A DNA stretch of 64,000 nt from Rhodanobacter soli (GTDB lineage: Bacteria; Pseudomonadota; Gammaproteobacteria; Xanthomonadales; Rhodanobacteraceae): NCBI RefSeq assembly GCF_040548735.1, contig NZ_JBEPSD010000002.1, positions 62,001 through 126,000 of the forward strand, read 5' to 3'. This document shows positions 1 to 64,000 of the stretch, one piece after another. Numbering within the stretch: the stretch's first letter is position 1; the number at the start of each line of letters is the position of its first letter. The notes beneath the pieces were generated by a model that was given only the letters and a program-made list of their open reading frames with translations, was not told the origin of the DNA and did not search any database. Both the position numbers and the translations under genes were made by a program.

Positions 1-199
1 CATCCAGCGCAGCGGGGTCATCGGTGGAGGCGACGCGAGCCTCGACGCCGGCAACCGTGGCCAGTTCATGCAGCCTGGCCGCGTCGCGGCCGCAGGCCAC
101 CGGCACGAAACCGCGGCGGTGCAGTTCGGCCAGCACGAAGCGGCCGGTATGGCCGTAGGCGCCGTACACCGCGATGCGGAGGGCAGGATGCGCCGTCAT
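1..199 (-). CDS. NAD(P)-binding Rossmann protein, 3' part missing
   Basis: Only the first 66 codons lie in the window; the gene continues beyond position 1. Near the N-terminus it reads AVYGAYGHTGRFV, a GxxGxxG dinucleotide-binding loop. That is followed by a basic CGRDAARL segment, as in saccharopine-dehydrogenase-like and NmrA-like reductases, where the Arg usually favours NADP. The start is fixed by context: the ATG (197-199) overlaps the TGA of the upstream hydrolase (196-198), so the two are translationally coupled. It is the third gene of a minus-strand chain that begins with a 45-residue Cys protein. The substrate cannot be told from this fragment. Confidence 0.7.
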   Translation of the reverse strand, partial: MTAHPALRIAVYGAYGHTGRFVLAELHRRGFVPVACGRDAARLHELATVAGVEARVASTDDPAALD

Positions 200-1236
200 G
201 CCTGGTCTCCCTGCGCGGCCCACAGCCGCCGTGCTTCCTCGGCGATCACCTCGGGGCGCTCCTCGGGCCAGAACAGCTTGCTGCCCTTGAGCTGGCGCAC
301 GCCCAGCGAACGGCCGAAGGCACGGTCGAGGAAGCCGGGGTTTTCTGCAGAAAAGATCGTGTCGGCGCAGCCCCAGACGATGCGCACCGGCACGCGGGAT
401 CGCGCGAGCGCGGGGCCGATGCCGGCGAGCGCGTTCTTTTCCAGCGCGACGGCATAGGCGTGCGCGAAATCGCGGCTGCGCCGTGACGCCAGCAGCGGCG
501 CGAAGTAGGTTTCGATGGCCTCGTCGGTGGGATGCGCGGGGTTGGCGTAGCACATGCCGCCGATGCCGGCGGCCGAGCGCGCGAGGGCATGGTTGCCGCG
601 CCATGTGCCCAGCCATTCGTCGACGAAGCGGCCCTGTTTCGCCAGCGCGATCACCGGCAGCAGCGCCGGCGGCGGGCTGTCTTCCTCGGTGTCGCAGTTG
701 GTCAAAAGCAGGCTGCGCACGCGTTCGGGATGGTGCGCGACCAGCAACTGCGCGACGGCGCCGCCGCTGTCGTTGGCGATCACGTCGGCGCGCCCGACCT
801 GCAGTGCGTCGAGCAGGGCGATGAGCATGGCGACCTGCGCGTCGGGCGCGCAGGATTGCCCATCGGCGACCTCGGTGTAGCCCATGCCGAGGAAATCGGG
901 GGCGATGCAGCGCCGGTACGGTGCCAGCCGGTCGAGCGCGCCACGCCACTGGAAGCCGTTGAGCGGGAAACCGTGCAGGAACAGCGCCGCCGGTCCGCTG
1001 CCACGCTCGACGTGGGCGATGCGGCCGAATGTGGTACGGGTGTAGCGGCGCGCGGCGTGGAAGCTCGCCGCATCCATGGACGCGGGCACGGTGCCGGCGT
1101 GCGGCCACCCGGCACAGCCGGCGATGCCGCCCGTGCAAACACCGGCGAGCGTGCCCGCGGACAGGGCGAGGAAGCGGCGCCGGGTCATTCCCGGCGCTGC
1201 CAACCTTGCGGCGAATGATGCGATTCCATCGCTCAC
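196..1236 (-). CDS. Tat-exported alpha/beta hydrolase with Asp nucleophile (haloalkane dehalogenase-like)
   Basis: 346 residues if the GTG at 1236 is used. That GTG overlaps the TGA of the preceding 45-residue gene (GTGA), which is why I prefer it to the ATG at 1188. The N-terminus carries a twin-arginine motif (TRRRFLAL) and then IAGC, a possible lipobox, so the protein is probably periplasmic or lipid-anchored. The fold shows HGFPLNGFQW (oxyanion loop) and ANDSGG at the nucleophile elbow, which places Asp rather than Ser at the nucleophile position, as in haloalkane dehalogenases and epoxide hydrolases. WGCADTIF looks like the acid region. Where the catalytic His is expected the protein reads GSKLFWPEERPE, with no His. 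The fold is clear; activity and substrate are not. Confidence 0.8.
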   Translation of the reverse strand: MSDGIASFAARLAAPGMTRRRFLALSAGTLAGVCTGGIAGCAGWPHAGTVPASMDAASFHAARRYTRTTFGRIAHVERGSGPAALFLHGFPLNGFQWRGALDRLAPYRRCIAPDFLGMGYTEVADGQSCAPDAQVAMLIALLDALQVGRADVIANDSGGAVAQLLVAHHPERVRSLLLTNCDTEEDSPPPALLPVIALAKQGRFVDEWLGTWRGNHALARSAAGIGGMCYANPAHPTDEAIETYFAPLLASRRSRDFAHAYAVALEKNALAGIGPALARSRVPVRIVWGCADTIFSAENPGFLDRAFGRSLGVRQLKGSKLFWPEERPEVIAEEARRLWAAQGDQA

Positions 1237-1370
1237 GACTTCGCTTCCGCCTCGCGAAGTTTCTGTGCGCACTCTTCGCAGCAGACATCGACGGTGCGCC
1301 CGCCGATGGTGACCTTGATGGCGTTGCCGTCGAGCGGATAGTCGCAGGCGGCGCAGGTGTTCTCGTTCAT
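1233..1370 (-). CDS. 45-residue Cys-rich putative zinc-binding protein
   Basis: A short gene missed by length filters. The 45-residue product has a CAAC pair near the N-terminus and a CCEEC cluster near the C-terminus around a short beta-rich core (IKVTIGGRTVDV). This spacing resembles small treble-clef metal-binding domains of the YHS/TRASH kind, which bind zinc or copper. The start is an ATG at 1370, with possible GAGAC leader bases upstream. Its TGA overlaps the GTG start of the hydrolase, so the two are probably co-expressed. No signal peptide is visible, so it should be cytoplasmic. Function is unknown; a metal-sensing or metal-delivery role is only inference from the Cys pattern. Confidence 0.7.
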   Translation of the reverse strand: MNENTCAACDYPLDGNAIKVTIGGRTVDVCCEECAQKLREAEAKS

Positions 1371-1453
1371 GGTGTGTCTCCGGTAGGGCCCGCGATCGGG
1401 CAGGCACAGGAGACCACCGGCCGGCGGCGGCGGCTGTCAGGATCTTTAGCGAT

Positions 1454-2290
1454 TCACGATGAACGGGCCAGCGCGGCCTGCCGGAATGCCGTGGGCGTGC
1501 GGCCGTAGGCCTGGCGGAACGCGGCGCTGAAATGGCTGTGGCTGGAGAAGCCCAGGTCCTGCGCCAGCGCGGCGACGTCCTCGCAGTCGGCCACCCGGTC
1601 CAGCGCGCGCGCCAGGCGCAGGCGCAGGTGGTAGCGGTACAGCGGCATGCCTTCGACCTGCTGGAAGGCCTGGGTGAGATAGACCGGCGAGCCGCCGACT
1701 TCCGCGGCGATGTCCGCCAGCGCCCAGCGCCGGGTGAGGTCGCTGGCGAGCAGCAGCTTCGCCCGGTCCACCAGCCGCTGCCGTGCACGGGACGCGCCGG
1801 GGGCATGGGTGGTGCGCGGGCCGAGGCTGCGGCATACCAGGGTCAGCGCCAGGCTCTCGGCCTCCAGCGACTCGATGCCGCCGTTGCGCAGGCTGTGGCG
1901 CAGCAGGGCCACCAGTACCTGCGCGCGCTCGTCGATGCGCAAGGCCTGGTGGCGGAACACGGGCTGGTCGCGCCGTTGCAGCATCGCGGCCGGCGCGAGT
2001 TCGCGCAGCAGCGGCTGCGACACCGACAGCGACAGGCAGGCGTCGCCGCCCGTCGCCGGGTGGCTGACCTGGTAGCCCTCGCCGGCGTTGAAGAACAGCA
2101 CGTGGTTGGCGTCGGCCACCGATTGCGTGCTGCCGACGTGGCGCAGGAACAGCCCGCGATACGGGAACACCAGTTGGGTGGAGCCCGCGCATTCCTCGGC
2201 GCTGCGATGACGGCAGGCGCCGCGGCAGCACACGTCGTGCACCGCGACGGTGGACGATTGCAGCAGCGGTTGGACGTCGAACTCCGGCAT
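1454..2290 (-). CDS. AraC-family transcriptional regulator with N-terminal Cys cluster
   Basis: 278 residues. The C-terminal third has two helix-turn-helix units typical of AraC/XylS proteins: LADIAAEVGGSPVYLTQAF and ALAQDLGFSSHSHFSAAFR, followed by the YGRTPTAFR signature. The N-terminal part is a sensor domain. It contains Cys21, Cys22, Cys26 and Cys34, close enough together to bind metal or respond to oxidation. The gene lies 83 bp upstream of, and on the same strand as, the Cys protein/hydrolase chain, so it may regulate that chain. The effector is unknown. Family assignment is firm; the sensing idea is inference. Confidence 0.88.
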   Translation of the reverse strand: MPEFDVQPLLQSSTVAVHDVCCRGACRHRSAEECAGSTQLVFPYRGLFLRHVGSTQSVADANHVLFFNAGEGYQVSHPATGGDACLSLSVSQPLLRELAPAAMLQRRDQPVFRHQALRIDERAQVLVALLRHSLRNGGIESLEAESLALTLVCRSLGPRTTHAPGASRARQRLVDRAKLLLASDLTRRWALADIAAEVGGSPVYLTQAFQQVEGMPLYRYHLRLRLARALDRVADCEDVAALAQDLGFSSHSHFSAAFRQAYGRTPTAFRQAALARSS

Positions 2291-2320
2291 GGCGGCGGGT
2301 CGAAGGGAGGCCGACGCAGT

Positions 2321-2875
2321 CTAGCGCAGTCGCTGCAGGCCACAGGCCGGGACGACGGCGGCCCAGGGGAAGCGCGGGCCGGGGTCGAGCTTGCGGCGGA
2401 TCTGCAGCGAGGGATCGTCGCTGGCCGGCATCAGCGCGGTGTCCAGGTCCTCGTGCCCGGCGATCTGGCGCAGGTTCGGGAATGCCACGCGCAACTGCGC
2501 CAGCAGGACACTCAGCGCGGCGATCTGCGCATCGGTGTATGGCTCGTCCATCTGCTGGTGGCGCGAGTCCCACCAGTGCGGATAGCGGCCCCGGTTGACC
2601 AGCTCGATGCCGATCGAGTTCGGGTTGTGGCCGCGCACGTGGTTCGCCACGCGGGTACCGGGCACATAGCGGTACACCGCTCCGTCGCGGTCGACGTAGT
2701 AATGGCCGCTGTTGCCGGCGCCGCTGGCGTGCAGCACTTTCTCGCCGTACTCGCGCGCCATGGCCAGGTCCGGCAACTCGGTGCAGTGGATCACCACCAG
2801 TTCGACCGTCTCGGCGGGGCGCTCGGGCAGGAGGTCGACATAGGGCAGCGGCTGGTCGTGGATGTTCAGGCTCAT
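2321..2875 (-). CDS. AmpD-like N-acetylmuramoyl-L-alanine amidase
   Basis: 184 residues of the amidase_2 family. ELVVIHCTE carries the first zinc His, NSIGIELVN the catalytic Glu strand, and IAGHEDLD the second His region. There is no signal peptide, which fits a cytoplasmic AmpD-type enzyme that cleaves the L-Ala bond of 1,6-anhydro-MurNAc-peptides during murein recycling. The length agrees with E. coli AmpD. I chose the ATG at 2875 because upstream codons have no family similarity. It is adjacent to, but divergent from, the serine hydrolase at 2967. A related cytosolic amidase with another muropeptide substrate remains possible, so no symbol is given. Confidence 0.82.
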   Translation of the reverse strand: MSLNIHDQPLPYVDLLPERPAETVELVVIHCTELPDLAMAREYGEKVLHASGAGNSGHYYVDRDGAVYRYVPGTRVANHVRGHNPNSIGIELVNRGRYPHWWDSRHQQMDEPYTDAQIAALSVLLAQLRVAFPNLRQIAGHEDLDTALMPASDDPSLQIRRKLDPGPRFPWAAVVPACGLQRLR

Positions 2876-2966
2876 GCGGGGCAGTTTCGCATGTGTCGAA
2901 GCCGCGGCGGAAACGCTGCCTGTTACCATGCCAGCCTTGCTTTCGGCACTTTTCATGGAGACCGCC

Positions 2967-3494
2967 ATGCGCGGCCAGATCATTCTTTCGCACGGTTCGG
3001 ATTCCAGTCCCGATGCGACCAAGGTCAGCGCGCTGGCCGCACTGGCCGAATCGCTGGGCTGGCGCACGCAGCGGCCGGATTACGGCACCGACGATGCGCG
3101 TGGCCACGCCGCTTCCGTGGCTCCGCGGATCGCCCGCCTGCGCGCCACCATCGAGGCGCTGGATGCGCCACCGCTGCTGGTGGGATCCAGCATGGGCGCA
3201 TTCGTCTCCGGCCTGGTCTCGCTGGACGTGCCGGTGGCCGGCCTGTTGCTGCTGGCCACGCCGAGCGAGATCCCCGGCTATGCGCGCAAGTTCGACCTGC
3301 GCCCGGATGTGCCCACACTGCTGATCCACGGCTGGCGCGACGAGGTCTGCCCGCTGGCGGGCGTGCACGCGTTCGCCGCCCGGCGTCGGCTGCCGCTGCT
3401 GGTGCTGGACGACGACCATCGGCTGGGCACCAGCATGAATCCGGTCGCCGCGCAGTTCCGGCTGATGCTGGACCAGCTGGCGTCCACCGCATGA
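2967..3494 (+). CDS. Small alpha/beta hydrolase (YqiA/esterase-like)
   Basis: 175 residues. The nucleophile Ser lies in LLVGSSMGAFVSG. The acid is probably in IHGWRDEVCP and the His in LDDDHRLGTSM, giving a complete Ser-Asp-His triad in a minimal fold with little or no lid. I start at the ATG at 2967 because GGAG sits six bases upstream; ATGs at 2928 and 2955 have no such site. The stop overlaps the rlmKL start by four bases (ATGA), so the pair is probably one transcript. The substrate is unknown; small cytosolic esterases of this shape act on short acyl esters. Confidence 0.78.
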   Translation: MRGQIILSHGSDSSPDATKVSALAALAESLGWRTQRPDYGTDDARGHAASVAPRIARLRATIEALDAPPLLVGSSMGAFVSGLVSLDVPVAGLLLLATPSEIPGYARKFDLRPDVPTLLIHGWRDEVCPLAGVHAFAARRRLPLLVLDDDHRLGTSMNPVAAQFRLMLDQLASTA

Positions 3495-5677
3495 GTCACT
3501 ACTTCGCCACCTGCCCGAAAGGCATGGAATACCTGTTGCGCGACGAACTGGTCGCGATCGGCGCCAGCGACGTGCGCGAGGCGCTGGCCGGCGTGCATTT
3601 TTCCGGCACGCTGGAAACCGCCTACAAGGCCTGCCTGTGGTCGCGCCTGGCCAGCCGCATCCTGCTGCCACTGGCCGAGTTCGACGCGGCCGACGACGAC
3701 GCGCTGTACGGCGGCGTGCAGGCGATCGACTGGAGCCAGCATCTGGCCGCGCATGCCACCTTCGCGGTGGACGCCGGCACCGCGCTGAGCAAGCTGACCC
3801 ACAGCCAGTTCATCGGCCTGCGTACCAAGGACGCGGTGGTCGACCAGTTCCGCCAGCGCGACGGTTCGCGCCCTGGCATCGACACCGACGAACCCGATAT
3901 CCGCATCAACGTCCGTGTGCGCCGCGACCGCGCCACGCTGTCGCTGGATCTGGCGGGCTCGCCGCTGCACCGGCGCGGCTGGCGCGAGGAACAGGGCGAG
4001 GCGCCGCTGAAGGAAAACCTCGCCGCCGCGATGCTGCTGCGCGCGCGCTGGCCGGAGGTGTACGCCGCCGGCGGCGCGCTGCTCGACCCGATGTGCGGCT
4101 CGGGCACCTTGCTGATCGAAGGCGCGTTGATGGCGGCCGACGTGGCGCCCGGCTTGCGCCGCGAGTACTTCGGTTTCCTCGGCTGGCAGCAGCACGACAT
4201 CGTGCTGTGGCGTGGTCTGCTGGATGAAGCGAAACAACGCGCGGAAACCGGCCTGCGCGGCCTGCGCAGCGTGTTCTTCGGCAGCGACGCCGACCCGCGC
4301 ATGGTACAGACGGCCAAACGGAATGCGCAGCAGGCGGGCGTGGCCGGCTTCTTCACCCTGGACAAGCAGGACGTGACCCATGCCGCGCCGCCGCCCGGCG
4401 TCGACTACGGCCTGGTCATCACCAACCCGCCGTACGGCGAGCGGCTCGGCGATCGCGCCGAGATGCCGAAGCTGTATCGCGCCGTGGGCGACACCTTGCG
4501 CAACCGTTTCAGTGGCTGGCGCGCCGCCGTGCTGGCCGGCGACGTGGAGCTGGGCCGGGCGATGCAGCTGCATGCGGACAAGCGCTACGCGCTGTACAAC
4601 GGCGCGCTGGAAACCGTGTTGCTGACCTTCGACCTGAAGCAACGCGACGAGAAGCCACGCGAGCCGAAACCGCTGTCGGCCGGCGCGCAGATGCTGAAGA
4701 ACCGGCTGGAGAAGAACGTCAAGCACCTGCGCAAGCGGCTGGTGCGCGAGGATATCCACTGCTGGCGTGCCTACGACCAGGACCTGCCCGAGTACGCCGC
4801 GGCGATCGACGTCTACGGCGACACCAGCGGCAACGACCATCTGCACATCCAGGAATATCGTGCACCAGCCGACATCCCGCCAGATGTCGCGCGGCTGCGC
4901 CTGCGCGAGATCGCCCGCGTGGCCGGCGAGGTGCTCGGCGTGCCGCGCGAACGCATTGCGCTGAAGACCCGCGAGCGCGGCAAGGGCGGTTCCAAGTACG
5001 GCCAGCTCGACCAGCGCAACGAGTTCATCGAAGTGGAAGAGGGCGGACTGAAGTTCCTGGTCAACCTCACTGACTACCTGGACACCGGCCTGTTCCTCGA
5101 CCACCGGCTGGTGCGCGCGAAAGTGCGCGAGCTGGCTGAGGGGCGCTGCTTCCTCAACCTGTTCGCCTACACCGCCACGGCCAGCGTGCACGCGGCGGCC
5201 GGCGGCGCGCTGGAAACCACCAGCGTGGACCTCTCGGCCACGTATCTGGAATGGGCCTCGCGCAATCTCGCGCTGAACGGTTTCAGCGGCGCCAGCCATC
5301 GCCTGATGCAGTTCGATGCGCTGGAATTCCTGCAGCGCGACCGCGGCCATTACGGACTGATCTTCGTCGACCCGCCCACGTTCTCCAACTCCAAGCGCGC
5401 CGAGGATTTCGATGTGCAGCGCGACCACGTGAAGCTGCTCGAAGCCTGCAACGAGCGGCTGACCCGCGACGGCGTGATCGTGTTCTCGAACAATTTCCGC
5501 CGCTTCAAGCTCGAGCACGAGGCGCTGGAACAGCACTTCGAGATCGAGGACTGGACCACACCCAGCATCCCGTTCGATTTCGCCCGCCGCGCCGATATCC
5601 ACGGCTGCTGGCTGCTGCGCCGGCGCAAGGCTGACCCCGGGATCAACCCCTGGGATACGGCGCGCATCAAAAGGTGA
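3491..5677 (+). CDS. rlmKL: 23S rRNA (guanine-2445-N2 / guanine-2069-N7) methyltransferase RlmKL
   Basis: 728 residues, close to E. coli RlmL (702). The order is a THUMP RNA-binding region within the first ~160 residues, an N-terminal methyltransferase, then a C-terminal methyltransferase. The first has the SAM loop DPMCGSG (residues 199-205) and the catalytic TNPPYGERL (from residue 311). The second has GRCFLNLFAYTA and FVDPPTFSNSK (Asp at 627). The fused enzyme makes m2G2445 and m7G2069 in 23S rRNA during 50S assembly. Its ATG overlaps the stop of the upstream esterase (ATGA). Both catalytic halves look intact. Confidence 0.96.
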   Translation: MSHYFATCPKGMEYLLRDELVAIGASDVREALAGVHFSGTLETAYKACLWSRLASRILLPLAEFDAADDDALYGGVQAIDWSQHLAAHATFAVDAGTALSKLTHSQFIGLRTKDAVVDQFRQRDGSRPGIDTDEPDIRINVRVRRDRATLSLDLAGSPLHRRGWREEQGEAPLKENLAAAMLLRARWPEVYAAGGALLDPMCGSGTLLIEGALMAADVAPGLRREYFGFLGWQQHDIVLWRGLLDEAKQRAETGLRGLRSVFFGSDADPRMVQTAKRNAQQAGVAGFFTLDKQDVTHAAPPPGVDYGLVITNPPYGERLGDRAEMPKLYRAVGDTLRNRFSGWRAAVLAGDVELGRAMQLHADKRYALYNGALETVLLTFDLKQRDEKPREPKPLSAGAQMLKNRLEKNVKHLRKRLVREDIHCWRAYDQDLPEYAAAIDVYGDTSGNDHLHIQEYRAPADIPPDVARLRLREIARVAGEVLGVPRERIALKTRERGKGGSKYGQLDQRNEFIEVEEGGLKFLVNLTDYLDTGLFLDHRLVRAKVRELAEGRCFLNLFAYTATASVHAAAGGALETTSVDLSATYLEWASRNLALNGFSGASHRLMQFDALEFLQRDRGHYGLIFVDPPTFSNSKRAEDFDVQRDHVKLLEACNERLTRDGVIVFSNNFRRFKLEHEALEQHFEIEDWTTPSIPFDFARRADIHGCWLLRRRKADPGINPWDTARIKR

Positions 5678-5739
5678 ACCCTTCAGTCCACATTAAGCGT
5701 GATCCGACGAGCATCCGCCCTGTACAACGGAGAGCGATC

Positions 5740-6168
5740 ATGACCCAACGTTTCAGCGGTGCAGGCAAGCTGGCAGCCATCGGTCTGGCAGTCGCGGCGG
5801 CGGTGGCGATGCCACTGAGCGCGTCTGCGCGTGGTCATGGCTACTACGGCGGTGGCTATCACGGCGGTTACCATGGTGGCTATCACGGTGGTTACTACGG
5901 CCATGGCCATGGCGGTCACTGGAGCGGCGGTCGCTGGATCGCCGGTGCGATCGTCACCGGTGCAGTGATCGGCCTAGTCGACAACGCGCTGCGCCCGGCG
6001 CCGGTGTACTACGGCGCGCCGGTTTACGGCCCGCCCCGCACAGTGATCTATGAGGATGCCCCGGTGGTGCGTCGTCGCGTGGTCGAGACCCGTACAGTGG
6101 TGTACGACGACCCGTACCAGACGCGCTACATCCGTGACGATGGCTACGATTACGACGACGGCGATTGA
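5740..6168 (+). CDS. Secreted Gly/His/Tyr-rich protein
   Basis: 142 residues. The ATG at 5740 has GGAGAG seven bases upstream, better than the in-frame ATG at 5674. An N-terminal signal peptide ends near SASA. Next comes a run of GYHGG repeats rich in His, Gly and Tyr, then one hydrophobic Gly-rich segment (IAGAIVTGAVIGLVDNAL), and a Tyr/Pro/Arg tail ending in acidic DDGYDYDDGD. The His-rich repeats could bind metal, and the hydrophobic segment could insert in a membrane; both are inference. A strong terminator follows. No named family recognised; similar low-complexity envelope proteins are frequent in Xanthomonadales. Confidence 0.7.
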   Translation: MTQRFSGAGKLAAIGLAVAAAVAMPLSASARGHGYYGGGYHGGYHGGYHGGYYGHGHGGHWSGGRWIAGAIVTGAVIGLVDNALRPAPVYYGAPVYGPPRTVIYEDAPVVRRRVVETRTVVYDDPYQTRYIRDDGYDYDDGD

Positions 6169-6198
6169 GCCCGGCGGCCACGCCACCACATCCGATAC

Positions 6199-6230
6199 GA
6201 AGGGTCCGGCATGCCGGACCCTTCGTTTTT
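6199..6230 (+). terminator. Rho-independent terminator
   Basis: A 12-bp perfect inverted repeat (GAAGGGTCCGGC, then its complement) with almost no loop is followed by GTTTTT. It lies 30 bp after the Gly/His-rich gene and should end its transcript. The opposite strand has no T-run, so it probably works in one direction only. Confidence 0.85.
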
Positions 6231-6255
6231 CAGCGCAACCTGGCGTTGCATCCGT

Positions 6256-6702
6256 TCAATGGGCAGGCACGGTCGTCGGCTGCTCGGCGCCGCTGCCATG
6301 ACGTATGGCGCGGGCACTGAGCTGATCGAAGCGGTCCTTGTCGATCTTGCTGACTGACTGGATCGCGCACGGTGGCTGGTAGCGTGAGTGCACGGTCTCG
6401 CCCACCTCGCCGCAGATGCGGCTGCGATTGACGACGGTATTGGATGGGTTGGCGCGGAAGATCAGCCCGGGCGGAGGGGTACCCAGTCGCGGACAGTCGC
6501 TCTGCAACGTCACCAGGTAGCGTTTGGGACCGGTGCGCACGATGGCGGTGCGGGCGTCCACGATGTGCCATTCGTTGATCTGGGTAGTGTCAATGCAATC
6601 GGCCGTATGCAGCGGTGATCGGGCGGGTACCGTCTCGGCGGCTTGCGCGGCACCGACGCCGACGCCGAGAGCGAGCAACAGGGTGGGGAGGATCGTTTTC
6701 AT
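6256..6702 (-). CDS. Secreted protein of DUF6491 type
   Basis: 148 residues. The start at 6702 (MKTILPTLLLALGVGVGAAQA) gives a clean signal peptide; a longer reading from 6753 does not. The mature part has four Cys (in ADCI, SDCP, RICG, PPCA) that could form two disulfides. The strand pattern INEWHIVDARTAIVRTG...RYLVTL matches, as I remember it, the DUF6491 family of Xanthomonadales. It is probably periplasmic. No biochemical role is known to me. It stands alone, convergent with the preceding gene. Confidence 0.7.
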   Translation of the reverse strand: MKTILPTLLLALGVGVGAAQAAETVPARSPLHTADCIDTTQINEWHIVDARTAIVRTGPKRYLVTLQSDCPRLGTPPPGLIFRANPSNTVVNRSRICGEVGETVHSRYQPPCAIQSVSKIDKDRFDQLSARAIRHGSGAEQPTTVPAH

Positions 6703-6938
6703 GGGCGTTACCTCGTCTGTTTCGGGTAATACGCGTACCGTGAATTCAGTCACGGGGTCGGCATGCCGGCCAGCATCGGCACGGGCATGGGGGACGGCCG
6801 CTGCAAAGTATCTGCCATCTTCATATCACAAGAAGTGAACGGTTGACGCGGCATGCTTGATGACATGTTTTTGATCGACAAAGCCCCCGACACCTCACGC
6901 AACGCGGCCGCTTTGCCGGCCGTGCCCAGGGAGTTGCG

Positions 6939-8189
6939 ATGACGACCTGGCACGCCTCCGCACCTGCAGGTATCGCGGCCCGATTCCTGCAGGTGCGGCA
7001 ACGGACACTGGAACTCTGCGCCAGCCTCAGCGCCGAGGATCTGCAACTGCAGTCGATGCCCGACGCCAGTCCCGGCAAGTGGCACCTGGCGCATACCAGC
7101 TGGTTCTTCGAGCAGTTCGTGCTGGGCCACGACCCGGCCTATCGGCCGCGCGATCCGGCCTGGCATTACCTGTTCAACTCCTACTACCAGTCGGTCGGGC
7201 CGATGCACGCACGGCCGCAGCGTGGCCTGCTGTCGCGGCCGTCGCTGGACGAGGTGCGCGATTACCGGCGTTACATCGACGAAGCGGTAGGCGAACTGCT
7301 CAACCGCGCCGACGATGCAGAGCTGCCCGGGCTGGTCGAGCTGGGTCTCCAGCACGAACAGCAGCATCAGGAATTGCTGTTGACCGACATCAAGCACGCG
7401 TTCTGGTGCAATCCGTTGCAGCCGGCCTATCGCGCGCCGATTGCCGCGTCGGCAGACGCGAAAGCCGTGCCGCTGCGCTTCGTCGATGGCCGCGAGGGCA
7501 TCGTCGAGATCGGTCATCGTGGCGAGGGCTTCGCGTTCGACAACGAGACCCCGCGCCACCGCACCCTGCTGCAGCCGCACGCACTGGCCAACCGCCTGGT
7601 GACCAATGCCGAATACCTGGCCTTCGTGCGCGAAGGCGGCTACCGCGAACCCGGGTTGTGGCTGTCCGACGGCTGGGCCACGCTGCAGCGCGAGGGCTGG
7701 CAGCATCCGATCTACTGGCAGGACGACCTGGCCAGCGAATTCACCCTGGCCGGCGTGCGCGCGCTCGATCCGCACGAACCGGTGTGCCATCTCAGCTATT
7801 ACGAGGCCGAGGCGTTCGCGCGCTGGGCCGGCGCGCGGCTGCCCACCGAGGCCGAGTGGGAATCGACGGCGCAGGGCGTCGCGATCGACGGCAACCTGCA
7901 GGACGCGCAGCGCTTCCAGCCGTGTGCGGCACATGGCGACAGCGGCCTGCTGCAGCTGTACGGCGACGTGTGGGAGTGGACCGCCTCGCCCTACGTCAGC
8001 TACCCGGGCTTCCGCCCGCTGCCCGGTTCGCTGGGCGAGTACAACGGCAAATTCATGTGCGGACAATGGGTGTTGCGCGGCGGTTCCTGCGCCACCCCGC
8101 GCGACCATATTCGCGCCAGTTACCGCAATTTCTTTCCACCCCAGGCCCGCTGGCAGTTTGCTGGGCTACGACTGGGACAGGACCGATGA
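6939..8189 (+). CDS. egtB: EgtB, hercynine oxygenase of ergothioneine synthesis
   Basis: 416 residues. The N-terminal DinB-like domain provides the iron ligands: His52 in WHLAHTSWFFE, and His139 and His143 in HEQQHQE. The C-terminal half is the formylglycine-enzyme-like fold with RLPTEAEWE, GDVWEWTASPY and WVLRGGSCATP. The enzyme uses O2 and a thiol donor (gamma-Glu-Cys or Cys) to form the C-S bond on hercynine. AGGGAG lies upstream of the ATG. The stop overlaps egtD by four bases. No EgtA, EgtC or EgtE gene is nearby, so thiol donor and sulfoxide lyase must come from elsewhere, or the enzyme uses Cys directly. Confidence 0.94.
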   Translation: MTTWHASAPAGIAARFLQVRQRTLELCASLSAEDLQLQSMPDASPGKWHLAHTSWFFEQFVLGHDPAYRPRDPAWHYLFNSYYQSVGPMHARPQRGLLSRPSLDEVRDYRRYIDEAVGELLNRADDAELPGLVELGLQHEQQHQELLLTDIKHAFWCNPLQPAYRAPIAASADAKAVPLRFVDGREGIVEIGHRGEGFAFDNETPRHRTLLQPHALANRLVTNAEYLAFVREGGYREPGLWLSDGWATLQREGWQHPIYWQDDLASEFTLAGVRALDPHEPVCHLSYYEAEAFARWAGARLPTEAEWESTAQGVAIDGNLQDAQRFQPCAAHGDSGLLQLYGDVWEWTASPYVSYPGFRPLPGSLGEYNGKFMCGQWVLRGGSCATPRDHIRASYRNFFPPQARWQFAGLRLGQDR

Positions 8190-9175
8190 GCAGCGTGCAA
8201 CCTTTTGGCATCAGCGACGACGACCGTCGTCCGCCATCAAGCGATCTTCTGGAAGTCGTCCAGCGCGGCCTCGGCGCGAAGCCCAAGCGGCTGCCGTCGT
8301 GGCTGTTCTACGACGAGCGCGGCTCGATGCTGTTCGAGCGAATCTGCGAGCAGCCGGAGTATTACCTCACGCGCTGCGAGACCGCGCTGATGGATGAGCA
8401 CGCGCCCGGCATCGCCGATGAACTCGGTGCCGACGTGCGCCTGGTCGAGTACGGCAGCGGCAATGCGCACAAGACCCGCATGCTGCTCGAACACCTGCAT
8501 GCGCCGGTGGCCTACGTGCCGGTGGAGATTTCGCCGGAGCCGCTGCGGCAAAGCGTCGAGCGGCTGGCGGCGGCGTTCCCGCAGCTGCCGCTGCAGCCGC
8601 TGTGCGCGGATTTCAGCAAGCCGCTGCGACTGCCGATTCCGCCACGCGCGCCGCGGCGCACCGTGCTGTATTTCCCCGGCTCCACCATCGGCAATTTCGA
8701 GAACCGCGAAGCCGCCGTGCTGCTGCGCAAGATGCGCAACGAGATGGGCGATGCCGGCGGCATCCTGATCGGTGTGGACCTGAAGAAGGATCCCGCGCTG
8801 ATCGAGGCGGCCTACAATGACCGCGCCGGCGTCACCGCCGAGTTCACCCTGAACATGCTGGCGCGGCTGAACCGCGAGATCGGCAGCAACTTCGAGCTGT
8901 CGGCGTTCGCGCATCGCGCGCATTACAACCCGATGGCCGGACGCATCGAGACGCACCTCGTCAGCCGCCGCGAGCAGCAGGTCAAAGTCGGCCGCGTGAA
9001 CGTGCCGTTCCGCGCCGACGAGGCGATCCAGGTCGAATACAGTTGCAAGTATTCGCTGGAGGACTTCGCCGCGCTGGCCGCACGCGCCGGGCTGGCCGTG
9101 AAGCGCGTGTGGACCGACCCGCAACGGATGTTCAGCGTGCAATACCTGGTGCGCGCCAGCACGCTCGCGCGCTGA
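8186..9175 (+). CDS. egtD: EgtD, L-histidine N-alpha-methyltransferase
   Basis: 329 residues, the usual EgtD size. The SAM site is seen in VEYGSGNAHKTRMLLEHL, and further signature blocks are YVPVEISPE, LYFPGSTIGNFE and GVDLKKDP. The C-terminal FSVQYLVR strand is typical. It trimethylates His to hercynine with three SAM. It is coupled to egtB by an ATGA overlap, so product and next enzyme are made together. Ergothioneine is a cytosolic thione antioxidant. No regulatory site is evident between the genes. Confidence 0.95.
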   Translation: MSSVQPFGISDDDRRPPSSDLLEVVQRGLGAKPKRLPSWLFYDERGSMLFERICEQPEYYLTRCETALMDEHAPGIADELGADVRLVEYGSGNAHKTRMLLEHLHAPVAYVPVEISPEPLRQSVERLAAAFPQLPLQPLCADFSKPLRLPIPPRAPRRTVLYFPGSTIGNFENREAAVLLRKMRNEMGDAGGILIGVDLKKDPALIEAAYNDRAGVTAEFTLNMLARLNREIGSNFELSAFAHRAHYNPMAGRIETHLVSRREQQVKVGRVNVPFRADEAIQVEYSCKYSLEDFAALAARAGLAVKRVWTDPQRMFSVQYLVRASTLAR

Positions 9176-9217
9176 GCGCGAGGCGGGCGCGCGCATCCAG
9201 GCCTGCGGCGGGTTACC

Positions 9218-10723
9218 TCATTTGACGCCGTACAACGCCTTCACGTCGCCGGTCAGCGCGGCCTGGCTGTCCGCCCGCGCGTAGAACATGTGGCCGCCGG
9301 GATAGTTCTTCACCTGCACGCGGGTCGGGTCGCCCATCGCCGGCATCTGGTCGACGATCAGCACCGAGGCCATGAACGGGCAGGACAGGTCGTCCCAGCC
9401 GTGCGCGATCAGCACGCGAAGGCCCGGATCGTTGGCGACCGCCTCGCGCAGTTGCGACACCGAACCCTTGTTCGCATCCTCGTCCTCGTGCCACAGCTTG
9501 TTCACTTCGTAGCTGAGCGCGTTGTAGCGGCCGTCGTATTTCCAGCCGACCGTCTGGGTGACGAAGTTGACCATCGCCGTGGTGGTAGGCGCGATGATGC
9601 CGTTGAGGATCGGATCGCCGGTCTGCTGGTGCGGCGCGTACGGGAACGGGTCCCAGGCGGTGACGTTGGAGTCGTAGCGGCTGCCCAGCTTGCCTTCGGC
9701 GCGATATACCTCGCGCAGATAGGCCTGGGTCTCGATGCGGCCGCCGGAGCGCTTCACGAACAGCGGATCCAGCCCGGTCAGCTCGGTGACCTTCTTCACC
9801 ACGCGATCGGTGGCCTGCGGGTCGGAGCGGCCGCGCATCAGGTCGCTGGCGTATTCGCCGCGGGTGTACTCGATGATCGGCGCCATCGCCGCGGCGCTGA
9901 GCTTGTGCTCGCGCTCCAGGTGCGCGGCGGCAATCGAGGGCAGGGTGAGCATCCACGGCAGCGGCGACACGTTCTCGTCGTCCGATGCCGCCGGGTCGAG
10001 ATAGGGCGACAGCAGCACCACGCCGTTCATCGCCACGCCGAGCCGGGTCTGCAGGTACTCGGTGATGCGCGGTCCGCGAAAGCCGCCGTAGCTCTCGCCG
10101 ACCAGATACTTGCGCGAGCTCATGCGGCCGTTCTTGACCAGCCAGTCGTAGACGATGCGCGACAGGTACTGGATGTCGTTGTCGGTGCTGTAGAACTGCT
10201 TGGTCGCTTCCTTGTCGTCGACCAGCGCGCGGCTGTAGCCGGTGCCCACCGGATCGATGAACACAAGGTCGGTGAAGCCCAGCCAGGTGCCGGGGTTGTC
10301 GTGCAGCGTCGCCGGGTCGGACGGGTTGTCGCCCTCGACGCCGAAGTTCACCCTCTTCGGTCCGATCGCGCCGAGGTTCAGGTACACCGACGAGGCGCCC
10401 GGACCGCCGTTGAGCGCGAAAGTCACCGGTCGTTCCTTGCCAGCCATGGTATAGGCGGTGAACACCACTTCGCCGGTGGTCTTGCCCTTGTCGTCACGCA
10501 CCGGCAGCGAGCCGACGGTGACCGTGTACTTGAGCGTGCGGCCGTCCACCGAGGCCGATTGCGTCACGTGCGCGTCGGCAGGCAGCGGCGGCAGCTGGAA
10601 GCCATCGCTGCTGGCCGCATCCGGCGCCGCCGGCTTGTGGGTGTCGCCGGCGAAGGCCGGGGCAATGTTGGACCCGGCCAGCACGAAGGCCGCCAGCAGG
10701 ACGGATTGCAGGGACTTGCGCAC
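9218..10723 (-). CDS. Secreted serine carboxypeptidase-like peptidase (S10)
   Basis: 501 residues with a signal peptide ending at APAFA. S10 blocks are present in order: LNGGPGASSVYLNLGAIGP (oxyanion region), DPVGTGYSRA, YLVGESYGGFRGP (nucleophile Ser), HGWDDLSCPF (Asp) and NYPGGHMFYA (His). It should remove C-terminal residues from peptides in the periplasm or outside the cell. The gene stands alone. Proteins of this bacterial S10 branch are often annotated as peptidase S10 without a known substrate. Confidence 0.9.
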   Translation of the reverse strand: MRKSLQSVLLAAFVLAGSNIAPAFAGDTHKPAAPDAASSDGFQLPPLPADAHVTQSASVDGRTLKYTVTVGSLPVRDDKGKTTGEVVFTAYTMAGKERPVTFALNGGPGASSVYLNLGAIGPKRVNFGVEGDNPSDPATLHDNPGTWLGFTDLVFIDPVGTGYSRALVDDKEATKQFYSTDNDIQYLSRIVYDWLVKNGRMSSRKYLVGESYGGFRGPRITEYLQTRLGVAMNGVVLLSPYLDPAASDDENVSPLPWMLTLPSIAAAHLEREHKLSAAAMAPIIEYTRGEYASDLMRGRSDPQATDRVVKKVTELTGLDPLFVKRSGGRIETQAYLREVYRAEGKLGSRYDSNVTAWDPFPYAPHQQTGDPILNGIIAPTTTAMVNFVTQTVGWKYDGRYNALSYEVNKLWHEDEDANKGSVSQLREAVANDPGLRVLIAHGWDDLSCPFMASVLIVDQMPAMGDPTRVQVKNYPGGHMFYARADSQAALTGDVKALYGVK

Positions 10724-10805
10724 GGTTTTTCCTCGCGGGCGAAAGCGGCAAGCTTAACCGGCCGCGCCGTGGTGGGGGTGTGCGTAAAGGCATGGGTGAT
10801 CGCGG

Positions 10806-11432
10806 TCAGCGCCGTGCCACCACCGCGGACTCCAGCCTGCCGAATGACGGCGCCATGCGCTCCATCCATCGCTCGAACGCCAGCGTGAAATCCTGCAGCG
10901 ACTGCGCGATGGACAGGTCGGTCAGCGCGCCGCCCGCATCGAAGCGGCTGGCCGCATTCGCCACGAACAGGGTCGGGGTGGGCATCACCAGGGCGCCGCA
11001 GGTATGCAGCACCTGGCGCAGCGAGGCCTGCGCCAGGCGCGTGCCCCACGGACCGCTGCTGGCGCCGAGTACGCCGACGGGTTTTTCCGACAGCACCTCG
11101 CCCGCGGGGCTTTCGCGCGAGAGCCAGTCCAGCGCGTTCTTCAGCACGCCGGGCATGGCATGGTTGTACTCGGGCGTGGCGATGATCAGGCCGTCCGCGG
11201 CGGCGATCGCCGCGCGCAGCGCCTGCACGCCGGCGGGGCCGGCCGGTTCGCGCTGCTCCAGGTCCTCGTCGAACAGCGGCACGGCGGACAGCGCGTCGTA
11301 GACGTCCAGTTGCAGCGTCGCCGGTGCCTGGGCCACGGCCGCCTGCAGCAGGGTGCGGTTCCAGGAATCGCGGCGCAGGCTGCCGGCAAGGCACAGCACG
11401 CGGCGGGCGGGAGTCGTGTGGAAGGTGGTCAT
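10806..11432 (-). CDS. NADPH-dependent FMN reductase
   Basis: 208 residues of the flavodoxin-like FMN_red family. LCLAGSLRRDSWNRTLL binds the FMN phosphate, ATPEYNHAMPGVLKNALDW is the hallmark loop over the isoalloxazine ring, and LGASSGPWGT is the third flavin segment. GGAGAT lies six bases before the ATG at 11432. It follows the LysE-type exporter by 26 bp on the same strand and is probably co-transcribed with it. Likely role: cytosolic quinone, azo or chromate reduction. The substrate cannot be assigned. Confidence 0.9.
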   Translation of the reverse strand: MTTFHTTPARRVLCLAGSLRRDSWNRTLLQAAVAQAPATLQLDVYDALSAVPLFDEDLEQREPAGPAGVQALRAAIAAADGLIIATPEYNHAMPGVLKNALDWLSRESPAGEVLSEKPVGVLGASSGPWGTRLAQASLRQVLHTCGALVMPTPTLFVANAASRFDAGGALTDLSIAQSLQDFTLAFERWMERMAPSFGRLESAVVARR

Positions 11433-11458
11433 TTCGGTATCTCCGGTGAGCCAAAGAA

Positions 11459-12055
11459 TCAGGGTTCGATCAGCAACAGGAAGGCGCAGGCCATCAGCAG
11501 GGCGCCCATCGCGATGTCGACGGCGCGGCGGACCGTGGGGCGTACCAGCCAGCGGGCCAGCCACGCGCCCAGCGCGGCCCACAGCAGCAGGCACAGGGTG
11601 GGGATCAGCACGAACAGTCCGGCCAGAGGCAGGTAATCGCGCAGGCCGGTGCTCGGCATCGCCGCCAGCACGGTCAGCACGATCACCCAGCTTTTCGGGT
11701 TGAGGAACTGGAAGCCGATCAGGCCCAGCGTTCCGGCCGGCAAGGTTGCCGGCGTGGCGGCGGCGCGTCGTGGCGCGATGCCGGCAGCGCACAGCGATAC
11801 CCCGAGCCAGACCAGGTACAGGGCACCGATCGCGCCGGCCCACCGCCGCAGTGGCGGGTGTGTGGCGAAAGCCGCGCCCGCACCCAGCGCCATCACCGCG
11901 AGCAGCAGCAGGCCGCCGCACACGATGCCGACGATCGCCGGCATCGCGCCGCGCAGGCCGGCATGCCCTGCCGCACGCAGCACCACCAGGTTGTTCGGGC
12001 CGGGCGTGATCGCGGCCACGCAGAGCAGGCCGCACACGGCGAGCAACGGATTCAT
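11459..12055 (-). CDS. LysE/RhtB-family amino acid exporter
   Basis: 198 residues with about six hydrophobic helices. The N-terminal ITPGPNNLVVLRAA is the LysE/RhtB signature, and LIGFQFLNPKSWVIVL is the conserved mid-protein motif. These inner-membrane proteins expel amino acids or their derivatives. It is divergent from a LysR gene, which is the usual regulator arrangement for such exporters, and precedes an FMN reductase. The substrate is unknown. Confidence 0.9.
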   Translation of the reverse strand: MNPLLAVCGLLCVAAITPGPNNLVVLRAAGHAGLRGAMPAIVGIVCGGLLLLAVMALGAGAAFATHPPLRRWAGAIGALYLVWLGVSLCAAGIAPRRAAATPATLPAGTLGLIGFQFLNPKSWVIVLTVLAAMPSTGLRDYLPLAGLFVLIPTLCLLLWAALGAWLARWLVRPTVRRAVDIAMGALLMACAFLLLIEP

Positions 12056-12128
12056 GGCATGTACCTCATCGCTAATGGTCGGATGAAGTACATTCTCGGG
12101 ACTGAAGTTGGTCTGTGCCGCGTGATTT

Positions 12129-12149
12129 ATGGTCTAGAATTGCGACCAT
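12129..12149. promoter_or_regulatory. Inverted repeat at the LysR start codon (candidate operator)
   Basis: ATGGTC (12129-12134), nine bases, then GACCAT (12144-12149) form a perfect 6-bp palindrome whose right arm covers the ATG of the LysR gene. A further ATGGTC half-site lies at 12075-12080 and TTGGTC at 12108-12113. The spacing suits a LysR dimer and suggests autorepression. TAGAAT between the arms (12135-12140) could be a -10 box, which would make the LysR mRNA nearly leaderless. No footprint evidence; the call rests on symmetry alone. Confidence 0.4.
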
Positions 12150-13053
12150 GAACGAGCTGCCGCTGAACGCCTTGCGTGCCTTCGCCATGGTCTATGCCCA
12201 CGGCGGCGTACGCGCCGCTGCGCGCGAGCTGGGCATGGCGCACTCCTCGGTAAGCCGGCATCTGGGCGAGCTGGATCGCTGGCTGGGGGTGCCGCTGCTG
12301 CGCACGGCGGCCGGGCGCGGCGCGCTGGTTTTCACGCCGCAGGGCGAGGCGCTGGGTCGTGCCACGCTGTCCGGCCTGCGCGAGATCGAACAGGCGGTGG
12401 CGGCGTTGCGCGAAACCCGCCCGGCGCATGCGGTGACCCTGTCCGCCTCGCCATCGTTCGCGATCCGCTGGCTGCTGCCGCGACTGCCCGCACTGGAGAA
12501 GGCGCATCCGAAGATCGAACTGTCGGTGCAGGTGGAGCAGCGCCTCGATGCGCTGGACGACGGCCGCATCGATCTGGCCATCCGCATGGGCAAGGGGCCG
12601 TGGCCGGCGCTGCATGCCGAACCGCTGATGGACGACGCGCTGTATCCGGTGATGAGCCCGGCGCTGTGGCAGGCGTCCGGACGTCCATCCAGGCCGGCTC
12701 AACTGGCCGGCCTGCGCCTGCTGCACGATCGCGATCCGCAGGCGGCGTGGGAGTTGTGGCGGCAGGCGCACGGGCCGGCGAAACTTTCGCTGCAGGGCGG
12801 CGCGCGCTACACCTCGTCCGACCTGGTGCTGCGCGCGGCGATGCAGGGCCAGGGCGTGGCGCTGGCGCGGCACCGGCTGGCGGCGGACGACGTGGCGAAC
12901 GGCAGCCTGCTGCGCCCGTTCGGCGAACTCAGCGTGCCGCTGGGACCGTCGTACTGGATCGTGCGGCCGCCCGCAAAACCGCGTGCGGCAGTGGCCGCGG
13001 TGATCGACTGGCTACGCTGGCAGGCGGCGGGTACCGGCCAGCCAGCCCTGTGA
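12148..13053 (+). CDS. LysR-family transcriptional regulator
   Basis: 301 residues. The N-terminal winged helix (LNALRAFAMVYAHGGVRAAARELGMAHSSVSRHLGELDRWLG) resembles the GcvA/AmpR branch. It is followed by an effector domain starting near VTLSASPSFAIRWLLPRLP. I use the ATG at 12148 because the family N-terminus aligns there. It is divergently transcribed from the LysE exporter with 92 bp between, and should control that exporter and the linked FMN reductase, probably on binding an amino acid. It ends directly against trxC, which converges on it. Confidence 0.92.
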   Translation: MNELPLNALRAFAMVYAHGGVRAAARELGMAHSSVSRHLGELDRWLGVPLLRTAAGRGALVFTPQGEALGRATLSGLREIEQAVAALRETRPAHAVTLSASPSFAIRWLLPRLPALEKAHPKIELSVQVEQRLDALDDGRIDLAIRMGKGPWPALHAEPLMDDALYPVMSPALWQASGRPSRPAQLAGLRLLHDRDPQAAWELWRQAHGPAKLSLQGGARYTSSDLVLRAAMQGQGVALARHRLAADDVANGSLLRPFGELSVPLGPSYWIVRPPAKPRAAVAAVIDWLRWQAAGTGQPAL

Positions 13054-13497
13054 TCAGCCGCGCGCCAGCGCGCCCTCGACGAACTGCTGCAGCTGTGCCG
13101 CGTTCAGCGCGCCAGACTGCCGCGCGATCTCGCGGCCCTGTTTGAACAGGATCAAGGTGGGAATGCTGCGGATATTGAAACGCCCGGCCAGTTGCGGCTG
13201 CGCCTCGGTATCCAGCTTGGCCAGCCGCAGGCGCGGTTCGAACTTGCCGGCGGCCTGCACGAACACCGGCGCGAAGCCGACGCACGGACCGCACCATGGC
13301 GCCCAGAAATCCACCAGCACCGGCAGGTCGCCGCGGCCGGCGATCGCGTCGAAGTTCGCCGCAGTCAGCTCCACCGGGTGTCCCTCGAACAGCGCCTGCT
13401 TGCAGCGGCCGCAGTTCGGATGCTCGCCGACCCGTTCGGCCGGCACGCGATTGAGCGCGCCGCAATGCGGACAGGGGATGGCCAGTGGTGTACTCAT
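13054..13497 (-). CDS. trxC: Thioredoxin 2 (zinc-binding, TrxC)
   Basis: 147 residues. An N-terminal zinc knuckle with two CxxC pairs (CPHC and CGRC) precedes a thioredoxin domain with active site FWAPWCGPC and the cis-Pro strand RSIPTLILF. This layout is diagnostic for TrxC, a cytosolic disulfide reductase that in E. coli is induced by OxyR and is less sensitive to oxidation of its zinc site than to heat. No OxyR-like site is obvious upstream. Length matches E. coli TrxC (139). Confidence 0.95.
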   Translation of the reverse strand: MSTPLAIPCPHCGALNRVPAERVGEHPNCGRCKQALFEGHPVELTAANFDAIAGRGDLPVLVDFWAPWCGPCVGFAPVFVQAAGKFEPRLRLAKLDTEAQPQLAGRFNIRSIPTLILFKQGREIARQSGALNAAQLQQFVEGALARG

Positions 13498-13585
13498 GGC
13501 AGACTCACTCCGAGAACAGGTCAGGCGCCGGGCGCCCACGCCGACAAGATGGCGGCGGGAGCCTCCGAATCCAAGCGGAGCCGAC

Positions 13586-14044
13586 ATGCTGCAACGTCCC
13601 GATGCATTCGCTTCACGCTGGCCGCGGCGTAGCCTGCTCGCGCTGGGCATGTTGTGGACCTCGCCGAACAGCCTGCTCGGCTTGCTGCTGGGCGTGGCCG
13701 GCCTGGCCTTCGGCGCGCGCATGCGCTGGCAGCAGCGCGAACGGGCGCTGGTGGTGCGCCGCTGGCCGTGGGGGCGCGGCGGGGCGCTGACCCTGGGCAA
13801 CGTGATCGTGCATACCGGCGAGCGCCTGGATACGCCATGCCTCACCTACGCGCATCGCGCCGGCCGTTGCATCGAACCGCCGGTGTCGCTCGCCGACCAT
13901 GAACGCGCGCACGTCTACCAGTACATGCTGCTGGGCCCGCTGTTCCTGCCGCTGTACCTGCTGTGCGGTGGGGTCAGCGCGCGCAACCCGTTCGAGCGCG
14001 CGGCCGACCGCTACGCCAGCTCGGGGCGCGGCTGGTGGCCGTGA
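13586..14044 (+). CDS. Membrane protein with HExxH motif, possible minimal zincin
   Basis: 152 residues. Two hydrophobic stretches are seen near the start (LLALGMLW...LLGLLLGVAGLAFG) and near the end (MLLGPLFLPLYLLCGGV). Between and after them lie ADHERAHVYQY, an HExxH zinc motif, and NPFERAADRYA, an ExxxAD segment like the third ligand helix of M48 and related gluzincins. GCGGAG lies upstream of the ATG. No named family is recognised. The HExxH plus downstream Glu suggests a small membrane metalloprotease or a degenerate relative of one; this is inference. It lies between trxC and an SH3 protein with no clear operon. Confidence 0.65.
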   Translation: MLQRPDAFASRWPRRSLLALGMLWTSPNSLLGLLLGVAGLAFGARMRWQQRERALVVRRWPWGRGGALTLGNVIVHTGERLDTPCLTYAHRAGRCIEPPVSLADHERAHVYQYMLLGPLFLPLYLLCGGVSARNPFERAADRYASSGRGWWP

Positions 14045-14068
14045 TCGCGCACGGCGCCGCCACGGCGA

Positions 14069-14875
14069 TCAATGGCCGTCGTGATTCCCGTGATCGTTCT
14101 TCTTGTCGGCGGATTTCGGCTTGGCATGGCCGGAGCGGGCCGGCTCGCCGTGCGCGGCGTTCGACGGGCGATGGCCTTGCTGGCTGGCCGCGTTGCCGCC
14201 GTGCGCTTCCGGCCGGGTTTGCCGGACCGGACGTGCCGCGTTGCCCTGTTGCGGCGCCGTGGGTGGACGCTGGCTGGTGGCGGGGTGCCGCTGCCGGTTG
14301 TCCTCGTAGGGCCGCGGCTGCTGGTCCTGCTGCGGGCGCATGTCGTGTGTGCTGCCCCGGCGCGGCTGCGGCCGGTCGTTGCCCGGTGACCGATGGTCGT
14401 TCAATGCACGTACCGGCGGCCGGTACGGGTGGCGCATCGGCGGCGGCGGTGGCCGGCGCACGACCGGGCGGTGGTACCAGCGCTCGCGCTCGCGATAGAA
14501 CGGCCTGCCGCGGTAGTGGCTGTCCCAGTAGGTGCTGATCACGAAGGTAATGATCGGGATGCCGATCTGCGCGCCGTAGGCTGGCAGCAGCACCGGCCGA
14601 TCCTGGTAGAAGTATTCGACATAGTTGCCGGCGACCCAGCCTCGGTTGCCGTAGGCGATCACGTCGCACCATTCCCAGCCGTCGGTGCATCCCAGCACGT
14701 CGACCTCGGTGCCCGCCGGGATCAGGTCGATCAGCGGATAGCTCGGATCGGGACCGGCGCGCAGGTTGACGTTGCCGGTGACGTAACCGTCCGCCGCGTG
14801 TGCCAGCACCGGGAAGGCCAGCGATGCCGCGGCCAGCGACAACACGGCCAGGGTAGATCGGGCAAGGCGTTTCAT
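14069..14875 (-). CDS. Secreted SH3-domain protein with Pro/Gln/His-rich tail
   Basis: 268 residues with a signal peptide (ends AHA, start at 14875). Residues ~28-90 form a bacterial SH3 domain: GYVTGNVNLRAGPDPSYPLID, IPAGTEVDVLGC, GWEWCDVIAYGNRGWVAGNYV. A short hydrophobic stretch follows, and then a long disordered tail rich in Pro, Arg, Gln and His. SH3_3 domains usually bind cell-wall peptide; the tail may sit in the periplasm or contact other proteins. Its function is unknown. Confidence 0.82.
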   Translation of the reverse strand: MKRLARSTLAVLSLAAASLAFPVLAHAADGYVTGNVNLRAGPDPSYPLIDLIPAGTEVDVLGCTDGWEWCDVIAYGNRGWVAGNYVEYFYQDRPVLLPAYGAQIGIPIITFVISTYWDSHYRGRPFYRERERWYHRPVVRRPPPPPMRHPYRPPVRALNDHRSPGNDRPQPRRGSTHDMRPQQDQQPRPYEDNRQRHPATSQRPPTAPQQGNAARPVRQTRPEAHGGNAASQQGHRPSNAAHGEPARSGHAKPKSADKKNDHGNHDGH

Positions 14876-14989
14876 GCGGGCGATCTCCAGCGAGTGGATT
14901 GGATGTCGCCGGCAGTATATGCACCTGCCTGTGTGACGCCGCCGTAGCCGCAAGACGGCGGAGTCATCTTTCGTACATCGTCGTGACGC

Positions 14990-15592
14990 TCAGGCCGTCG
15001 TGCGTGGCACGAAGCGCAGCGCCACCGAGTTCATGCAGTAGCGCAGGCCGGTCGGCCGCGGGCCGTCGTCGAAGACGTGGCCGAGGTGGCTGTCGCAGCC
15101 GGCGCAGGAAACGGCGATGCGCTCCCAGCCGAAGCTGTGGTCGCTGCGCTCGATCACGTTGCTCTTCGCGATCGGCTGCCAGAAGCTGGGCCAGCCGGTG
15201 CCGGAATCGAACTCGGTGGCCGCGTCGTACAGCGCGGTGGCGCAGGCCACGCAGCGGAACAGCCCGGGCACGGCGGGCCGCTCGTGCTCGCCGCTGAACG
15301 CGCGCTCGGTGCCCTCGCGGCGCATGATGTCGTACGCCGCCGGCGACAGCCGCTGCTGCCATTGCGCGTCGCTCAGCACCAGCTTCGCCACCTTGCGCGC
15401 GCCGAGGTCGTGGCCGGCGTCGTCGAAGATTTCCAGCAACACCTCGCCGGGCGTGCCCACCGGCGTGCTCGCCGCGGCGTACAGCCGCGGCAGCAGCAGG
15501 CCGCCGCCAACGGCCAGCAACGCGCCCCCGCCAAGGGCGGCGCGCAGGAAGCGGCGGCGGTCCATCGCGAGGGTTTCATCGATGCGGGACAT
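14990..15592 (-). CDS. msrB: Periplasmic methionine-R-sulfoxide reductase (MsrB)
   Basis: 200 residues. The start at 15592 has GGAGG five bases upstream. A Tat signal (DRRRFLRAALGGGALLAV) directs it outside the cytoplasm. The SelR domain has both structural zinc pairs (CVAC, CAGC), the signature GTGWPSFWQPI, and the catalytic Cys in GLRYCMNSVALRF. It repairs oxidised methionine in envelope proteins and needs electrons delivered across the membrane. The dipZ gene 33 bp upstream is the natural donor, and both sit under the ECF-type promoter at 17378-17403. Confidence 0.94.
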   Translation of the reverse strand: MSRIDETLAMDRRRFLRAALGGGALLAVGGGLLLPRLYAAASTPVGTPGEVLLEIFDDAGHDLGARKVAKLVLSDAQWQQRLSPAAYDIMRREGTERAFSGEHERPAVPGLFRCVACATALYDAATEFDSGTGWPSFWQPIAKSNVIERSDHSFGWERIAVSCAGCDSHLGHVFDDGPRPTGLRYCMNSVALRFVPRTTA

Positions 15593-15625
15593 GACAGCCT
15601 CCGTGGAGATGCATGCAGGGTTCAA

Positions 15626-17356
15626 TCAACCGAACGTGAACGCGTACGCCTGCACGCCCGGATCCAGGAACTCGATCTCGAACAGTCGCTCGCCGCTGCC
15701 GTGGGCCTGGCGTACCAGCTGATACAGCCGCTGACTGGTGACCGTGCCGTTGCCGTCGGCGTCGGTGTCCATGCCGTGGTCGGCGCCGGGTGGCTTGCCG
15801 TCGATGGTGACGCGGTAGCGGATCGGCTTGCCGCCGCTGGCCGGGCCGAGCACCAGGTGCAGGTCGCGGCCGCGGAAGCGGTAGACGATGGTGCCGCCGG
15901 CCTGCTCCAGTTGCGCGTTCTCGTCGTGCACGGTCCAGCGGCCGTCGAGCGACCACTGGTCCGCGGCGAGCGAGGCGGGCGCGTGATAGTCGCGGGCATC
16001 GTCGCGCGCCACCCGGCCGCCGACGAAGTTCATCGCGCGGGCGTAGCCGACGTAGGTCTCGGGCGAACGGGTGGGATCGTTCGACGCGGCGGCCTCGACG
16101 CCGCGATGGTCGTCGCTGACGTAGCCGCCGGGCAGGTTCTTCTGGCCGGCATCGGCCAGCAGCTGGCGGATCACGTCCTCGCTTTCCCGGTATTCGCCTT
16201 CGCCGAAGTGGTGATGGCGGATCTGTCCCTGCGCGTCGATGAAGTAGTGCGCCGGCCAGTACTCGTTGTTGAAGCCTTTCCAGATCGCGTAGTCGTTGTC
16301 CAGCGCGACGGGATAGTCGACGCCAAGATCCTTGATGGCCTTGGCCACGTTGGCCGGATCTTTCTCGAACGCAAACTCCGGCGCATGCACGCCGATCACC
16401 ACCAGGCCGTGGTCCTTGTACTTGTCGGCCCAGCCGCGCACGTACGGCAGCGCGCGGATGCAGTTGATGCAGGAGTACGTCCAGAAATCGACAAGCACCA
16501 CCTTGCCGCGCAGCGATTCGGTGGTCAGCGGCGGGCTGTTCAGCCATTGCGTGGCGCCGGCCAGCGACGGGAACGTGCCTTCCACCGGCAGCGGCTCGCC
16601 GGCCTTCGGCGCCCGCTGCGGCGCCGGTGCCGGGCGCACGGCGTTGATCAGCTTCTGCTCGATGCCGCCGGTGCTGGCCAGCGAGACGCGGGTGAGCAGG
16701 CCGGTATCCAGTCCCAGCGCGATCGCGGCCACGCCGCACAGCACCAGCGCGCCGAGCGCGCGGCGCACCCACTCGCCGGCGCCGAGCGAACGCTTCATCA
16801 GCGCGAACACCTTGCCGCCGATCAGCAGCGCCAGGCCCAGCGAGGTCGCCGCGCCGGCGGCGTAGGTGAGCAGCAGCAAGGTGGTCTGCACGCTGGCGCC
16901 GTTCAGCGCGGCACCGGTCAGCAGCAGGCCCAGGATCGGTCCCGCGCAGGGCGCCCACAGCAGGCCGGTGGCGACGCCGAGGCCGGCCGCGCCCCAGACC
17001 GAATCGCCGTCGGTGGCGGAGCGCTGCGACAGCCGGTTGCCGAGCGCCACGAACGGGCGCGTGATCCACTCGGCCAGCCGGGTCGACAGCAGGGTCAGGC
17101 CGAGGAAGGCCAGCACCAGCATCGCCACGTAGCGGCCGTACTGGTTCGCGTGCACCGCCCAGCCGCCGCCGAGCGCGGCCAGCGTGGCGACCACGGCGAA
17201 GGTGATCGCCATGCCCAGCAGCATCGGGAACCCGTTGCGCATGAACGGCCGGTCAGCGCGGGCGAACACGAACGGCAGCACCGGCAGGATGCACGGGCTG
17301 AGGATGGTCAGTACGCCGCCGAGATAGGCGAGGATCAACACGAGCATGGGGGGCAT
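15626..17356 (-). CDS. dipZ: DipZ-type thiol:disulfide transporter fused to thioredoxin domain
   Basis: 576 residues. The N-terminal ~230 residues are a CcdA/DsbD-like membrane domain with two conserved Cys segments (ILSPCILPVLPF and LLWAPCAGPILG). A periplasmic AhpC/TSA-like domain follows with active site TYSCINC, and then a C-terminal beta-rich domain as in mycobacterial DipZ. It should carry electrons from cytosolic thioredoxin to the periplasm, here probably for MsrB. ATGs at 17356 and 17347 are both possible; neither has a good ribosome site. The leader from the predicted ECF promoter would be only ~15 bases. Confidence 0.9.
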   Translation of the reverse strand: MPPMLVLILAYLGGVLTILSPCILPVLPFVFARADRPFMRNGFPMLLGMAITFAVVATLAALGGGWAVHANQYGRYVAMLVLAFLGLTLLSTRLAEWITRPFVALGNRLSQRSATDGDSVWGAAGLGVATGLLWAPCAGPILGLLLTGAALNGASVQTTLLLLTYAAGAATSLGLALLIGGKVFALMKRSLGAGEWVRRALGALVLCGVAAIALGLDTGLLTRVSLASTGGIEQKLINAVRPAPAPQRAPKAGEPLPVEGTFPSLAGATQWLNSPPLTTESLRGKVVLVDFWTYSCINCIRALPYVRGWADKYKDHGLVVIGVHAPEFAFEKDPANVAKAIKDLGVDYPVALDNDYAIWKGFNNEYWPAHYFIDAQGQIRHHHFGEGEYRESEDVIRQLLADAGQKNLPGGYVSDDHRGVEAAASNDPTRSPETYVGYARAMNFVGGRVARDDARDYHAPASLAADQWSLDGRWTVHDENAQLEQAGGTIVYRFRGRDLHLVLGPASGGKPIRYRVTIDGKPPGADHGMDTDADGNGTVTSQRLYQLVRQAHGSGERLFEIEFLDPGVQAYAFTFG

Positions 17357-17377
17357 CCGTGGAAGGTTGTCTGGTTA

Positions 17378-17403
17378 TTCGCCGTTGCCCTGGCGAGGGT
17401 TAC
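17378..17403 (-). promoter_or_regulatory. ECF-sigma promoter of dipZ-msrB (GTAACC-N16-CGAA)
   Basis: Read on the minus strand, GTAACC (17403-17398) is followed after exactly 16 bases by CGAA (17381-17378). This is the consensus I know for Caulobacter SigF promoters. It lies just upstream of dipZ and mirrors an almost identical element pointing at the sigma gene. Together they are strong evidence that the neighbouring ECF factor controls this operon. Confidence 0.8.
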
Positions 17404-17416
17404 ACGCCGGCACGAA

Positions 17417-17442
17417 GTAACGTCGGCGCCGGCTGCAGCGAA
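17417..17442 (+). promoter_or_regulatory. Autoregulatory ECF-sigma promoter (GTAACG-N16-CGAA)
   Basis: GTAACG (17417-17422), 16 bases, then CGAA (17439-17442). It is the same motif and spacing as the divergent dipZ promoter with one mismatch in the -35. Transcription would start near 17449, leaving room for the GGAG ribosome site (17465-17468) before the ATG at 17475. It implies that the sigma factor activates its own operon. Confidence 0.75.
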
Positions 17443-17474
17443 TACCTGTCAGGCGTTCCGCCGCGGAGCGAAGC

Positions 17475-18140
17475 ATGTCGCAAGTCTTGACCGCCACCGG
17501 CTTCATGGGTCTAGATAGTGGACTTTCCCTGCGGACGAGTCTCGACCAGACCGTGCCAGCCGACATCACCATGGCGAACGACAGCGAATCGCCCGGCCAG
17601 CGCCGGGCGGCATGGATGGCGGCGGCGCAGGCCGGCGACCGGCGGGCCTACGAGAAGCTGCTGGCCGATTCGGTGGCGCTGGTCCGTGCCACCGCGCGGC
17701 GCCATGGCGTGGCGCAGGATTACCTGGACGACGTGGTGCAGGAGACCCTGATCACCGTGCACCGCGTGCGCCATACCTACGACCCGGCCCGCTCGTACGA
17801 TGCCTGGCTGACCGCGATCGCCAGCCGCCGCGCGATCGACGCCCTGCGCAGCCGCGGCCGTCGCGACAGCCGCGAACTGCACGACGACTACGCGCTCGAC
17901 CAGCACCCGGATGCCGACGACGCCAGCGCCGCCGCCGAGAGCGGCCAGCGCGCGCAGCGCCTGCACGAGGCGATCGCCGAATTGCCGCCGGGGCAGCGCG
18001 AAGCGGTGGAACATCTGGGCCTGCGCGAGCGTTCGCTCAGCGAGGCGGCCGAGCTGACCGGACGCAACACCGGTGCGCTGAAAGTGAACCTGCACCGTGC
18101 GCTGAAGGCACTGCGCGAACGTTTCCATGGAGAACCCTGA
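17475..18140 (+). CDS. ECF RNA polymerase sigma factor (SigF-like)
   Basis: 221 residues from the ATG at 17475, chosen because GGAG lies six bases upstream and the candidate promoter is just before it. An ATG at 17571 would give the usual 189-residue core but lacks a ribosome site. Region 2 runs from AAQAGDRRAYEKLL through YLDDVVQETLITVHRVRHTYDP. Region 4 includes LPPGQREAVEHLGLRERSLSEAAELTGRNTGALKVNLHRALKAL. The adjacent NrsF-type gene is its likely membrane anti-sigma. The target set visible here is its own operon plus dipZ-msrB, that is, envelope oxidative or metal stress. Confidence 0.92.
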   Translation: MSQVLTATGFMGLDSGLSLRTSLDQTVPADITMANDSESPGQRRAAWMAAAQAGDRRAYEKLLADSVALVRATARRHGVAQDYLDDVVQETLITVHRVRHTYDPARSYDAWLTAIASRRAIDALRSRGRRDSRELHDDYALDQHPDADDASAAAESGQRAQRLHEAIAELPPGQREAVEHLGLRERSLSEAAELTGRNTGALKVNLHRALKALRERFHGEP

Positions 18141-18144
18141 CGTG

Positions 18145-18798
18145 ATGTCCGACCCGCAATCCCATGAGGCATTGATCGACCGCCTTGGCACCGACCTGGT
18201 GCCGGTGCGGCGTCTGCTGCCGCCATGGCTGCGTACCGCCGGCTGGTTGCTGGTGGTAATGGCGCTCGCGGTCGGGTTGCTGATGCATTACGGCGCGGAC
18301 CCGATGCTGCGGCGCTGGGCCGCCACGCCGGACCTGGCCTGGGCCGGCATCGGTGCGGTGATCACCGCGGTCTGCGCGGCGTGGGCCGCGTTCGCGCTGG
18401 GCGTGCCGGGGCGCCGTGCGGCGTGGGCGTGGCTGCCGCTGCCCGGCGCCCTGCTGTGGGTCGGTGCCAGCGGCCTCGGCTGCCTGCGCACGTGGATCGC
18501 GCCGGGCACCGAACTCGCCGGCGTGCATCAGAGCGCCGACTGCCTGCTCTTCATCATCAGCTTTTCGGTGCCGCTGTCCGCCTTGCTGATCGTGCTGCTG
18601 CGCCGCGCCTGTCCGCTGCGGCCGGTGCTGACCGCGGTGCTGATCGGCCTGGCCAGCGCGGCGGCCTCGGCCAGCCTGCTGGAGATCTGCCACTCGTTCG
18701 ACGCGGCCGCCACCGACCTGCTGACGCATGCGCTGGCGGTGGTCGTGGTGGTGGCGGCCAATGCCGCGATGGGCGGCCGGCTGCTGTCGAGAACCTGA
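18145..18798 (+). CDS. NrsF/DUF1109-type membrane anti-sigma factor
   Basis: 217 residues from the ATG at 18145 (a GTG at 18142 is also possible; GGAG precedes both). Six hydrophobic helices and the family pattern LVPVRRLLPPWLRTAGW and LLFIISFSVPLSALL fit NrsF, the negative regulator of SigF in Caulobacter. Two Cys residues, in LGCLRTW and ADCLLFI, lie at positions known in NrsF to be needed for stress release. It sits four bases after the sigma stop. It probably holds the sigma at the inner membrane until metal or oxidant modifies the Cys pair. Confidence 0.88.
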   Translation: MSDPQSHEALIDRLGTDLVPVRRLLPPWLRTAGWLLVVMALAVGLLMHYGADPMLRRWAATPDLAWAGIGAVITAVCAAWAAFALGVPGRRAAWAWLPLPGALLWVGASGLGCLRTWIAPGTELAGVHQSADCLLFIISFSVPLSALLIVLLRRACPLRPVLTAVLIGLASAAASASLLEICHSFDAAATDLLTHALAVVVVVAANAAMGGRLLSRT

Positions 18799-18800
18799 GC

Positions 18801-19283
18801 TCAGTCGCGGAAGTTGTCGAACTGCAGCGGCAGTTCGACCTCGGACTTGCGCAGCACGGCCATCGCCGCCTGCAGGTCGTCGCGCTTCTTGCCGCTGACG
18901 CGCAGCTTGTCGCCGTTGATCTGCGCCTCGACCTTGAGCTTGGCCGCCTTCAGCTCGGCCACCAGCTTCTTCGCGACCGGCTGCTCGATGCCCTGCTTCA
19001 CGGTGATCTTCTGCCGCGAGCCGCCCAGGTTGGTTTCCGGATCGCCGACGTCGAGCGCGCGGATGTCGATCTTCCGCGCGGTCAGCCGGCCGCGCAGGAT
19101 GTCCAGCATCTGCTGCAGCTGGAATTCGCTGGGCGCGCTCTGGGTGATCACGCCGTCGTCCAGCACGTACTGCGCGTCCACGCCCTTGAAGTCGAAGCGC
19201 GTGCTCAGCTCGCGGTTGGCCTGGTCGATCGCATTGGTCAATTCGTGCTTGTCGACTTCGGAGATCACGTCAAAGGAAGGCAT
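18801..19283 (-). CDS. yajQ: YajQ-family nucleotide-binding protein
   Basis: 160 residues, full length. The N-terminus MPSFDVISEVDKHELTNAIDQ and the repeated ferredoxin-like strands with KQGIEQPVAKK and RVSGKKRDDLQAAM are typical of YajQ. In Xanthomonas campestris a YajQ homologue binds cyclic di-GMP and acts with a LysR regulator on virulence genes; whether this one does is unknown. Its stop is two bases from the anti-sigma stop (convergent). Confidence 0.95.
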   Translation of the reverse strand: MPSFDVISEVDKHELTNAIDQANRELSTRFDFKGVDAQYVLDDGVITQSAPSEFQLQQMLDILRGRLTARKIDIRALDVGDPETNLGGSRQKITVKQGIEQPVAKKLVAELKAAKLKVEAQINGDKLRVSGKKRDDLQAAMAVLRKSEVELPLQFDNFRD

Positions 19284-19372
19284 GGCGGCGGCTCGCTGGA
19301 AACAGAGCCAAAGTGTAAGCCATGCGGCCGGGTGATAATGCGCGACCAGTGGCGGCGCGAGGATGCCGGTTC

Positions 19373-20551
19373 GTGAAAGTGGACGTGTTGATCATCGGCG
19401 CCGGCGCCGCGGGCCTGATGTGCGCGATCGCCGCCGGCCAGCGCGGCCGCCGCGTGCTGGTGGTCGACCACGCCAACAAGATCGGCAAGAAGATCCTGAT
19501 GTCCGGCGGTGGGCGCTGCAATTTCACCAACACGGGCGCGACGCCGGCGAACTACCTCTCGGCGAACCCGCATTTCGCCAAGTCCGCGCTGGCGCGCTAC
19601 ACGCCGTGGGATTTCATCGCGCTGGTCGAGAAGCACCGCATCGCCTATCACGAGAAGGAACTGGGCCAGCTGTTCTGCGACGACTCGTCCAAGCAAATCG
19701 TGCGCATGCTGCTGGACGAATGCGCCGCCTCAGGCGCCACGGTGGAAGCGAACTGCGGCGTGCAGCGCGTGCGCAAGACGCCGGAAGGCTTCGCCGTGCA
19801 CACGGCGCGCGGCGAAGTGCATGCCGAATCGCTGGTGGTCGCTTCGGGCGGCCTGTCGATCCCCAGCATGGGCGCCAGCGGCTTCGGCTACGAACTGGCG
19901 CGCCAGTTCGGCCACGCCCTGCTGCCCACGCGCGCCGGCCTGGTGCCGTTGACCCTGAGCGGCAAGCACCAGGAGCATTACCAGGATCTCGCCGGCGTGG
20001 CGCTGCCCGCGGTGGAGGCGCGCGTCGGCAAGCAAGGCTTTCGCGCAGGCCTGCTGTTCACCCACCGCGGCATCAGCGGACCGGCGATCCTGCAGATTTC
20101 TTCCTACTGGCAACCGGGCGACGACCTGCGCATCGACCTGCTGCCGGACCGGGACGCCGGCGCGCACCTGGTCGAGCAGCGCACGGCGCGGCCGCTGGCG
20201 GAACTGAAGACCGTGCTCGGCGACGCGCTGCCGAAACGCCTGGCGCAACGCTTGTGCGAGCAATGGTTCGATAACCGCCCGATGCGCCAGTACCGCGACG
20301 CCGAATTGAACCAGATCGGCGTGCAACTCAACGCCTGGCCGATCACCGCCAGCGGCACCGAAGGCTACCGCACCGCCGAAGTCACCCTGGGCGGCGTCGA
20401 CACCGACGGGCTGTCCTCCAGCACGATGCAGTCGAAGCGGGTGCCGGGGCTGTACTTCATCGGCGAAGTGGTCGACGTCACCGGCTGGCTGGGCGGATAC
20501 AACTTCCAGTGGGCGTGGGCCTCGGGGCAGGCGGCAGGGCAGGCGGTGTGA
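19373..20551 (+). CDS. HI0933/YhiN-family FAD-dependent oxidoreductase
   Basis: 392 residues from a GTG at 19373; the family N-terminus (VKVDVLIIGAGAAGLMCA) begins there and GAGG lies upstream. The FAD loop GAGAAG, the MSGGGRCNFTN signature and the C-terminal YFIGEVVDVTGWLGGYNFQWAWASG define the HI0933/YhiN family. Members are cytosolic flavoproteins of uncertain reaction; some are proposed to act on aromatic or tRNA-related substrates. It is a single gene, divergent from yajQ. Confidence 0.88.
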   Translation: MKVDVLIIGAGAAGLMCAIAAGQRGRRVLVVDHANKIGKKILMSGGGRCNFTNTGATPANYLSANPHFAKSALARYTPWDFIALVEKHRIAYHEKELGQLFCDDSSKQIVRMLLDECAASGATVEANCGVQRVRKTPEGFAVHTARGEVHAESLVVASGGLSIPSMGASGFGYELARQFGHALLPTRAGLVPLTLSGKHQEHYQDLAGVALPAVEARVGKQGFRAGLLFTHRGISGPAILQISSYWQPGDDLRIDLLPDRDAGAHLVEQRTARPLAELKTVLGDALPKRLAQRLCEQWFDNRPMRQYRDAELNQIGVQLNAWPITASGTEGYRTAEVTLGGVDTDGLSSSTMQSKRVPGLYFIGEVVDVTGWLGGYNFQWAWASGQAAGQAV

Positions 20552-20635
20552 GGCTGCCCGCGCGCGGCGGATTTCGCATGGATTGAATATCCCGCGTGCT
20601 TCACTGTGCGCCGGTTTCGACGTGAGGACACCTGC

Positions 20636-21520
20636 ATGAAAGTCGGATTCATCGGTCTCGGCGCGATGGGCAGCGCGATGGCTAGCAACCTGCTCGCGGC
20701 CGGCCACACGCTGACGGTGTGGAACCGTTCCGCCGCGGCCACCGAGCCGCTGGCCTCGCTGGGTGCCAGGGTGGCGCGCAGCGCCGACCGCGCTGCGCAG
20801 GGCGAGGCGCTATGCAGCATGCTGGCGAACGATCAGGCGGTGCGCGAAGTGTTCCTCGATGGCGGCCTGCTCGACGCGATGGATCGCGGCACCGTGCACG
20901 TCAACCACGCCACGATCTCGGTGGCGCTGGCGCAGGAGCTGGCCGCAGAGCACGAGAAGCGCGGGCTGGAGTACGTCGCCGCGCCGGTGTTCGGCCGTCC
21001 GGACATGGCCGCTGCGGCGAAGCTCAACATCCTGGTGGCCGGCAAGCCCGCCGCCATCGAACGCGTGCGGCCCCTGCTGGAGGCGATGGGCAGCAAGCTG
21101 TGGCCATTGGGCGAGGCGCCGGAGCGCGCGAACGTGGCGAAGATCGCGGGCAACTTCATGCTGGCGGCGGCGATCGAAAGCATGGCCGAAGCCACCGCGC
21201 TGACCCGTGCCCACGGCGTCAGCGCGGCGGATTTTCTCGACGTGATGACCAGTACCCTGTTTGCCGCGCCGGCCTATCAGGGCTACGGCAAGCTGATTGC
21301 CGAGCAACGCTTCAAGCCGGCCGGGTTCACGTTGCCGCTGGGCTACAAGGACGTGGGGCTGGCGCTGGCCGCGGGAGAGGCGCAGCGCGTGCCGCTACCG
21401 TTCGCCAGCGTGCTGCGCGACGCCATGCTGGAGGCGCTGGCCGCCGGCGATGCGGAGCTGGACTGGTCGGCGCTGGCGCTGGTCGCCGCGCGCCGGGCGC
21501 GTCTGGACGAACGCGAATAG
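20636..21520 (+). CDS. 3-hydroxyisobutyrate dehydrogenase-family NAD(P) oxidoreductase
   Basis: 294 residues. FIGLGAMGSAMASNLLAAGH is the N-terminal dinucleotide loop. VWNRS carries an Arg that suggests NADP preference. AKIAGNFMLAAAIESMAEA contains the catalytic Lys region, and GYKDVGLAL is the C-terminal signature. GAGGAC precedes the ATG. The glyoxylate/succinic-semialdehyde reductase branch looks nearer than true 3-hydroxyisobutyrate dehydrogenase, but the substrate is not certain. Single gene. Confidence 0.87.
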   Translation: MKVGFIGLGAMGSAMASNLLAAGHTLTVWNRSAAATEPLASLGARVARSADRAAQGEALCSMLANDQAVREVFLDGGLLDAMDRGTVHVNHATISVALAQELAAEHEKRGLEYVAAPVFGRPDMAAAAKLNILVAGKPAAIERVRPLLEAMGSKLWPLGEAPERANVAKIAGNFMLAAAIESMAEATALTRAHGVSAADFLDVMTSTLFAAPAYQGYGKLIAEQRFKPAGFTLPLGYKDVGLALAAGEAQRVPLPFASVLRDAMLEALAAGDAELDWSALALVAARRARLDERE

Positions 21521-21533
21521 CCGCTACGGGGTG

Positions 21534-22412
21534 TTACGGCGCCCACTCCAGTGTGCCGTCGATCACCGTGTGGCTGCGTCCGCCGACCCAGATCGCGTTG
21601 CCGTCGATGTGCACGATCAGTTGTGCGTCGTGGCCGATCTCGCGCCCCTGGCTGACCCGGTAGCCGCGGGCCAGCGGGCCGTGCGGTTCGGCGTGCACGA
21701 TATACGCGGCGATCAGTCCGTTGGCGGCGCCGGAAGCGGGGTCCTCGACGATGCCGACGCCGGACGGAAACGCGCGCACCACCAGCTGGTAGTCGGGGTG
21801 ATCGCTTCTTGCGAACGCGCACAGTCCCATGCTGTCGCTGGCCCGGGCCAATGCGGCAATCGCCGCGTGGTCGGGCTGCCACGCGCGCAGGCCGGCTTCG
21901 TCCGCCACCTCGGCCAGCCACCAGCGCCGCCCGCCGTCGACCAGCGCAGGCGGCAGCACGCCCAGCTCCATGTCGGTCAGCGTAGCCGCCAGCAACGGAT
22001 GGGCGTCGCGGCCGGTGTCCAGCACCCGTTCGCCGGGCGACTGCAGCAACAGCTCGCGGCTGGCACCACGGCCCTCGACGCGGATCGGCAGCACGCCGGC
22101 ACCGCATTCCTGCCACAACAGGCCATCGAGCGGCTGGGCCAGGCCGCATTCCAGCGCGGCGTGCGCGCTGCCGATGCTGGGGTGGCCGGCGAACGGGATT
22201 TCCTTGTGCGGAGTGAAGATACGCACGCGATAACTGGCCCGCGGATCGGTCGGCGGCAGCAGGAAGGTGGTCTCGACCAGCGCCGTCCAGCGCGCGAAGC
22301 GCTGCATCGCCGCGCTGCTCCAGTCGTCCGCGCCGATCACCACGCCGAGATGATTGCCGCCGCCCAGGGTGGCGGCAAAGACGTCCAGATGCAGATAGCG
22401 GAGCGAAGTCAT
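21534..22412 (-). CDS. PhzF-family isomerase/epimerase
   Basis: 292 residues starting at the second ATG (22412), where family similarity begins; an ATG nine bases further upstream (22421) is possible. LDVFAATLGGGNHLGVV, LVETTFL (catalytic Glu) and IPFAGHPSIGSA, together with the C-terminal repeat VEDPASGAANG, are PhzF hallmarks. PhzF enzymes shift double bonds or protons in amino acid-like compounds without a cofactor. No phenazine genes are nearby, so this is a general PhzF-like protein of unknown substrate. Confidence 0.88.
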   Translation of the reverse strand: MTSLRYLHLDVFAATLGGGNHLGVVIGADDWSSAAMQRFARWTALVETTFLLPPTDPRASYRVRIFTPHKEIPFAGHPSIGSAHAALECGLAQPLDGLLWQECGAGVLPIRVEGRGASRELLLQSPGERVLDTGRDAHPLLAATLTDMELGVLPPALVDGGRRWWLAEVADEAGLRAWQPDHAAIAALARASDSMGLCAFARSDHPDYQLVVRAFPSGVGIVEDPASGAANGLIAAYIVHAEPHGPLARGYRVSQGREIGHDAQLIVHIDGNAIWVGGRSHTVIDGTLEWAP

Positions 22413-22613
22413 GGGATCCATCGGGCGGCTGGCGGCCGCCTAAAGCGCCGAATGATAGCCGCCTGCCGCGGATCCGGGCAGTGACCTTTCGGAATATCGA
22501 GGCGGCGGCGAGGCATAAGCGTCGGCAGACTGGCGGTTGCGCCAACGGAAAGTCGACAAGCCGCGGCAGCGGCGCCAAGATGTGCGCTTTTGCTGCCCGA
22601 CGCGGAATCGCTT

Positions 22614-23222
22614 ATGCCGATCACCCTGGTCATCATCGCCATCACCTGCCTCGTTTCGTTCATGGCGTTCAAGAACAGCCGCCTGATGAACGACCTGATC
22701 CTGTGGCCGCCGGCGATCGCCCGCCAGCGCGAATACCACCGGCTGGTGACCTACGGCGTGGTGCATGCGGACTTCGGGCACCTGCTGTTCAACATGATCA
22801 CGCTGTACTTCTTCGGCCGGGTGATGGAGGGCTTCTTCACCTCGCGCATGGGGCCGTTCGGCTTCGCGCTGTTCTATATCGGCGGCCTGGTGATCTCGAT
22901 CCTGCCGACCTACCTGAAGAACCGCAACAACCCGGATTACCGCAGCCTCGGCGCCTCGGGCGCGGTATCGGCGGTGTTGTTCGCCTTCATCCTGCTGGCG
23001 CCGTGGTCGCGGATCATCGTGCTGGTGATTCCGATGCCGGCGATCGTCTACGCGGTGCTGTACACCGGCTACTCGATCTACATGGATCGGCGCGGGCAGG
23101 GCAACGTCAACCACAGCGCGCACCTGTGGGGTGCGGCGTACGGCGTGGTCTTCACCCTGCTGGCGGAGCCGCGGGTGCTGCCGCATTTCCTCAATGCGCT
23201 GATGCAGCCCAGTTTCCGATGA
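22614..23222 (+). CDS. Rhomboid-family intramembrane serine protease
   Basis: 202 residues from the ATG at 22614. HADFGHLLFNMITLYFFG is the L1/helix-2 signature with His and Asn of the oxyanion hole. RSLGASGAVSAVLFAF holds the catalytic Ser (GxSG), and NHSAHLWGAAYGVVF the catalytic His. About six membrane helices. It cleaves membrane-embedded substrates in the inner membrane. An extra ~25-residue loop (TYLKNRNNPDYR) precedes the Ser helix. No partner gene is adjacent. Confidence 0.9.
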   Translation: MPITLVIIAITCLVSFMAFKNSRLMNDLILWPPAIARQREYHRLVTYGVVHADFGHLLFNMITLYFFGRVMEGFFTSRMGPFGFALFYIGGLVISILPTYLKNRNNPDYRSLGASGAVSAVLFAFILLAPWSRIIVLVIPMPAIVYAVLYTGYSIYMDRRGQGNVNHSAHLWGAAYGVVFTLLAEPRVLPHFLNALMQPSFR

Positions 23223-23311
23223 TGAACGTTTCCTGCGCTGCGTAATGCCCGCCGCGGCCGGGGCGTGCATACTGGACACGGTTCCATCGACCACCGCAGG
23301 AGAACGAACGC

Positions 23312-23950
23312 ATGGCTATGACCCGCAAGTCGGCTGCGAAGAAGTCCGCGGCAAAGAAAGCACCCGCCAAAAAGGCGCCCGCCGCAAAGTCAGCCGCGAA
23401 GAAGTCCACGCCGCGCAAGGCGGCGGTGAAGAAGGCTCCGGCGAAGAAAGTCGCCGTGAAAAAGTCCGCGGCAAAGAAGCCGGCCGCACGGAAACCCGCA
23501 GCCGGGAAGGTCGCGACAAAGAAGGCGGTGGCGAAGAAGACCGTGGCCAGGAAGGTCGCCGCAAAGAAGGCGGCTGCGAAAAAGCCGGTGGCGAAGCCAG
23601 TTGCAACCAGGAAGGCCGCGGCAGCAAAACCGGTCGCGAAGAAACCGGTGGCAAGGCCAGCCACCCGCCCCGTCGCCGCCGCGAAAAAGCCGGCCCCGCG
23701 CAAACGCCCGCCGGTGGAAGCGCCGATCCAGCACATCAGCCAGGAAGACGCTGTGGCGAAGATCCAGGCCTTGCTCGAGGCCAAGCAGGAGCGGGTGAGA
23801 CAGGGACCCAGCTGGCCGGATGCGAACCTGGCCCAGCCGGCGCCGGGCAGCATGGAACTGCACCCGCCGATAGCCGGTTCAGGCGGCGAAGGCAGCGATG
23901 CGCGCGTGCTGGCACCGGAACGTGGCGAGCAGGGCAAGCGCAAGGGTTGA
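23312..23950 (+). CDS. Histone H1-like Lys/Ala/Pro-rich DNA-binding protein
   Basis: 212 residues. Roughly residues 1-135 are a low-complexity run of AAKK, APAKK and PVAKK repeats, like the C-terminal tail of eukaryotic H1 and bacterial AlgP/HctB-like proteins. Residues ~140-165 form one plausible helix (EDAVAKIQALLEAKQERV), followed by a Gly/Glu-rich tail. AGGAGAACG precedes the ATG. Such proteins bind DNA without sequence specificity and may compact the nucleoid. Repeats make the exact length prone to change between strains. Confidence 0.85.
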   Translation: MAMTRKSAAKKSAAKKAPAKKAPAAKSAAKKSTPRKAAVKKAPAKKVAVKKSAAKKPAARKPAAGKVATKKAVAKKTVARKVAAKKAAAKKPVAKPVATRKAAAAKPVAKKPVARPATRPVAAAKKPAPRKRPPVEAPIQHISQEDAVAKIQALLEAKQERVRQGPSWPDANLAQPAPGSMELHPPIAGSGGEGSDARVLAPERGEQGKRKG

Positions 23951-24097
23951 TGGCCTGTCGCGGGCTTCGTGGCCGGAGCCGTGCGACGGCGATACATGGC
24001 TGGCGGGTAAACGACGGCGGGCGATGCGCCGGAACTCAGTGCGCGTTCAAGCACCACGGCCTAGCGTGATATCGCAACTCCCAGATGGAGACGGATC

Positions 24098-24493
24098 ATG
24101 AAACGCCTGTTGGCCAATCTTGTGCTGATCGTCGCTGCCGCGGCGCTGTCGGGCTGCTACTACGACCCGGGCTACAGCTACGTCCGCGGCTCCGGCTACA
24201 GCGGCGACGCCTACTATGGCGACGGCGGCAACGCCTACTATGTGGCGCCGGGTTACTACGATGGCTATTACGGCGGCTACTACGGCTGCTGTTATGCGCC
24301 CGGCGTGAGCGTGGGCGTAAGCAGCGTGTGGTACGGCGGCTCGCGTTATCGGCATGATGGCTATCGCGATCATCGTGACTACCGTGGCCATGCCGGCCAG
24401 TGGCGGGGCCATGGCGATGGCCGCAGCGACTATCGCGGCGGCAACCGGCAGCGGCGCGGCTCCCGCAGTGATGATCGCGATCATCGCCACTGA
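24098..24493 (+). CDS. Gly/Tyr-rich lipoprotein
   Basis: 131 residues. Lipoprotein signal MKRLLANLVLIVAAAALSGC, with Cys20 as the likely lipidated residue. The mature part is YYDPGYSY-type Gly/Tyr repeats with adjacent Cys (YGCCYAP), then an Arg/Asp/His-rich tail. GGAGACGG lies upstream of the ATG. It resembles the secreted Gly/His/Tyr protein at 5740 in style, not in detail. Function unknown; an outer-membrane location is likely. Confidence 0.75.
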   Translation: MKRLLANLVLIVAAAALSGCYYDPGYSYVRGSGYSGDAYYGDGGNAYYVAPGYYDGYYGGYYGCCYAPGVSVGVSSVWYGGSRYRHDGYRDHRDYRGHAGQWRGHGDGRSDYRGGNRQRRGSRSDDRDHRH

Positions 24494-24514
24494 GGTTTGA
24501 GGCACTATCGGGGC

Positions 24515-25588
24515 ATGCCCGGATTCGTGCCGTCACGCACCCGTATTCCACGGCTCATCGTCATCGCGGCGGTGGGCCTTTTGCTGTGCGCCTGCAGCAG
24601 CTTGCGCTATTACGCACAGGCGGCGCACGGGCAGGGTGAGTTGATCGTGCACCGGCGCGCGGTGAGCAAGCTGGTGCGCGACCCGGCCACCGATCCGGAA
24701 CTCGCCGCGCGCCTGCGGCAGGCTCAGCAGGCGCGCCGCTTCGCCTCGCAGCGGCTGGCCCTGCCGGACAACCGCAGCTACACCGGTTATGTCGCGCTGG
24801 ATCGGCCGTACGTGGTGTGGAACGTGTTCGCCACGCCGCGCTTTTCGGTGCAAGCCGTGCCGCAGTGTTTTCCGGTCGCCGGTTGCGTCGCCTATCGCGG
24901 CTGGTTCAGGGAGGCCGATGCGAAGGCGGATGCGGCACGCCTGCGTGCGCGCGGCGACGACGTCTGGATCGGTGGCGTGCCGGCGTATTCCACGCTGGGC
25001 TGGTTCGCCGATCCGATCCTGTCGAGCATGCTGCGCTGGGACGACGACGAACTGGACGGCACGATCTTCCACGAGCTGGCGCACCAGCTGATCTACGTGA
25101 AGGGCGACAGCGCATTCAACGAATCCTTCGCGACCTTCGTGCAGACCGAAGGCCTGCGCGAATGGCGCCGGTCGTGCGGCCTGCCACCGCCGGACGGACA
25201 TGCCCGGGCGATGGGCGATGGCTTCACCCGGCAGGTGCTGGACTTGCGCACCCGCCTGCAAACCCTCTACGCCAGCGGCGCGGGCGAGTCGGCGATGGAA
25301 GCAGGCAAGCAGCGCGAGATCGCCGCGTTCCGTGCCCGCTACGCACAATGGCGCGATCGCGACTGGCCGAATGATCACCGCTACGACGCCTGGGTCGCCA
25401 TGCCGATAAACAATGCGCGGCTGCTGCCGTTCGGCCTGTACGACCAGTGGACGCCGGCGTTCGCCGTGCTGTTCCAGCGTGCCGGGCGCCGCTGGCCGGC
25501 GTTCTACGCCAGCGTGCGCAAGCTGGCGCGCGAGCCGAAGACGCAGCGCGAACAGGCGTTGCAGGCACTGCTGCCGCAAAGCCCCTGA
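24515..25588 (+). CDS. Putative lipoprotein aminopeptidase (zinc, HELAH)
   Basis: 357 residues. GLLLCACSS is a lipobox. Zinc motif FHELAHQLIY is followed ~15 residues later by FNESFATFVQTEG, which supplies the third ligand Glu, the gluzincin arrangement. YSTLGWFADPILSSML and the C-terminal NNARLLPFGLYDQWTPAF are signatures of the family annotated as putative aminopeptidase (Pfam 10023, from memory). It should be anchored in the envelope and trim peptides. The start is the ATG at 24515; a TTG at 24497 is possible. Confidence 0.85.
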   Translation: MPGFVPSRTRIPRLIVIAAVGLLLCACSSLRYYAQAAHGQGELIVHRRAVSKLVRDPATDPELAARLRQAQQARRFASQRLALPDNRSYTGYVALDRPYVVWNVFATPRFSVQAVPQCFPVAGCVAYRGWFREADAKADAARLRARGDDVWIGGVPAYSTLGWFADPILSSMLRWDDDELDGTIFHELAHQLIYVKGDSAFNESFATFVQTEGLREWRRSCGLPPPDGHARAMGDGFTRQVLDLRTRLQTLYASGAGESAMEAGKQREIAAFRARYAQWRDRDWPNDHRYDAWVAMPINNARLLPFGLYDQWTPAFAVLFQRAGRRWPAFYASVRKLAREPKTQREQALQALLPQSP

Positions 25589-25692
25589 CTTGGCACGACG
25601 TGTTCGCGGCAATCGAGTTGCTGGGCGATTCGGGGTTCGCGTTCAACGATGGACGAATCAGCCGCATCGTCGACCGCAGCTGAGCCTGCGTA

Positions 25693-26505
25693 TCAGTGCG
25701 CCGGCTTGCGCCCGGCCATGTGCCGCAGGTAGGCCAGCACGGCGTCGAGATCGGCGTCGGACAGCGCGTGCGTGTCGAACCCTTGCATTTTCGCCTGCGG
25801 CCATTGCCGCAGCGACTGCGGGTCGCGGATGAAGGCGCGCAGCAGGTCGGCACGCAGGTATTCGGTGGGGTTGTGCGGAAGGTTCAAGTCCGGGCCGAGC
25901 TTCGAATCGCCCTCGCCGTTGAGCGTGTGGCAGGCGAAGCAGGTGCGCTGGAAGACGGCGAAACCGCGTTTCACTTCGCTGTCCGCCGGCAGCGAGGGGT
26001 CGGGCAGGATCGCCGGGAAGCGCTCGGCCACGCCGCCCAGCGTGCGGATGCGGGCCAGTTGGTACGGCCACTGTTCCGGGCCCACGCGGGCGGCTTGCGG
26101 CCGGGTCCACACGACGTAGAACGGCCCGGCGCGGCCGCGGTTCTTGTCCAGTGCAGGCCAGGGTCGTGACGGCTCTTCGATCGCCAGCCAGGCTTCGCTG
26201 CCTTGCGTGTTCATCAGCAAGGTGGCGGGAATCTCGGCGGCGAAGCCGTCGCCGGCGACGAACTGCAGGTGATCGTCGGGACCGATGCCTTCGAGCAGGG
26301 CGGCCAGCGGTACGGCGCGGTAGTGCATCGTGCGATGGAACGCGACATCGTCGGGCACGCTGATCGTGCGCGCGTCGTGGCGCTTGAGCAGGGTTTCGGT
26401 GCGGTAGGTGATGACGCCATGGCCGAGGTCGACTTTCAGCTCGGCGGCCGTCGCGGGCAGTAGTGCCAGGCACGACACGAGCAGGCATGTGGCGAACAGC
26501 TTCAT
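25693..26505 (-). CDS. Secreted c-type cytochrome with N-terminal accessory domain
   Basis: 270 residues with signal peptide MKLFATCLLVSCLALLPATAA. Residues ~20-160 form a domain without haem (KVDLGHGVITYRTETLLKRHD... HYRAVPLAALLEGIG) that resembles part of a molybdopterin-oxidoreductase/sulfite-oxidase fold. The C-terminal ~100 residues are a class I cytochrome c with RTCFACHTLNGEGDSKLGPDL and the distal Met in AKMQGFD. Periplasmic electron transfer is expected; the partner is not in the window. Confidence 0.85.
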   Translation of the reverse strand: MKLFATCLLVSCLALLPATAAELKVDLGHGVITYRTETLLKRHDARTISVPDDVAFHRTMHYRAVPLAALLEGIGPDDHLQFVAGDGFAAEIPATLLMNTQGSEAWLAIEEPSRPWPALDKNRGRAGPFYVVWTRPQAARVGPEQWPYQLARIRTLGGVAERFPAILPDPSLPADSEVKRGFAVFQRTCFACHTLNGEGDSKLGPDLNLPHNPTEYLRADLLRAFIRDPQSLRQWPQAKMQGFDTHALSDADLDAVLAYLRHMAGRKPAH

Positions 26506-26647
26506 GGTCGATTCCGCATGGAAGTAAAGAAATTGTAGGTGGTGATGCCCGAGTCGCTTCTGTCCGTCCCGTTGCAGCAAGCCTGTCGGAAAGCTGAACG
26601 CATTTCGACATGCACATTGAACTCACGTGGCGCCGGCCACACTAAGT
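26506..26647. other. Intergenic region before the small-RNA candidate
   Basis: Forms part of the 332-bp gap between the cytochrome gene and pncB. It should hold the cytochrome promoter on the minus strand. On the plus strand TTGAAC (26617-26622) lies about 17 bases before CACTAA, a weak -35/-10 pair for the small RNA that follows. No open reading frame looks real here. Confidence 0.35.
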
Positions 26648-26777
26648 CCACGTATCGCCGAGATGGCGACAGGAAGTGGCGCAGTACAAGCGCGTCACTG
26701 AGGGGCCGGCATTTCCTCCCCTGGATGCCGCCTGACAAACCCCATCAGTCCTCCCCTGGCTGATGGGGTTTATTTTT
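26648..26777 (+). ncRNA. Candidate small RNA with two identical C-rich loops
   Basis: Three hairpins in ~130 bases. First, TCGCC/GGCGA (26655-26669) inside CCAC/GTGG. Second, CGGCAT/ATGCCG (26707-26730) with loop TTCCTCCCCTGG. Third, a 12-bp stem AAACCCCATCAG/CTGATGGGGTTT (26737-26771) with loop TCCTCCCCTGG, followed by TATTTTTG, a Rho-independent terminator. The two loops share TCCTCCCCTGG, an anti-Shine-Dalgarno sequence. This is the layout of trans-acting sRNAs with C-rich loops, such as Xanthomonas sX13. No gene upstream on this strand needs a terminator here, which supports a free-standing RNA. Confidence 0.68.
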
Positions 26778-26837
26778 GCGCGAAACAAGCCGCGGTTCGC
26801 GTGGATAATGGTCCATCCCGTTCCCGCATGGCTACTG

Positions 26838-28022
26838 ATGATCATCGACTCGCTGCTCGACACCGACCTGTACAAGTTCTCGATGATGCAGGTGGTGCTG
26901 CACCAGTATCCGGCCGCCCAGGTCGAGTACCGCTTCAAGTGCCGTACGCCCGGCATCGACCTGGTGCCGTACATCGACGAGATCCGCACTGAGCTGAAGG
27001 CTTTGTGCCAGCTGCGTTTCGCACCGGACGAGCTCGACTACCTGCGTACGTGGCGCTTCATCAAGAGCGATTTCGTGGATTTCCTGGGGCTGTTCCAGCT
27101 CAACGAGAAGTACGTGGAGATCGCACCGGCCGCGGCAGCCAACGGCGAGATCGAGATCCGCATCCGCGGGCCGTGGCTGCACACCATCCTGTTCGAGGTG
27201 CCGCTGCTGGCGATCGTCAACGAGGTGTACTTCCGCAACACCAGCGGCGGCCTCGACCTTGCCGAGGGACACCGGCGATTGCAGGCGAAGATCGAACTGC
27301 TGCGCGACACGCCGGACTACGCCGGCTGCAAGATCGCCGACTACGGCACGCGCCGGCGCTATTCGCGGGTGTGGCAGGAAAAAGTGGTGACCCTGCTGCG
27401 CGAGGGGCTGGGCGAGCAGTTGGCCGGCACCAGCAACGTGTGGCTGGCGCGCAAGCTCAACCTGACTCCGCTGGGTACGCTGGCGCACGAATACCTGCAG
27501 GCGCACCAGGCGCTGGGCCCGCGCCTGCGCGATTCGCAGGTGGCGGCACTGGAAGCGTGGGCGAAGGAGTATCGCGGCGACCTCGGCATCGCGCTGTCGG
27601 ACGTGTACGGGCTCGATGCGTTCCTGCGCGATTTCGACATGTACTTCTGCAAGCTGTTCGACGGTACCCGTCACGACTCCGGCGATCCGTTCGCCTGGGG
27701 CGAGAAGGTGCTGGCGCATTACGGCGCGAACCGCGTCGATCCGCGCAGCAAGGTGCTGGTGTTCAGCGACGGGCTGGACATCCCCAAGGTGATGCAGCTG
27801 TACGCGCACTTCCGCGGCCGCTGCCAGCTCGCGTTCGGCGTGGGCACCAACCTCACCAATGACGTGGGCCCCATGCCGCTCAACATCGTGATCAAGATGA
27901 TCCGCTGCAACGGCCAGCCGGTGGCCAAGCTGAGCGACTCGCCGGGCAAGAACATGTGCGAGGACGAGGCCTACGTGGCGTATCTGCGCCAGGTGTTCCA
28001 GATCCCCGCGTCGCAGGGGTGA
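26838..28022 (+). CDS. pncB: Nicotinate phosphoribosyltransferase
   Basis: 394 residues from the ATG at 26838; earlier in-frame starts would overlap the terminator hairpin. [32 protein letters not shown] and [20 protein letters not shown] are PncB signatures, the last around the PRPP site, and [12 protein letters not shown] closes the barrel. It makes nicotinate mononucleotide from nicotinate, PRPP and ATP in the Preiss-Handler route to NAD. Single gene, preceded by the candidate sRNA and followed by a repeat hairpin. Confidence 0.95.
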
Positions 28023-28030
28023 GGCGGCTT

Positions 28031-28064
28031 GTGCTCCTCCCCCTGCTTGCAGGGGAGGGAGCAC
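28031..28064. repeat. Intergenic C/G-rich inverted repeat, copy 1
   Basis: GTGCTCCTCCCCCTGC and TTGCAGGGGAGGGAGCAC form an imperfect 16-bp hairpin between the convergent stops of pncB and metQ. Related CTCCCTCCCCTG...CAGGGGAGGG elements occur at 40207 and 44359, always just after a stop codon. They look like REP-type dispersed repeats that may also slow transcription or protect mRNA ends. Confidence 0.65.
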
Positions 28065-28073
28065 GGCATGACA

Positions 28074-28868
28074 TCAGAATGCCGGCAGCACGGCGCCGTG
28101 GTACTTCTGCTCGATGAACGCCTTGATCTGCGGACTGTTCAGCACCTTGGCCAGCTTCTGCACGCGCGGGTCGTTCCGGTTGTCGGGGCGGCCGACCAGG
28201 TAGTTCACGTAGGGCGAGTCCTTGCTCTCGATCAGCAACGCGTCTTTGGTGGGATTCAGTCCGGCGGCCAGTGCGTAATTGGTATTGATCAGCGCCAGGT
28301 CGACCTCGTCCAGCGTGCGCGGCAGCATCGCCGCTTCCAGCTCGCGGAACTTCAGGTGTTTCGGATTCGCGGTGACGTCCTTCAGCGTGGCCATCTCGTC
28401 GGTCGGATCCTTCAGCGTGATCAGGCCGTGTTTCGCCAGCAGCAACAGCGCACGGCTGTTGTTGCTGGGGTCGTTCGGCAGCGTCACGCTGGCGCCGTCG
28501 GGCAGCTGGTCGATGCTCTTGTACTTGTGCGAGTACGCGCCGAACGGCTCGATATGCACGCCGGTGATGATGGTGAGCTGGGTGCCGCGTTCGCGGTTGA
28601 ACGCATCCAGGTAGGGCTTGGTCTGGAAGTAGTTCAGGTCGACATTCTTTTCGGCTACCTGGGTGTTCGGCTGCACGTAGTCGGCGAACACCTTGACCTG
28701 CAGGTCCACGCCTTCCTTCGCCAGCAGCGGCTTGGCCTGCTTGAGGATTTCCGCGTGCGGCACCGCGGTGGCGGCCACGGTGAGGACGTTGTCGTCCTGC
28801 TTGCCGGAGCCGGAGCAGCCGGCAAGCAACAGCAGGGTCAGGGCGAGGGAGGCAAGCAGCAGTTTCAT
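28074..28868 (-). CDS. metQ: Methionine ABC transporter substrate-binding lipoprotein
   Basis: 264 residues. Lipoprotein signal MKLLLASLALTLLLLAGC. NlpA family signatures: FADYVQPNTQVAEKNVDLNYFQTKPYLD, IEPFGAYSHKYKS, GASVTLPNDPSNNSRALLLL and LALINTNYALAAGL. It captures methionine in the periplasm for MetNI. It is last in the order metN-metI-metQ, separated from metI by 228 bp that hold a short possible gene. It may therefore have its own promoter; TTGTAT and TATCAT spaced 18 bases apart on the minus strand are one candidate. Confidence 0.94.
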   Translation of the reverse strand: MKLLLASLALTLLLLAGCSGSGKQDDNVLTVAATAVPHAEILKQAKPLLAKEGVDLQVKVFADYVQPNTQVAEKNVDLNYFQTKPYLDAFNRERGTQLTIITGVHIEPFGAYSHKYKSIDQLPDGASVTLPNDPSNNSRALLLLAKHGLITLKDPTDEMATLKDVTANPKHLKFRELEAAMLPRTLDEVDLALINTNYALAAGLNPTKDALLIESKDSPYVNYLVGRPDNRNDPRVQKLAKVLNSPQIKAFIEQKYHGAVLPAF

Positions 28869-28952
28869 GGCGGATTCACTTGTGCGGCGCACAATGATAA
28901 GCCGTCTATACTGCCAAATACAAACATGGGTAAAGCATGACTTTCGGCGTCG

Positions 28953-29030
28953 TCACGACTTCGGCGCGGCGTAGCCGGCCAGCAGGAGCAGGGCCAGGAT
29001 GGCGGCGACGGCGGCGAGCAGCAATCTCAT
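28953..29030 (-). CDS. Possible 25-residue hydrophobic peptide between metI and metQ
   Basis: MRLLLAAVAAILALLLLAGY, then AAPKS: one membrane helix with a positive N-terminus and a short tail. GAGAG lies eight bases before the ATG at 29030; an in-frame ATG at 29045 would add five residues. The gene lies inside the metNIQ cluster on the same strand. It could be a small membrane protein of the transporter, or the remnant of a signal peptide. Evidence is only composition, ribosome-site spacing and position. Confidence 0.35.
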   Translation of the reverse strand: MRLLLAAVAAILALLLLAGYAAPKS

Positions 29031-29096
29031 GGCGGCGACTCTCATGGGCGGTCAACGAAAGTAGGCCGCCCATGCCGCCAAACGCAAATAACCAGA

Positions 29097-29774
29097 TCAG
29101 CGTTGCTTATAACGCGTCACGATGTGGTCGCCGACCATCTGCAACAGCTGCACCAGCACGATCAGCAGCACCACGGTGACCAGCATGTAATCGGACTTGT
29201 AGCTCAGGTAGCCGTAGCGGTAGGCGAGGTCGCCGAGGCCGCCGGAGCCGATCGCGCCGCCCATCGCGGTATAGCCGACCAGCGCGATCGCGGTGACCGT
29301 GATGCCGGCGAACAGGCCGCCGCGGGCCTCCGGCAACAGTACGTGGCGCACGATCTGCCACAGGCTGGCGCCCATCGCCTGGCTGGCCTCGATCACGCCC
29401 TGCTGTACCTCGCGCAGCGCGGTCTCCACCAGCCGGGCGAAGAACGGCGCGGCGCCGATCACCAGCGGCGGGATCGCGCCGCGGATGCCCAGCTTGGTGC
29501 CGACCAGGGCATAGGTGACCGGCATCAGCACGATCATCAGGATGATGAACGGCACCGAACGCAGGATGTTCACCAGCAGCGAGGTGATCGCATAGAGCTT
29601 CGGCATCGGCCGCAGCTGACCCTTGCCGGTGAGGTACAGCAGCACGCCCAGCGGCAGGCCGATCAGCACGGTGAGGGCGAGCGAGCCGCCCAGCATCAGC
29701 AGGGTGTCGATGCAGGCACGGCCGATCTCGCCCCAGTCATCGATGTTCGGAAAGAGTTTCGGCAACGGGTTCAT
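29097..29774 (-). CDS. metI: Methionine ABC transporter permease
   Basis: 225 residues with five or six membrane helices. The permease motif [22 protein letters not shown] (EAA loop) contacts Met[17 protein letters not shown] and [23 protein letters not shown] are typical of MetI. The ATG overlaps the metN stop by four bases. It forms the inner-membrane channel for D- and L-methionine. Confidence 0.95.
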
Positions 29775-30781
29775 CGGTGCAACTCCTCGATTTCGATGCC
29801 GGCCTCGCGCAGCGCAACCAGCGCGGCGCCCATCCGTTCGCCCTGCATCGCCAGGGTGAGCTGGCCGTAGGGCAGGTCCTTGATGCGGTCGATGCGCCCG
29901 GCGAGGATGTTGAACTCCACGCCTGTCTCGCGCGCCACGCGGCCCAGCGCCGGCGTCAGCGTGGCGTCGCCGCGGAAGCTCAGGCGCAGGATGCGCCCGG
30001 GTACCCGGACGAACGGCGCCAGTTCGCTGGCCGCTTCTTCCGGCAACGCCTCGTTGACGAAGCGCTTCGTGGTGGGGTGCCGCGGATGCAGGAACACGTC
30101 GGCGACCGCGCCGCGCTCCACGATGACACCAGCGTCGAGCACCGCCACGCGGTCGCACACGCGGCGCACCACGTCCATCTCGTGGGTGATCAGCACGATG
30201 GTGAGCTTCAGTTCGCGGTTGATCTCGGCCAGCAGCTCCAGCACCGAGGCGGTGGTCTGCGGGTCGAGTGCACTGGTGGCCTCGTCGCATAGCAGGATGG
30301 ATGGCCGGTTGGCCAGCGCGCGCGCGATGCCGACGCGCTGCTTCTGGCCACCGGAAAGCTGCGACGGGTACTTGTCGGCATGCGCGGTCAGCCCCACCCG
30401 CGCCAGCAGTTCGTCGACGCGTGCGCGCAATACGCCGGCGTCGCGTTCGCCGGCCAGCCGCAGCGGGAACGCCACGTTGTCCGCCACCGTCTGCGAGGCG
30501 AGCAGGTTGAAGTGCTGGAAGATCATGCCGATGCGGCGCCGCTGCGCGCGCAATGCCGGTTCGGCCAGCGCGGTCATCTCGGTGTCGCCCACGAAGATGT
30601 GCCCGCCGCTGGGCCGTTCGAGCAGGTTGATCAGCCGTATAAGCGTCGATTTGCCGGCACCGGACAGGCCGATGATGCCGAACACCTCGCCATCGGCGAT
30701 GTCGAGACTGAACGGCTGCAGCGCGGGAATGTCCTTGCCATCGACGCGGTAGGACTTGTGGACATCGACGAAGCGGATCAC
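29771..30781 (-). CDS. metN: Methionine ABC transporter ATP-binding protein
   Basis: 336 residues. Walker [10 protein letters not shown], signature [15 protein letters not shown] and Walker [14 protein letters not shown] are intact. The C-terminal ~95 residues form the NIL regulatory domain that binds methionine and inhibits transport when the cell is replete. It is the first gene of the metN-metI-metQ cluster. The promoter should lie in the 99 bp shared with the divergent glutathione peroxidase gene. Confidence 0.95.
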
Positions 30782-30880
30782 GACGGAGCCTGGCTTGCGG
30801 GTGGTGGGCCATTCTATGCCACGGACATCACGGCCGATGGCGTATGCTGCTGGATTGATCCATCAAGACGGAGTCCGTCC

Positions 30881-31366
30881 ATGTCCAGCGTCTACGATTT
30901 CACCGTTCGCGATATCGATGGCAATCAGCGCTCGCTCGCCGAATGGCGCGGCAAGACCCTGCTGATCGTCAATGTGGCATCCAAGTGCGGCTTCACCCCG
31001 CAATATCAGGGGCTGGAGACGCTGTGGCAGGACCAGCGCGACCTGGGCCTGGTGGTGCTCGGTTTTCCGTGCGACCAGTTCGGCCACCAGGAACCCGGCG
31101 ACGAAGCCGAGATCAAGACCTTCTGCAGCACCCAGTACGACGTGACCTTCCCGATGTTCGGCAAGCTCGAGGTGAATGGCGAGCACGCCGATCCGCTGTA
31201 CAAGTGGCTGAAGAGCGAAGGCAAGGGCATCCTCGGCAGCGAGTCGATCAAGTGGAACTTCACCAAGTTCCTGGTCGATGCGAACGGCCAGGTGGTGAAG
31301 CGCTATGCCTCCACCGACACGCCTGAGAAGATCGGCAAGGACACGCAGGCCCGGCTCGCCGGCTGA
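30881..31366 (+). CDS. Glutathione/thioredoxin peroxidase (GPx family)
   Basis: 161 residues. The peroxidatic Cys is in NVASKCGFTPQYQGLE. The conserved FPCDQFGHQEPG carries the resolving Cys region used by thioredoxin-dependent forms, and IKWNFTKFLVD has the catalytic Trp and Asn. It is cytosolic, without a signal peptide, and reduces hydroperoxides. GGAG precedes the ATG. Divergent from metN. Confidence 0.93.
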   Translation: MSSVYDFTVRDIDGNQRSLAEWRGKTLLIVNVASKCGFTPQYQGLETLWQDQRDLGLVVLGFPCDQFGHQEPGDEAEIKTFCSTQYDVTFPMFGKLEVNGEHADPLYKWLKSEGKGILGSESIKWNFTKFLVDANGQVVKRYASTDTPEKIGKDTQARLAG

Positions 31367-31450
31367 TCCGGCTCTCTCTCGATCGCCCACGGTAGTTTGC
31401 CGGCAGTATGCCGGCGCATCCCATGGCGTCGCGCGGCCCGCAGGCCGTTT

Positions 31451-31478
31451 TGCGCGGTTCTGGTATTCTGCGCGGTTC
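31451..31478 (+). promoter_or_regulatory. Direct repeat around a candidate slyD promoter
   Basis: The decamer TGCGCGGTTC occurs at 31451-31460 and again at 31469-31478. The eight bases between include TGGTATTCT, a good extended -10 box (TGxTATTCT). The repeats flank the -10 at near two helical turns and could bind a regulator. The slyD ATG lies 47 bases further on. Sequence inspection only. Confidence 0.4.
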
Positions 31479-31524
31479 GTGTCGGCACCTGGCCGGCGGA
31501 CTTGAACCTATTCGCGAGAACCTC

Positions 31525-32007
31525 ATGCAGATTGCCCAGAATTCCGTTGCCGCCTTCCATTACACGCTGACCGACGACGAGGGCCAGGTCATCGACAGCT
31601 CCGAGGGTCGCGAGCCGCTGACCTATCTGCATGGCAGCGGCCATATCGTGCCGGGCCTGGAAAAGCAGATGGAAGGCCGCGCGGTCGGCGACAAGTTCAC
31701 CGCCGACGTGGCGCCCGAAGAGGGCTACGGCGTGCGCCATGACGAGCTGATGCAGGAAGTGCCGCGCGCGGCATTCCAGGGCGTCGAGGACATCCAGCCC
31801 GGCATGCAGTTCCAGGGCAACGGCCCGGAAGGCCAGATCAACGTCACCGTGACCAAGGTCGAGAACGACGTGGTCTTCATCGACGCCAACCACCCGCTGG
31901 CCGGCAAGACCCTGCACTTCGCCATCGAGGTGACCGACGTGCGTGGCGCCACCGCCGAAGAGCTGGAGCACGGCCATGTGCACGGTGCCGGCGGGCACCA
32001 CCACTGA
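31525..32007 (+). CDS. slyD: FKBP-type peptidyl-prolyl isomerase/chaperone SlyD
   Basis: 160 residues from the ATG at 31525. The split FKBP domain (TLTDDEGQVIDSSEGREPLTYLHGSGHIVPGLEKQMEG... LHFAIEVTDVRGAT) contains an inserted-flap chaperone domain (~70-120). The His-rich tail GHVHGAGGHHH is short but suits nickel binding as in E. coli SlyD. It is a cytosolic folding helper and, in E. coli, a nickel donor to hydrogenase. Confidence 0.92.
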   Translation: MQIAQNSVAAFHYTLTDDEGQVIDSSEGREPLTYLHGSGHIVPGLEKQMEGRAVGDKFTADVAPEEGYGVRHDELMQEVPRAAFQGVEDIQPGMQFQGNGPEGQINVTVTKVENDVVFIDANHPLAGKTLHFAIEVTDVRGATAEELEHGHVHGAGGHHH

Positions 32008-32044
32008 TCGCCGGCGCGACCGCGCCGCGATCCGCCGATGCGCG

Positions 32045-32074
32045 AAGGCCCGGTGCCTGCACCGGGCCTTCCGT
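32045..32074 (+). terminator. Rho-independent terminator after slyD
   Basis: A 12-bp perfect stem (AAGGCCCGGTGC and its complement, two-base loop) is followed by CCGTTTG. It lies 38 bp after slyD and just before the stop of the convergent phospholipase gene. The T-run is weak, but the stem is strong. Confidence 0.7.
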
Positions 32075-32086
32075 TTGCGGCCTGAC

Positions 32087-33184
32087 CTAGTACCAGTCGA
32101 GCAGCGACACGCCCAACCCCAGGTAGGTGGCGTTGTGGTTGTAGTCGATCAGGCTTTCGCCGTAGCCCTTGAACACTTCCATGTAGCCGCGCAGGTTGCC
32201 GGCCATCGGGAAGCTCCAGCTGAAGCGCGCCGAGCCATGGCTGCGACTGCCGCCGCGCAGGGAGTGGCGCAGCAGCATGCCGAATTCCTGGCCGTGCCAC
32301 TCGTGCACGACCTGCATTTCGGCGCGCCCCATGTAGTTGCCGATGTCGGGGTTGTTGTCGTCGCTGCGTGCTTCCGGGACGCGCCACCACGGGCGCAGCA
32401 TCACGGTCCAGCCATCGCGCTCGAAGCCGACGTTGGCGATCACCCGGTTCCAGCTGCGTGACAGCGGATCGCTGCGGCCGTTGGACTGGTGGTTGAAGCC
32501 GATGCTGAGCATCCGCCCATCCCAGCCCAGTACCTGATAGTGGGTGTTGAACACCAGCATCGCCTCGGGCTCGTAGTTGGTTTCGCGGAACGGGCGCGAC
32601 AGCTGCGAGTTGTAGACCTGCCAGCGCGAGGACTGGGTGTAGCCCACCCACAGGTCGCCGGCGTCGCCGAACACGCCCTGCCACACCTTGGCCTTCAGGC
32701 TGAGCTGGAATTTCGCCTCGACGTTGTCCAACTGCTCGCCCTGGTCCGTCACCGTATTGTTCGGGTTCGGGCTGTGCGGCTGGTTGTTCTGGTTGCTGGT
32801 GAAAAAGGCCGGCAGCACGTACACCGGCTTGTAGCCGCGGATGTTGTAGGTGCCGAGCTTGCTTTCCGGCGACAGTTCCCAGCGGCTGTCGAGCAGCGAC
32901 AGCGGCGTGGCCACTTCGCTGTTGGGTTCCACGCCGGCATTGGACGTCTTCTGGCGGTCGCGGCCGAAGATGCTCGGCGTCGTGGTCGTCTCGTCCACCC
33001 GCTTCTGCGCTATCGGCAGGTTGACCCGGCCGGTCGCATGGTCGTAGCAGGCCAGCCGCTGGGCGTCGCTCTCGATGGCGGTGCAGGCGCGGATATCGGT
33101 GGGGTCCGGATTCTGCGCGTGTGCGGCGGTAGCCAGGGTGCCGGCGGACAAGGCCAGGAGGACGGCCGCAGTCGATCGCTTCAT
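32087..33184 (-). CDS. pldA: Outer-membrane phospholipase A1 (OMPLA)
   Basis: 365 residues with signal peptide ending AAHA. IRACTAIESDAQRLACYD is a common N-terminal block in Xanthomonadales OMPLA. The catalytic site is FNHQSNG with His232 and Ser234, and Asn246 lies 12 residues on in SWNR, the same spacing as His142-Ser144-Asn156 of E. coli PldA. The protein ends in an aromatic residue, as outer-membrane barrels do. It hydrolyses phospholipids that reach the outer leaflet after envelope damage. Confidence 0.94.
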   Translation of the reverse strand: MKRSTAAVLLALSAGTLATAAHAQNPDPTDIRACTAIESDAQRLACYDHATGRVNLPIAQKRVDETTTTPSIFGRDRQKTSNAGVEPNSEVATPLSLLDSRWELSPESKLGTYNIRGYKPVYVLPAFFTSNQNNQPHSPNPNNTVTDQGEQLDNVEAKFQLSLKAKVWQGVFGDAGDLWVGYTQSSRWQVYNSQLSRPFRETNYEPEAMLVFNTHYQVLGWDGRMLSIGFNHQSNGRSDPLSRSWNRVIANVGFERDGWTVMLRPWWRVPEARSDDNNPDIGNYMGRAEMQVVHEWHGQEFGMLLRHSLRGGSRSHGSARFSWSFPMAGNLRGYMEVFKGYGESLIDYNHNATYLGLGVSLLDWY

Positions 33185-33255
33185 GAGGAAAAGTTTCTGG
33201 CAGGGCGGCGGGTCAGTCTAGCGGAGCGGTGATGGGCGACGGTGACTGGCACATG

Positions 33256-33284
33256 AAAACGCCGGCCGCGCGTGCGGCCGGCGT
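33256..33284 (-). terminator. Terminator of the EF-hand protein gene
   Basis: Arms ACGCCGGCCGC and GCGGCCGGCGT form an 11-bp perfect stem with a four-base loop. On the minus strand it is followed by TTTTCATG, a short T-run. It lies 15 bp after the stop at 33300. Confidence 0.65.
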
Positions 33285-33299
33285 CTGCTGCGTGAGGGC

Positions 33300-33809
33300 T
33301 TATTTGCCTGCGGTCCAGCGTGCGTACTCGCTCTTGCTGATCCGGCCGTCACGGTTGTGATCGGCATAGAGGAAATCGTTGGCGAGCAGCGGATAGGCAG
33401 AAGCCTGATCCTCGGTGATGTATTTCCCGCCACCGGACAATTGCTCGAAAGCGGGCGCCGGGCCGGCCGGCGGAGGCGGCGGCATGCTCGAATGCACGCT
33501 GAGCTCGCCGGCCGGCGTGTTCATGGTGGCCGCATCGGCCTGGCCAGTCGGCGGTGCGGCCGCCGTGCTGGCCGACGGCGGAGCTGGTGGCGGTGTCGCC
33601 GGCATGCTCGATTGCGCCGGCGCTGGCGATGCCGGAGGTGTCTGCGGGACCGGTTGTGGTTGCGGCTGAGGCTGTGGCTGCGGTGCCGTGTCTGTGGGGG
33701 GCGGAGGAGGAGTCTGCGGCGGCATGTCCTGCTGCGCGATCAGGCTGCCGGCGAACAACAAGGTGCCGGCGGCGAGGACGGTCAATAGCGGCTTGCGGGA
33801 TTTCATCAT
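33300..33809 (-). CDS. Secreted Pro-rich protein with C-terminal EF-hand
   Basis: 169 residues. After a signal peptide (ends SLIAQ) comes a Pro/Gln/Thr/Ala-rich disordered stretch of ~100 residues (PQPQPQPQP, PPAPPSAS). The C-terminal ~45 residues form one EF-hand: YADHNRDGRISKSEYARW has the Asp, Asn, Asp, Arg and Glu ligand pattern for calcium. Probably periplasmic or surface; function unknown. Two adjacent ATGs (33809, 33806) can serve as start. Confidence 0.78.
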   Translation of the reverse strand: MMKSRKPLLTVLAAGTLLFAGSLIAQQDMPPQTPPPPPTDTAPQPQPQPQPQPVPQTPPASPAPAQSSMPATPPPAPPSASTAAAPPTGQADAATMNTPAGELSVHSSMPPPPPAGPAPAFEQLSGGGKYITEDQASAYPLLANDFLYADHNRDGRISKSEYARWTAGK

Positions 33810-33992
33810 CGGTACTCCATGCCAGAATGATCGGTGAGGTTGTGCGGATGTCCGCACGCCATCGGGCGGACCCCCCGTCCGGCCCAACTCGGGTTTCACG
33901 CTAGCAGGGACTTTGTAAATGCCGGCTCAATATCCAGATCACGACGTTGTGAAGATGCGCCGCCATTGGGCGCCGCTTCAGGTGATGGCCGC

Positions 33993-35228
33993 GTGTTGAG
34001 CCTGGTGCAGGCGCGAGCCTTGCAACTGTCCGCGCAAGGCCTGCTGCAGCCGCCGCGGCGACGGCCACGGCGCGACGACGTGGTGGCCGCGGTCGAGCGC
34101 ATGCGCCTGCTGCAGATCGACACCATCCACGTGGTGGCGCGCAGCCCCTACCTGGTGCTGCACTCGCGCCTGGGCGACTACCCGATGAGCTGGCTGGACG
34201 AGGCGCTGGCGCAGGGCCGGCTGGCCGAATGCTGGGCGCACGAGGCGTGCTTCGTCAGCGCCGCCGATGTCGCCTGGCATCGCGGCGGGCACGGTCATCG
34301 CACACATCACTGGGCGCAACGGAATGCGGCGCGGATGCATCGCGAACAACGTGTCGAGATGGATGCGCTGCTGGAGGCGGTTCGTGCATCCGGCCCGGTG
34401 CGGGCGGCGGATTTCGCGCGCAGGGACGGCGCCAGCAAGCCGGGCTGGTGGGAGTGGAAGCCGGAGAAACGCTGGCTGGAGGCATGGTTTGCGCTGGGCG
34501 AACTGATGGTGGCGCGGCGCGACAACTTCCAGCGCGTCTATGACCTGGCCGAGAACGTGCTTGCCCGGCTCGACCCGCCGTTCGATCCCGCCGCCGCGCC
34601 CTCGGCGGCGCAGCTGCGCCAGCGTTTCATCGTCGATGGCGTGCGCGCGCTGGGGGTGACCCGGGCCGGCTGGATCGCCGACTATTTCCGCCTGAAGCCG
34701 AAAGTAAGCGATCGCGAACTGGCCCCGCTGCTGGCCAGCGGCGAACTGCTGGCGGTGCCGGTGCAAGGCTGGAACACGCCCGGCTATGTGCACCGCGACC
34801 ATGCCGAGGCGCTGGACAAGGCGCTCGCCGGCCGCCTGCGCGCCACCCGTACCGCGCTGCTGTCGCCGTTCGACCCGCTGGTCTGGGATCGCGCGCGGGC
34901 GCTGGCGATGTTCGATTTCGAGTACACCATCGAGTGCTACACGCCGGCTCCGAAGCGCCGCTATGGCTACTTCGTGCTGCCGATCCTGCATCGTGGCCGA
35001 TTGATCGGCCGGCTCGATGCGAAGGCCCATCGCAGTACCGGTCAGTTCGAGGTCAAGGCCTTGTTCCTGGAGCCGGGCGTGTTGCCGGAACCGCCACTGG
35101 TGCAGGCGGTAGCCAAGGCGATCGCCGATACCGCCCGCTGGCACGGCACCCCGGAGATCCGTCTGGGCAGCACCCAGCCCGCGGCGATGGCGCGGCTGCT
35201 GCGTGCGGCCTGGCGAGAAGCCGGCTAG
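33993..35228 (+). CDS. AlkZ/YcaQ-family DNA glycosylase
   Basis: 411 residues from the GTG at 33993 (TTG at 33996 also possible), matching E. coli YcaQ (410). The winged-helix tandem fold is recognised from LSLVQARALQLSAQGL, LQIDTIHVVARSPYLVLHSRLGDY and SPFDPLVWDR. The residues QID match the QxD catalytic motif of the YcaQ/AlkX subfamily, which unhooks interstrand crosslinks and removes N7-alkyl bases. No resistance or biosynthetic genes are nearby, so a general repair role is likely. Confidence 0.88.
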   Translation: MLSLVQARALQLSAQGLLQPPRRRPRRDDVVAAVERMRLLQIDTIHVVARSPYLVLHSRLGDYPMSWLDEALAQGRLAECWAHEACFVSAADVAWHRGGHGHRTHHWAQRNAARMHREQRVEMDALLEAVRASGPVRAADFARRDGASKPGWWEWKPEKRWLEAWFALGELMVARRDNFQRVYDLAENVLARLDPPFDPAAAPSAAQLRQRFIVDGVRALGVTRAGWIADYFRLKPKVSDRELAPLLASGELLAVPVQGWNTPGYVHRDHAEALDKALAGRLRATRTALLSPFDPLVWDRARALAMFDFEYTIECYTPAPKRRYGYFVLPILHRGRLIGRLDAKAHRSTGQFEVKALFLEPGVLPEPPLVQAVAKAIADTARWHGTPEIRLGSTQPAAMARLLRAAWREAG

Positions 35229-35254
35229 GCGGCACCCCGTTACTGTCCGAGGGG

Positions 35255-35731
35255 CTACGGCGTGCCGGCCGGCACCGGGTTCTCCGTGCATGACTTGCCG
35301 TGCAGGGCCTGGCGCAGCTGGTTGGCCAGCGAGTTGCAGCGTGCCGCCAGTTGCGGCCGGATATCCGGGTTCTTCGAATCGCGCAGCAGGCTGCTGCGCA
35401 TCGCCTCGTAGCGGGATTGCAACTGGTCCGGCGCGTAGATCGCCGCTGCGCGATGGCAGGCGAGGTAGCTGGAGAGATAGTCGTCGCAGGCGGCAATGCC
35501 GGTGTTGTCGGACAGGTCGGGTTCGGCGGCAGGCTTGCTGCGGGTGGGGGCGGCGTGCTCCCGATGCGGCGCGCTGGCGGCCCTTGTGGTGGAGGCGGAC
35601 GGGGTTCTCGTGGTGGAGGTCGTGGCGGAGGTGGTGGTCGTCGTCCTGGTGGCGGCGTGCTGCGCGCAGCCAGCCAGCAGCAGGCCTCCGAGCAGGCTGA
35701 TCAGGGTCAGGTGGGACAGGGAAGGCATCAT
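35255..35731 (-). CDS. Lipoprotein with Thr/Ser/Ala linker, unknown
   Basis: 158 residues. MMPSLSHLTLISLLGGLLLAGC is a lipoprotein signal; AGGAGAG precedes the first of two ATGs. A low-complexity Thr/Ser/Arg linker (~25-80) leads to a C-terminal helical domain with Cys in IAACDDYLSSYLACH and ARCNSL and SCTENP, compatible with two disulfides. The ACDDYL..Y..C pattern recalls small helical Cys proteins of Xanthomonadales. Function unknown. Confidence 0.72.
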   Translation of the reverse strand: MMPSLSHLTLISLLGGLLLAGCAQHAATRTTTTTSATTSTTRTPSASTTRAASAPHREHAAPTRSKPAAEPDLSDNTGIAACDDYLSSYLACHRAAAIYAPDQLQSRYEAMRSSLLRDSKNPDIRPQLAARCNSLANQLRQALHGKSCTENPVPAGTP

Positions 35732-36066
35732 GGCTCTCCTCGACTTGGCGATCGTACCGGCGAGCCGGGCGGTCAACGGACAGTGGATCCGGGAACTGGC
35801 CACCACTAGACCGCGCCGAAGGTCAAGAAAATCTGAATTTATCGCGGAACCGGCAAAAAACGGTGAATTGGCTCCATTCCGTTCCGCCCCGTTGTGCCGT
35901 TATGATCCGCCCACTGTGTTTGCCGGGGTCAGCAGAGTTTGTGGCCCGATGCAGCCGATCCGCGATCTGCCTCATCGTTCACCCCTGGGTTGTTTCCTTG
36001 CATACCAGTCAAGCCGGCCGGTCGCTCTCTTGGCGGTCGCGTCTATAAACCTGTGGAGTGATTAAC
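35732..36066 (+). promoter_or_regulatory. Promoter and long leader of the first cold-shock gene
   Basis: 335 bp without a gene. CCGTTATG (35897-35904), likely the -10 region, is followed by GCCCACTGTGTTTGC. Almost the same pair occurs 147 bases before the second cold-shock gene. The leader from here to the ATG is ~160 nt, as expected for cold-shock mRNAs whose 5' region folds in response to temperature. GTGGAG provides the ribosome site. Confidence 0.5.
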
Positions 36067-36276
36067 ATGTCTGATCGTCAGATGGGTACCGTCAAGTGGT
36101 TCAACGACGCCAAGGGCTTCGGTTTCATTGCCCGCGACAATGGCCCGGACGTTTTCGTGCATTTCCGCGCCATTACCGGCGGCGGTTTCAAGAGCCTGCA
36201 GGAAGGCCAGCAGGTCTCCTTCAAGGTGGTACAGGGTCAGAAGGGCCTGCAGGCCGAAGAAGTGACCCCGGTCTGA
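36067..36276 (+). CDS. Cold-shock domain protein, copy 1
   Basis: 69 residues. Both RNA-binding motifs are intact: KGFGFI (RNP1) and DVFVHF (RNP2). It binds single-stranded RNA and DNA and melts RNA structure. It differs from the second copy at only seven positions (for example Q5/E, M6/V, A22/S), so the two arose by tandem duplication. A terminator separates them, so each is its own transcript. Confidence 0.95.
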
Positions 36277-36298
36277 TTGCCGCGTTTGTAGGGGAAAT

Positions 36299-36321
36299 CG
36301 GGCAAAGATGCCCGGTTTTTT
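36299..36321 (+). terminator. Terminator after cold-shock copy 1
   Basis: CGGGCA, four-base loop, TGCCCG, then GTTTTTT. Short but classic Rho-independent terminator, 23 bp after the stop. Confidence 0.85.
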
Positions 36322-36351
36322 CCTGCCCGAATAATGTCCGCGACAGCCTGC

Positions 36352-36532
36352 TTGACAAATCACTCGCGGGCTGAAAATCCGTTATGCTTGGCCCGCTGCG
36401 TCTGCTTGGCTACGTGAGTGCCCGGTAAGGATTTCCTGAATCCGACTGTTGCACCGGACCCTGCATGCTCAGTGAACCGTCGGCCCGTTGGGGCCGGTTT
36501 GTCTCAGCGTCTGGATAGGATCGGAGTTAGTC
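36352..36532 (+). promoter_or_regulatory. Promoter and leader of the second cold-shock gene
   Basis: TTGACA (36352-36357) is a good -35-like hexamer, but the spacing to TTATGC is too long for a standard pair. CCGTTATG (36379-36386) followed by GCCCGCTGCGTCTGC matches the first copy's leader start (12 of 15 bases). The ~147-nt leader ends in GGAG before the ATG. It also holds CCGTCGGCCCGTTGGGGCCGG, which can fold into a hairpin. Confidence 0.5.
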
Positions 36533-36742
36533 ATGTCGGATCGTGAAGTAGGTACCGTCAAGTGGTTCAACGACGCCAAGGGTTTCGGTTTCATCAGCCG
36601 GGATAATGGCCCTGACGTATTCGTGCATTTCCGCGCCATCACCGGCTCGGGTTTCAAGAGCCTGCAAGAAGGCCAGAAGGTCAGCTTCAAGGTCGTCGAT
36701 GGCCAGAAGGGCTTGCAGGCCGAAGACGTCACCCCCGTTTGA
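36533..36742 (+). CDS. Cold-shock domain protein, copy 2
   Basis: 69 residues with KGFGFI and DVFVHF. It is paralogous to the copy at 36067. Substitutions are conservative and lie outside the RNA-contact surface except A22/S. GGAG lies eight bases before the ATG. It ends with its own strong terminator. The two genes may differ in leader and so in temperature or growth-phase response. Confidence 0.95.
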
Positions 36743-36764
36743 TCGCGGTGGCGGAATCAGCTTG

Positions 36765-36794
36765 AAGAGGCCGGCGCAAGCCGGCCTCTTTTTT
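36765..36794 (+). terminator. Terminator after cold-shock copy 2
   Basis: AAGAGGCCGGC, loop GCAA (a stable tetraloop), GCCGGCCTCTT, then TTTTG. An 11-bp perfect stem; strong Rho-independent terminator. Confidence 0.92.
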
Positions 36795-36827
36795 GTAGTG
36801 GCGGGGGCAATTCGCTAGCCTGCCGGA

Positions 36828-37745
36828 ATGTCCGACCATTCCATCGAAAACATTCCTGCAGCGGCCGAGCCGCTGGTCATTCCGGTAATTGCCGCCGACG
36901 GTGCCCGCTACGAGTTGTTGGCCGTGCTTCCCGCCGACGCCTGGCAGCGTTTGCTGTACTGGATTCCGGCGATGGGCATACCGGCCCGGCATTACCTGCC
37001 GCTGGCCCAGGCGCTGGCGACACGGGGCATCGCGGTAGTGCTGCACGAGTGGCGCGGCATCGGTTCCAGCGATCGGCGTGCCGGCCGCGGCTGCAACTGG
37101 GGCTATCGCGAATTGCTGCAGGACGATTTGCCCGCAGGCATGGCGGCGGTGCGCCACCGCTGGCCGCAGGCAAACTGCTGGCTGGGCGGGCATAGCCTCG
37201 GCGGCCAGCTCGGGTTGCTTTACGCCAGCCTGCATCCGCACGACTTCACCGGACTGGTGCTGGTCGCCAGCGGTGCGCCGTACTGGCGCCGGTTCCGGCA
37301 TGGCTGGCTGATCGGCGCGGCTTACGCGCTGGCCCCGCTGCTGGCCGGGCTGGCAGGTCATCTGCCCGGGCGGCGGATCGGGTTTGGCGGCAACGAGGCG
37401 CGCGCAGTGATCGCCGACTGGGCGCGCAGCGGCCGCAGCGGCCGCTATGCGGTGGCCGGGATGGCACAGGACTTCGAGCGCGGGCTGGCCGCGTTGCAAC
37501 TGCCGTTGCTGGCGTTGCGCCTGCAGCAGGACTGGCTGGGCCCGCCGGCATCGCTGGAGTGGCTGCTGGGCAAGCTGGGTCCGGGCGAGCGCCGCGTGGA
37601 CGTGATCACGCAGGAAGACTTGGGCGGCTCGCCGGCCGACCATTTCGGCTGGATGAAGACACCAGCGCCGATGGCCTCGCGCATCGCCGACTGGTTGGCT
37701 GCACCGGACGCAGCGTTCGCCGCACGCGACGGCACGGCGGCTTGA
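36828..37745 (+). CDS. Alpha/beta hydrolase (serine)
   Basis: 305 residues. The nucleophile is in CWLGGHSLGGQLGLLYASLHP, and the oxyanion region in WIPAMGIPARHYLPLAQALATRG. EWRGIGSSDRRAG follows, and the His is near SPADHFGWMKTP. The pattern (MG..A..Y......L...G) fits the YheT-like/serine aminopeptidase S33 type seen in Xanthomonadales. Cytosolic; no signal peptide. The old yellow enzyme follows by 52 bp and may be co-transcribed. Confidence 0.83.
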   Translation: MSDHSIENIPAAAEPLVIPVIAADGARYELLAVLPADAWQRLLYWIPAMGIPARHYLPLAQALATRGIAVVLHEWRGIGSSDRRAGRGCNWGYRELLQDDLPAGMAAVRHRWPQANCWLGGHSLGGQLGLLYASLHPHDFTGLVLVASGAPYWRRFRHGWLIGAAYALAPLLAGLAGHLPGRRIGFGGNEARAVIADWARSGRSGRYAVAGMAQDFERGLAALQLPLLALRLQQDWLGPPASLEWLLGKLGPGERRVDVITQEDLGGSPADHFGWMKTPAPMASRIADWLAAPDAAFAARDGTAA

Positions 37746-37796
37746 TTCCATGGGACCCTGTCTGCATCTCGACACTTCCATGACGCTGGATTCCCC

Positions 37797-38858
37797 ATGA
37801 ACCTGTTCGATCCGTTTCCCCAACGCAGCCTGACCTTGCGCAACCGCCTGGTGGTGTCGCCGATGTGCGAGTACTCCGCCACCGACGGCGTGCCGAACGA
37901 CTGGCACATGGTGCACCTCGGCAGCCGCGCGGTCGGCGGCGCGGCCCTGGTGATCGCCGAAGCTTCGGCGGTCTCCGCGCAAGGGCGCATCTCGCCGCAG
38001 GACACCGGCCTGTGGAACCAGACCCAGTTGCAGGCGTGGCAGCCGATCACCCGTTTCATCAAGGCACAGGGCGCGATCGCCGGCATGCAGCTGGCGCACG
38101 CTGGGCGCAAGGCCAGCACGCTGCGGCCGTGGGATGGGCATGGCCCGGTGCCAGCCGGGCAGGACGACTGGCGCACCGTGGCGCCGTCGGCGCTGCCGTT
38201 CGATGCCGGCTGGCCTGCGCCGCAGGCGCTGAACGAGGCCGGCATCCAGGCGGTGATCGCGGACTTCCGCGCCGCCGCACACCGCGCGTTGGCGGCCGGC
38301 TTCGAATTGATCGAGGTGCACGCGGCGCATGGCTACCTGCTGCACCAGTTCCTGTCGCCGCTGAGCAACCGGCGCGACGATCGCTACGGCGGCAGCTTCG
38401 AGAACCGCACCCGCCTGGTACGCGAGGTGATCGTCGCCGTACGCGAAGTGTGGCCGGCCGAACTGCCGTTGTGGCTGCGCCTCTCGGCCACCGATTGGGT
38501 AGCCGAAGGCGGCTGGGACATCGGACAGAGCGTCGAGCTGGCGCGCCAGGTGAAGCCGTTGGGCGTTGACCTGATCGACGTCTCCAGCGGCGGCCTGCTG
38601 CCGCACGCGAAGATCCCGTTGGGACCGGGCTACCAGGTGCCGTTCGCGGCGCAGATCCGCCGCGAAGCCGGTATCGCCACCGGCGCGGTGGGCCTGATCA
38701 CCGGCGCGGAGCAGGCCGCGCAAATCGTCGCCAACGACGACGCCGACGTGGTGCTGATCGCCCGCGAGAGCCTGCGCGATCCGTACTTCCCGCGTCGCGC
38801 CGCGCAACTGCTGGGTGCGAAGATCGACGCTCCGGCGCAATATCAACGGGCCTGGTAA
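37797..38858 (+). CDS. Old yellow enzyme (YqjM/XenA-type ene-reductase)
   Basis: 353 residues, a full FMN-binding TIM barrel. SPMCEYSATDG carries the Cys that tunes the flavin in YqjM/XenA enzymes, QLAHAGRKAS is the FMN/active-site strand, and VHAAHGYLLHQFLSPLSNRRDDRYGGSFENR includes the substrate-binding HxxH pair. It reduces activated C=C bonds with NADPH and often protects against electrophiles. The pirin gene follows by 10 bp. Confidence 0.93.
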   Translation: MNLFDPFPQRSLTLRNRLVVSPMCEYSATDGVPNDWHMVHLGSRAVGGAALVIAEASAVSAQGRISPQDTGLWNQTQLQAWQPITRFIKAQGAIAGMQLAHAGRKASTLRPWDGHGPVPAGQDDWRTVAPSALPFDAGWPAPQALNEAGIQAVIADFRAAAHRALAAGFELIEVHAAHGYLLHQFLSPLSNRRDDRYGGSFENRTRLVREVIVAVREVWPAELPLWLRLSATDWVAEGGWDIGQSVELARQVKPLGVDLIDVSSGGLLPHAKIPLGPGYQVPFAAQIRREAGIATGAVGLITGAEQAAQIVANDDADVVLIARESLRDPYFPRRAAQLLGAKIDAPAQYQRAW

Positions 38859-38868
38859 GGAGAGCGTG

Positions 38869-39744
38869 ATGGAAGCTGCCCCGATGCTGATTGCCGACGC
38901 CCGCGTGCACGATCTGGGCGACGGCTTCATGGTTCGCCGCATGCTGCCGGTGCTGCAGGCGCGCCACGTCGGCCCGTTCGTGTTCTTCGACCACATCGGG
39001 CCGGCCACGTTCGCCGCCGGCAAGGGCATGGACGTGCGTCCGCATCCGCACATCGGCCTGGCCACGGTGACCTGGCTGTTCGACGGCGCGATCCGCCACC
39101 GCGACAGCCTCGGCAGCCTGGCCGACATCCGCCCCGGCGAAGTGAACTGGATGACCTCCGGTCACGGCATCGTCCACTCCGAACGCACGCCGCCGGAGGC
39201 TCGCCAGGGTGGCCAGCTGCTGCATGGCATCCAGGTCTGGGTGGCCTTGCCGCAGGCCGATGCCGAGGTGGACCCGGAGTTCCATCATCACGACCGCGCC
39301 GCATTGCCGAAGATCCGCCGGCCCGGCATGGAGGCCGTGCTGATTGCAGGCACGGCCTACGGCGAACGCTCGCCGGTGAAGGTGTTCGCGCCGATGTTCT
39401 TCCTGGAAGTGCAACTGGCCGCGGGTGCCGAACTGGCGCTACCGGTCGAGCACGCCGAGCGCGGCGTACACGTGGTCGATGGCGCGGTCCGCTGGGGTGA
39501 GCTGGAGGTCGGCGCGCAGCAGATGGCGGTACAGGCCGGTCCGTCGGCACCGCCGCTGCGCGCGCACGAGGCGAGCCGCTTGATGCTGTTCGGCGGCGCG
39601 CCGCTGGATGGCGAGCGGCACCTGTGGTGGAACTTCGTGGCCAGCACGCGCGAGCGCATCGAGCAGGCCAAGGCCGATTGGCGCGAAGGACGCTTTCCGA
39701 ACGTGCCCGGCGACGACAAGGAGTTCATTCCGCTGCCGGAGTAG
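38869..39744 (+). CDS. Pirin-family protein
   Basis: 291 residues, two cupin domains. The N-terminal one has the metal ligands in VRPHPHIGLATVTWLFDG and GHGIVHSE; the C-terminal one ends with RLMLFGGAPLDG. AAGGAG lies upstream of the ATG, and the gene is ten bases behind the ene-reductase, so the two form an operon. Bacterial pirins are iron proteins; some have quercetin dioxygenase activity. Electrophile or flavonoid metabolism with the OYE is possible. Confidence 0.93.
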   Translation: MEAAPMLIADARVHDLGDGFMVRRMLPVLQARHVGPFVFFDHIGPATFAAGKGMDVRPHPHIGLATVTWLFDGAIRHRDSLGSLADIRPGEVNWMTSGHGIVHSERTPPEARQGGQLLHGIQVWVALPQADAEVDPEFHHHDRAALPKIRRPGMEAVLIAGTAYGERSPVKVFAPMFFLEVQLAAGAELALPVEHAERGVHVVDGAVRWGELEVGAQQMAVQAGPSAPPLRAHEASRLMLFGGAPLDGERHLWWNFVASTRERIEQAKADWREGRFPNVPGDDKEFIPLPE

Positions 39745-39894
39745 GCGGCGCGGATTGCCTTGCTTCGCAGGGCGGGCAGTGCCCGCCGCTCTTGGGTTTC
39801 AACAAGGCAAAAGCCGGTGGGCGACAGTCCGCCCCACAGAGCGTGTGGCATGTCCGCGTGGCAGAATCGAACGATCCCGCCGCGGAGCAGCAAC

Positions 39895-40197
39895 ATGTCC
39901 GGCTACAGCAGCTTTGCCGAGTTCTATCCGTTCTACCTCAGCGAGCACAGCAACCGCCTTTGCCGTCGCCTGCATTTCATCGGCAGCACGCTGGTGCTGG
40001 CGGTGATCGTGCTGGCCCTGGCGAGCGGCCAGCTGCGCTGGCTGTGGCTGGCGCCGGTGTTCGGCTACGGATGCGCCTGGATCGGCCATTTCGTGTTCGA
40101 GAAGAACCGTCCGGCCACGTTCAAGCATCCGCTGTACAGCCTGGCTGGCGACTGGGTGATGTACGGCCAGATGCTGCGCGGAAAGATCCGCTTCTGA
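39895..40197 (+). CDS. DUF962/Mpo1-like membrane protein
   Basis: 100 residues. FAEFYPFYLSEHSNRLCRRLHFIGS and FGYGCAWIGHFVFEKNRPATFKHPLYSLAGDWVMY are the DUF962 signatures; several His residues could bind iron. Two to four short hydrophobic helices. The yeast homologue Mpo1 is an Fe(II) dioxygenase that oxidises 2-hydroxy fatty acids. Whether this bacterial form does so is unknown. Start at 39895 from family alignment. Confidence 0.88.
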   Translation: MSGYSSFAEFYPFYLSEHSNRLCRRLHFIGSTLVLAVIVLALASGQLRWLWLAPVFGYGCAWIGHFVFEKNRPATFKHPLYSLAGDWVMYGQMLRGKIRF

Positions 40198-40206
40198 GGG
40201 GCTTTT

Positions 40207-40245
40207 CTCCCTCCCCTGCTACAGGGGAGGGTTGGGGAGGGGTGC
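40207..40245. repeat. Intergenic C/G-rich inverted repeat, copy 2
   Basis: CTCCCTCCCCTG, three bases, CAGGGGAGGG, then TTGGGGAGGGG. It lies ten bases after the DUF962 stop, facing the convergent cytochrome gene. Its core matches the copies at 28031 and 44359. Confidence 0.7.
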
Positions 40246-40255
40246 TCTTGGTCTT

Positions 40256-40645
40256 TCAGCGATATTGCTGGTGGCAGCTCTTGCAAGTCTCGCCGACCGG
40301 CTTGACCACCGCGGCCAGTGCCTCGCAGGTCGCGGGCGCACCCTGCACGGCCTGCTGCAGGCGGTTCTGCAGCTGGACGGCATCGTCGGTGAAGGTTTTC
40401 TCGCCGATGCCGAACACCGGCACGATGTCCGTGGCGGTGGACTGCAGGCGGGCCAGGTGGTGCTGGACCTTGACCGGGTCGCACTGCTTGGCCTTCATGG
40501 CATTCTTCAGTTCGCCCATGTGGTAGCCCATGGTTTCCATCACGGCCTTCGGCATCGGGTTGCGCGCGGCCAGCGCATTCATCACGTTGGCCGTACCGAT
40601 CACACCGATCACCAGGCCGAGCAGGATCATCAAAGCTACGCGCAT
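40256..40645 (-). CDS. Cytochrome c' -like (class II) protein
   Basis: 129 residues from the ATG at 40645. One N-terminal membrane helix (ALMILLGLVIGVIGTANVM) is either an uncleaved anchor or a signal. The C-terminal CKSCHQQYR holds the only haem motif, placing the haem at the end as in cytochrome c' and c-556. The rest is a predicted four-helix bundle. Periplasmic; role could be electron transfer or NO binding. Confidence 0.82.
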   Translation of the reverse strand: MRVALMILLGLVIGVIGTANVMNALAARNPMPKAVMETMGYHMGELKNAMKAKQCDPVKVQHHLARLQSTATDIVPVFGIGEKTFTDDAVQLQNRLQQAVQGAPATCEALAAVVKPVGETCKSCHQQYR

Positions 40646-40779
40646 CGCCACGATTCCGGGAATGAAGATGGCCGCAAGGATAACCCGTGCAGACGCGTTG
40701 CAGCCACGCGGGCGCGATAAAATGGCCGCTTCGACCCAGCAGGCCAGGCCAGTGATACGGATACAAGCGGCAGTACTAC

Positions 40780-41574
40780 ATGAGTGACGTGGCCTTTCCC
40801 GCCGAGCGCTTCGCCGGCGTCGAGCGTCTGTACGGCAACGGCAGCGTGGCCGCGCTGGCGCGCGCGCATGTCTGCGTGATCGGCATCGGCGGCGTCGGTT
40901 CGTGGGCGGTCGAGGCGCTGGCGCGCAGCGGCGTGGGCCGGCTCACCCTGATCGACGCGGACGAGGTCTGCGTGTCGAACACCAACCGCCAACTGCACGC
41001 GCTGGACGGCGAGTACGGCAAGTCGAAGGTGGGCGTGATGGCGGCGCGGGCACGCGCGATCAACCCGACGATCCGGCTGGAGGCGATCGAACGTTTCCTC
41101 ACCCCGTCCACGCTGGATGAACTGCTCGACCACGGCTATGACGTGGTGCTGGACGCCTGCGACGCGTTCCGGGTGAAGCTGGAGACGATCGCCTGGTGCC
41201 GCCGGCGCAAGCTGCCGATCGTCAGCGTGGGTTCGGCCGGCGGGCGCACCGACCCCACCCAGATCCGCGTGCGCGACCTGTCGCGTACCGAGCACGATGC
41301 GATGTTCAGCCTGATCCGCAAGAAGCTCCGCACGGATTTCAATTTTCCGCGCAACCCGGATCGCTACTTCGGCGTTTCAGCCGTCTATTCGCTGCAGAAC
41401 GTGCAGTACCCGCAACCCGACGGCACCGTCTGCGGCACCCGCCCGCCCGGCGGCGACGCGATGAACCTGGCCTGTGGCGGCGGTTTGGGCGCGGCCACCC
41501 ACATCACCGGCGCGTTCGCGTTCGCGGCCGTGGGCAAGGTACTGGAGAAGCTGCTGGAGAAGGGCGAGAAGTGA
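40780..41574 (+). CDS. tcdA: tRNA threonylcarbamoyladenosine dehydratase TcdA
   Basis: 264 residues. The ThiF/E1-like nucleotide site is HVCVIGIGGVGSWAVEALARSGVGRLTLIDAD, with NTNRQ following. SLQNVQYPQPDG and GAATHITGAFAFAAVGKVLEKL are TcdA (CsdL) features. It cyclises t6A37 to ct6A in tRNAs for ANN codons, using ATP. Its partner sulfur system (CsdA/E) is not in the window. Confidence 0.94.
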   Translation: MSDVAFPAERFAGVERLYGNGSVAALARAHVCVIGIGGVGSWAVEALARSGVGRLTLIDADEVCVSNTNRQLHALDGEYGKSKVGVMAARARAINPTIRLEAIERFLTPSTLDELLDHGYDVVLDACDAFRVKLETIAWCRRRKLPIVSVGSAGGRTDPTQIRVRDLSRTEHDAMFSLIRKKLRTDFNFPRNPDRYFGVSAVYSLQNVQYPQPDGTVCGTRPPGGDAMNLACGGGLGAATHITGAFAFAAVGKVLEKLLEKGEK

Positions 41575-41626
41575 GGAAAGAGAAAGCCTGGCTCTTGCTC
41601 ACTTCTCTCCGTTCGCCCCTACTTCC

Positions 41627-42367
41627 TCACCAGCCCATGTAATGCCCACCGTTGATCGCCAGGTTCGCGCCGGTGATCCAGCTGGCCTGGTCGCCGGTGA
41701 AGAACGCCACCGCGTGGGCGATTTCGTCCGGCCGGCCGAGGCGGCCCACCGGGATCTGCGCCACGATCTTCTCGCGCACTTCCTCGGGCACGGCCATCAC
41801 CATGTCGGTGCCGACGTAACCGGGGGAGACCGTATTCACGGTGATGCCGAACTTCGCGTTCTCCTGCGCCAGCGAGATGGTGAAGCCATGCATGCCGGCC
41901 TTCGCCGCGGCGTAGTTGGCCTGGCCGTACTGGCCCTTCTGGCCGTTGATCGAGCTGATCTGCACGATGCGGCCCCACTTGCGCGTGCGCATGCCCTCGA
42001 TCACCGGGCGGGTGACGTTGAAGCAGGCATTCAAGTTGGTGTTCACCACGTCCGTCCACTGCTCGTAGGTCATCTTGTGGAAGGTGGTGTCGCGGGTGAT
42101 GCCGGCGTTGTTGACCAGGATGTCGACCGGCCCGCATTTGGCCTCGATCGCGCGGATCATCGCTTCGCAGGCGACCGGATCGGAGACGTCGCCCTGCACC
42201 ATGCACACCTCGATGCCATCCGCCGCCATCGCCTTGCGCCAGGCTTCGGCCTTGCCCGGGTCACGATAATTGGTGGCCACCCGATGCCCTTGTCCGGCGA
42301 GGTAGCGAACGATCGCGCTGCCGATGCCGCCGGTGCCGCCTGTGACCAATGCCGTGCGCTGAGTCAT
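41627..42367 (-). CDS. phbB: Acetoacetyl-CoA reductase (PhbB)
   Basis: 246 residues. The SDR loop is VTGGTGGIGSAIVRYL, followed by NNAGITRDTTFHKM and SSINGQKGQYGQANYAAAKAGMHGFT, where Ser, Tyr and Lys complete the triad. The QKGQxGQxNY stretch is typical of PhbB rather than FabG. It reduces acetoacetyl-CoA to (R)-3-hydroxybutyryl-CoA with NADPH for polyhydroxybutyrate. No synthase or thiolase gene lies in the window. Confidence 0.9.
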   Translation of the reverse strand: MTQRTALVTGGTGGIGSAIVRYLAGQGHRVATNYRDPGKAEAWRKAMAADGIEVCMVQGDVSDPVACEAMIRAIEAKCGPVDILVNNAGITRDTTFHKMTYEQWTDVVNTNLNACFNVTRPVIEGMRTRKWGRIVQISSINGQKGQYGQANYAAAKAGMHGFTISLAQENAKFGITVNTVSPGYVGTDMVMAVPEEVREKIVAQIPVGRLGRPDEIAHAVAFFTGDQASWITGANLAINGGHYMGW

Positions 42368-42481
42368 GTCCTTGAATCTCCTGTGCGGGTGTAGCGGAGG
42401 GCTGTCTGTCGTACCGGATCATGGCGGCGGCATGTTTCAGCCATGGCCCTGGGTGCCGATGCGTTCCGCATTTATAGCGTT

Positions 42482-43348
42482 TCAGGCGAAAGAGTGACCG
42501 CTGCAATGCGGCAAATCCGCCGGATCGAAATTCGCCAGCGCCTGCGCCAGCAGGTCGCGGGCATCCGTTGCCGCGGCCGGCGCCGGTACCCGCAGGAACG
42601 CCAGCGCCCGCCGCTGCGCCGGCAGCGGGTCGGCCGGATCGACCGGGAAGGCCTGCTCGGACTTCGACAGCTTGCGTCCCTCGCCATCCAGCACCAGCGG
42701 CAGATGGCGATAAGCCGGCGTGGGCAGCCCCAGGCAGCGTTGCAGCCAGATCTGCCGCGCGGTGGAGTCGAGCAGGTCCTGCCCGCGCACCACCTCGGTG
42801 ACGCCCTGGAACGCGTCGTCGACCACGCAGGCGAGCTGGTACGAATACAACCCCTCGACCCGGCGGATCACGAAGTCGCCCACCTCGTCGCGCAGGCTCT
42901 GTCGCTGCGGGCCCTGCAGTGCATCGTCGAATGCGATGGCGATATCCGGCACGCGCAACCGCCAGGCCGGCAGTTGACCGGCCTGTGGCGACGCGATGCA
43001 GCGGCCGTCGCGATGGACCCCGCCCGTCCCGGCAAGCTCGCTGCGGCTGCACCAGCACGGGAACACCTGCTGCGCCGCGCGCAGTTGTTCGAATGCCGCG
43101 TCGTAAGCGACGATGCGCTGCGACTGGAACAGCGCCGGGGCGTCGGCGACCAGGCCGAACGCCGGCAGCGCGGCCAGGATGCTCGCCGCCGAACCGGGAA
43201 CCTCGCGCGGCGGGTCGATGTCTTCCACCCGCAACAGCCACTCGCCCCCGGCATGCCGCGCACACAGCCAACTGCCCACCGCGGCGACCAGCGAGCCGAA
43301 GTGCAGGTGTCCGGTGGGCGAAGGGGCGAAACGGCCGCGATAGCTCAT
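42482..43348 (-). CDS. gluQ: Glutamyl-Q tRNA(Asp) synthetase
   Basis: 288 residues, a truncated GluRS without the anticodon-binding domain. RFAPSPTGHLHFGSLVAAVGS is the HIGH-type motif, LLRVEDIDPPRE the next conserved block, KLSKSE the KMSKS-like loop, and CWCSR part of the zinc site. It loads glutamate on the queuosine of tRNA(Asp). It is often near dksA, but not here. Confidence 0.95.
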   Translation of the reverse strand: MSYRGRFAPSPTGHLHFGSLVAAVGSWLCARHAGGEWLLRVEDIDPPREVPGSAASILAALPAFGLVADAPALFQSQRIVAYDAAFEQLRAAQQVFPCWCSRSELAGTGGVHRDGRCIASPQAGQLPAWRLRVPDIAIAFDDALQGPQRQSLRDEVGDFVIRRVEGLYSYQLACVVDDAFQGVTEVVRGQDLLDSTARQIWLQRCLGLPTPAYRHLPLVLDGEGRKLSKSEQAFPVDPADPLPAQRRALAFLRVPAPAAATDARDLLAQALANFDPADLPHCSGHSFA

Positions 43349-43376
43349 CGGCGCATCTTAGATGCCGTGCCGAACC

Positions 43377-43404
43377 CTTGAAAGCACCGGCCGCCGCCCC
43401 GAAT
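43377..43404 (+). promoter_or_regulatory. Candidate sigma-32 heat-shock promoter of htpX
   Basis: CTTGAAA (43377-43383), 13 bases, then CCCCGAAT (43397-43404). The -35 is perfect and the -10 is close to the CCCCATNT consensus, at accepted spacing. It lies ~50 bp before the htpX ATG. HtpX is a stress protease, which fits. Confidence 0.6.
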
Positions 43405-43454
43405 TTTCAATCCACCCCAGTCCCCTTCATGACTGCCACGATAGAGAGACAGCC

Positions 43455-44348
43455 ATGCGTCGCATCGCATTATTCATTGGTACCAACCTTGCCGTCCTGC
43501 TCCTGCTGAGCATCGTCTGCCACCTGTTCGGCATCGACCAGATGGCCGCTGCCCGCGGCTACGGCAGCATGGGCGGCCTGCTGGCCTACGCTGCCGTGTT
43601 CGGCATGGGCGGCGCGTTCATTTCGCTGGCGATGTCCAAGACGATCGCCAAATGGTCCACCGGCGCGCGGGTGATCGAGCAGCCGCAGAACGAGACCGAG
43701 CGCTGGCTGGTCGACACCGTGCGCCGCCACGCGCAGGCCGCCGGCATCGGCATGCCCGAGGTGGCGATCTACGACGCGCCGGAGATGAACGCGTTCGCCA
43801 CCGGCATGACGAAGAACAGCTCGCTGGTGGCGGTCAGCTCCGGCCTGCTGCAGCAGATGAACCGCGAGCAGGCCGGCGCCGTGCTCGGCCACGAGATCGG
43901 CCACGTCGCGAACGGCGACATGGTCACCCTGACCCTGATCCAGGGCGTGCTGAACACGCTGGTGATCCTGGCCGCCCGCATCGTGGGCCGGCTGGTCGAC
44001 AGCTGGATGTCGGGCGGCCGCGACAGTCGTGAAGGCGGCACCGGCATCGGCTATTTCGTGGTGGTGATGGTGCTGCAGCTGGTGTTCGGCCTGTTCGCCT
44101 CGATCATCGTGGCTGCGTTCTCGCGCTGGCGCGAGTTCCGCGCCGACGCGGCGGGCGCGCAGTTCGCCGGCCGTGGTGCGATGATCTCCGCGCTGCAGCG
44201 GCTGCAGGCCAATCACGGCGAGAGCACGCTGCCGCAGACGATCGCCGCGTTCGGCATCTCCGGTCCGCTGGCCGAGGGTTTCAAGCGGCTGTTCATGAGC
44301 CATCCGCCGCTGGAGGAGCGCATCGCCGCGCTGCAGAGCGGCGCCTGA
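43455..44348 (+). CDS. htpX: Membrane metalloprotease HtpX
   Basis: 297 residues. Two N-terminal membrane helices, zinc motif VLGHEIGHVANGD, a second pair of helices, then the third ligand Glu in WREFRADAAGAQF. MSHPPLEERIAAL is the M48 C-terminal signature. It degrades damaged inner-membrane proteins alongside FtsH. GAGAGACAGCC provides the ribosome site. A candidate heat-shock promoter precedes it, and another heat-shock gene, htpG, follows. Confidence 0.96.
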   Translation: MRRIALFIGTNLAVLLLLSIVCHLFGIDQMAAARGYGSMGGLLAYAAVFGMGGAFISLAMSKTIAKWSTGARVIEQPQNETERWLVDTVRRHAQAAGIGMPEVAIYDAPEMNAFATGMTKNSSLVAVSSGLLQQMNREQAGAVLGHEIGHVANGDMVTLTLIQGVLNTLVILAARIVGRLVDSWMSGGRDSREGGTGIGYFVVVMVLQLVFGLFASIIVAAFSRWREFRADAAGAQFAGRGAMISALQRLQANHGESTLPQTIAAFGISGPLAEGFKRLFMSHPPLEERIAALQSGA

Positions 44349-44358
44349 CCTCCGCTTT

Positions 44359-44382
44359 GCTCCCTCCCCCTGAGCAGGGGGG
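44359..44382. repeat. Intergenic C/G-rich inverted repeat, copy 3
   Basis: GCTCCCTCCCCCTG with AGCAGGGGGGA immediately after; the hairpin lies ten bases beyond the htpX stop. Shares the CTCCCTCCCC core with copies at 28031 and 40207. It sits in the htpX-htpG gap and may act as a weak terminator. Confidence 0.6.
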
Positions 44383-44425
44383 ATGTCCATTTCCTATAGT
44401 CAATGCAACAACGGAACATCCACGC

Positions 44426-46297
44426 ATGAACGCACCCGCCGAAACCCGCAAGTTCGAAGCCGAAGTCGCCCAGGTACTGCACCTGGTCACCCACTCGCTG
44501 TACTCGCACAAGGAAATCTTCCTGCGCGAGCTGATCTCCAACGCCTCCGACGCCTGCGACAAGCTGCGCTTCGAGTCGATCGCCAAGCCGGAACTTTCCG
44601 CCGGCGACAGCGAGCTGCGCATCGACGTGAGCTGGGATCCGGACGCGCGCACCGTCACCGTGCGCGACAACGGCATCGGCATGAATCGCGACGAGATCGT
44701 GGCCAACATCGGCACCATCGCCAGCTCCGGCACGCGCCGCTTCCTGGAGGCGATGTCGGGCGAGCAGAAGGCCGACGCGCGCCTGATCGGCCAGTTCGGC
44801 GTGGGCTTCTATTCCGCCTTCGTGGTCGCCGACAAGGTCACCGTGCTGAGCCGACGCGCCGACGCGCCGGCGGGCGAGGGCGTGAAGTGGGAGAGCGACG
44901 GCAAGGGCGAGTACTCGCTGGAACCGGTCGAGCTGGCCGAGCGCGGCACCGCCGTGATCCTGCACCTCAAGGCCGACGAGGACGAGTTCCTCAGCCGCTG
45001 GCAGCTGCGCGCGCTGATCACCCGCTACTCCGACCACGTGGCATTCCCGATCCGCATGCCGGTCGAGAAGGACGGCAAGCCCACCGACGAGTTCGAAACC
45101 ATCAACGCCGCCTCGGCGCTGTGGACCAAGCCGAAGTCGGACATCAGCGACGCGGACTACCAGAGCTTCTACAAGTCGCTCGGCCACGACTTCAACGATG
45201 CGCTGGCGTGGACGCACAACCGCGTCGAAGGCAGCCAGAGCTTCACCACCTTGCTGTACATCCCCTCGCAGCCGCCGTTCGACCTGATGATGGGCGGCCG
45301 CGACGAGCGCAAGGGCCTGAAGCTCTACATCAAGCGTGTCTTCATCATGGACGCGGCCGAGGAACTGCTGCCGAACTACCTGCGTTTCGTGCGCGGCGTG
45401 GTCGACGCCGACGACCTGCCGCTCAACGTCAGCCGCGAAATCCTGCAGCACAACCGCCAGCTCGAGCGCATCAAGGCCGCCTGCGTCAAGCGCGTGCTCG
45501 ACCTGATCGAGAAGCTGGCCAAGGACGAGCCGGAGAAATTCGCCACCTTCTACAAGGCGTTCGGCAACACGCTCAAGGAAGGCATCAGCGAAGACGCCAA
45601 CAACCGCGAGCGCATCGCCAAGTTGCTGCGCTTCGCCTCCACCAAGGGTGACGGTACCAACCAGACTACCTCGCTGGACGATTACATCGGTCGCATGGCG
45701 GTGGGCCAGGATGCCATCTGGTACATAACCGCCGACAGCTACGCCGCCGCCTTCGGCAGCCCGCAGTTGGAAGCGTTTAAGGCCAAGGGCATCGAAGTTC
45801 TGCTGATGTCCGACCGCATCGACGAGTGGATGATCGGCAGCTTGAGCGAGTACGACGGCAAGAAGCTCAAGAGCGTCGCCAAGGGCGACGTGCCGCTGGA
45901 CGAGGCCGACAAGAAGAAGCAGGAAGAAGCGACGAAAGAAGCCGAGCCGCTGCTGAAGAAACTGAAGGACCTGCTCGGCGACCGCGTGGGCGAGGTAAAG
46001 GTGTCAGCCCGTCTGACCGACTCGCCGTCGTGCCTCGCGCTCAACGACTACGAAATGGCCCCGCATCTCGCTCGCCTGCTGCGCGAAGCGGGACAGGAGA
46101 TGCCCGAGAGCAAGCCGACGCTGGAGATCAATCCGCAGCACGCGCTGTTGAAGCGCGTCGAGGCGGAATCCGATGAAGCGAAGGCGAAGGATCTGGCCAC
46201 CCTGCTGCTGGAGCAGGCGGAGATTGCGGCGGGCGCACAGTTGCCGGATCCATCGGCGTTTGTGCAGCGGATGAATCGGGTGTTGCTGGGGGCGTAA
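44426..46297 (+). CDS. htpG: Hsp90-family chaperone HtpG
   Basis: 623 residues, full length. GHKL ATPase motifs: ISNASDACDKLRF, RDNGIGMNRDE and IGQFGVGFYSAF. The middle domain has PLNVSREILQ with the catalytic Arg, and the C-terminal dimerisation region ends LEINPQHALLKRV. It is a cytosolic ATP-dependent chaperone. TATAGT (44395-44400) is a likely -10, but I see no sigma-32 box, unlike htpX. Followed by a strong terminator. Confidence 0.97.
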   Translation: MNAPAETRKFEAEVAQVLHLVTHSLYSHKEIFLRELISNASDACDKLRFESIAKPELSAGDSELRIDVSWDPDARTVTVRDNGIGMNRDEIVANIGTIASSGTRRFLEAMSGEQKADARLIGQFGVGFYSAFVVADKVTVLSRRADAPAGEGVKWESDGKGEYSLEPVELAERGTAVILHLKADEDEFLSRWQLRALITRYSDHVAFPIRMPVEKDGKPTDEFETINAASALWTKPKSDISDADYQSFYKSLGHDFNDALAWTHNRVEGSQSFTTLLYIPSQPPFDLMMGGRDERKGLKLYIKRVFIMDAAEELLPNYLRFVRGVVDADDLPLNVSREILQHNRQLERIKAACVKRVLDLIEKLAKDEPEKFATFYKAFGNTLKEGISEDANNRERIAKLLRFASTKGDGTNQTTSLDDYIGRMAVGQDAIWYITADSYAAAFGSPQLEAFKAKGIEVLLMSDRIDEWMIGSLSEYDGKKLKSVAKGDVPLDEADKKKQEEATKEAEPLLKKLKDLLGDRVGEVKVSARLTDSPSCLALNDYEMAPHLARLLREAGQEMPESKPTLEINPQHALLKRVEAESDEAKAKDLATLLLEQAEIAAGAQLPDPSAFVQRMNRVLLGA

Positions 46298-46313
46298 GCC
46301 ATCCCTCCAAGAC

Positions 46314-46343
46314 AAAAGGCCCGTCGTTGGCGGCGGGCCTTTT
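46314..46343. terminator. Bidirectional terminator between htpG and the next convergent gene
   Basis: AAAAGGCCCGTCG, four-base loop, CGGCGGGCCTTTT: a 13-bp stem with one wobble and A/T runs on both outer sides. It can stop transcription from htpG and from the minus-strand gene at 46365. Confidence 0.88.
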
Positions 46344-46364
46344 CATGTCATTCCCTGGCAGGTG

Positions 46365-46934
46365 TCAGTGGCCGTGCCCGGGCGCGCGTGCAGGTGCGGG
46401 GCTGGGTGCGCTGCGGGTGGCGTTGCGGATGAGCGGAGTCGGTGCGGACCGGTAGTTCATGGGGTTCGAGGACTGGTTCATTCTCCGGCCGTCGTTGAAT
46501 GGGATCCGCGCCCCGCGGTTGATGGAATCCCTGCTTGCCAGCGCCAGCCGATGACCGTCGATATGGACCCAGTACCAAGAACCCGACGGCACCGGCGAGC
46601 TTGATACGAAGGCAAACTGGGCGTCGTAGCTGCCCTCGGTGCGAGGCGTCGTGCGCAGGACCAGGTTGGCGACGAACTGGCTGGACACGGGGCGCCCGTG
46701 ATCGGTCGCCGGCTTGACGATCATTTCATCCAGGTTCTGCAGCAGCAGCCGGCGCAGTCGCGGCGAGAGTTCCATCGCCGGCGAGGCGTCGGTGACCTTG
46801 CCGTGGGCGTTCACCTGCACCAGCACCGGCATGACCTTGGGCCTGAATTCGTTGAGCGAGCCCGAGGACGCCAGAGCCGCGCTTGCCGCGACCGACAGCA
46901 TTCCGAAAAGCAGGGTGGTTTGGAACCGTTTCAT
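46365..46934 (-). CDS. Secreted protein with TonB-C-like fold, unknown
   Basis: 189 residues with a signal peptide ending at AALAS. The segment MPVLVQVNAHGKVTDASPAMELSPRLRRLLLQNLDEMIVKPATDHGRPVSS has the alternating pattern of TonB C-terminal-like domains (V.V...G.V......S....L......W/M...PA...G). A WYWVHIDGHRLAL strand pair and a Pro/Ala/Arg-rich tail follow. It lacks a TonB membrane anchor and Pro-rich linker, so it is not a canonical TonB. Function unknown. Confidence 0.7.
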   Translation of the reverse strand: MKRFQTTLLFGMLSVAASAALASSGSLNEFRPKVMPVLVQVNAHGKVTDASPAMELSPRLRRLLLQNLDEMIVKPATDHGRPVSSQFVANLVLRTTPRTEGSYDAQFAFVSSSPVPSGSWYWVHIDGHRLALASRDSINRGARIPFNDGRRMNQSSNPMNYRSAPTPLIRNATRSAPSPAPARAPGHGH

Positions 46935-47170
46935 GGTGACCTCCTTGGAGCATCACGGAATCGCGTTGCGCGACGTCCCGCATTGAGCCATCTGTACCGT
47001 GTTCCGACTGTCCTCGCAGGGCGATGCCGCGTCAATAGGGCCATGATTTCGTCCGGCAAGCCGCCAGTTCATCCCTCTCCGGGAGGACGTCCCCTAAGCG
47101 TGCTGAAAGCCGGGCCGCGTAGCTTGCGGGTAAGGAAGACAGGCGATGCCTGCCATGTGGGAGCCGCGAG

Positions 47171-47794
47171 ATGCCTGCATTGCGATTCTGGCTGTGCGTC
47201 GCCGCCATCCTGATTTCAGGCGTCGCCCATGCGGGAGGCGGTCCGTTCGGGATCGACCACCGCGTCCACTACGCCGACAGCGGCATCTGGAAACGCACCA
47301 ACCAGGATGTGTTGATCTACGGCACGATCACCACGGTCGTCGGCGGCGCCCTGGTTTTCGGCGACAACGACCAGTTGGGCGACACGTTCTGGCGCTCGGT
47401 GGATGCCATGGTGATCACCAGCGTCGGTGCCGAGGCGATGAAATACACGTTCCAGCGCGAGCGGCCTTCGCAGACCGACAACCCCGATCGCTTCTTCAGC
47501 GGCAGTCATGCGGAGAGCTTTCCCAGCGGGGAAGTGGCGGCGATATCGGCGGCGGTCACGCCGTTCATCGTCACCTACGGCCGCGACCACCCGGCCGTGT
47601 ATGCGCTGGCCCTGCTGCCAGCCTACGACGCGGTGGCCCGGGTGAAGACGCACGGCCACTGGCAGAGCGACGTGCTGGTCGGTGCCGCGCTCGGTACCGG
47701 GGTCGGCCTGTGGGCGGCGCACCGGGATTCGCCGCTGATCGTCAGCTGGCTGCCCGGCGGCTTCCGGATCGGTTTCATCCACCGGTTCAAGTGA
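47171..47794 (+). CDS. PAP2-family membrane phosphatase with PSGE variant motif
   Basis: 207 residues with an N-terminal signal-like helix and further hydrophobic segments. The three PAP2 motifs are visible: KYTFQRERP (Lys91, Arg98, Pro99), FPSGE (118-121 PSGE) and ARVKTHGHWQSDVLVG (Arg, His, Asp). In classic enzymes motif 2 is PSGH; here Glu121 replaces the His. Motifs 1 and 3 are kept. It may still act on lipid phosphates with altered chemistry, or bind without catalysis. Solitary gene. Confidence 0.82.
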   Translation: MPALRFWLCVAAILISGVAHAGGGPFGIDHRVHYADSGIWKRTNQDVLIYGTITTVVGGALVFGDNDQLGDTFWRSVDAMVITSVGAEAMKYTFQRERPSQTDNPDRFFSGSHAESFPSGEVAAISAAVTPFIVTYGRDHPAVYALALLPAYDAVARVKTHGHWQSDVLVGAALGTGVGLWAAHRDSPLIVSWLPGGFRIGFIHRFK

Positions 47795-48138
47795 AGAGTG
47801 GGAAGCCGGACGCCACTGGGGCTTTGAAAGTTTCTGGGGCGTGGCATTCGGGCGAAGAGCCGTTCGCGAGTCGACGAGGCGCTTGAGCAGTTCGATGGCG
47901 CTGGCGAGTTGCGCCCGTTCCTGCCAGAGGGGAAGCCAAACTTCATAGATGAGCGATGACCGCAAGCCGTTCGACGGTGCGCCGGCGGACCGCATGCCGG
48001 CCTTCTTGCTGATGCGCCGGTGGTCAGCGAACGCATGGTGTACCGTTGTGATATCAAAATATCATTGACACAATAATGTTAATCAGATAACACTGCGATC
48101 GTGGGCTGTCCACACGACCATCCCGGGGGGAGAACGTC
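47795..48138. other. 344-bp intergenic region with AT-rich promoter end
   Basis: The first ~200 bp have no convincing gene on the plus strand. On the minus strand an open frame runs from 47995 into the PAP2 gene; its first ~70 codons (EVWLPLWQERAQLASAIELLKRLVDS...) look protein-like, but I recognise no family and the rest is antisense to PAP2. The last 90 bp are unusually AT-rich and hold the receptor promoter. Confidence 0.4.
48050..48092 (+). promoter_or_regulatory. Promoter and palindrome upstream of the peptide-uptake operon
   Basis: GATAT, CAAA, ATATC (48050-48063) is a perfect inverted repeat. It touches TTGACA (48065-48070), a consensus -35, followed after 15-16 bases by GATAAC/ATAACA (-10). 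The palindrome next to the -35 is a natural operator. The RpiR-type regulator encoded in the operon is one candidate to bind it. The receptor ATG is ~47 bp downstream. Confidence 0.5.
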
Positions 48139-50466
48139 ATGGAGCTTCGCCATCTGCAGTACGGCCGCCGCTGCATCTGCATCGCCATTGGCATGTCCTT
48201 GCTGGGGTCGTTTGGTGTCACGGCACAACCACTGGACCCGGCTGGCCCGGATGACGCGGCGCGAGTGGCCGCCAGCGATGGATCGGGCAACCCGGCTGCC
48301 GCGGACGCGGAGCAGCAAGCGGGACCTGCCTCCAGCAGCACGGCGCCGACCAACCTGGGCACCGTCGTGGTCACCGCCAACAAGCGCAGCGAGCGCCTGC
48401 AGGAGGTGCCGATGGCGGTATCGGCGCTGCAAGGCCTGCAGCTCGAACGCGAAAGCGCGGTCGGCTTTGCCGACTACGCCACGCGGGTGCCCGGCCTCAA
48501 CCTGATTTCGAACGGCCAGGGCTGGACCCAACTGGTGCTGCGCGGCATCACCTCGGGCAGCGGCCAGGGCAACGCGACGGTGGGCACGTACATCGACGAT
48601 GCGCCGTACGGATCGAGCACGATATATGCCGCCGGCGGCGTGCTCACGCCGGACATCGATCCCGACGACCTGCAGCGCATCGAAGTGCTGCGTGGTCCCC
48701 AGGGCACGCTGTACGGTTCGAACACGCTGGGCGGTCTGGTGAAGTTCGTCACCACGCCGCCGGACAGCTCGGTGGCTTCGGCCCGCGTGGGCGCCGGTTT
48801 CAGCAGCGTGTCCGGTGGCGACAGCGGATTCAGCAGCCGCGCCATGGTCAACCTGCCGCTGGTGAAAGACCAGCTCGGCCTGCGCGTCAACGCCTACCAG
48901 CGCAACGATCCGGGCTACGTCGACAACAGCAACACCGGCCAGTCCGACGTCAACGGCGCCAAGGTGAGCGGTGTACGCGCCCAGGTGTTGTGGACGCCCA
49001 GCGACAGCGTGTCGCTGAAATTGTCCGCGCTGGCGCAGAACCTCTCCAGCGATGGCCTGGCGAACGTCGGCGTCGACGTGGACCGCGACACCCTGCAGCC
49101 GCTGCACGGCGACCTGCAGCAGGACCGCGCCGCCAGCACGGGAATGTTCAAGGTGAAGTACCGGATGTACGACGCCTCGCTGAACGCCGACCTGGGCTGG
49201 GCGCGCTTCATTTCGTCGAGCACCTACAGCACGGAGGCGATGCACTCGGACGTCGACTATACGCAGGCCTACGGGCCGCTCCTGAACCCGCTGTTCGGCC
49301 TGGCCAACGGCGGCTACGCGCTGGACAACACCATCACGCTGGGCAAGTTCACCCAGGAACTGCGCCTGCAGTCGCCCGAGACGCAGACGCTGGAATGGCG
49401 CGCCGGCGTGTTCTACACGCGTGAGCACAGCCACAACTTCCAGCACATGGCGAGCTTCGACGCGAGCACCGGCGAGCCGATCGCGCTGCCGCAGCTGGCG
49501 GACATCGGTGTGGGGCCGGCGATCTTTACCGAGTGGGCCGCCTACGGCGACGTGACCTGGCACGCGACATCGCAGCTGAGCGTGCTGGTGGGCGCGCGGT
49601 ACACGAAGGACCGCACGGCGTACACGCAGACCGGCGACGGCCTGCTGGTCGGGCCGACCAACTTCACCATCCGCGGCTCGGACAGCCCGACCACCTTCCT
49701 GTTCAATCCCAGCTACAAATTCAGCGACGACATGATGGCGTACGTGCGTGTCGCCTCGGGCTTCCGTCCGGGCGGCCCGAACGTGGGCGTACCGCCGGGC
49801 CTGGGCGCACCGCTGACCTTCGGTCCCGACAAGCTGGTGAGCTATGAGCTGGGCTTCAAGTCGACCGTGCTCGATCGGCGCATGACGTTCGACGTGGCGG
49901 CGTTCTACATCGACTGGAGCCAGATCCAGTTGACCGTCAGCGCCGGAGGCTTCGGCTTCCTCGGCAATGGCGGCAAGGCGAAGAGCCAGGGCCTCGAAGC
50001 GGCATGGCAGTTCGCGCCCGTACGCGGCCTGATGCTGTCGGCCAATGCCAGCTGGACCGACGCGAAACTGGCCGCGGATACGCAAGCGGGATTGTTCGGC
50101 TACAAGGGCGATCGCCTGCCGTACGTGCCGAAGTGGAATGCGAGCGTGGGCGTGGACTACGACTTTCCGCTGGCTTCGGGGTGGTCAGGCTTCGTCGGCG
50201 GCAGCTACCGCTTCATCGGTTCGCGCGTCTCCGATTTCCGCGCGGTGCCGGGGCCACGCCGGGAGGTTCCCAGCTACGACGGCATCGACCTGCGCGCCGG
50301 CGTCAACTACGCCAACTGGACGTTCAAGGCTTACGTCAAGAACCTGACCAACGAACGCGGCATCACGGCGATCGCTGCGCAAACCACCGACCCGAACGCG
50401 AATCCGTTCAGTGCCGCTTATGTGGCGCCACGCACCGTCGGCATTTCGGCGAGCGTGGATTTCTGA
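48139..50466 (+). CDS. TonB-dependent outer-membrane receptor
   Basis: 775 residues. A signal peptide leads to a TonB box-like start of the plug (TVVVTANKRSERLQEVPMAVSAL). The plug contains LVLRGITSGSG and IEVLRGPQGTLYGSNTLGGLVKF. The barrel ends in SASVDF, with terminal Phe as in outer-membrane proteins. GGGGGGAG lies upstream of the ATG. It is the first gene of a six-gene operon whose other members act on peptides, so the likely cargo is a peptide or murein fragment, not iron. It belongs to the large TonB-receptor type seen in Xanthomonadales and sphingomonads. Confidence 0.92.
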   Translation: MELRHLQYGRRCICIAIGMSLLGSFGVTAQPLDPAGPDDAARVAASDGSGNPAAADAEQQAGPASSSTAPTNLGTVVVTANKRSERLQEVPMAVSALQGLQLERESAVGFADYATRVPGLNLISNGQGWTQLVLRGITSGSGQGNATVGTYIDDAPYGSSTIYAAGGVLTPDIDPDDLQRIEVLRGPQGTLYGSNTLGGLVKFVTTPPDSSVASARVGAGFSSVSGGDSGFSSRAMVNLPLVKDQLGLRVNAYQRNDPGYVDNSNTGQSDVNGAKVSGVRAQVLWTPSDSVSLKLSALAQNLSSDGLANVGVDVDRDTLQPLHGDLQQDRAASTGMFKVKYRMYDASLNADLGWARFISSSTYSTEAMHSDVDYTQAYGPLLNPLFGLANGGYALDNTITLGKFTQELRLQSPETQTLEWRAGVFYTREHSHNFQHMASFDASTGEPIALPQLADIGVGPAIFTEWAAYGDVTWHATSQLSVLVGARYTKDRTAYTQTGDGLLVGPTNFTIRGSDSPTTFLFNPSYKFSDDMMAYVRVASGFRPGGPNVGVPPGLGAPLTFGPDKLVSYELGFKSTVLDRRMTFDVAAFYIDWSQIQLTVSAGGFGFLGNGGKAKSQGLEAAWQFAPVRGLMLSANASWTDAKLAADTQAGLFGYKGDRLPYVPKWNASVGVDYDFPLASGWSGFVGGSYRFIGSRVSDFRAVPGPRREVPSYDGIDLRAGVNYANWTFKAYVKNLTNERGITAIAAQTTDPNANPFSAAYVAPRTVGISASVDF

Positions 50467-50503
50467 GCATGTCCTTCCAACGAACCCTTGCCGGAGTGCG
50501 TCC

Positions 50504-52528
50504 ATGAACCGCTATGCGAAATCCATCGCGGCGTTCGCCATCACCTGTGTCGCTGGCTTTGCGATGGCGCAAGTGCCGCCCGTAGCGAATCCCGCATCCG
50601 CCAGTTCGGCGGTGCTTCCGCCATCACCGGCGCCCACTGGCGCCGTGATGACCGCAGCCACGTCGCCGGGCACGCCGCACGTGATGACAGCGGACGACTT
50701 GTCGACCTTCCTCGACGGCATGGTGCCGTACATGATCCAGCGCGGCGACATCGCCGGCGGCGTGATCTCGGTGGTCAAGGACGGCAAGCTGCTGTTCGCC
50801 CGCGGCTACGGTTACGCCGACCTGGAGAAGCGCACGCCGGTGTCGCCCGAGACCACGCTGTTCCGGCCTGGCTCGACGTCCAAGCTGTTCACCTGGACGG
50901 CGGTGATGCAGCAGGTGGAGCAGGGCAAGCTGGACCTGGACCATGACGTCAACGACTACCTCGACTTCAAGATCCCGCCGCGCGATGGCAAGCCGGTCAC
51001 CCTGCGCCAGCTGATGACGCATACCGCGGGCTTCGAGGACACCGCCAGGGGCCTGCTGCCGAGGAAGCCCGAGGACGTTAACCTCGAGCGCTACCTGAAG
51101 ACGCACATCCCCGCGCGCATCTTTGCGCCGGGTGAGATCGTGGCGTACTCCAACTACGGCTGCGGCCTGGCCGGCTACATCGTGCAGCGCGTGTCCGGCG
51201 AAGGCTTTGACGACTACGTGCAGAAGCACATCTTCGAGCCCTTGGGCATGCATCATTCGAGCTTCGCGATGCCGCTGCCGCCGCCGTTGGCGCCGCTGAT
51301 GGCCAAGGGCTACAAGAGCGCCTCCGACGGCAAGCCGCAGCCGTTCGAGCTGGTCGACCCGGCGCCGGCCGGCGCGATGAGCAGCAGCGCGACGGACATG
51401 GCGAACTTCATGATCGCCCAGCTGCAGGGCGGCCGCTTCGGCGACACGCGGATCCTGCAGCAGGCCACCGCCGAGCTGATGCACAGCCCGCAGCACACCG
51501 CCGCACCCGGGCTGGCCGGCTTCGATCTCGGTTTCTACCAGGAAGACCGCAACGGTCAGCGGATCATCGGCCATGGCGGGGACACCATCGTGTTCCACAG
51601 CGACCTGCACCTGCTGCTGGATGCAAACGTCGGCATCTTCATGTCGTTCAACAGCGCCGGTGACGCGGGCAGTGCGCACGTGATCCGCAAGGCGATCTTC
51701 CAGGCCTTCCTCGACCGCTATTTCCCGCAGGCGGCGCCGACGCCGGCGACGGTGGCCACCGCGAAGGCCGATGCCGCGCGCGTGGCCGGCTGGTACCAGG
51801 CCAGCCGGCGCAATGACAGCGCGTTGCGCATGCTGTACCTGTTCGGCCAGGTGCACGTGTCCGCAAAACCCGATGGCACGCTGAGCGTGTCGATGCTCAA
51901 CGACTACGCGGGCAAGCCGCTGCAATGGCATGAAACCGGCCCGCTGCACTACAGCGAGGTGAACGGCAAGTCGCAGCTGGCATTCGTCGCCGACGCGCAG
52001 GGCGGCATCCGCTACTGGGCCAGCGATGCCGAAGTGCCGGTGTTCGTGTTCCAGCGCGTTTCGGCAGCGAAGAGCATGGGCGTGGTCGGCCCGCTGATGG
52101 GGTTGTCGATCGTGGTGCTGCTGGCGACGCTGCTGACCTGGTTCGTCGGCTGGTGGGTGCGCAGGCATTACGGCCGGACGCTGGCGTTGAGCGATCGCCA
52201 ACGCCGCACGCGACTGCTGTCGCGGTTCGGTGTGCTGGCGTTGGTGATCGTGGTGGTCGGCTGGCTGTCGTTCATCGGCATCACGTCGGCCGACGAAAGC
52301 CTGTTGTTGGATGGCTCGGGCACGGGCTGGCTGTACCTGCTCCATGTGCTCGGCGTGGTGGGGCTGCTGGGTGCGCTGGCGGTGGTGGTGCATGCCGTGC
52401 GCGCGTGGATGGCTCCGCGGTGCGGCCGCTGGGTGCGTGCCGGCGAAACCCTGCTGGCGTTGGCGGCGATCTACCTGGCGTGGTTCATCGTCGCGTTCGG
52501 GCTGGTCAGCTTCAACGTGCGGTTCTGA
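50504..52528 (+). CDS. Serine hydrolase (beta-lactamase/DD-peptidase fold) with C-terminal membrane domain
   Basis: 674 residues. After a signal peptide, residues ~60-400 form a class C beta-lactamase-like domain: PGSTSKLFTW gives the SxxK (Ser124, Lys127), VAYSNYGCGL the YxN, and IIGHGGDTIVFHS the KTG-equivalent. A linker domain follows, then four membrane helices in the last ~170 residues. The catalytic domain thus faces the periplasm and is tethered to the inner membrane. D-amino-acid peptidase or esterase activity is likely. It is 37 bp behind the receptor. Confidence 0.88.
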   Translation: MNRYAKSIAAFAITCVAGFAMAQVPPVANPASASSAVLPPSPAPTGAVMTAATSPGTPHVMTADDLSTFLDGMVPYMIQRGDIAGGVISVVKDGKLLFARGYGYADLEKRTPVSPETTLFRPGSTSKLFTWTAVMQQVEQGKLDLDHDVNDYLDFKIPPRDGKPVTLRQLMTHTAGFEDTARGLLPRKPEDVNLERYLKTHIPARIFAPGEIVAYSNYGCGLAGYIVQRVSGEGFDDYVQKHIFEPLGMHHSSFAMPLPPPLAPLMAKGYKSASDGKPQPFELVDPAPAGAMSSSATDMANFMIAQLQGGRFGDTRILQQATAELMHSPQHTAAPGLAGFDLGFYQEDRNGQRIIGHGGDTIVFHSDLHLLLDANVGIFMSFNSAGDAGSAHVIRKAIFQAFLDRYFPQAAPTPATVATAKADAARVAGWYQASRRNDSALRMLYLFGQVHVSAKPDGTLSVSMLNDYAGKPLQWHETGPLHYSEVNGKSQLAFVADAQGGIRYWASDAEVPVFVFQRVSAAKSMGVVGPLMGLSIVVLLATLLTWFVGWWVRRHYGRTLALSDRQRRTRLLSRFGVLALVIVVVGWLSFIGITSADESLLLDGSGTGWLYLLHVLGVVGLLGALAVVVHAVRAWMAPRCGRWVRAGETLLALAAIYLAWFIVAFGLVSFNVRF

Positions 52529-52576
52529 CGGGCAACACCCGTCCAGCGCATCGGCACGGACCAACAAGGAGAGATC

Positions 52577-53575
52577 ATGAAGTTGCACACGCGGCTCGAG
52601 AAATGGGCATTGAAGGTGCCGTTCCATATCACCGGCTATACCTTCGACGTATTCGATGCGCTGGTGGTCAGCCTGCACGAAGGTGGCCACGTCGGCCGGG
52701 GCGAGGCGCTGGGCGTCTATTACCACGACGACACGCCGGTCTCGATGCAGGCGCAGGTCGAGGCGCTGCGCGAGCGGATCGAGGCCGGCGTGACCCGGCA
52801 GCAGTTGCTGCAACTGCTGCCTGCCGGCGGCGCGCGCAACGCGATCGATTGTGCGTTGTGGGACCTGGAGGCCAAGCGCGCCGGCCGGCCCGTGTGGATG
52901 CTGGCGGGGCTGGATGCGCCGCGGCCGTTGCTGACCACGTTCACCGTCGGCGCGGCCGAGCCGGCGACGATGGCCGAGGCGGCACGCAGCTTTCCCGCCG
53001 CGCGCGCGCTCAAGCTCAAGCTCACCGACGACGGGCTCAATGCGGATCGCGTGCGCGCGGTGCGCGCGGCGTGCCCGGACGCGTGGATCATGGTCGATGC
53101 CAACCAGGGCTTCACCCGTGAATCGTTTGCGCACCTGCTGCCGGCGCTGGTGGACGCTGGAATCGCCGTGGTGGAGCAACCGTTTCCGATCGGCAGCGAA
53201 GCCTGGCTCGACGGGCTGGACAGCCCGATCATGATCGCTGCCGACGAGAGTGTGCAGGATCACCACGACCTGCCGTCGCTGGTCGGCCGCGTCGGCATGA
53301 TCAACATCAAGCTGGACAAGTGCGGCGGCCTCACCGAGGCGCTGGCCATGGCCGAGCAGGCGCGCGGGCTCGGTTTCGAACTGATGGTCGGCAACATGTC
53401 CGGTTCGTCGCTGGCGATGGCGCCGGCTTTCGTGCTGGGGCAGTTGTGCAAGGTGGTGGATCTGGACGGCCCGGTATTCCTGCGCGGCGATCCGCAGCCG
53501 TCGGCGACCTATGAGGACGGCCGGATCTGGTGCGACGATGCGGTATGGGGTGGCCCGCAGGCCGCCGCTGCCTAG
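52577..53575 (+). CDS. Dipeptide epimerase (enolase superfamily)
   Basis: 332 residues. The metal and acid/base residues of the muconate-lactonising subgroup are in order: ALKLKLTDDG (KxK), IMVDANQGFT (Asp), VVEQPFP (Glu), IAADESVQD (Asp) and INIKLDKCGG (second catalytic Lys). Length and N-terminus fit L-Ala-D/L-Glu-type epimerases such as YcjG/YkfB, which convert murein dipeptides to the LL form. The precise dipeptide is not predictable here. GGAGAG precedes the ATG. Confidence 0.9.
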   Translation: MKLHTRLEKWALKVPFHITGYTFDVFDALVVSLHEGGHVGRGEALGVYYHDDTPVSMQAQVEALRERIEAGVTRQQLLQLLPAGGARNAIDCALWDLEAKRAGRPVWMLAGLDAPRPLLTTFTVGAAEPATMAEAARSFPAARALKLKLTDDGLNADRVRAVRAACPDAWIMVDANQGFTRESFAHLLPALVDAGIAVVEQPFPIGSEAWLDGLDSPIMIAADESVQDHHDLPSLVGRVGMINIKLDKCGGLTEALAMAEQARGLGFELMVGNMSGSSLAMAPAFVLGQLCKVVDLDGPVFLRGDPQPSATYEDGRIWCDDAVWGGPQAAAA

Positions 53576-53611
53576 TGGCGACGGCAACGACAGGGGAGCG
53601 ACATCGCGCAC

Positions 53612-54934
53612 ATGTCTGACCGCATGATTCCAGCACGCGACAAGAACTGGTTCGGCCATCCGCGCGGCCTGAGCGTGCTGTTCCTCACCGAAATGTGGGA
53701 GATGTTTTCCTTCTTCGGCATGCGCGCGCTGCTGGTCTATTACATGACCAAGCACCTGGACCTGGGGCAGGAGTACGCCTCGCTGGTCTACGGCGCCTAT
53801 GCGGCCTTCGTGTATTTCACGCCGGTGTTCGGCGGCATGGTGGCCGACCGCTGGCTGGGCAAGCGCAACGCGGTGATGATCGGCGGCACGACGATGGCGT
53901 TGGGCCACTTCATGATGGCGTCCGAGCCGTTGTTCTATCCGGCGCTGGTCACGATCGCGCTGGGCAACGGCCTGTTCCTGCCCAGCCTGGCCAGCCAGAT
54001 CGAAGGCCTGTATCGCGATGGCGATCCGCGCAGCAAGAGTGCGTACAACATCTACTACGTGGGCGTGAACCTGGGTGCGTTCCTGGCGCCGCTGGTATGC
54101 GGCACGCTGGGCGAAAGTTTCGGCTGGCACTGGGGCTTTGCCGCCGCGGGTTTCGGCATGCTGTTGTCGCTGGTGATCTACTTGGCCGGCGCCCGTTATC
54201 TGCCCGCCGAACCAGCGCGCGGCGGCGCGGCGCGCGCGGTCCGGCCGCCGCTCGATCGCGCCGCGCGCGACCGCTTCGCGTTGCTGATCGGCATCGCCGC
54301 GATCGTCGTGATTTTCCGCGGTGCGTACGAACAGGTCGGCAACACCATCGCGCTGTGGGCCGACAGCGGCGTGGACCGCGAAATTGCGGCCGGCTGGACG
54401 ATACCGATGACCTGGTTCCAGGCGCTGGACTCGCTGATCGTGTTCGCCTTCACGCCGTTGCTGGTGGCGCGTTGGGCGCGGCTGGCGAAACGCGGCGTGG
54501 AAACGCCGTGGCTGGGCAAGATGGCCTTCGGTGCGGCGATCGTCGGGGCGTCTTATCTGATGCTTGCGTTGGTCGCGGCCTGGTGTGACGCGCATGGCAC
54601 GCGCGCGAGCTGGATCTGGCTGGTCGGCTGGTTCGTGTTGATGACCACCGGCGAGCTTTACATCCTGCCGGTGGGCCTTGGCCTGTTTGGACGCATGGCG
54701 CCGGAGGGTTTTCGCGCCACCAGCATCGCCACCTGGTTCTTCGCCGGCTTCTTCGGCAACCTGCTGGCCGGCGCGCTGGGCACGCTGTGGAGCCAGCTCA
54801 GCCACGCCTGGTTCTTCGCCCTGATTGCGGCGGTCGCCGCCGTGTCGGCCACGCTGTTGTATATGCTGGGCCGTCGCCTGGGCGACGTGGAAAGTCATGG
54901 AGCGGCGGGCGCCGCCATGGCAATGGCCAGATAA
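53612..54934 (+). CDS. POT/PTR2-family proton-dependent peptide transporter
   Basis: 440 residues, about twelve helices. LTEMWEMFSFFGMRALLVYYM is the family's ExxERFxYY-like first helix, with the usual Arg replaced by Met. GGMVADRWLGKRNAVMIGG and YNIYYVGVNLGAFLAPLVCGTLGE are the PTR2 signatures. It should import di- and tripeptides with protons. In this operon it links the periplasmic hydrolases with the cytosolic dipeptide epimerase. The regulator gene starts four bases after its stop. Confidence 0.9.
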   Translation: MSDRMIPARDKNWFGHPRGLSVLFLTEMWEMFSFFGMRALLVYYMTKHLDLGQEYASLVYGAYAAFVYFTPVFGGMVADRWLGKRNAVMIGGTTMALGHFMMASEPLFYPALVTIALGNGLFLPSLASQIEGLYRDGDPRSKSAYNIYYVGVNLGAFLAPLVCGTLGESFGWHWGFAAAGFGMLLSLVIYLAGARYLPAEPARGGAARAVRPPLDRAARDRFALLIGIAAIVVIFRGAYEQVGNTIALWADSGVDREIAAGWTIPMTWFQALDSLIVFAFTPLLVARWARLAKRGVETPWLGKMAFGAAIVGASYLMLALVAAWCDAHGTRASWIWLVGWFVLMTTGELYILPVGLGLFGRMAPEGFRATSIATWFFAGFFGNLLAGALGTLWSQLSHAWFFALIAAVAAVSATLLYMLGRRLGDVESHGAAGAAMAMAR

Positions 54935-54938
54935 GCGG

Positions 54939-55856
54939 ATGACGATGACCAAGGACCTGCAGAAAAAACTGAAAAGCCGGTGGGACACGTTCACCACCTC
55001 CGAGCAGAAGATCGCCAGCTACCTGCTGCACAACATCAGCGGCATACCGTTCGAGACGGCAGCGTCGCTGGGCAAGCGGGTCGGCGTGAGCGCGATGACG
55101 GTGGGACGGTTTCTGCGCAACCTCGGCTATGCCGGCGTCGGCGACCTGAAGGAGGAGCTGCGCGGCGATGCGCCATGGATGCAGCTGTACAAGATCGCCG
55201 AGCCGTCCGCCAATGCCGACTACGTCAGCGAGAGCCTGCAGGCGGAGATTCGCAGCCTGAACGATGTCTACGCATTGGCGCGCACCGAGGAATGGGCGCC
55301 CATCGTGAAGATGCTGGTGGCGGCCGATCGCGTGTCGGTGGCCAGCTTCCAGCACGGATCGTTCCTCGGGCTGGGCCTCGCCGCCTCGCTGCAGCACGTG
55401 CGGCCGCGCGTTTCGTTCGAATCGGGCGCCGATGGTTCCTATACCGGCATGCTGCTGGATTCGACCGAAAAAAGCTGCGTGGTGCTGATCGACATACGCC
55501 GCTATTCGCGCCATTTCCGCCTGCTGGCCGAGGAGGTGGTGGAGCGTGGCATCCCGCTGCTGATCATCACCGACACGCAGTGCTATTGGGCGCGCCAGCT
55601 GACCCCGCACGTGCTGATGATCCCGGTGCAGACGGGCCGTGCGTGGCACAGCTTCGGCACGCTTACCAGCCTGTTCAGCCTGTTGATCAACGCGGTGATC
55701 CGCGAGACGGGCGACATACTCGGGCGCGTCGGCGACATCACCGAGTTGCGGCAGAAATTCATCGGCTACGACGGACCGTCGCTGTCCGCGGGTGGCGGAA
55801 GCAAGCCGGGCAAGGCCAAGGACGGCGGCGGAAAGAAGCCGGCAAAGCGGCGCTGA
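54939..55856 (+). CDS. MurR/RpiR-family transcriptional regulator
   Basis: 305 residues. N-terminal RpiR helix-turn-helix (WDTFTTSEQKIASYLLHN... AASLGKRVGVSAMTVGRFLRNLGYAG). A SIS domain (~residues 120-260) follows, with VSVASFQHGSFLGLGLAASL. The sugar-phosphate residues of the SIS loop look altered, so the effector may not be a sugar phosphate. The C-terminus is a basic Gly/Lys tail (KPGKAKDGGGKKPAKRR). MurR, a relative, represses MurNAc use. Probably regulates this operon. Confidence 0.9.
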   Translation: MTMTKDLQKKLKSRWDTFTTSEQKIASYLLHNISGIPFETAASLGKRVGVSAMTVGRFLRNLGYAGVGDLKEELRGDAPWMQLYKIAEPSANADYVSESLQAEIRSLNDVYALARTEEWAPIVKMLVAADRVSVASFQHGSFLGLGLAASLQHVRPRVSFESGADGSYTGMLLDSTEKSCVVLIDIRRYSRHFRLLAEEVVERGIPLLIITDTQCYWARQLTPHVLMIPVQTGRAWHSFGTLTSLFSLLINAVIRETGDILGRVGDITELRQKFIGYDGPSLSAGGGSKPGKAKDGGGKKPAKRR

Positions 55857-55887
55857 CGACGGCGGCATCATCGAACGAGGAAACGCC

Positions 55888-57486
55888 ATGACCTGCAAGT
55901 TCGCACGGCTGTCACTGCGCCGGCTCCTGGTACCGTTTATGGCAGGCGCATTGGCTGTCATCGCTGCACCGGCATGGGCCGCCGCGCCGCAGGACCTGGA
56001 CGCCTTCGCCGCGCGGGCGATGAAGGCGTTCGACACGCCGGGCATGGCGGTGGCGATCGTCGAGGACGGGCAGGCCGCCACCCACGTCTACGGCATCAGG
56101 AAACTCGGTGCGCCCGAACGCGTCGACGCGCACACCGTCTTCCCGATCGGCTCCAACACCAAGGCCTTCACCGCGGCGGCGCTGGCGATCCTGGTCGACC
56201 AGGGCAAATTGCACTGGGACGACCTGGTGGTCGACAAGCTGCCCGGGTTCCGCATGTACGACGCGTACACGTCGCAGCACATGACGATCACTGACCTGCT
56301 GGTGCACCGCAGTGGACTTGGCCTGGGCCAGGGCGACCTGATGTTCCTGCCCTCGACCACCCGTTCGCGCGCCGAGCTGGTGCACGCGATCCGGCATCTG
56401 AAGCCGGCCACCGGTTTCCGCAGCGGCTTCGCCTACGACAACGTGCTGTACAGCGTCGCCGGCGAACTGGTCGAGGCGGTGTCGGGCGAGCGCTGGGAGG
56501 ATTTCGTGCAACGGCACATGCTGTCGCCCATGGGCATGCGCGATACCCTGACCAGCCTCGATGTGCAGGGACCGGACAGCGTGTCGCTGCACGGCAAGAT
56601 CTCCGGGCCGGTGCGCGGCATGGGGCCGCCGTCGGTGCTTGGCACCGTATTGTCGGGCGATGTCTGCGCCCCGGCTGGCGCGTTGCGGGTCAGCGCCGAC
56701 GACATGACGCACTGGCTGCGCGTGCAGTTGGCGCATGGCGCGCTCGATGGCGACAAGCGCCTGTTCAGCGAAGCGGCATCGCAGGCGTTATGGACGCCGC
56801 AGACCCTGGTGCCGATCGATGCGCCACCGGCTCCGCTGGCGTTGACCCGGCCGGCCTACCAGGCTTATGCGCTGGGCCTGTTCGTGCGCGATTACCGCGG
56901 CCATCGGATCGTCATGCATACCGGCGGTGTGCTGGGCGCGTATTCGGTGGTGGCGATCCTTCCGGAGCGGCACGTCGCGTTCGCGATCATGCTCAATGCA
57001 GAGGACGCCGGCACCCTGATGGCGACGTTCTACCACCTGCTCGACCACTACCTCGGACTGCCGCCCACCGACTGGATCGGCAACTACCGGCAGGTGGACG
57101 AGCTCGGCATCGCCGCGGCGCTGAAGGCGATCCAGGCGCGGCAGGCGAAGACCCATCCCGAACGCGGCCCGTCACTGCCACCGGCAGGTTATGCGGGCGT
57201 GTTCAGCGACCCCTGGTACGGCACGGCCACGATCAGCCGCGGCAAGGACGGCATGCGCCTCAGCATGGATCGCACGCCAGGCATGCAGGGTGCGCTGGAG
57301 CATGTGCAATACGACACCTTCCGCACGCACTGGAGCAAGCCCGGCCTGGAGGATGCCTACGTCACCTTCGCATTGCGCCCCGACGGCAGCGTCGACCACA
57401 TGACGATGCAGGCGATCTCGCCGCTGGCCGACTTCAGCTACGACTACCAGGACCTTTACTTCACCCCGGTGGCGGAAAAACGCTAG
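55888..57486 (+). CDS. Secreted serine hydrolase (beta-lactamase family, DUF3471 tail)
   Basis: 532 residues with signal peptide ending PAWA. Catalytic motifs: PIGSNTKAFTAAAL (Ser89, Lys92), FAYDNVLYSVAGE (YxN) and VMHTGGVLGAYS (HTG). The C-terminal ~130 residues (GYAGVFSDPWYGTATI... ) form the DUF3471-type lipocalin-like domain. It is soluble and periplasmic, in contrast to the membrane-anchored hydrolase earlier in the operon; the two may cut different bonds of the same peptides. GAGGAAAC precedes the ATG. Last gene of the operon. Confidence 0.9.
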   Translation: MTCKFARLSLRRLLVPFMAGALAVIAAPAWAAAPQDLDAFAARAMKAFDTPGMAVAIVEDGQAATHVYGIRKLGAPERVDAHTVFPIGSNTKAFTAAALAILVDQGKLHWDDLVVDKLPGFRMYDAYTSQHMTITDLLVHRSGLGLGQGDLMFLPSTTRSRAELVHAIRHLKPATGFRSGFAYDNVLYSVAGELVEAVSGERWEDFVQRHMLSPMGMRDTLTSLDVQGPDSVSLHGKISGPVRGMGPPSVLGTVLSGDVCAPAGALRVSADDMTHWLRVQLAHGALDGDKRLFSEAASQALWTPQTLVPIDAPPAPLALTRPAYQAYALGLFVRDYRGHRIVMHTGGVLGAYSVVAILPERHVAFAIMLNAEDAGTLMATFYHLLDHYLGLPPTDWIGNYRQVDELGIAAALKAIQARQAKTHPERGPSLPPAGYAGVFSDPWYGTATISRGKDGMRLSMDRTPGMQGALEHVQYDTFRTHWSKPGLEDAYVTFALRPDGSVDHMTMQAISPLADFSYDYQDLYFTPVAEKR

Positions 57487-57496
57487 GTTGAGCCCT

Positions 57497-58108
57497 TCAA
57501 CACTGGGTCCGGCCGCCGGCCAGCTGCTTGCACGGGTGAAATATCGGTTTGTCCGATACCGGTGGGGTGTGGTGGCCGCTGTCATGGCGGCGATGGGGAT
57601 ACGGATACGGTGCACCGCCCCAATAGACCGGACCGTTGTAGATCGGCTGGGTCAGCTGTTCCTGGTATTCGTCGTTCTGCTGCCGCAGCGCGTCGTTCTC
57701 GGCCTGTAGTCGCTCGCGCTCGGCGTCCTGGTCGGCGAGCGCCTGCTGCTGGGCTTCCTGGGCGCGTTGTTCGGCGTCGTAAGCCTCGTCGGCCCGACGC
57801 CGGGCCTCCTCGTCCGCCGCCTGCTGGCGGGCATCCAGGCGCTGCTGGTAGAGCGTTTCGAGGTGGCGTGAATCCGCATAGCGTTTCGCCAGGTCGTCCT
57901 GGCCCAGGCGCAGGTAGCGGTCGATGACTTCGGTGTCGTCGGCCCGGTGCAGCAGCTCGCCGCTGCCGTTCGGGCAGGGGTGATCGGTGTAGGCGACCTG
58001 TCCGCCCTGCGTGCATTTGTAGATGTTCTGCGCGCCGGCCGTTCCCGCCGCGGCCAGCAGCAGGACGGCAGCCGAGAAGCAAATTCCTCCCACTGGCAGG
58101 CTTTTCAT
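57497..58108 (-). CDS. DUF4124 protein with long coiled coil
   Basis: 203 residues with signal peptide ending TAGA. QNIYKCTQGGQVAYTDHPCPNG is the DUF4124 module, a small beta domain with a Cys pair. Residues ~75-165 are a Glu/Gln/Ala/Arg-rich heptad helix. A Pro/Tyr/His tail follows. Periplasmic; family function unknown. It converges on the operon end with only ten bases between stops. Confidence 0.8.
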   Translation of the reverse strand: MKSLPVGGICFSAAVLLLAAAGTAGAQNIYKCTQGGQVAYTDHPCPNGSGELLHRADDTEVIDRYLRLGQDDLAKRYADSRHLETLYQQRLDARQQAADEEARRRADEAYDAEQRAQEAQQQALADQDAERERLQAENDALRQQNDEYQEQLTQPIYNGPVYWGGAPYPYPHRRHDSGHHTPPVSDKPIFHPCKQLAGGRTQC

Positions 58109-58279
58109 GGTGGCCACATTCTGCACCCGGCCGCTGTCGCCATGCACCAGGTGCCCGGAACGGAAAGCCAGAGAGCGTGTAGCCCGGGCGGTTTGACCAG
58201 CGGAATGCGGTGGTTTGAGTGCCGGCGCCGGAGGGCGGTTACGCTGTTCCAAGCCTCGAAATTGCCTCTAAACCTCAAA

Positions 58280-58314
58280 AAATGTGAACTGCATCACATT
58301 TCTGGTGCTATTGT
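58280..58314 (+). promoter_or_regulatory. CRP/Clp-type palindrome overlapping the TIR-gene promoter
   Basis: AAATGTGA, six bases, TCACATTT (58280-58301): a perfect 8-bp-arm palindrome around the CRP core TGTGA-N6-TCACA. Eight bases later TATTGT preceded by TGC (58306-58314) is an extended -10. With normal spacing the -35 would lie inside the palindrome, so a bound Clp/CRP would block RNA polymerase. The rest of the 322-bp gap (58109-58430) shows nothing else I can name. Confidence 0.72.
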
Positions 58315-58430
58315 CCCGCGTCACGGGTGCCTGCTGGCGTGTCCTGACTGGCCGGCGTCCGGGGGCCAGGTCGAGTGGATGGGGACTTCCCGGCAAGGGA
58401 ATGTGTCACCTCGTGCGGGAGCAATGCGTC

Positions 58431-60644
58431 ATGACGCAAGCTTCCGCGGTGCCGGCATTCCGGTACCGCGCCTTCATCAGCTACAGCCACCGGGACAAGG
58501 CCTGGGCGGGCTGGCTGCATCGGGCGCTGGAAACCTACGCGGTTCCGAAGCGCCTGGTCGGCCAGACGACAGCGTTCGGCGAGATCCCCGGCCGCCTTGC
58601 GCCGATCTTCCGCGATCGCGACGAGCTGGCCAGTGCCACCGATCTCGGCCGCAAGGTCAACGAGGCATTGGCGCAATCGGCCAACCTGCTGGTGATCTGC
58701 TCGCCGAACTCGGCGACTTCGCACTGGGTCAACGAGGAGGTGCTGGCGTTCAAGCGGCTCGGCCGCAGTGAGCGCATCTTCTGCCTGATCGTCGATGGCG
58801 AACCCGGCGCCAGCGAGCTGCCCGGCTGCGCCGCCGAGGAATGTTTCGCGCCGGCGCTGCGCCACCAACTCGGCGCCGACGGTGCGTTGAGCCACGAGCG
58901 CACCGAGCCGATCGCCGCCGACGCGCGCGCAGGCAAGGACGGCAAGGCCAACGCCAAGCTGAAGCTGATCGCCGGCATGCTGGACCTCGGCTTCGATGCG
59001 CTGAAGCGGCGCGAACTGCAGCGACGCGCCCGGCGCATGGCGGCGCTGGCCATGCTGGCGCTGATCGTGATGGCGGCGACCACCACCCTGGCGATCACCG
59101 CCATGATCGCCCGCCACGCCGCGGTGGTCGCCAGCCAGGCCGCCGAGCGCCGGCAGAAGCAGGCGGAGGGCCTGGTCAATTTCATGCTGGGCGATCTCAA
59201 CGACAAGCTGGCGCAGGTGCAGCGTCTGGACATCATGGAGGCGGTGGATGATCACGCGATGAACTATTTCCAGTCGCTGCCGAGTACCGACGTCACCGAC
59301 GAGGCGCTCGTGCAGCGCGCCAAGGCGCTGGAGAAGATCGGCATCGTACGGCTGGACCAGGGCCATCTGCCGGCGGCGATGGAGTCGTTTCGGGCGGCCT
59401 CGAAGCTCGCGGCCACGCTGGCGGAGGCGGCTCCCGCAGACGCCTCGCGGCAGCACGCCTATGCAAGAGTATTGACCTTCGTCGGCATGACCCACTGGTA
59501 TCAGGGACAGCTGGATGCGGCGCAACGGAGTTTTGTGTCGGCGCAAACCGTTCTGCAGCGTGTCGGGTCGAATGTCGCGGATAACCTGCCCTTGCAGTAC
59601 GAACTGGCCATGCTGGACAACAACATCGGCCATGTGCTTGAAGCGCGCGGTCAGTTGGACGAGGCAGCCGGCCACTACCGCAGGGCGCTGGTGTTGTCGC
59701 GGAAACTGGTGGCTGCCAAACCCGGCAACACCGAGTGGGCGTTGGAATTGGGCGGCGCGCACAACAATCTCGGCAAGCTGGCATTGATGCGCGGCGACCT
59801 TGCAACAGCTGTCGCCGAATACGCCGCCGACGACACGATCGAAACCGCGCTCTCCGCGCACGACCCAAGGGACAACGACCAGCGCGAGAGCATGCTTACG
59901 GTTCGCGCCATTCTGGGGCGCACGCTGGCCCTGACCGGCGACATCGAAGCGGGCATGCGCGATCTGCAACAGGCGGTCGACATCGCCGGGCAACTGACGA
60001 AGGTCGATCCGGGCAATACCAGCTTCCAGGAGCATCTGGCGCTGTATTCCTCGCAGTTGGGCCGGCTGCGGCGCTTGAGCGGCGATCTGCCCGCGGCTCA
60101 GACGCTGACTGCGCAGTCGCTGGCCATTTTCCTTGCCTTGACGAAACAGGATCCGGCGAACGTCGGCAGGCAGCGCGAGTTCGCCGAGGCGCAGCTTGAG
60201 CAGGCTGCGCAATTGCAGGCGTCCGGCCAGACCGACGCAGCGCGCAGGCAGGCGCAGGCTGCACTGGCGATCCTCGCCCCCTTGTTCGTCAAGCAGCCCG
60301 ACGACCGCGCCACCCTGCTGGCGATGGCGGGAGCGCAGCTTTTGCTCGCGGCGGTATCCGATGGGGCGCGGGCCACTCGGCAACTGCGCAGCGATGCCTT
60401 GAACGCGATGCAGGCGGTGAAAAGCGGCGATGACGATCCGCGTCTGCTGGCGTTGCAGGTCGAGGCGCTGCTGGTGCTGCGCATGAAAGCCGAGGCGCAG
60501 GCCGTGATCCGGCAACTGTGGAGCAGCGGCTACCGCGATGCGGCGCTGCTGGCCGTGCTGCGACGCGAGCGGATCGATTATCCGGTCAATACGGCATTCC
60601 AGCAGAAACTGCTGGCGGCAACCGACACCAACGCTCGCCGGTAA
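58431..60644 (+). CDS. TIR-domain protein with membrane helix and TPR region
   Basis: 737 residues from the ATG at 58431. Residues 11-~125 are a TIR domain: YRAFISYSHRDKAWAGWLH, FRDRDELASATDL, LLVICSPNSATSHWVNEEVLAF. WVNEE matches the WVxxE of SARM1, placing the NADase Glu at 103. One membrane helix lies at ~203-225, then a helical linker (AAERRQKQAEGLV) and TPR-like repeats to the C-terminus (GQLDEAAGHYRRALVL, GDIEAGMRDLQQAVDI). TIR is cytosolic and the repeats probably periplasmic. Starts at 58401 or 58284 are possible. It is first in a four-gene set. Confidence 0.88.
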   Translation: MTQASAVPAFRYRAFISYSHRDKAWAGWLHRALETYAVPKRLVGQTTAFGEIPGRLAPIFRDRDELASATDLGRKVNEALAQSANLLVICSPNSATSHWVNEEVLAFKRLGRSERIFCLIVDGEPGASELPGCAAEECFAPALRHQLGADGALSHERTEPIAADARAGKDGKANAKLKLIAGMLDLGFDALKRRELQRRARRMAALAMLALIVMAATTTLAITAMIARHAAVVASQAAERRQKQAEGLVNFMLGDLNDKLAQVQRLDIMEAVDDHAMNYFQSLPSTDVTDEALVQRAKALEKIGIVRLDQGHLPAAMESFRAASKLAATLAEAAPADASRQHAYARVLTFVGMTHWYQGQLDAAQRSFVSAQTVLQRVGSNVADNLPLQYELAMLDNNIGHVLEARGQLDEAAGHYRRALVLSRKLVAAKPGNTEWALELGGAHNNLGKLALMRGDLATAVAEYAADDTIETALSAHDPRDNDQRESMLTVRAILGRTLALTGDIEAGMRDLQQAVDIAGQLTKVDPGNTSFQEHLALYSSQLGRLRRLSGDLPAAQTLTAQSLAIFLALTKQDPANVGRQREFAEAQLEQAAQLQASGQTDAARRQAQAALAILAPLFVKQPDDRATLLAMAGAQLLLAAVSDGARATRQLRSDALNAMQAVKSGDDDPRLLALQVEALLVLRMKAEAQAVIRQLWSSGYRDAALLAVLRRERIDYPVNTAFQQKLLAATDTNARR

Positions 60645-60724
60645 GGCCGGGCGCAACGAACAGGGGATGGGCAACACCGGCAAGCGCGGTATCGGATCAA
60701 ACCCTCATTACCAAGGAATCCATC

Positions 60725-61123
60725 ATGCCGAACAATCTCAATGTCAAGCTCGACACGAGCACAACCCCGCCGTATCTCGATATCGATCAGAGTAACGGTG
60801 CGAACCACGTCAGCCGTAGTCCCAACGCGCAAACCATCACCTGGCAGCTGACCGGCAATGCGGCCTCGGGATCGTTCAATACGCAAAGCGATCCGGAACC
60901 TGGTTTCGCCTGGGTCGGCACGCCGCCACCTGCCGGCATCTTCGGCTCCCCCGTGCTGCAGGCAAACGGCAACCAGCTGACGATGAGCGACCTCAACAAC
61001 AGCGCCAGCACGGCAGGCGACTGGATCTATCAGCTGAGCGCCACCATCGGCGGTGTGGTCTACCAGTCCAACAAGACATCCCTCACGCAGACCAATACGA
61101 ACCCGTCGATAAAAAACAACTAA
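60725..61123 (+). CDS. 132-residue small protein ending in PSIKNN
   Basis: AAGGAATC precedes the ATG. No signal peptide and no membrane helix. The sequence is rich in Asn, Ser, Thr and Gln with alternating hydrophobics (TITWQLTG, WIYQLSATIGGVVY), suggesting a beta-sandwich. It contains SDPEPGFAWVG and a Pro/Gly loop (GTPPPAGIFGSP). The base composition is lower in GC than its neighbours, hinting at transfer or relaxed codon use. Its last six residues, PSIKNN, recur at the end of the next protein. I tentatively recall a DP-EP family with a similar motif; function unknown. Confidence 0.78.
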   Translation: MPNNLNVKLDTSTTPPYLDIDQSNGANHVSRSPNAQTITWQLTGNAASGSFNTQSDPEPGFAWVGTPPPAGIFGSPVLQANGNQLTMSDLNNSASTAGDWIYQLSATIGGVVYQSNKTSLTQTNTNPSIKNN

Positions 61124-61258
61124 TTCCCGAAGAGCCCGACAGGCTCCAGGCCCGGACACCGTGACCTGGAGCCTTGGAAAATTCGGGCAACGGGCGTCAA
61201 GGCACGGATGCCGGCACGGAGCACCAACGTCATCGCTTCAACTACCTTGGAGACCGAC

Positions 61259-61417
61259 ATGCCAAAGACCAGCCATGAAAGTCAGGACGCTCCGGCCGCG
61301 CCGCTGCCCACTGACGACGAGAATGTCCTGGCGAATAGCGACGCCGAGCAGGAATCCGCGCTGGTGAGCACGCCCGCGCCGGACACCGCCACTCGTCCGT
61401 CGATCAAGAATAATTAG
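61259..61417 (+). CDS. 52-residue acidic peptide ending in PSIKNN
   Basis: GGAG lies six bases before the ATG. The peptide is hydrophilic and acidic with Pro/Ala runs (MPKTSHESQDAPAAPLPTDD at the start) and probably disordered. It ends RPSIKNN, then TAG. The six-residue tail is the same as in the preceding protein, while the codons differ at four third positions. That points to selection on the peptide, not recent DNA duplication. It may be a recognition tag for a common partner encoded in this locus, or a precursor peptide; both are inference. Confidence 0.7.
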   Translation: MPKTSHESQDAPAAPLPTDDENVLANSDAEQESALVSTPAPDTATRPSIKNN

Positions 61418-61555
61418 GGTGCGCCGCGGTCCAGGCATTCACCAGGGCTCATGCGGCTTCGTGAGGAGGCTGCCGGCAGCGGCCTCCTGTGGGGTTCCGT
61501 GGGCCTGCGGAATCGTGCGCGGTCCATCGTGCGTAGCCTTCAGCGGGAAGCCGTC

Positions 61556-63247
61556 ATGACTCCCCTGGTCATCGGCGTCACCAGCCATCGCAATATTCCC
61601 GCCGACGAAATCGAGCCGATCCGGCAACGCGTGCGGGATTTCCTGGCGCAACTGCGGCGCGATTTCCCCGCGCTGCCGCTGGTGGTGCTGTCGGCGTTGG
61701 CCGAGGGCGGCGACCAGTTGGTGGCGTACGAGGCGCTCGCCGTGAGCGCGCGCCTGGTCGCGCCGTTGCCGTTACCGCAGGAACTGTACGTGGACGACTT
61801 TGCCGACCCAGCGGTGCGCGCCAGTTTCGACGCGCTGTGCGCTCGGGCCGAGGTCGTGCCGCTGCCGTTGCCGAAGGGGCAGTCGTTGCTTGATCTCGGC
61901 ACGCCAGGCCTCGCGCGCGATCGTCAATACGCCAAGGCCGGCGTCTATATCGCCAGCCACTGCCACATCCTGCTGGCGATCTGGGACGGCAAGGTATCGG
62001 GCCGGCTCGGCGGCACCGCGCAGATCGTGAAATACCATCTGAGCGGTACCCTGCCGGGCCTGATCGACCGGCGCCGGGATACGCGCCACGTGCTGGGCGG
62101 CGGCGACGAAAGCCTGCTCCTCCACATCGTCTGTTCGCGCGACGGGCCCGACGGCGCGCCGGCTGCCGGACTGCTGCCCTTGCAGGTGCTGTGGCGTACC
62201 GCCGACACGGCTTCCGCCGCCGATAGCATGCCGGCGGATTTCAGGCTGATGTTCGCGCGCATGGTCGAGTTCAATCGCGAGTGCGACAAATACGCCGACG
62301 AGATCATGGCCGCCGCGCCGGCGCGGCCGGTCGCCGAAACGCGCCACACCGCGGCCATCGACCGGCTGTTCCATGCCGCCGACTGGCTGGCGATGCATTT
62401 CCAGCGGCGGGTACTGCTGGCCATGCGCCTGACTTACACGCTGGCGGCCTTGATGGGCATCGCCTTCACGTTCTATGCGCACATGCCCGCGCAGAACTTC
62501 CTGATCTACCTGTTCCTGGTCCTGTTCGCCAGCGGCGGCGCGGTGGCGGCGCTGGCCCGGTATCGCGGCTGGCACCGCAAGTATCTGGATTACCGCGCGC
62601 TGGCGGAGGGCTTGCGGATCCAGTCGTACTGGCGGCGGGCGGGCATCTCGGCGAATGCCGACCACGAATTCGCGCATGACAACTTCCTGCAGAGGCAGAA
62701 CATCGAACTGGGCTGGATCCGCAACGTCATGCGCGCCGCCGGCCTCGACGTGGTGACCGCTCCGACGGCGTCCCCGCCGACCGCACTGGCGGACGTCATT
62801 GCGGAATGGGTGGGGGAATCGGGGAAGTCCGGGCAGCTTCATTACTACGAGCGCAAGACCATCGAGCGCACCGGCCTGCACCACGTGACCGAAGCGATCG
62901 GCTCGCTCAGCCTGTGGGGCGGCGTGGCGATCAGCGTGTTCCTTGCCATATTCGTGCTCAAGCTGTCGCAGGAAACCAAGACCACCCTGGTGATGATCAT
63001 GGCGGTGCTGTCGATCATGGCCGCCGTGCGCGAGGCTTACGCCTACCGCAAGGCCGACAAGGAATTGATCAGGCAGTACCGTTTCATGCAGCGCATCTTC
63101 GCCAGCGCACGCACGGCATTGGACCGCACGCACGATCCCGTGCTGCAGCGGCAGATCCTGCTTTCGCTCGGCGACGCCGCACTCACCGAACACGCCGAAT
63201 GGACGCTGATGCAGCGCGAACGCCAGGTGGAGCACAGCAAGCTCTGA
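61556..63247 (+). CDS. SLOG-like domain fused to four membrane helices
   Basis: 563 residues from the ATG at 61556 (GGAAG upstream). Residues 1-~215 look like a SLOG Rossmann domain: LVIGVTSHRNIP (phosphate loop), LVVLSALAEGGDQLVAYEAL, and CHILLAIWDG. Membrane helices are predicted at about 286-306, 314-334, 450-470 and 477-492. The first pair is followed by WHRKYLDYRALAEGLRIQSYWRRAGI, a helical block also seen in SLATT-like effectors. SLOG domains bind nucleotide-derived ligands such as the cyclic ADP-ribose made by TIR enzymes, and one is encoded just upstream. Pore formation on ligand binding is a reasonable guess, not shown. Confidence 0.75.
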   Translation: MTPLVIGVTSHRNIPADEIEPIRQRVRDFLAQLRRDFPALPLVVLSALAEGGDQLVAYEALAVSARLVAPLPLPQELYVDDFADPAVRASFDALCARAEVVPLPLPKGQSLLDLGTPGLARDRQYAKAGVYIASHCHILLAIWDGKVSGRLGGTAQIVKYHLSGTLPGLIDRRRDTRHVLGGGDESLLLHIVCSRDGPDGAPAAGLLPLQVLWRTADTASAADSMPADFRLMFARMVEFNRECDKYADEIMAAAPARPVAETRHTAAIDRLFHAADWLAMHFQRRVLLAMRLTYTLAALMGIAFTFYAHMPAQNFLIYLFLVLFASGGAVAALARYRGWHRKYLDYRALAEGLRIQSYWRRAGISANADHEFAHDNFLQRQNIELGWIRNVMRAAGLDVVTAPTASPPTALADVIAEWVGESGKSGQLHYYERKTIERTGLHHVTEAIGSLSLWGGVAISVFLAIFVLKLSQETKTTLVMIMAVLSIMAAVREAYAYRKADKELIRQYRFMQRIFASARTALDRTHDPVLQRQILLSLGDAALTEHAEWTLMQRERQVEHSKL

Positions 63248-63313
63248 TCGTTCCGGCTTGTCGGGCGCCGAGTGGAGGCTTCCGGGGAGCGATGTCCGGT
63301 GCCGCCACGAGCT

Positions 63314-63901
63314 TCAATGAGGTGAGATGGGGAGAGGCGGCGTGGGTGCCTTGTCCACGCGCTGCCATGCGCGCAGGCCGATCACCGCCAGCAGCACGAA
63401 GCCCGCGTACAGCACCGAGGTGATCAGCAGGTGCTTGTAGACGTATTCGCCCACGTAGATCACGTCCACCACGATCCACAGCCACCACGCGGCGACGTGC
63501 CGCTTCGCTTGCCACCACTGCGCGACCAGGCTGAAGGCGGTCAGCGCCGCATCCAGCCAGGGCAGGGCGGCGTCGGTTCGGTAGTGCATGAACGCGCCCA
63601 GCGCCAGCGCGCCGAGGCTGCCGAGCGCCAGGTGCACGATCGCCTGCCGCCGTGGCAGTGCGGCCACTTCCACGCGGCCGTCCTCGCCCATGTGCTGCAG
63701 CCAGCGGTACCAGCCGTAGCCGATCAGCAGCGCGAACGCCAGCTGCAGCAGCGCGTCGGAGTAGAGCTTCGCGTCGACGAACACCCACGCGTAGACCAGC
63801 ACCGAGATCAGCCCCACCGGCCAGCACCACGGACGCCGGCGGGTGGTGAGCCAGACGGCCCAGGCGCTGACCAGCGCGGCGATGAGTTCGACCCAGGTCA
63901 T
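63314..63901 (-). CDS. pnuC: PnuC-family vitamin transporter
   Basis: 195 residues, about seven helices. WVELIAALVSAWAVWLTTRRRPWCWPVGLISVLVYAWVFVDAKLYSDALLQ and RHVAAWWLWIVVDVIYVGEYVYK are PnuC signatures with the Trp-rich binding site. PnuC proteins carry nicotinamide riboside; close PnuT relatives carry thiamine. The gene follows a TonB-receptor gene, the usual partner for outer-membrane passage of either vitamin. No THI-box is visible in the portion shown, so the substrate is open. Confidence 0.9.
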   Translation of the reverse strand: MTWVELIAALVSAWAVWLTTRRRPWCWPVGLISVLVYAWVFVDAKLYSDALLQLAFALLIGYGWYRWLQHMGEDGRVEVAALPRRQAIVHLALGSLGALALGAFMHYRTDAALPWLDAALTAFSLVAQWWQAKRHVAAWWLWIVVDVIYVGEYVYKHLLITSVLYAGFVLLAVIGLRAWQRVDKAPTPPLPISPH

Positions 63902-63902
63902 G

Positions 63903-64000
63903 TCAGAACGCGACGGTCAAGGAGAGCCGGGCCAGCCGCGGCGCGCCCGGGAACAGGTAGCTGTCGCCGCCGGAGCTGCCGGTGTCGCGCCAGTAGAAGC
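63903..64000 (-). CDS. TonB-dependent receptor, C-terminal end only
   Basis: The last 32 codons, continuing beyond the window. They read ...FYWRDTGSSGGDSYLFPGAP, then RLARLSLTVAF and stop. The SYLFPGAPRLARLSLTVAF strand with terminal Phe is the final barrel strand of a TonB-dependent receptor. It ends one base before the pnuC start codon, so the two are one operon; the receptor should deliver the pnuC substrate. Confidence 0.8.
   Translation of the reverse strand, partial: FYWRDTGSSGGDSYLFPGAPRLARLSLTVAF

Follow-up and report, generated by a model that had tools for sequence, protein, structure and literature searches.

A four-gene cassette at a patchily occupied insertion site

The window, i.e., the whole 64,000-nucleotide stretch of Rhodanobacter soli DNA that was analyzed, contains the four plus-strand open reading frames (ORFs) proposed in the initial annotation, all of which proved to be real (Table 1). 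They encode a TIR-TPR protein (P0001), two small proteins with different bodies that both end, as had been noted, in PSIKNN, and a SLOG-like membrane protein (P0004); the starts given for the latter three genes correspond to the likely start codons. The genes are inserted as a cassette between two minus-strand genes, the downstream one of which we take to be PnuC-like. In 14 of the 30 loci of the genus that were read, the flanking pair lies close together without the cassette, representing an empty site, and the same site carries the cassette in 7 of the 30. The inspection of phage records for carriage of the cassette gave no match, viral contigs gave a single remote partial match, and plasmids gave two remote matches, both from Caballeronia, one of which was inspected. 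A promoter and terminator scan, which was uninformative, detected neither a sigma-70-type match nor a plus-strand terminator.

Table 1. Features of the cassette and of its insertion site (positions are those of the window)
Feature	Positions	Strand	Family or method
TIR-single membrane helix-TPR protein P0001, 737 aa	58431..60644	+	
TIR domain (aa 15-125), catalytic-type motif WVNEE with W99/E103	58473..58805	+	Pfam
Single predicted membrane helix (aa 204-222), N side K/R-rich	59040..59096	+	Hydropathy threshold
Clearest TPR stretch (aa 392-519) within the C-terminal TPR region	59604..59987	+	Pfam
Small protein 1 (P0002), 132 aa, C terminus NPSIKNN	60725..61123	+	
Codons of the PSIKNN tail, small protein 1	61103..61120	+	
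Small protein 2, 52 aa, acidic, C terminus RPSIKNN	61259..61417	+	
SLOG-like-2x SLATT-type membrane protein P0004, 563 aa	61556..63247	+	
SLOG-like domain (aa 1-225), motifs GVTSHR, LAEGGDQL, WDG..GGT	61556..62230	+	
First SLATT/DUF4231 domain (aa 270-373), two helices	62363..62674	+	DUF4231
Second SLATT-like domain (aa 450-549), two helices	62903..63202	+	SLATT_1
Flanking gene outside the cassette, one edge of the insertion site	63314..63901	-	
Flanking gene, other edge of the insertion site	57497-58108	-	

Domain composition of P0001 and P0004

The TIR domain of P0001 matched the Pfam models TIR_2 (E 3.1e-13) and ThsB_TIR (E 1.9e-7), both above the cut-offs. Residues S97, W99, and E103 are identical in 45 of 45 aligned TIR rows, which places the WVxxE motif and its putative catalytic Glu103 where they had been proposed from the sequence. 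The membrane helix and TPRs claimed for this protein were likewise recovered: several TPR models of Pfam match it, and a hydropathy threshold predicts one helix, which is present at the same position in all 44 homologues examined.

The four membrane helices described for P0004 are predicted at residues 286 to 304, 315 to 333, 450 to 468, and 478 to 496; the fact that they correspond to two SLATT/DUF4231-type domains had been overlooked. DUF4231, a 2TM SLATT domain, was matched above the Pfam cut-off (9.5e-6). The NCBIfam model SLATT_1 matched two stretches (4.3e-9, 36.4 bits versus a cut-off of 41). A SLATT_1 match in the Pfam scan covers the second domain at residues 456 to 549, and SLATT_1, SLATT_3, and SLATT_6 all stayed under the cut-off. 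At E values of up to 0.5, 46 of the 48 rows of the P0004 family matched DUF4231, and 43 matched SLATT_3. As judged from its sequence, P0004 is likely a pore-forming membrane protein. In the available text of two studies, SLATT domains are predicted to be nucleotide- or ADPr-regulated membrane effectors (PMC7159879, PMC9503650).

The N-terminal domain of P0004 carries motifs that, to our eye, resemble those of SLOG domains. When 21 rows of the family were cut to this domain, DprA was matched in 3 (best E 1.6e-4) and YAcAr, a SLOG family according to Pfam, in 1 (5.6e-3); the row of P0004 itself matched no Pfam model, and a PDB profile search with the domain gave a sole match at E 0.23. The SLOG label of residues 1 to 225 is plausible, with weak model matches in relatives only. 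When the domain was compared by profile with 17 LOG-type proteins, the result was negative. PDB sequence searches with P0004, P0002, the P0002 family, and the SLOG-like part returned nothing below E 0.2.

A conserved C-terminal tail on unlike small proteins

The DNA pattern of the tail, an S/T-type codon followed by I-K-N-N and a stop, is confined to these two sites of the 3.9-Mb genome, and its backward control has 0 occurrences. A chance origin was rejected on the basis of this pattern and of wider motif counts behind TPR genes. P0002 belongs to a family with 41 members among the loci collected, in which P127, I129, and N131 are unchanged across all 37 aligned rows. Small protein 2 is probably disordered. 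Acidic tail peptides like it are present at other loci, and at many loci such a peptide was found and a P0002-type protein was not. Tail pairs from the same locus were more alike than shuffled pairs, a comparison uncorrected for kinship.

Judged by sequence, PSIKNN is a variant form of the C terminus with which DP-EP proteins (PF08985) end, [D]P-x-I-x-N; the Asp is replaced by Asn in small protein 1 and by Arg in small protein 2. The body of the P0002 family (aa 4 to 109) showed a moderate hhalign match to bona fide DP-EP proteins that concerns the body only (61.6%, E 7.7e-5), and its match to profile A1, built from STAND-linked DP-EP-like proteins, was poor (6.6%). PF08985 had no match over the cut-off in P0002, and a single DP-EP-like protein alone gave nothing below E 0.2 in the PDB.

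Genetic coupling of the tail with TPR proteins and of TIR-TPR with SLOG-SLATT

At 38 of the 48 long SLOG-SLATT places, a TIR-TPR match is present no more than 8 kb away, which links SLATT to a candidate nucleotide-signal enzyme; the 10 places without a match include some on short contigs. The two genes occur in both orders and in both orientations. The initial annotation had proposed that the four genes stay together: the association of TIR-TPR with SLOG-SLATT stood, whereas a fixed four-gene order was rejected because of the variable order and orientation, the 10 unpaired places, and the many loci at which an acidic tail peptide but no P0002-type protein was found. On a Caballeronia plasmid, a separate annotated TIR protein adjoins a SLOG-like/DUF4231 protein. 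This coupling and the SLATT-type membrane part are consistent with the proposal, made by analogy, that P0004 may be the effector of the TIR signal.

In 46 of 56 loci, the 1.6 kb that follow TIR-TPR contain a tail ORF, versus 81 of 5,924 other ORFs, numbers that compare loci with ORFs and rest on a pattern chosen after many loci had been seen; this pattern detected no tail ORF in the other 10 TIR/SLOG loci. Where SLOG-SLATT is on the opposite strand, the tail ORF lies behind TIR-TPR and on its strand (7 of 7 loci).

The helix-plus-TPR module of P0001 is common to STAND- and kinase-type TPR proteins. Six of 398 genomes have bona fide DP-EP genes, and in all six, one such gene immediately follows a STAND-TPR gene. 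Of 40 further TPR-module genes, 11 have a strict DP-tail ORF as their next downstream neighbor and 29 lack one; these 11 are the only strict matches among the 2,401 ORFs of the 40 loci. Tail genes are found behind TPR-module proteins also where a SLOG gene was not seen, at loci that had been selected by their TPR or DP-EP content and not for SLOG. The relationships among the modules were derived from a quick tree in which many forks stayed open, branches were long, and labels were based on simple motifs. Since DP-EP-type genes lie directly behind proteins that share the TPR module and have STAND or kinase outputs, the likely partner of the tail is the TPR module. This arrangement strengthens the earlier suggestion that the TPR part is the target of the small proteins.

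A tentative model and its alternatives

We favor, with a probability of roughly 0.45, the reading that the locus is a mobile receptor-effector cassette composed of a tail-gated TIR-TM-TPR receptor, an NAD-derived signal, and a SLOG-SLATT membrane effector. In this model, (i) P0001 would be a one-pass membrane receptor, the TPR region of which would recognize the P-x-I-x-N tail of small carriers encoded next to it; (ii) binding of the tail, or its loss, e.g., because phage or envelope damage cuts, removes, or titrates a carrier, would switch the receptor; (iii) clustered TIR domains would produce an NAD-derived nucleotide; (iv) this nucleotide would bind the SLOG-like domain of P0004; and (v) the four SLATT helices would assemble, permeabilize the inner membrane, and stop the cell, possibly in defense. 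The unpaired SLOG places, the TIR/SLOG loci in which the pattern detected no tail ORF, the 29 TPR-module genes lacking a strict one, and the weakness of the SLOG matches count against this reading.

One element of this model is the topology of P0001. The helix is single and, in 41 of the 44 homologues, more positively charged on its N side, which suggests that TIR and TPR are on opposite membrane sides; the periplasmic location of the TPR region is predicted only. Alternatively, and somewhat less plausibly, a cytoplasmic TPR region may sense a phage or host protein directly, with the carriers acting as an intracellular guard, decoy, or brake held by it. This alternative agrees with the lack of a signal-peptide- or lipobox-like start in 114 of the 121 tail ORFs, a result hard to reconcile with a TPR region in the periplasm, and with the absence of a hydrophobic stretch from P0002 and small protein 2, but it conflicts with the helix data and with the 7 tail ORFs that have such a start: exported-type carriers occur in several lineages, and one, lipoprotein-like, is encoded directly upstream of TIR-TPR.

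Envelope-stress or developmental signaling, in place of antiphage defense, is a rather unlikely role. Sister TPR proteins have what we take, from motifs, to be winged-helix/STAND or kinase outputs, presumably typical of signaling. Against this role argue the cassette-like insertion, the patchy presence in 50 of 149 genomes, and the description of TIR and SLATT, in the available text of PMC9503650 and PMC7159879, in conflict systems.

We consider it improbable that the tail is an autoprocessing relic of self-cleaving DP-EP peptidases, with carriers that are enzymes or structural proteins and a TPR coupling due to co-transcription only. Profile A1 matches PDB entry 3njh (molecule name Peptidase, E 8.2e-4), and the nearest relative of the system, L075, matches PF08985 nearly over its full length, under the cut-off (E 0.0019, 19 bits versus 25); 3njh is a DP-EP relative of solved structure, and the family member SO1698 presumably cleaves itself at Asp-Pro. 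However, the tail is kept by bodies as different as acidic peptides, exported peptides of 65 aa, and a Pro-Ala repeat, and the residue preceding its Pro varies (Asn 24, Asp 17, and other 20 times), so that recognition of the tail rather than cleavage seems to be selected. Least probable of all, SLOG-SLATT may be the partner of the tail, or SLOG-SLATT and TIR-TPR independent passengers of one mobile region, given SLOG-SLATT genes without TIR in the flanks read (L036, L079, L080, L081, and L087), a locus where the tail and SLOG genes overlap and no TIR was found alongside (L151), and a tail gene without TIR-TPR (L038), but this is disfavored by the tails behind TPR-module genes, also with SLOG-SLATT on the other strand, and by a TIR/SLOG pairing that outlasts rearrangement and recurs in Caballeronia.

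A broader extension of the favored model, possible yet doubtful, is a general class of one-pass receptors in which a periplasmic TPR region reads a C-terminal D/N-P-x-I-x-N tag, borne by dedicated small proteins and ancestrally by self-cleaving DP-EP proteins, and is joined to exchangeable cytoplasmic outputs (TIR, STAND/winged helix, or kinase). The TIR version, acting on a SLOG-2xSLATT pore, would by analogy be a Toll-like layout made from other parts. If the TPR region does recognize the tail, the DP-EP family gains a function, TIR signaling gains a SLOG-SLATT membrane effector, and the existence of unlike small proteins with one six-residue end is accounted for. It would also provide TIR, STAND, and kinase receptors of bacteria, few of whose natural triggers are, to our knowledge, established, with a simple ligand.

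Comparison with known systems

The cassette resembles Thoeris, in which, in the available text, a TIR enzyme signals to a nucleotide-binding effector, with one known effector having SLOG and another membrane helices (PMC11204291, PMC10022894). As far as described there, Thoeris consists of the TIR protein ThsB and of ThsA, which is SIR2-SLOG or TM-macro. P0001 shares with it, by sequence, the TIR domain with the catalytic Glu, but this domain is fused to a membrane helix and TPRs; in P0004, two SLATT-type domains accompany the SLOG-like domain, and neither SIR2 nor macro was matched in Pfam or NCBIfam; and tail-bearing small proteins are added. The PADLOC models ThsA and ThsB do not identify P0001 or P0004: SAVED_TIR (0.0032) and ThsB (0.011) cover only the TIR part of P0001, and no model matches P0004.

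In firmicute phages, TIR lies beside a 2TM SLATT protein, a predicted ADPr-regulated membrane effector, sometimes with HTH or zincin genes; in contrast to the cassette, TPRs, a SLOG fusion, and tail proteins are absent from the descriptions in the available text (PMC9503650). The precursors of the FxSxx-COOH systems vary greatly except for a conserved C-terminal peptide and are coupled to TIR/AP-ATPase proteins and TPRs, but these systems are, in the text available, actinobacterial, with a zincin peptidase and, in the case of FxSxx, a radical SAM enzyme (PMC7159879). The FxSxx motif is unrelated to the cassette tail, and zincin and radical SAM models had no match in the four cassette proteins. 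DP-EP proteins are likewise small, end in D-P-x-[VIM]-x-N, and are encoded directly behind TPR-bearing proteins; the window proteins differ in that they miss the Pfam model, the Asp before Pro is replaced, and some carriers are short acidic peptides. No description of the tail-TPR module was found in the literature searched. The ideas of TIR with SLATT and of TIR with SLOG are already known; the new point is the tail, and this tag may represent a wider way by which bacteria switch on such receptors.

The four proteins and their domains

The four ORFs of the initial annotation are all present on a single strand (see the table). Its TIR assignment for P0001 (737 aa) is confirmed by two Pfam models above their cut-offs, TIR_2 (3.1e-13) and ThsB_TIR (1.9e-7), and Pfam also matches the TPRs. 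The loci yielded 57 TIR-matching ORFs; the 44 with an [AV]FISYSH start and sufficient length were aligned with P0001, and W99 and the proposed catalytic E103 of WVNEE are identical in all 45 rows, some of which are closely related. P0002 (132 aa) and the second small protein both terminate in PSIKNN, as had been noted; neither matches any family model searched, and across the whole 3.9-Mb genome the tail pattern is confined to these two sites. The four membrane helices proposed for P0004 (563 aa) are predicted and fall into two SLATT-type domains. DUF4231 exceeds its Pfam cut-off in P0004 and matches 46/48 rows, with E values up to 0.5; NCBIfam SLATT_1 matches two stretches at 4.3e-9, yet below its cut-off. 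The nearest named relative (94% identity in P0004) is a Rhodanobacter.

Coordinates of the features discussed
Feature	Location	Coordinates	Strand
Flanking gene, presumably DUF4124-like	window	57497-58108	
P0001, TIR-single membrane helix-TPR protein	window	58431..60644	+
P0002, small protein 1	window	60725..61123	+
Small protein 2 (52 aa)	window	61259..61417	+
P0004, SLOG-like/2x SLATT-type protein (SLOG-SLATT)	window	61556..63247	+
Exported-type tail peptide	L031	5297-5494	
Exported-type tail peptide	L024	1157-1357	
Orphan tail protein	L094	3825-4265	
Pro-Ala repeat ORF	L048	2226-2411	
Exported-type tail protein overlapping SLOG-SLATT	L151	5277-7581	
SLOG-SLATT C-terminal match	G042:C8 (L096)	444647-444889	
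SLOG-SLATT C-terminal match	G014:C62 (L097)	9002-9202	
TIR-like ORF	L146	2879-3904	

The SLOG assignment for the N-terminal part of P0004 fared less well. The motifs GVTSHR, LAEGGDQL, and WDG..GGT, which we take to resemble SLOG motifs, are well conserved, and the two best Pfam models for 21 domain-trimmed rows were DprA (3 rows, best 1.6e-4), presumably a member of the SLOG superfamily, and YAcAr of that superfamily (1 row, 5.6e-3). However, the window's own row had no Pfam match in this set, a PDB profile search gave a single match (E = 0.23), and a LOG profile comparison was negative. The designation SLOG-like is unproven.

Linkage and mobility of the cassette

P0004 matches were found in 50 of 149 related genomes, 3 of which (G042, G014, and G122) had fragments or a weak match only. 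A second collection, overlapping with the first, gave matches at 61 loci, whose titles mostly name Rhodanobacter, Dyella, Luteibacter, Frateuria, Lysobacter, or Arenimonas. The expectation that the genes stay together in fixed order was largely borne out for proximity but not for order. A TIR-TPR match lies within 8 kb of 38/48 SLOG-SLATT places (those above 1,100 bases); in the other 10, some of which are on short contigs (G036 and G132), it was elsewhere only (6) or absent (4). SLOG-SLATT genes lacking TIR-TPR in their flanks occur, and a SLOG gene is missing from the 8-kb surroundings of 17/59 TIR-type places. Among 56 loci with both genes readable, TIR precedes SLOG on the same strand in 44, SLOG comes first in 5, and the strands are opposite in 7. 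A further TIR/SLOG-SLATT pairing is found on a Caballeronia plasmid, where the neighbors of a SLOG-like/DUF4231 protein are a WD40 protein and a protein annotated as TIR. At L146, where TIR-TPR was not found, a distinct 341-aa ORF that appears TIR-like by eye lies 3 kb upstream of SLOG-SLATT. Four loci (L096, L097, L089, and L091) match the C-terminal part of SLOG-SLATT alone, over about 65 to 180 residues; they may be what is left of a cassette that was lost or replaced.

In the window, the cassette is bordered by the presumably DUF4124-like gene and by a second flanking gene, which we take to be PnuC-like and which was matched in 43/45 genus genomes. At 30 loci of this site, SLOG-SLATT stands beside the PnuC-like gene in 7, both flanking genes are close neighbors without the cassette in 14, and 9 show neither arrangement. 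Since 7 of the 14 empty-site genomes (G020, G024, G031, G034, G037, G039, and G041) carry the SLOG gene elsewhere, the cassette is a movable unit.

A conserved C-terminal tail on diverse carriers

An iterative profile search of the loci yielded 41 P0002 family members, all ending in P-x-I-x-N; P, I, and N are invariant across 37 aligned members, at a mean column identity of 30%. The same end occurs on unlike bodies, namely, short acidic peptides, 65- to 66-aa exported-type peptides, and a Pro-Ala repeat, and it reads CDPAIRN, CDPVIRN, or CDPRIVN in Lysobacter- and Arenimonas-type loci. Tails of one locus are more alike than shuffled pairs (4.81 versus 3.86 of 6 positions in 14 loci, 0/20000 as high; 4.92 versus 4.38 without three Lysobacter-type loci, 65/20000 as high), by statistics that ignore kinship. 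Individual carriers include the exported-type peptides of two TIR/SLOG loci (L031 and L024), which share ISNWFACAIGSQSCVS with two Cys and an IKNN tail; a P0002 relative (L094) ending in NPSIKNN, in a genome (G078) that has the cassette on another contig; the Pro-Ala repeat ORF (L048), also ending in NPSIKNN, upstream of TIR-TPR; and the tail protein of L151, beside which no TIR was found.

The TPR module as probable partner of the tail

Tail ORFs follow TIR-TPR in 46/56 TIR/SLOG loci versus 81/5924 other ORFs, by a pattern chosen after many loci had been seen; one or more of the loci are duplicates, and two matched ORFs look accidental (L033 and L071, both with other tails). The 10 unmatched loci include an off-pattern GVKNN end (L060), an internal DPQIKN (L069), and a tail gene located upstream instead (L155).

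A second line of evidence came from DP-EP (PF08985), reportedly placed by Pfam in the CU_oxidase clan (PMC12533140). The small protein of L075 covers nearly the full DP-EP model (E = 0.0019, under the cut-off); nine others run alongside had no match to it. Of 200 genomes of the order, 11 gave weak DP-EP matches, none above the cut-off; in 8 of these 11 genomes, the match sits a short distance behind a protein similar to the TPR region of P0001. We read 16 places: a small DP-tail ORF lies directly behind the TPR-module gene in 7/9 selected by DP-EP match (L118 had no DP-tail by pattern, L122 no TPR match) and in 7/7 selected solely by a long TPR-module frame. The N-terminal parts of these TPR-module proteins vary; judged by motif, they are presumably a TIR domain, a protein kinase, or a winged helix together with a STAND ATPase.

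For 40 additional TPR-module places (5 TIR-type), the strict pattern (DP-x-[IVLM]-x-[NC] close to the C terminus) was fixed before reading. It was found directly behind the TPR-module gene in 11, the sole matches among 2401 complete ORFs of <250 aa; a looser pattern gave 15/40 (L178 looks accidental) versus 12/2306 other ORFs. Because tail ORFs lie behind TPR-module genes, including in 7/7 loci with SLOG on the opposite strand, the TPR module is most likely the partner of the tail. There is a hint of exchange among the TIR, STAND, and kinase outputs in a quick tree of 66 modules, although its forks are weak and some of its rows labeled "other" are probably TIR.

A profile of 12 small DP-tail proteins from the 16 places matched PDB 3njh (molecule name Peptidase; E = 8.2e-4), 3nji (0.0011), and 3njk and 3njm (0.04 to 0.05), pairing DPQIINRP with DPQVTNxP; comparison with a bona fide DP-EP profile gave 96.8%. 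Bona fide DP-EP genes occur in 6/398 genomes of the phylum, in all six with one directly behind a gene of 1066 to 1112 codons with TPR module and STAND-type motif. At these loci (L138 to L143), the next neighbor in 5/6 is a gene we take to be PAS-GGDEF-like (L139 has another gene between), and DP-EP, winged-helix/STAND/TPR, and PAS-GGDEF-like genes likely form a conserved signaling unit. The SO1698 study is said to describe self-cleavage at Asp-Pro near the C terminus. Such cleavage cannot be general here, since the residue preceding the tail Pro is Asn in 24, Asp in 17, and another in 20 cases.

Topology

The membrane helix noted in P0001 is single in all 44 of the TIR-TPR homologues examined, and in 41 of them its N side is the more positive one; the prediction is that TIR faces the cytoplasm and the TPR region the periplasm. 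When a simple hydropathy threshold is applied, 7 of 121 distinct tail ORFs begin like a signal peptide or with a lipobox-like stretch; one of them, which resembles a lipoprotein, lies immediately upstream of TIR-TPR in L155. The other 114, some of which may be chance ORFs, show no such start, and this seriously weakens the case for a periplasmic TPR.

Proposed mechanism and comparison with known systems

We propose that the tail carriers would gate the TPR part, that the TIR domain would produce an NAD-derived nucleotide, and that SLOG-SLATT may be the membrane effector of that nucleotide. SLATT as nucleotide-responsive effector and TIR-SLATT neighborhoods (PMC7159879, PMC9503650) and TIR-to-SLOG signaling in Thoeris (PMC10022894, PMC11204291) have already been described. 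Titles and abstract starts retrieved for SLATT, TIR, SLOG, SMODS, DP-EP, DUF1888, SO1698, Thoeris, and TIR-TPR, with most subscription papers outside the search, mentioned neither tail-TPR coupling nor this cassette. A striking parallel is provided by the FxSxx-COOH systems, in which variable precursors with a conserved C-terminal peptide are coupled to TIR and TPR proteins (PMC7159879).
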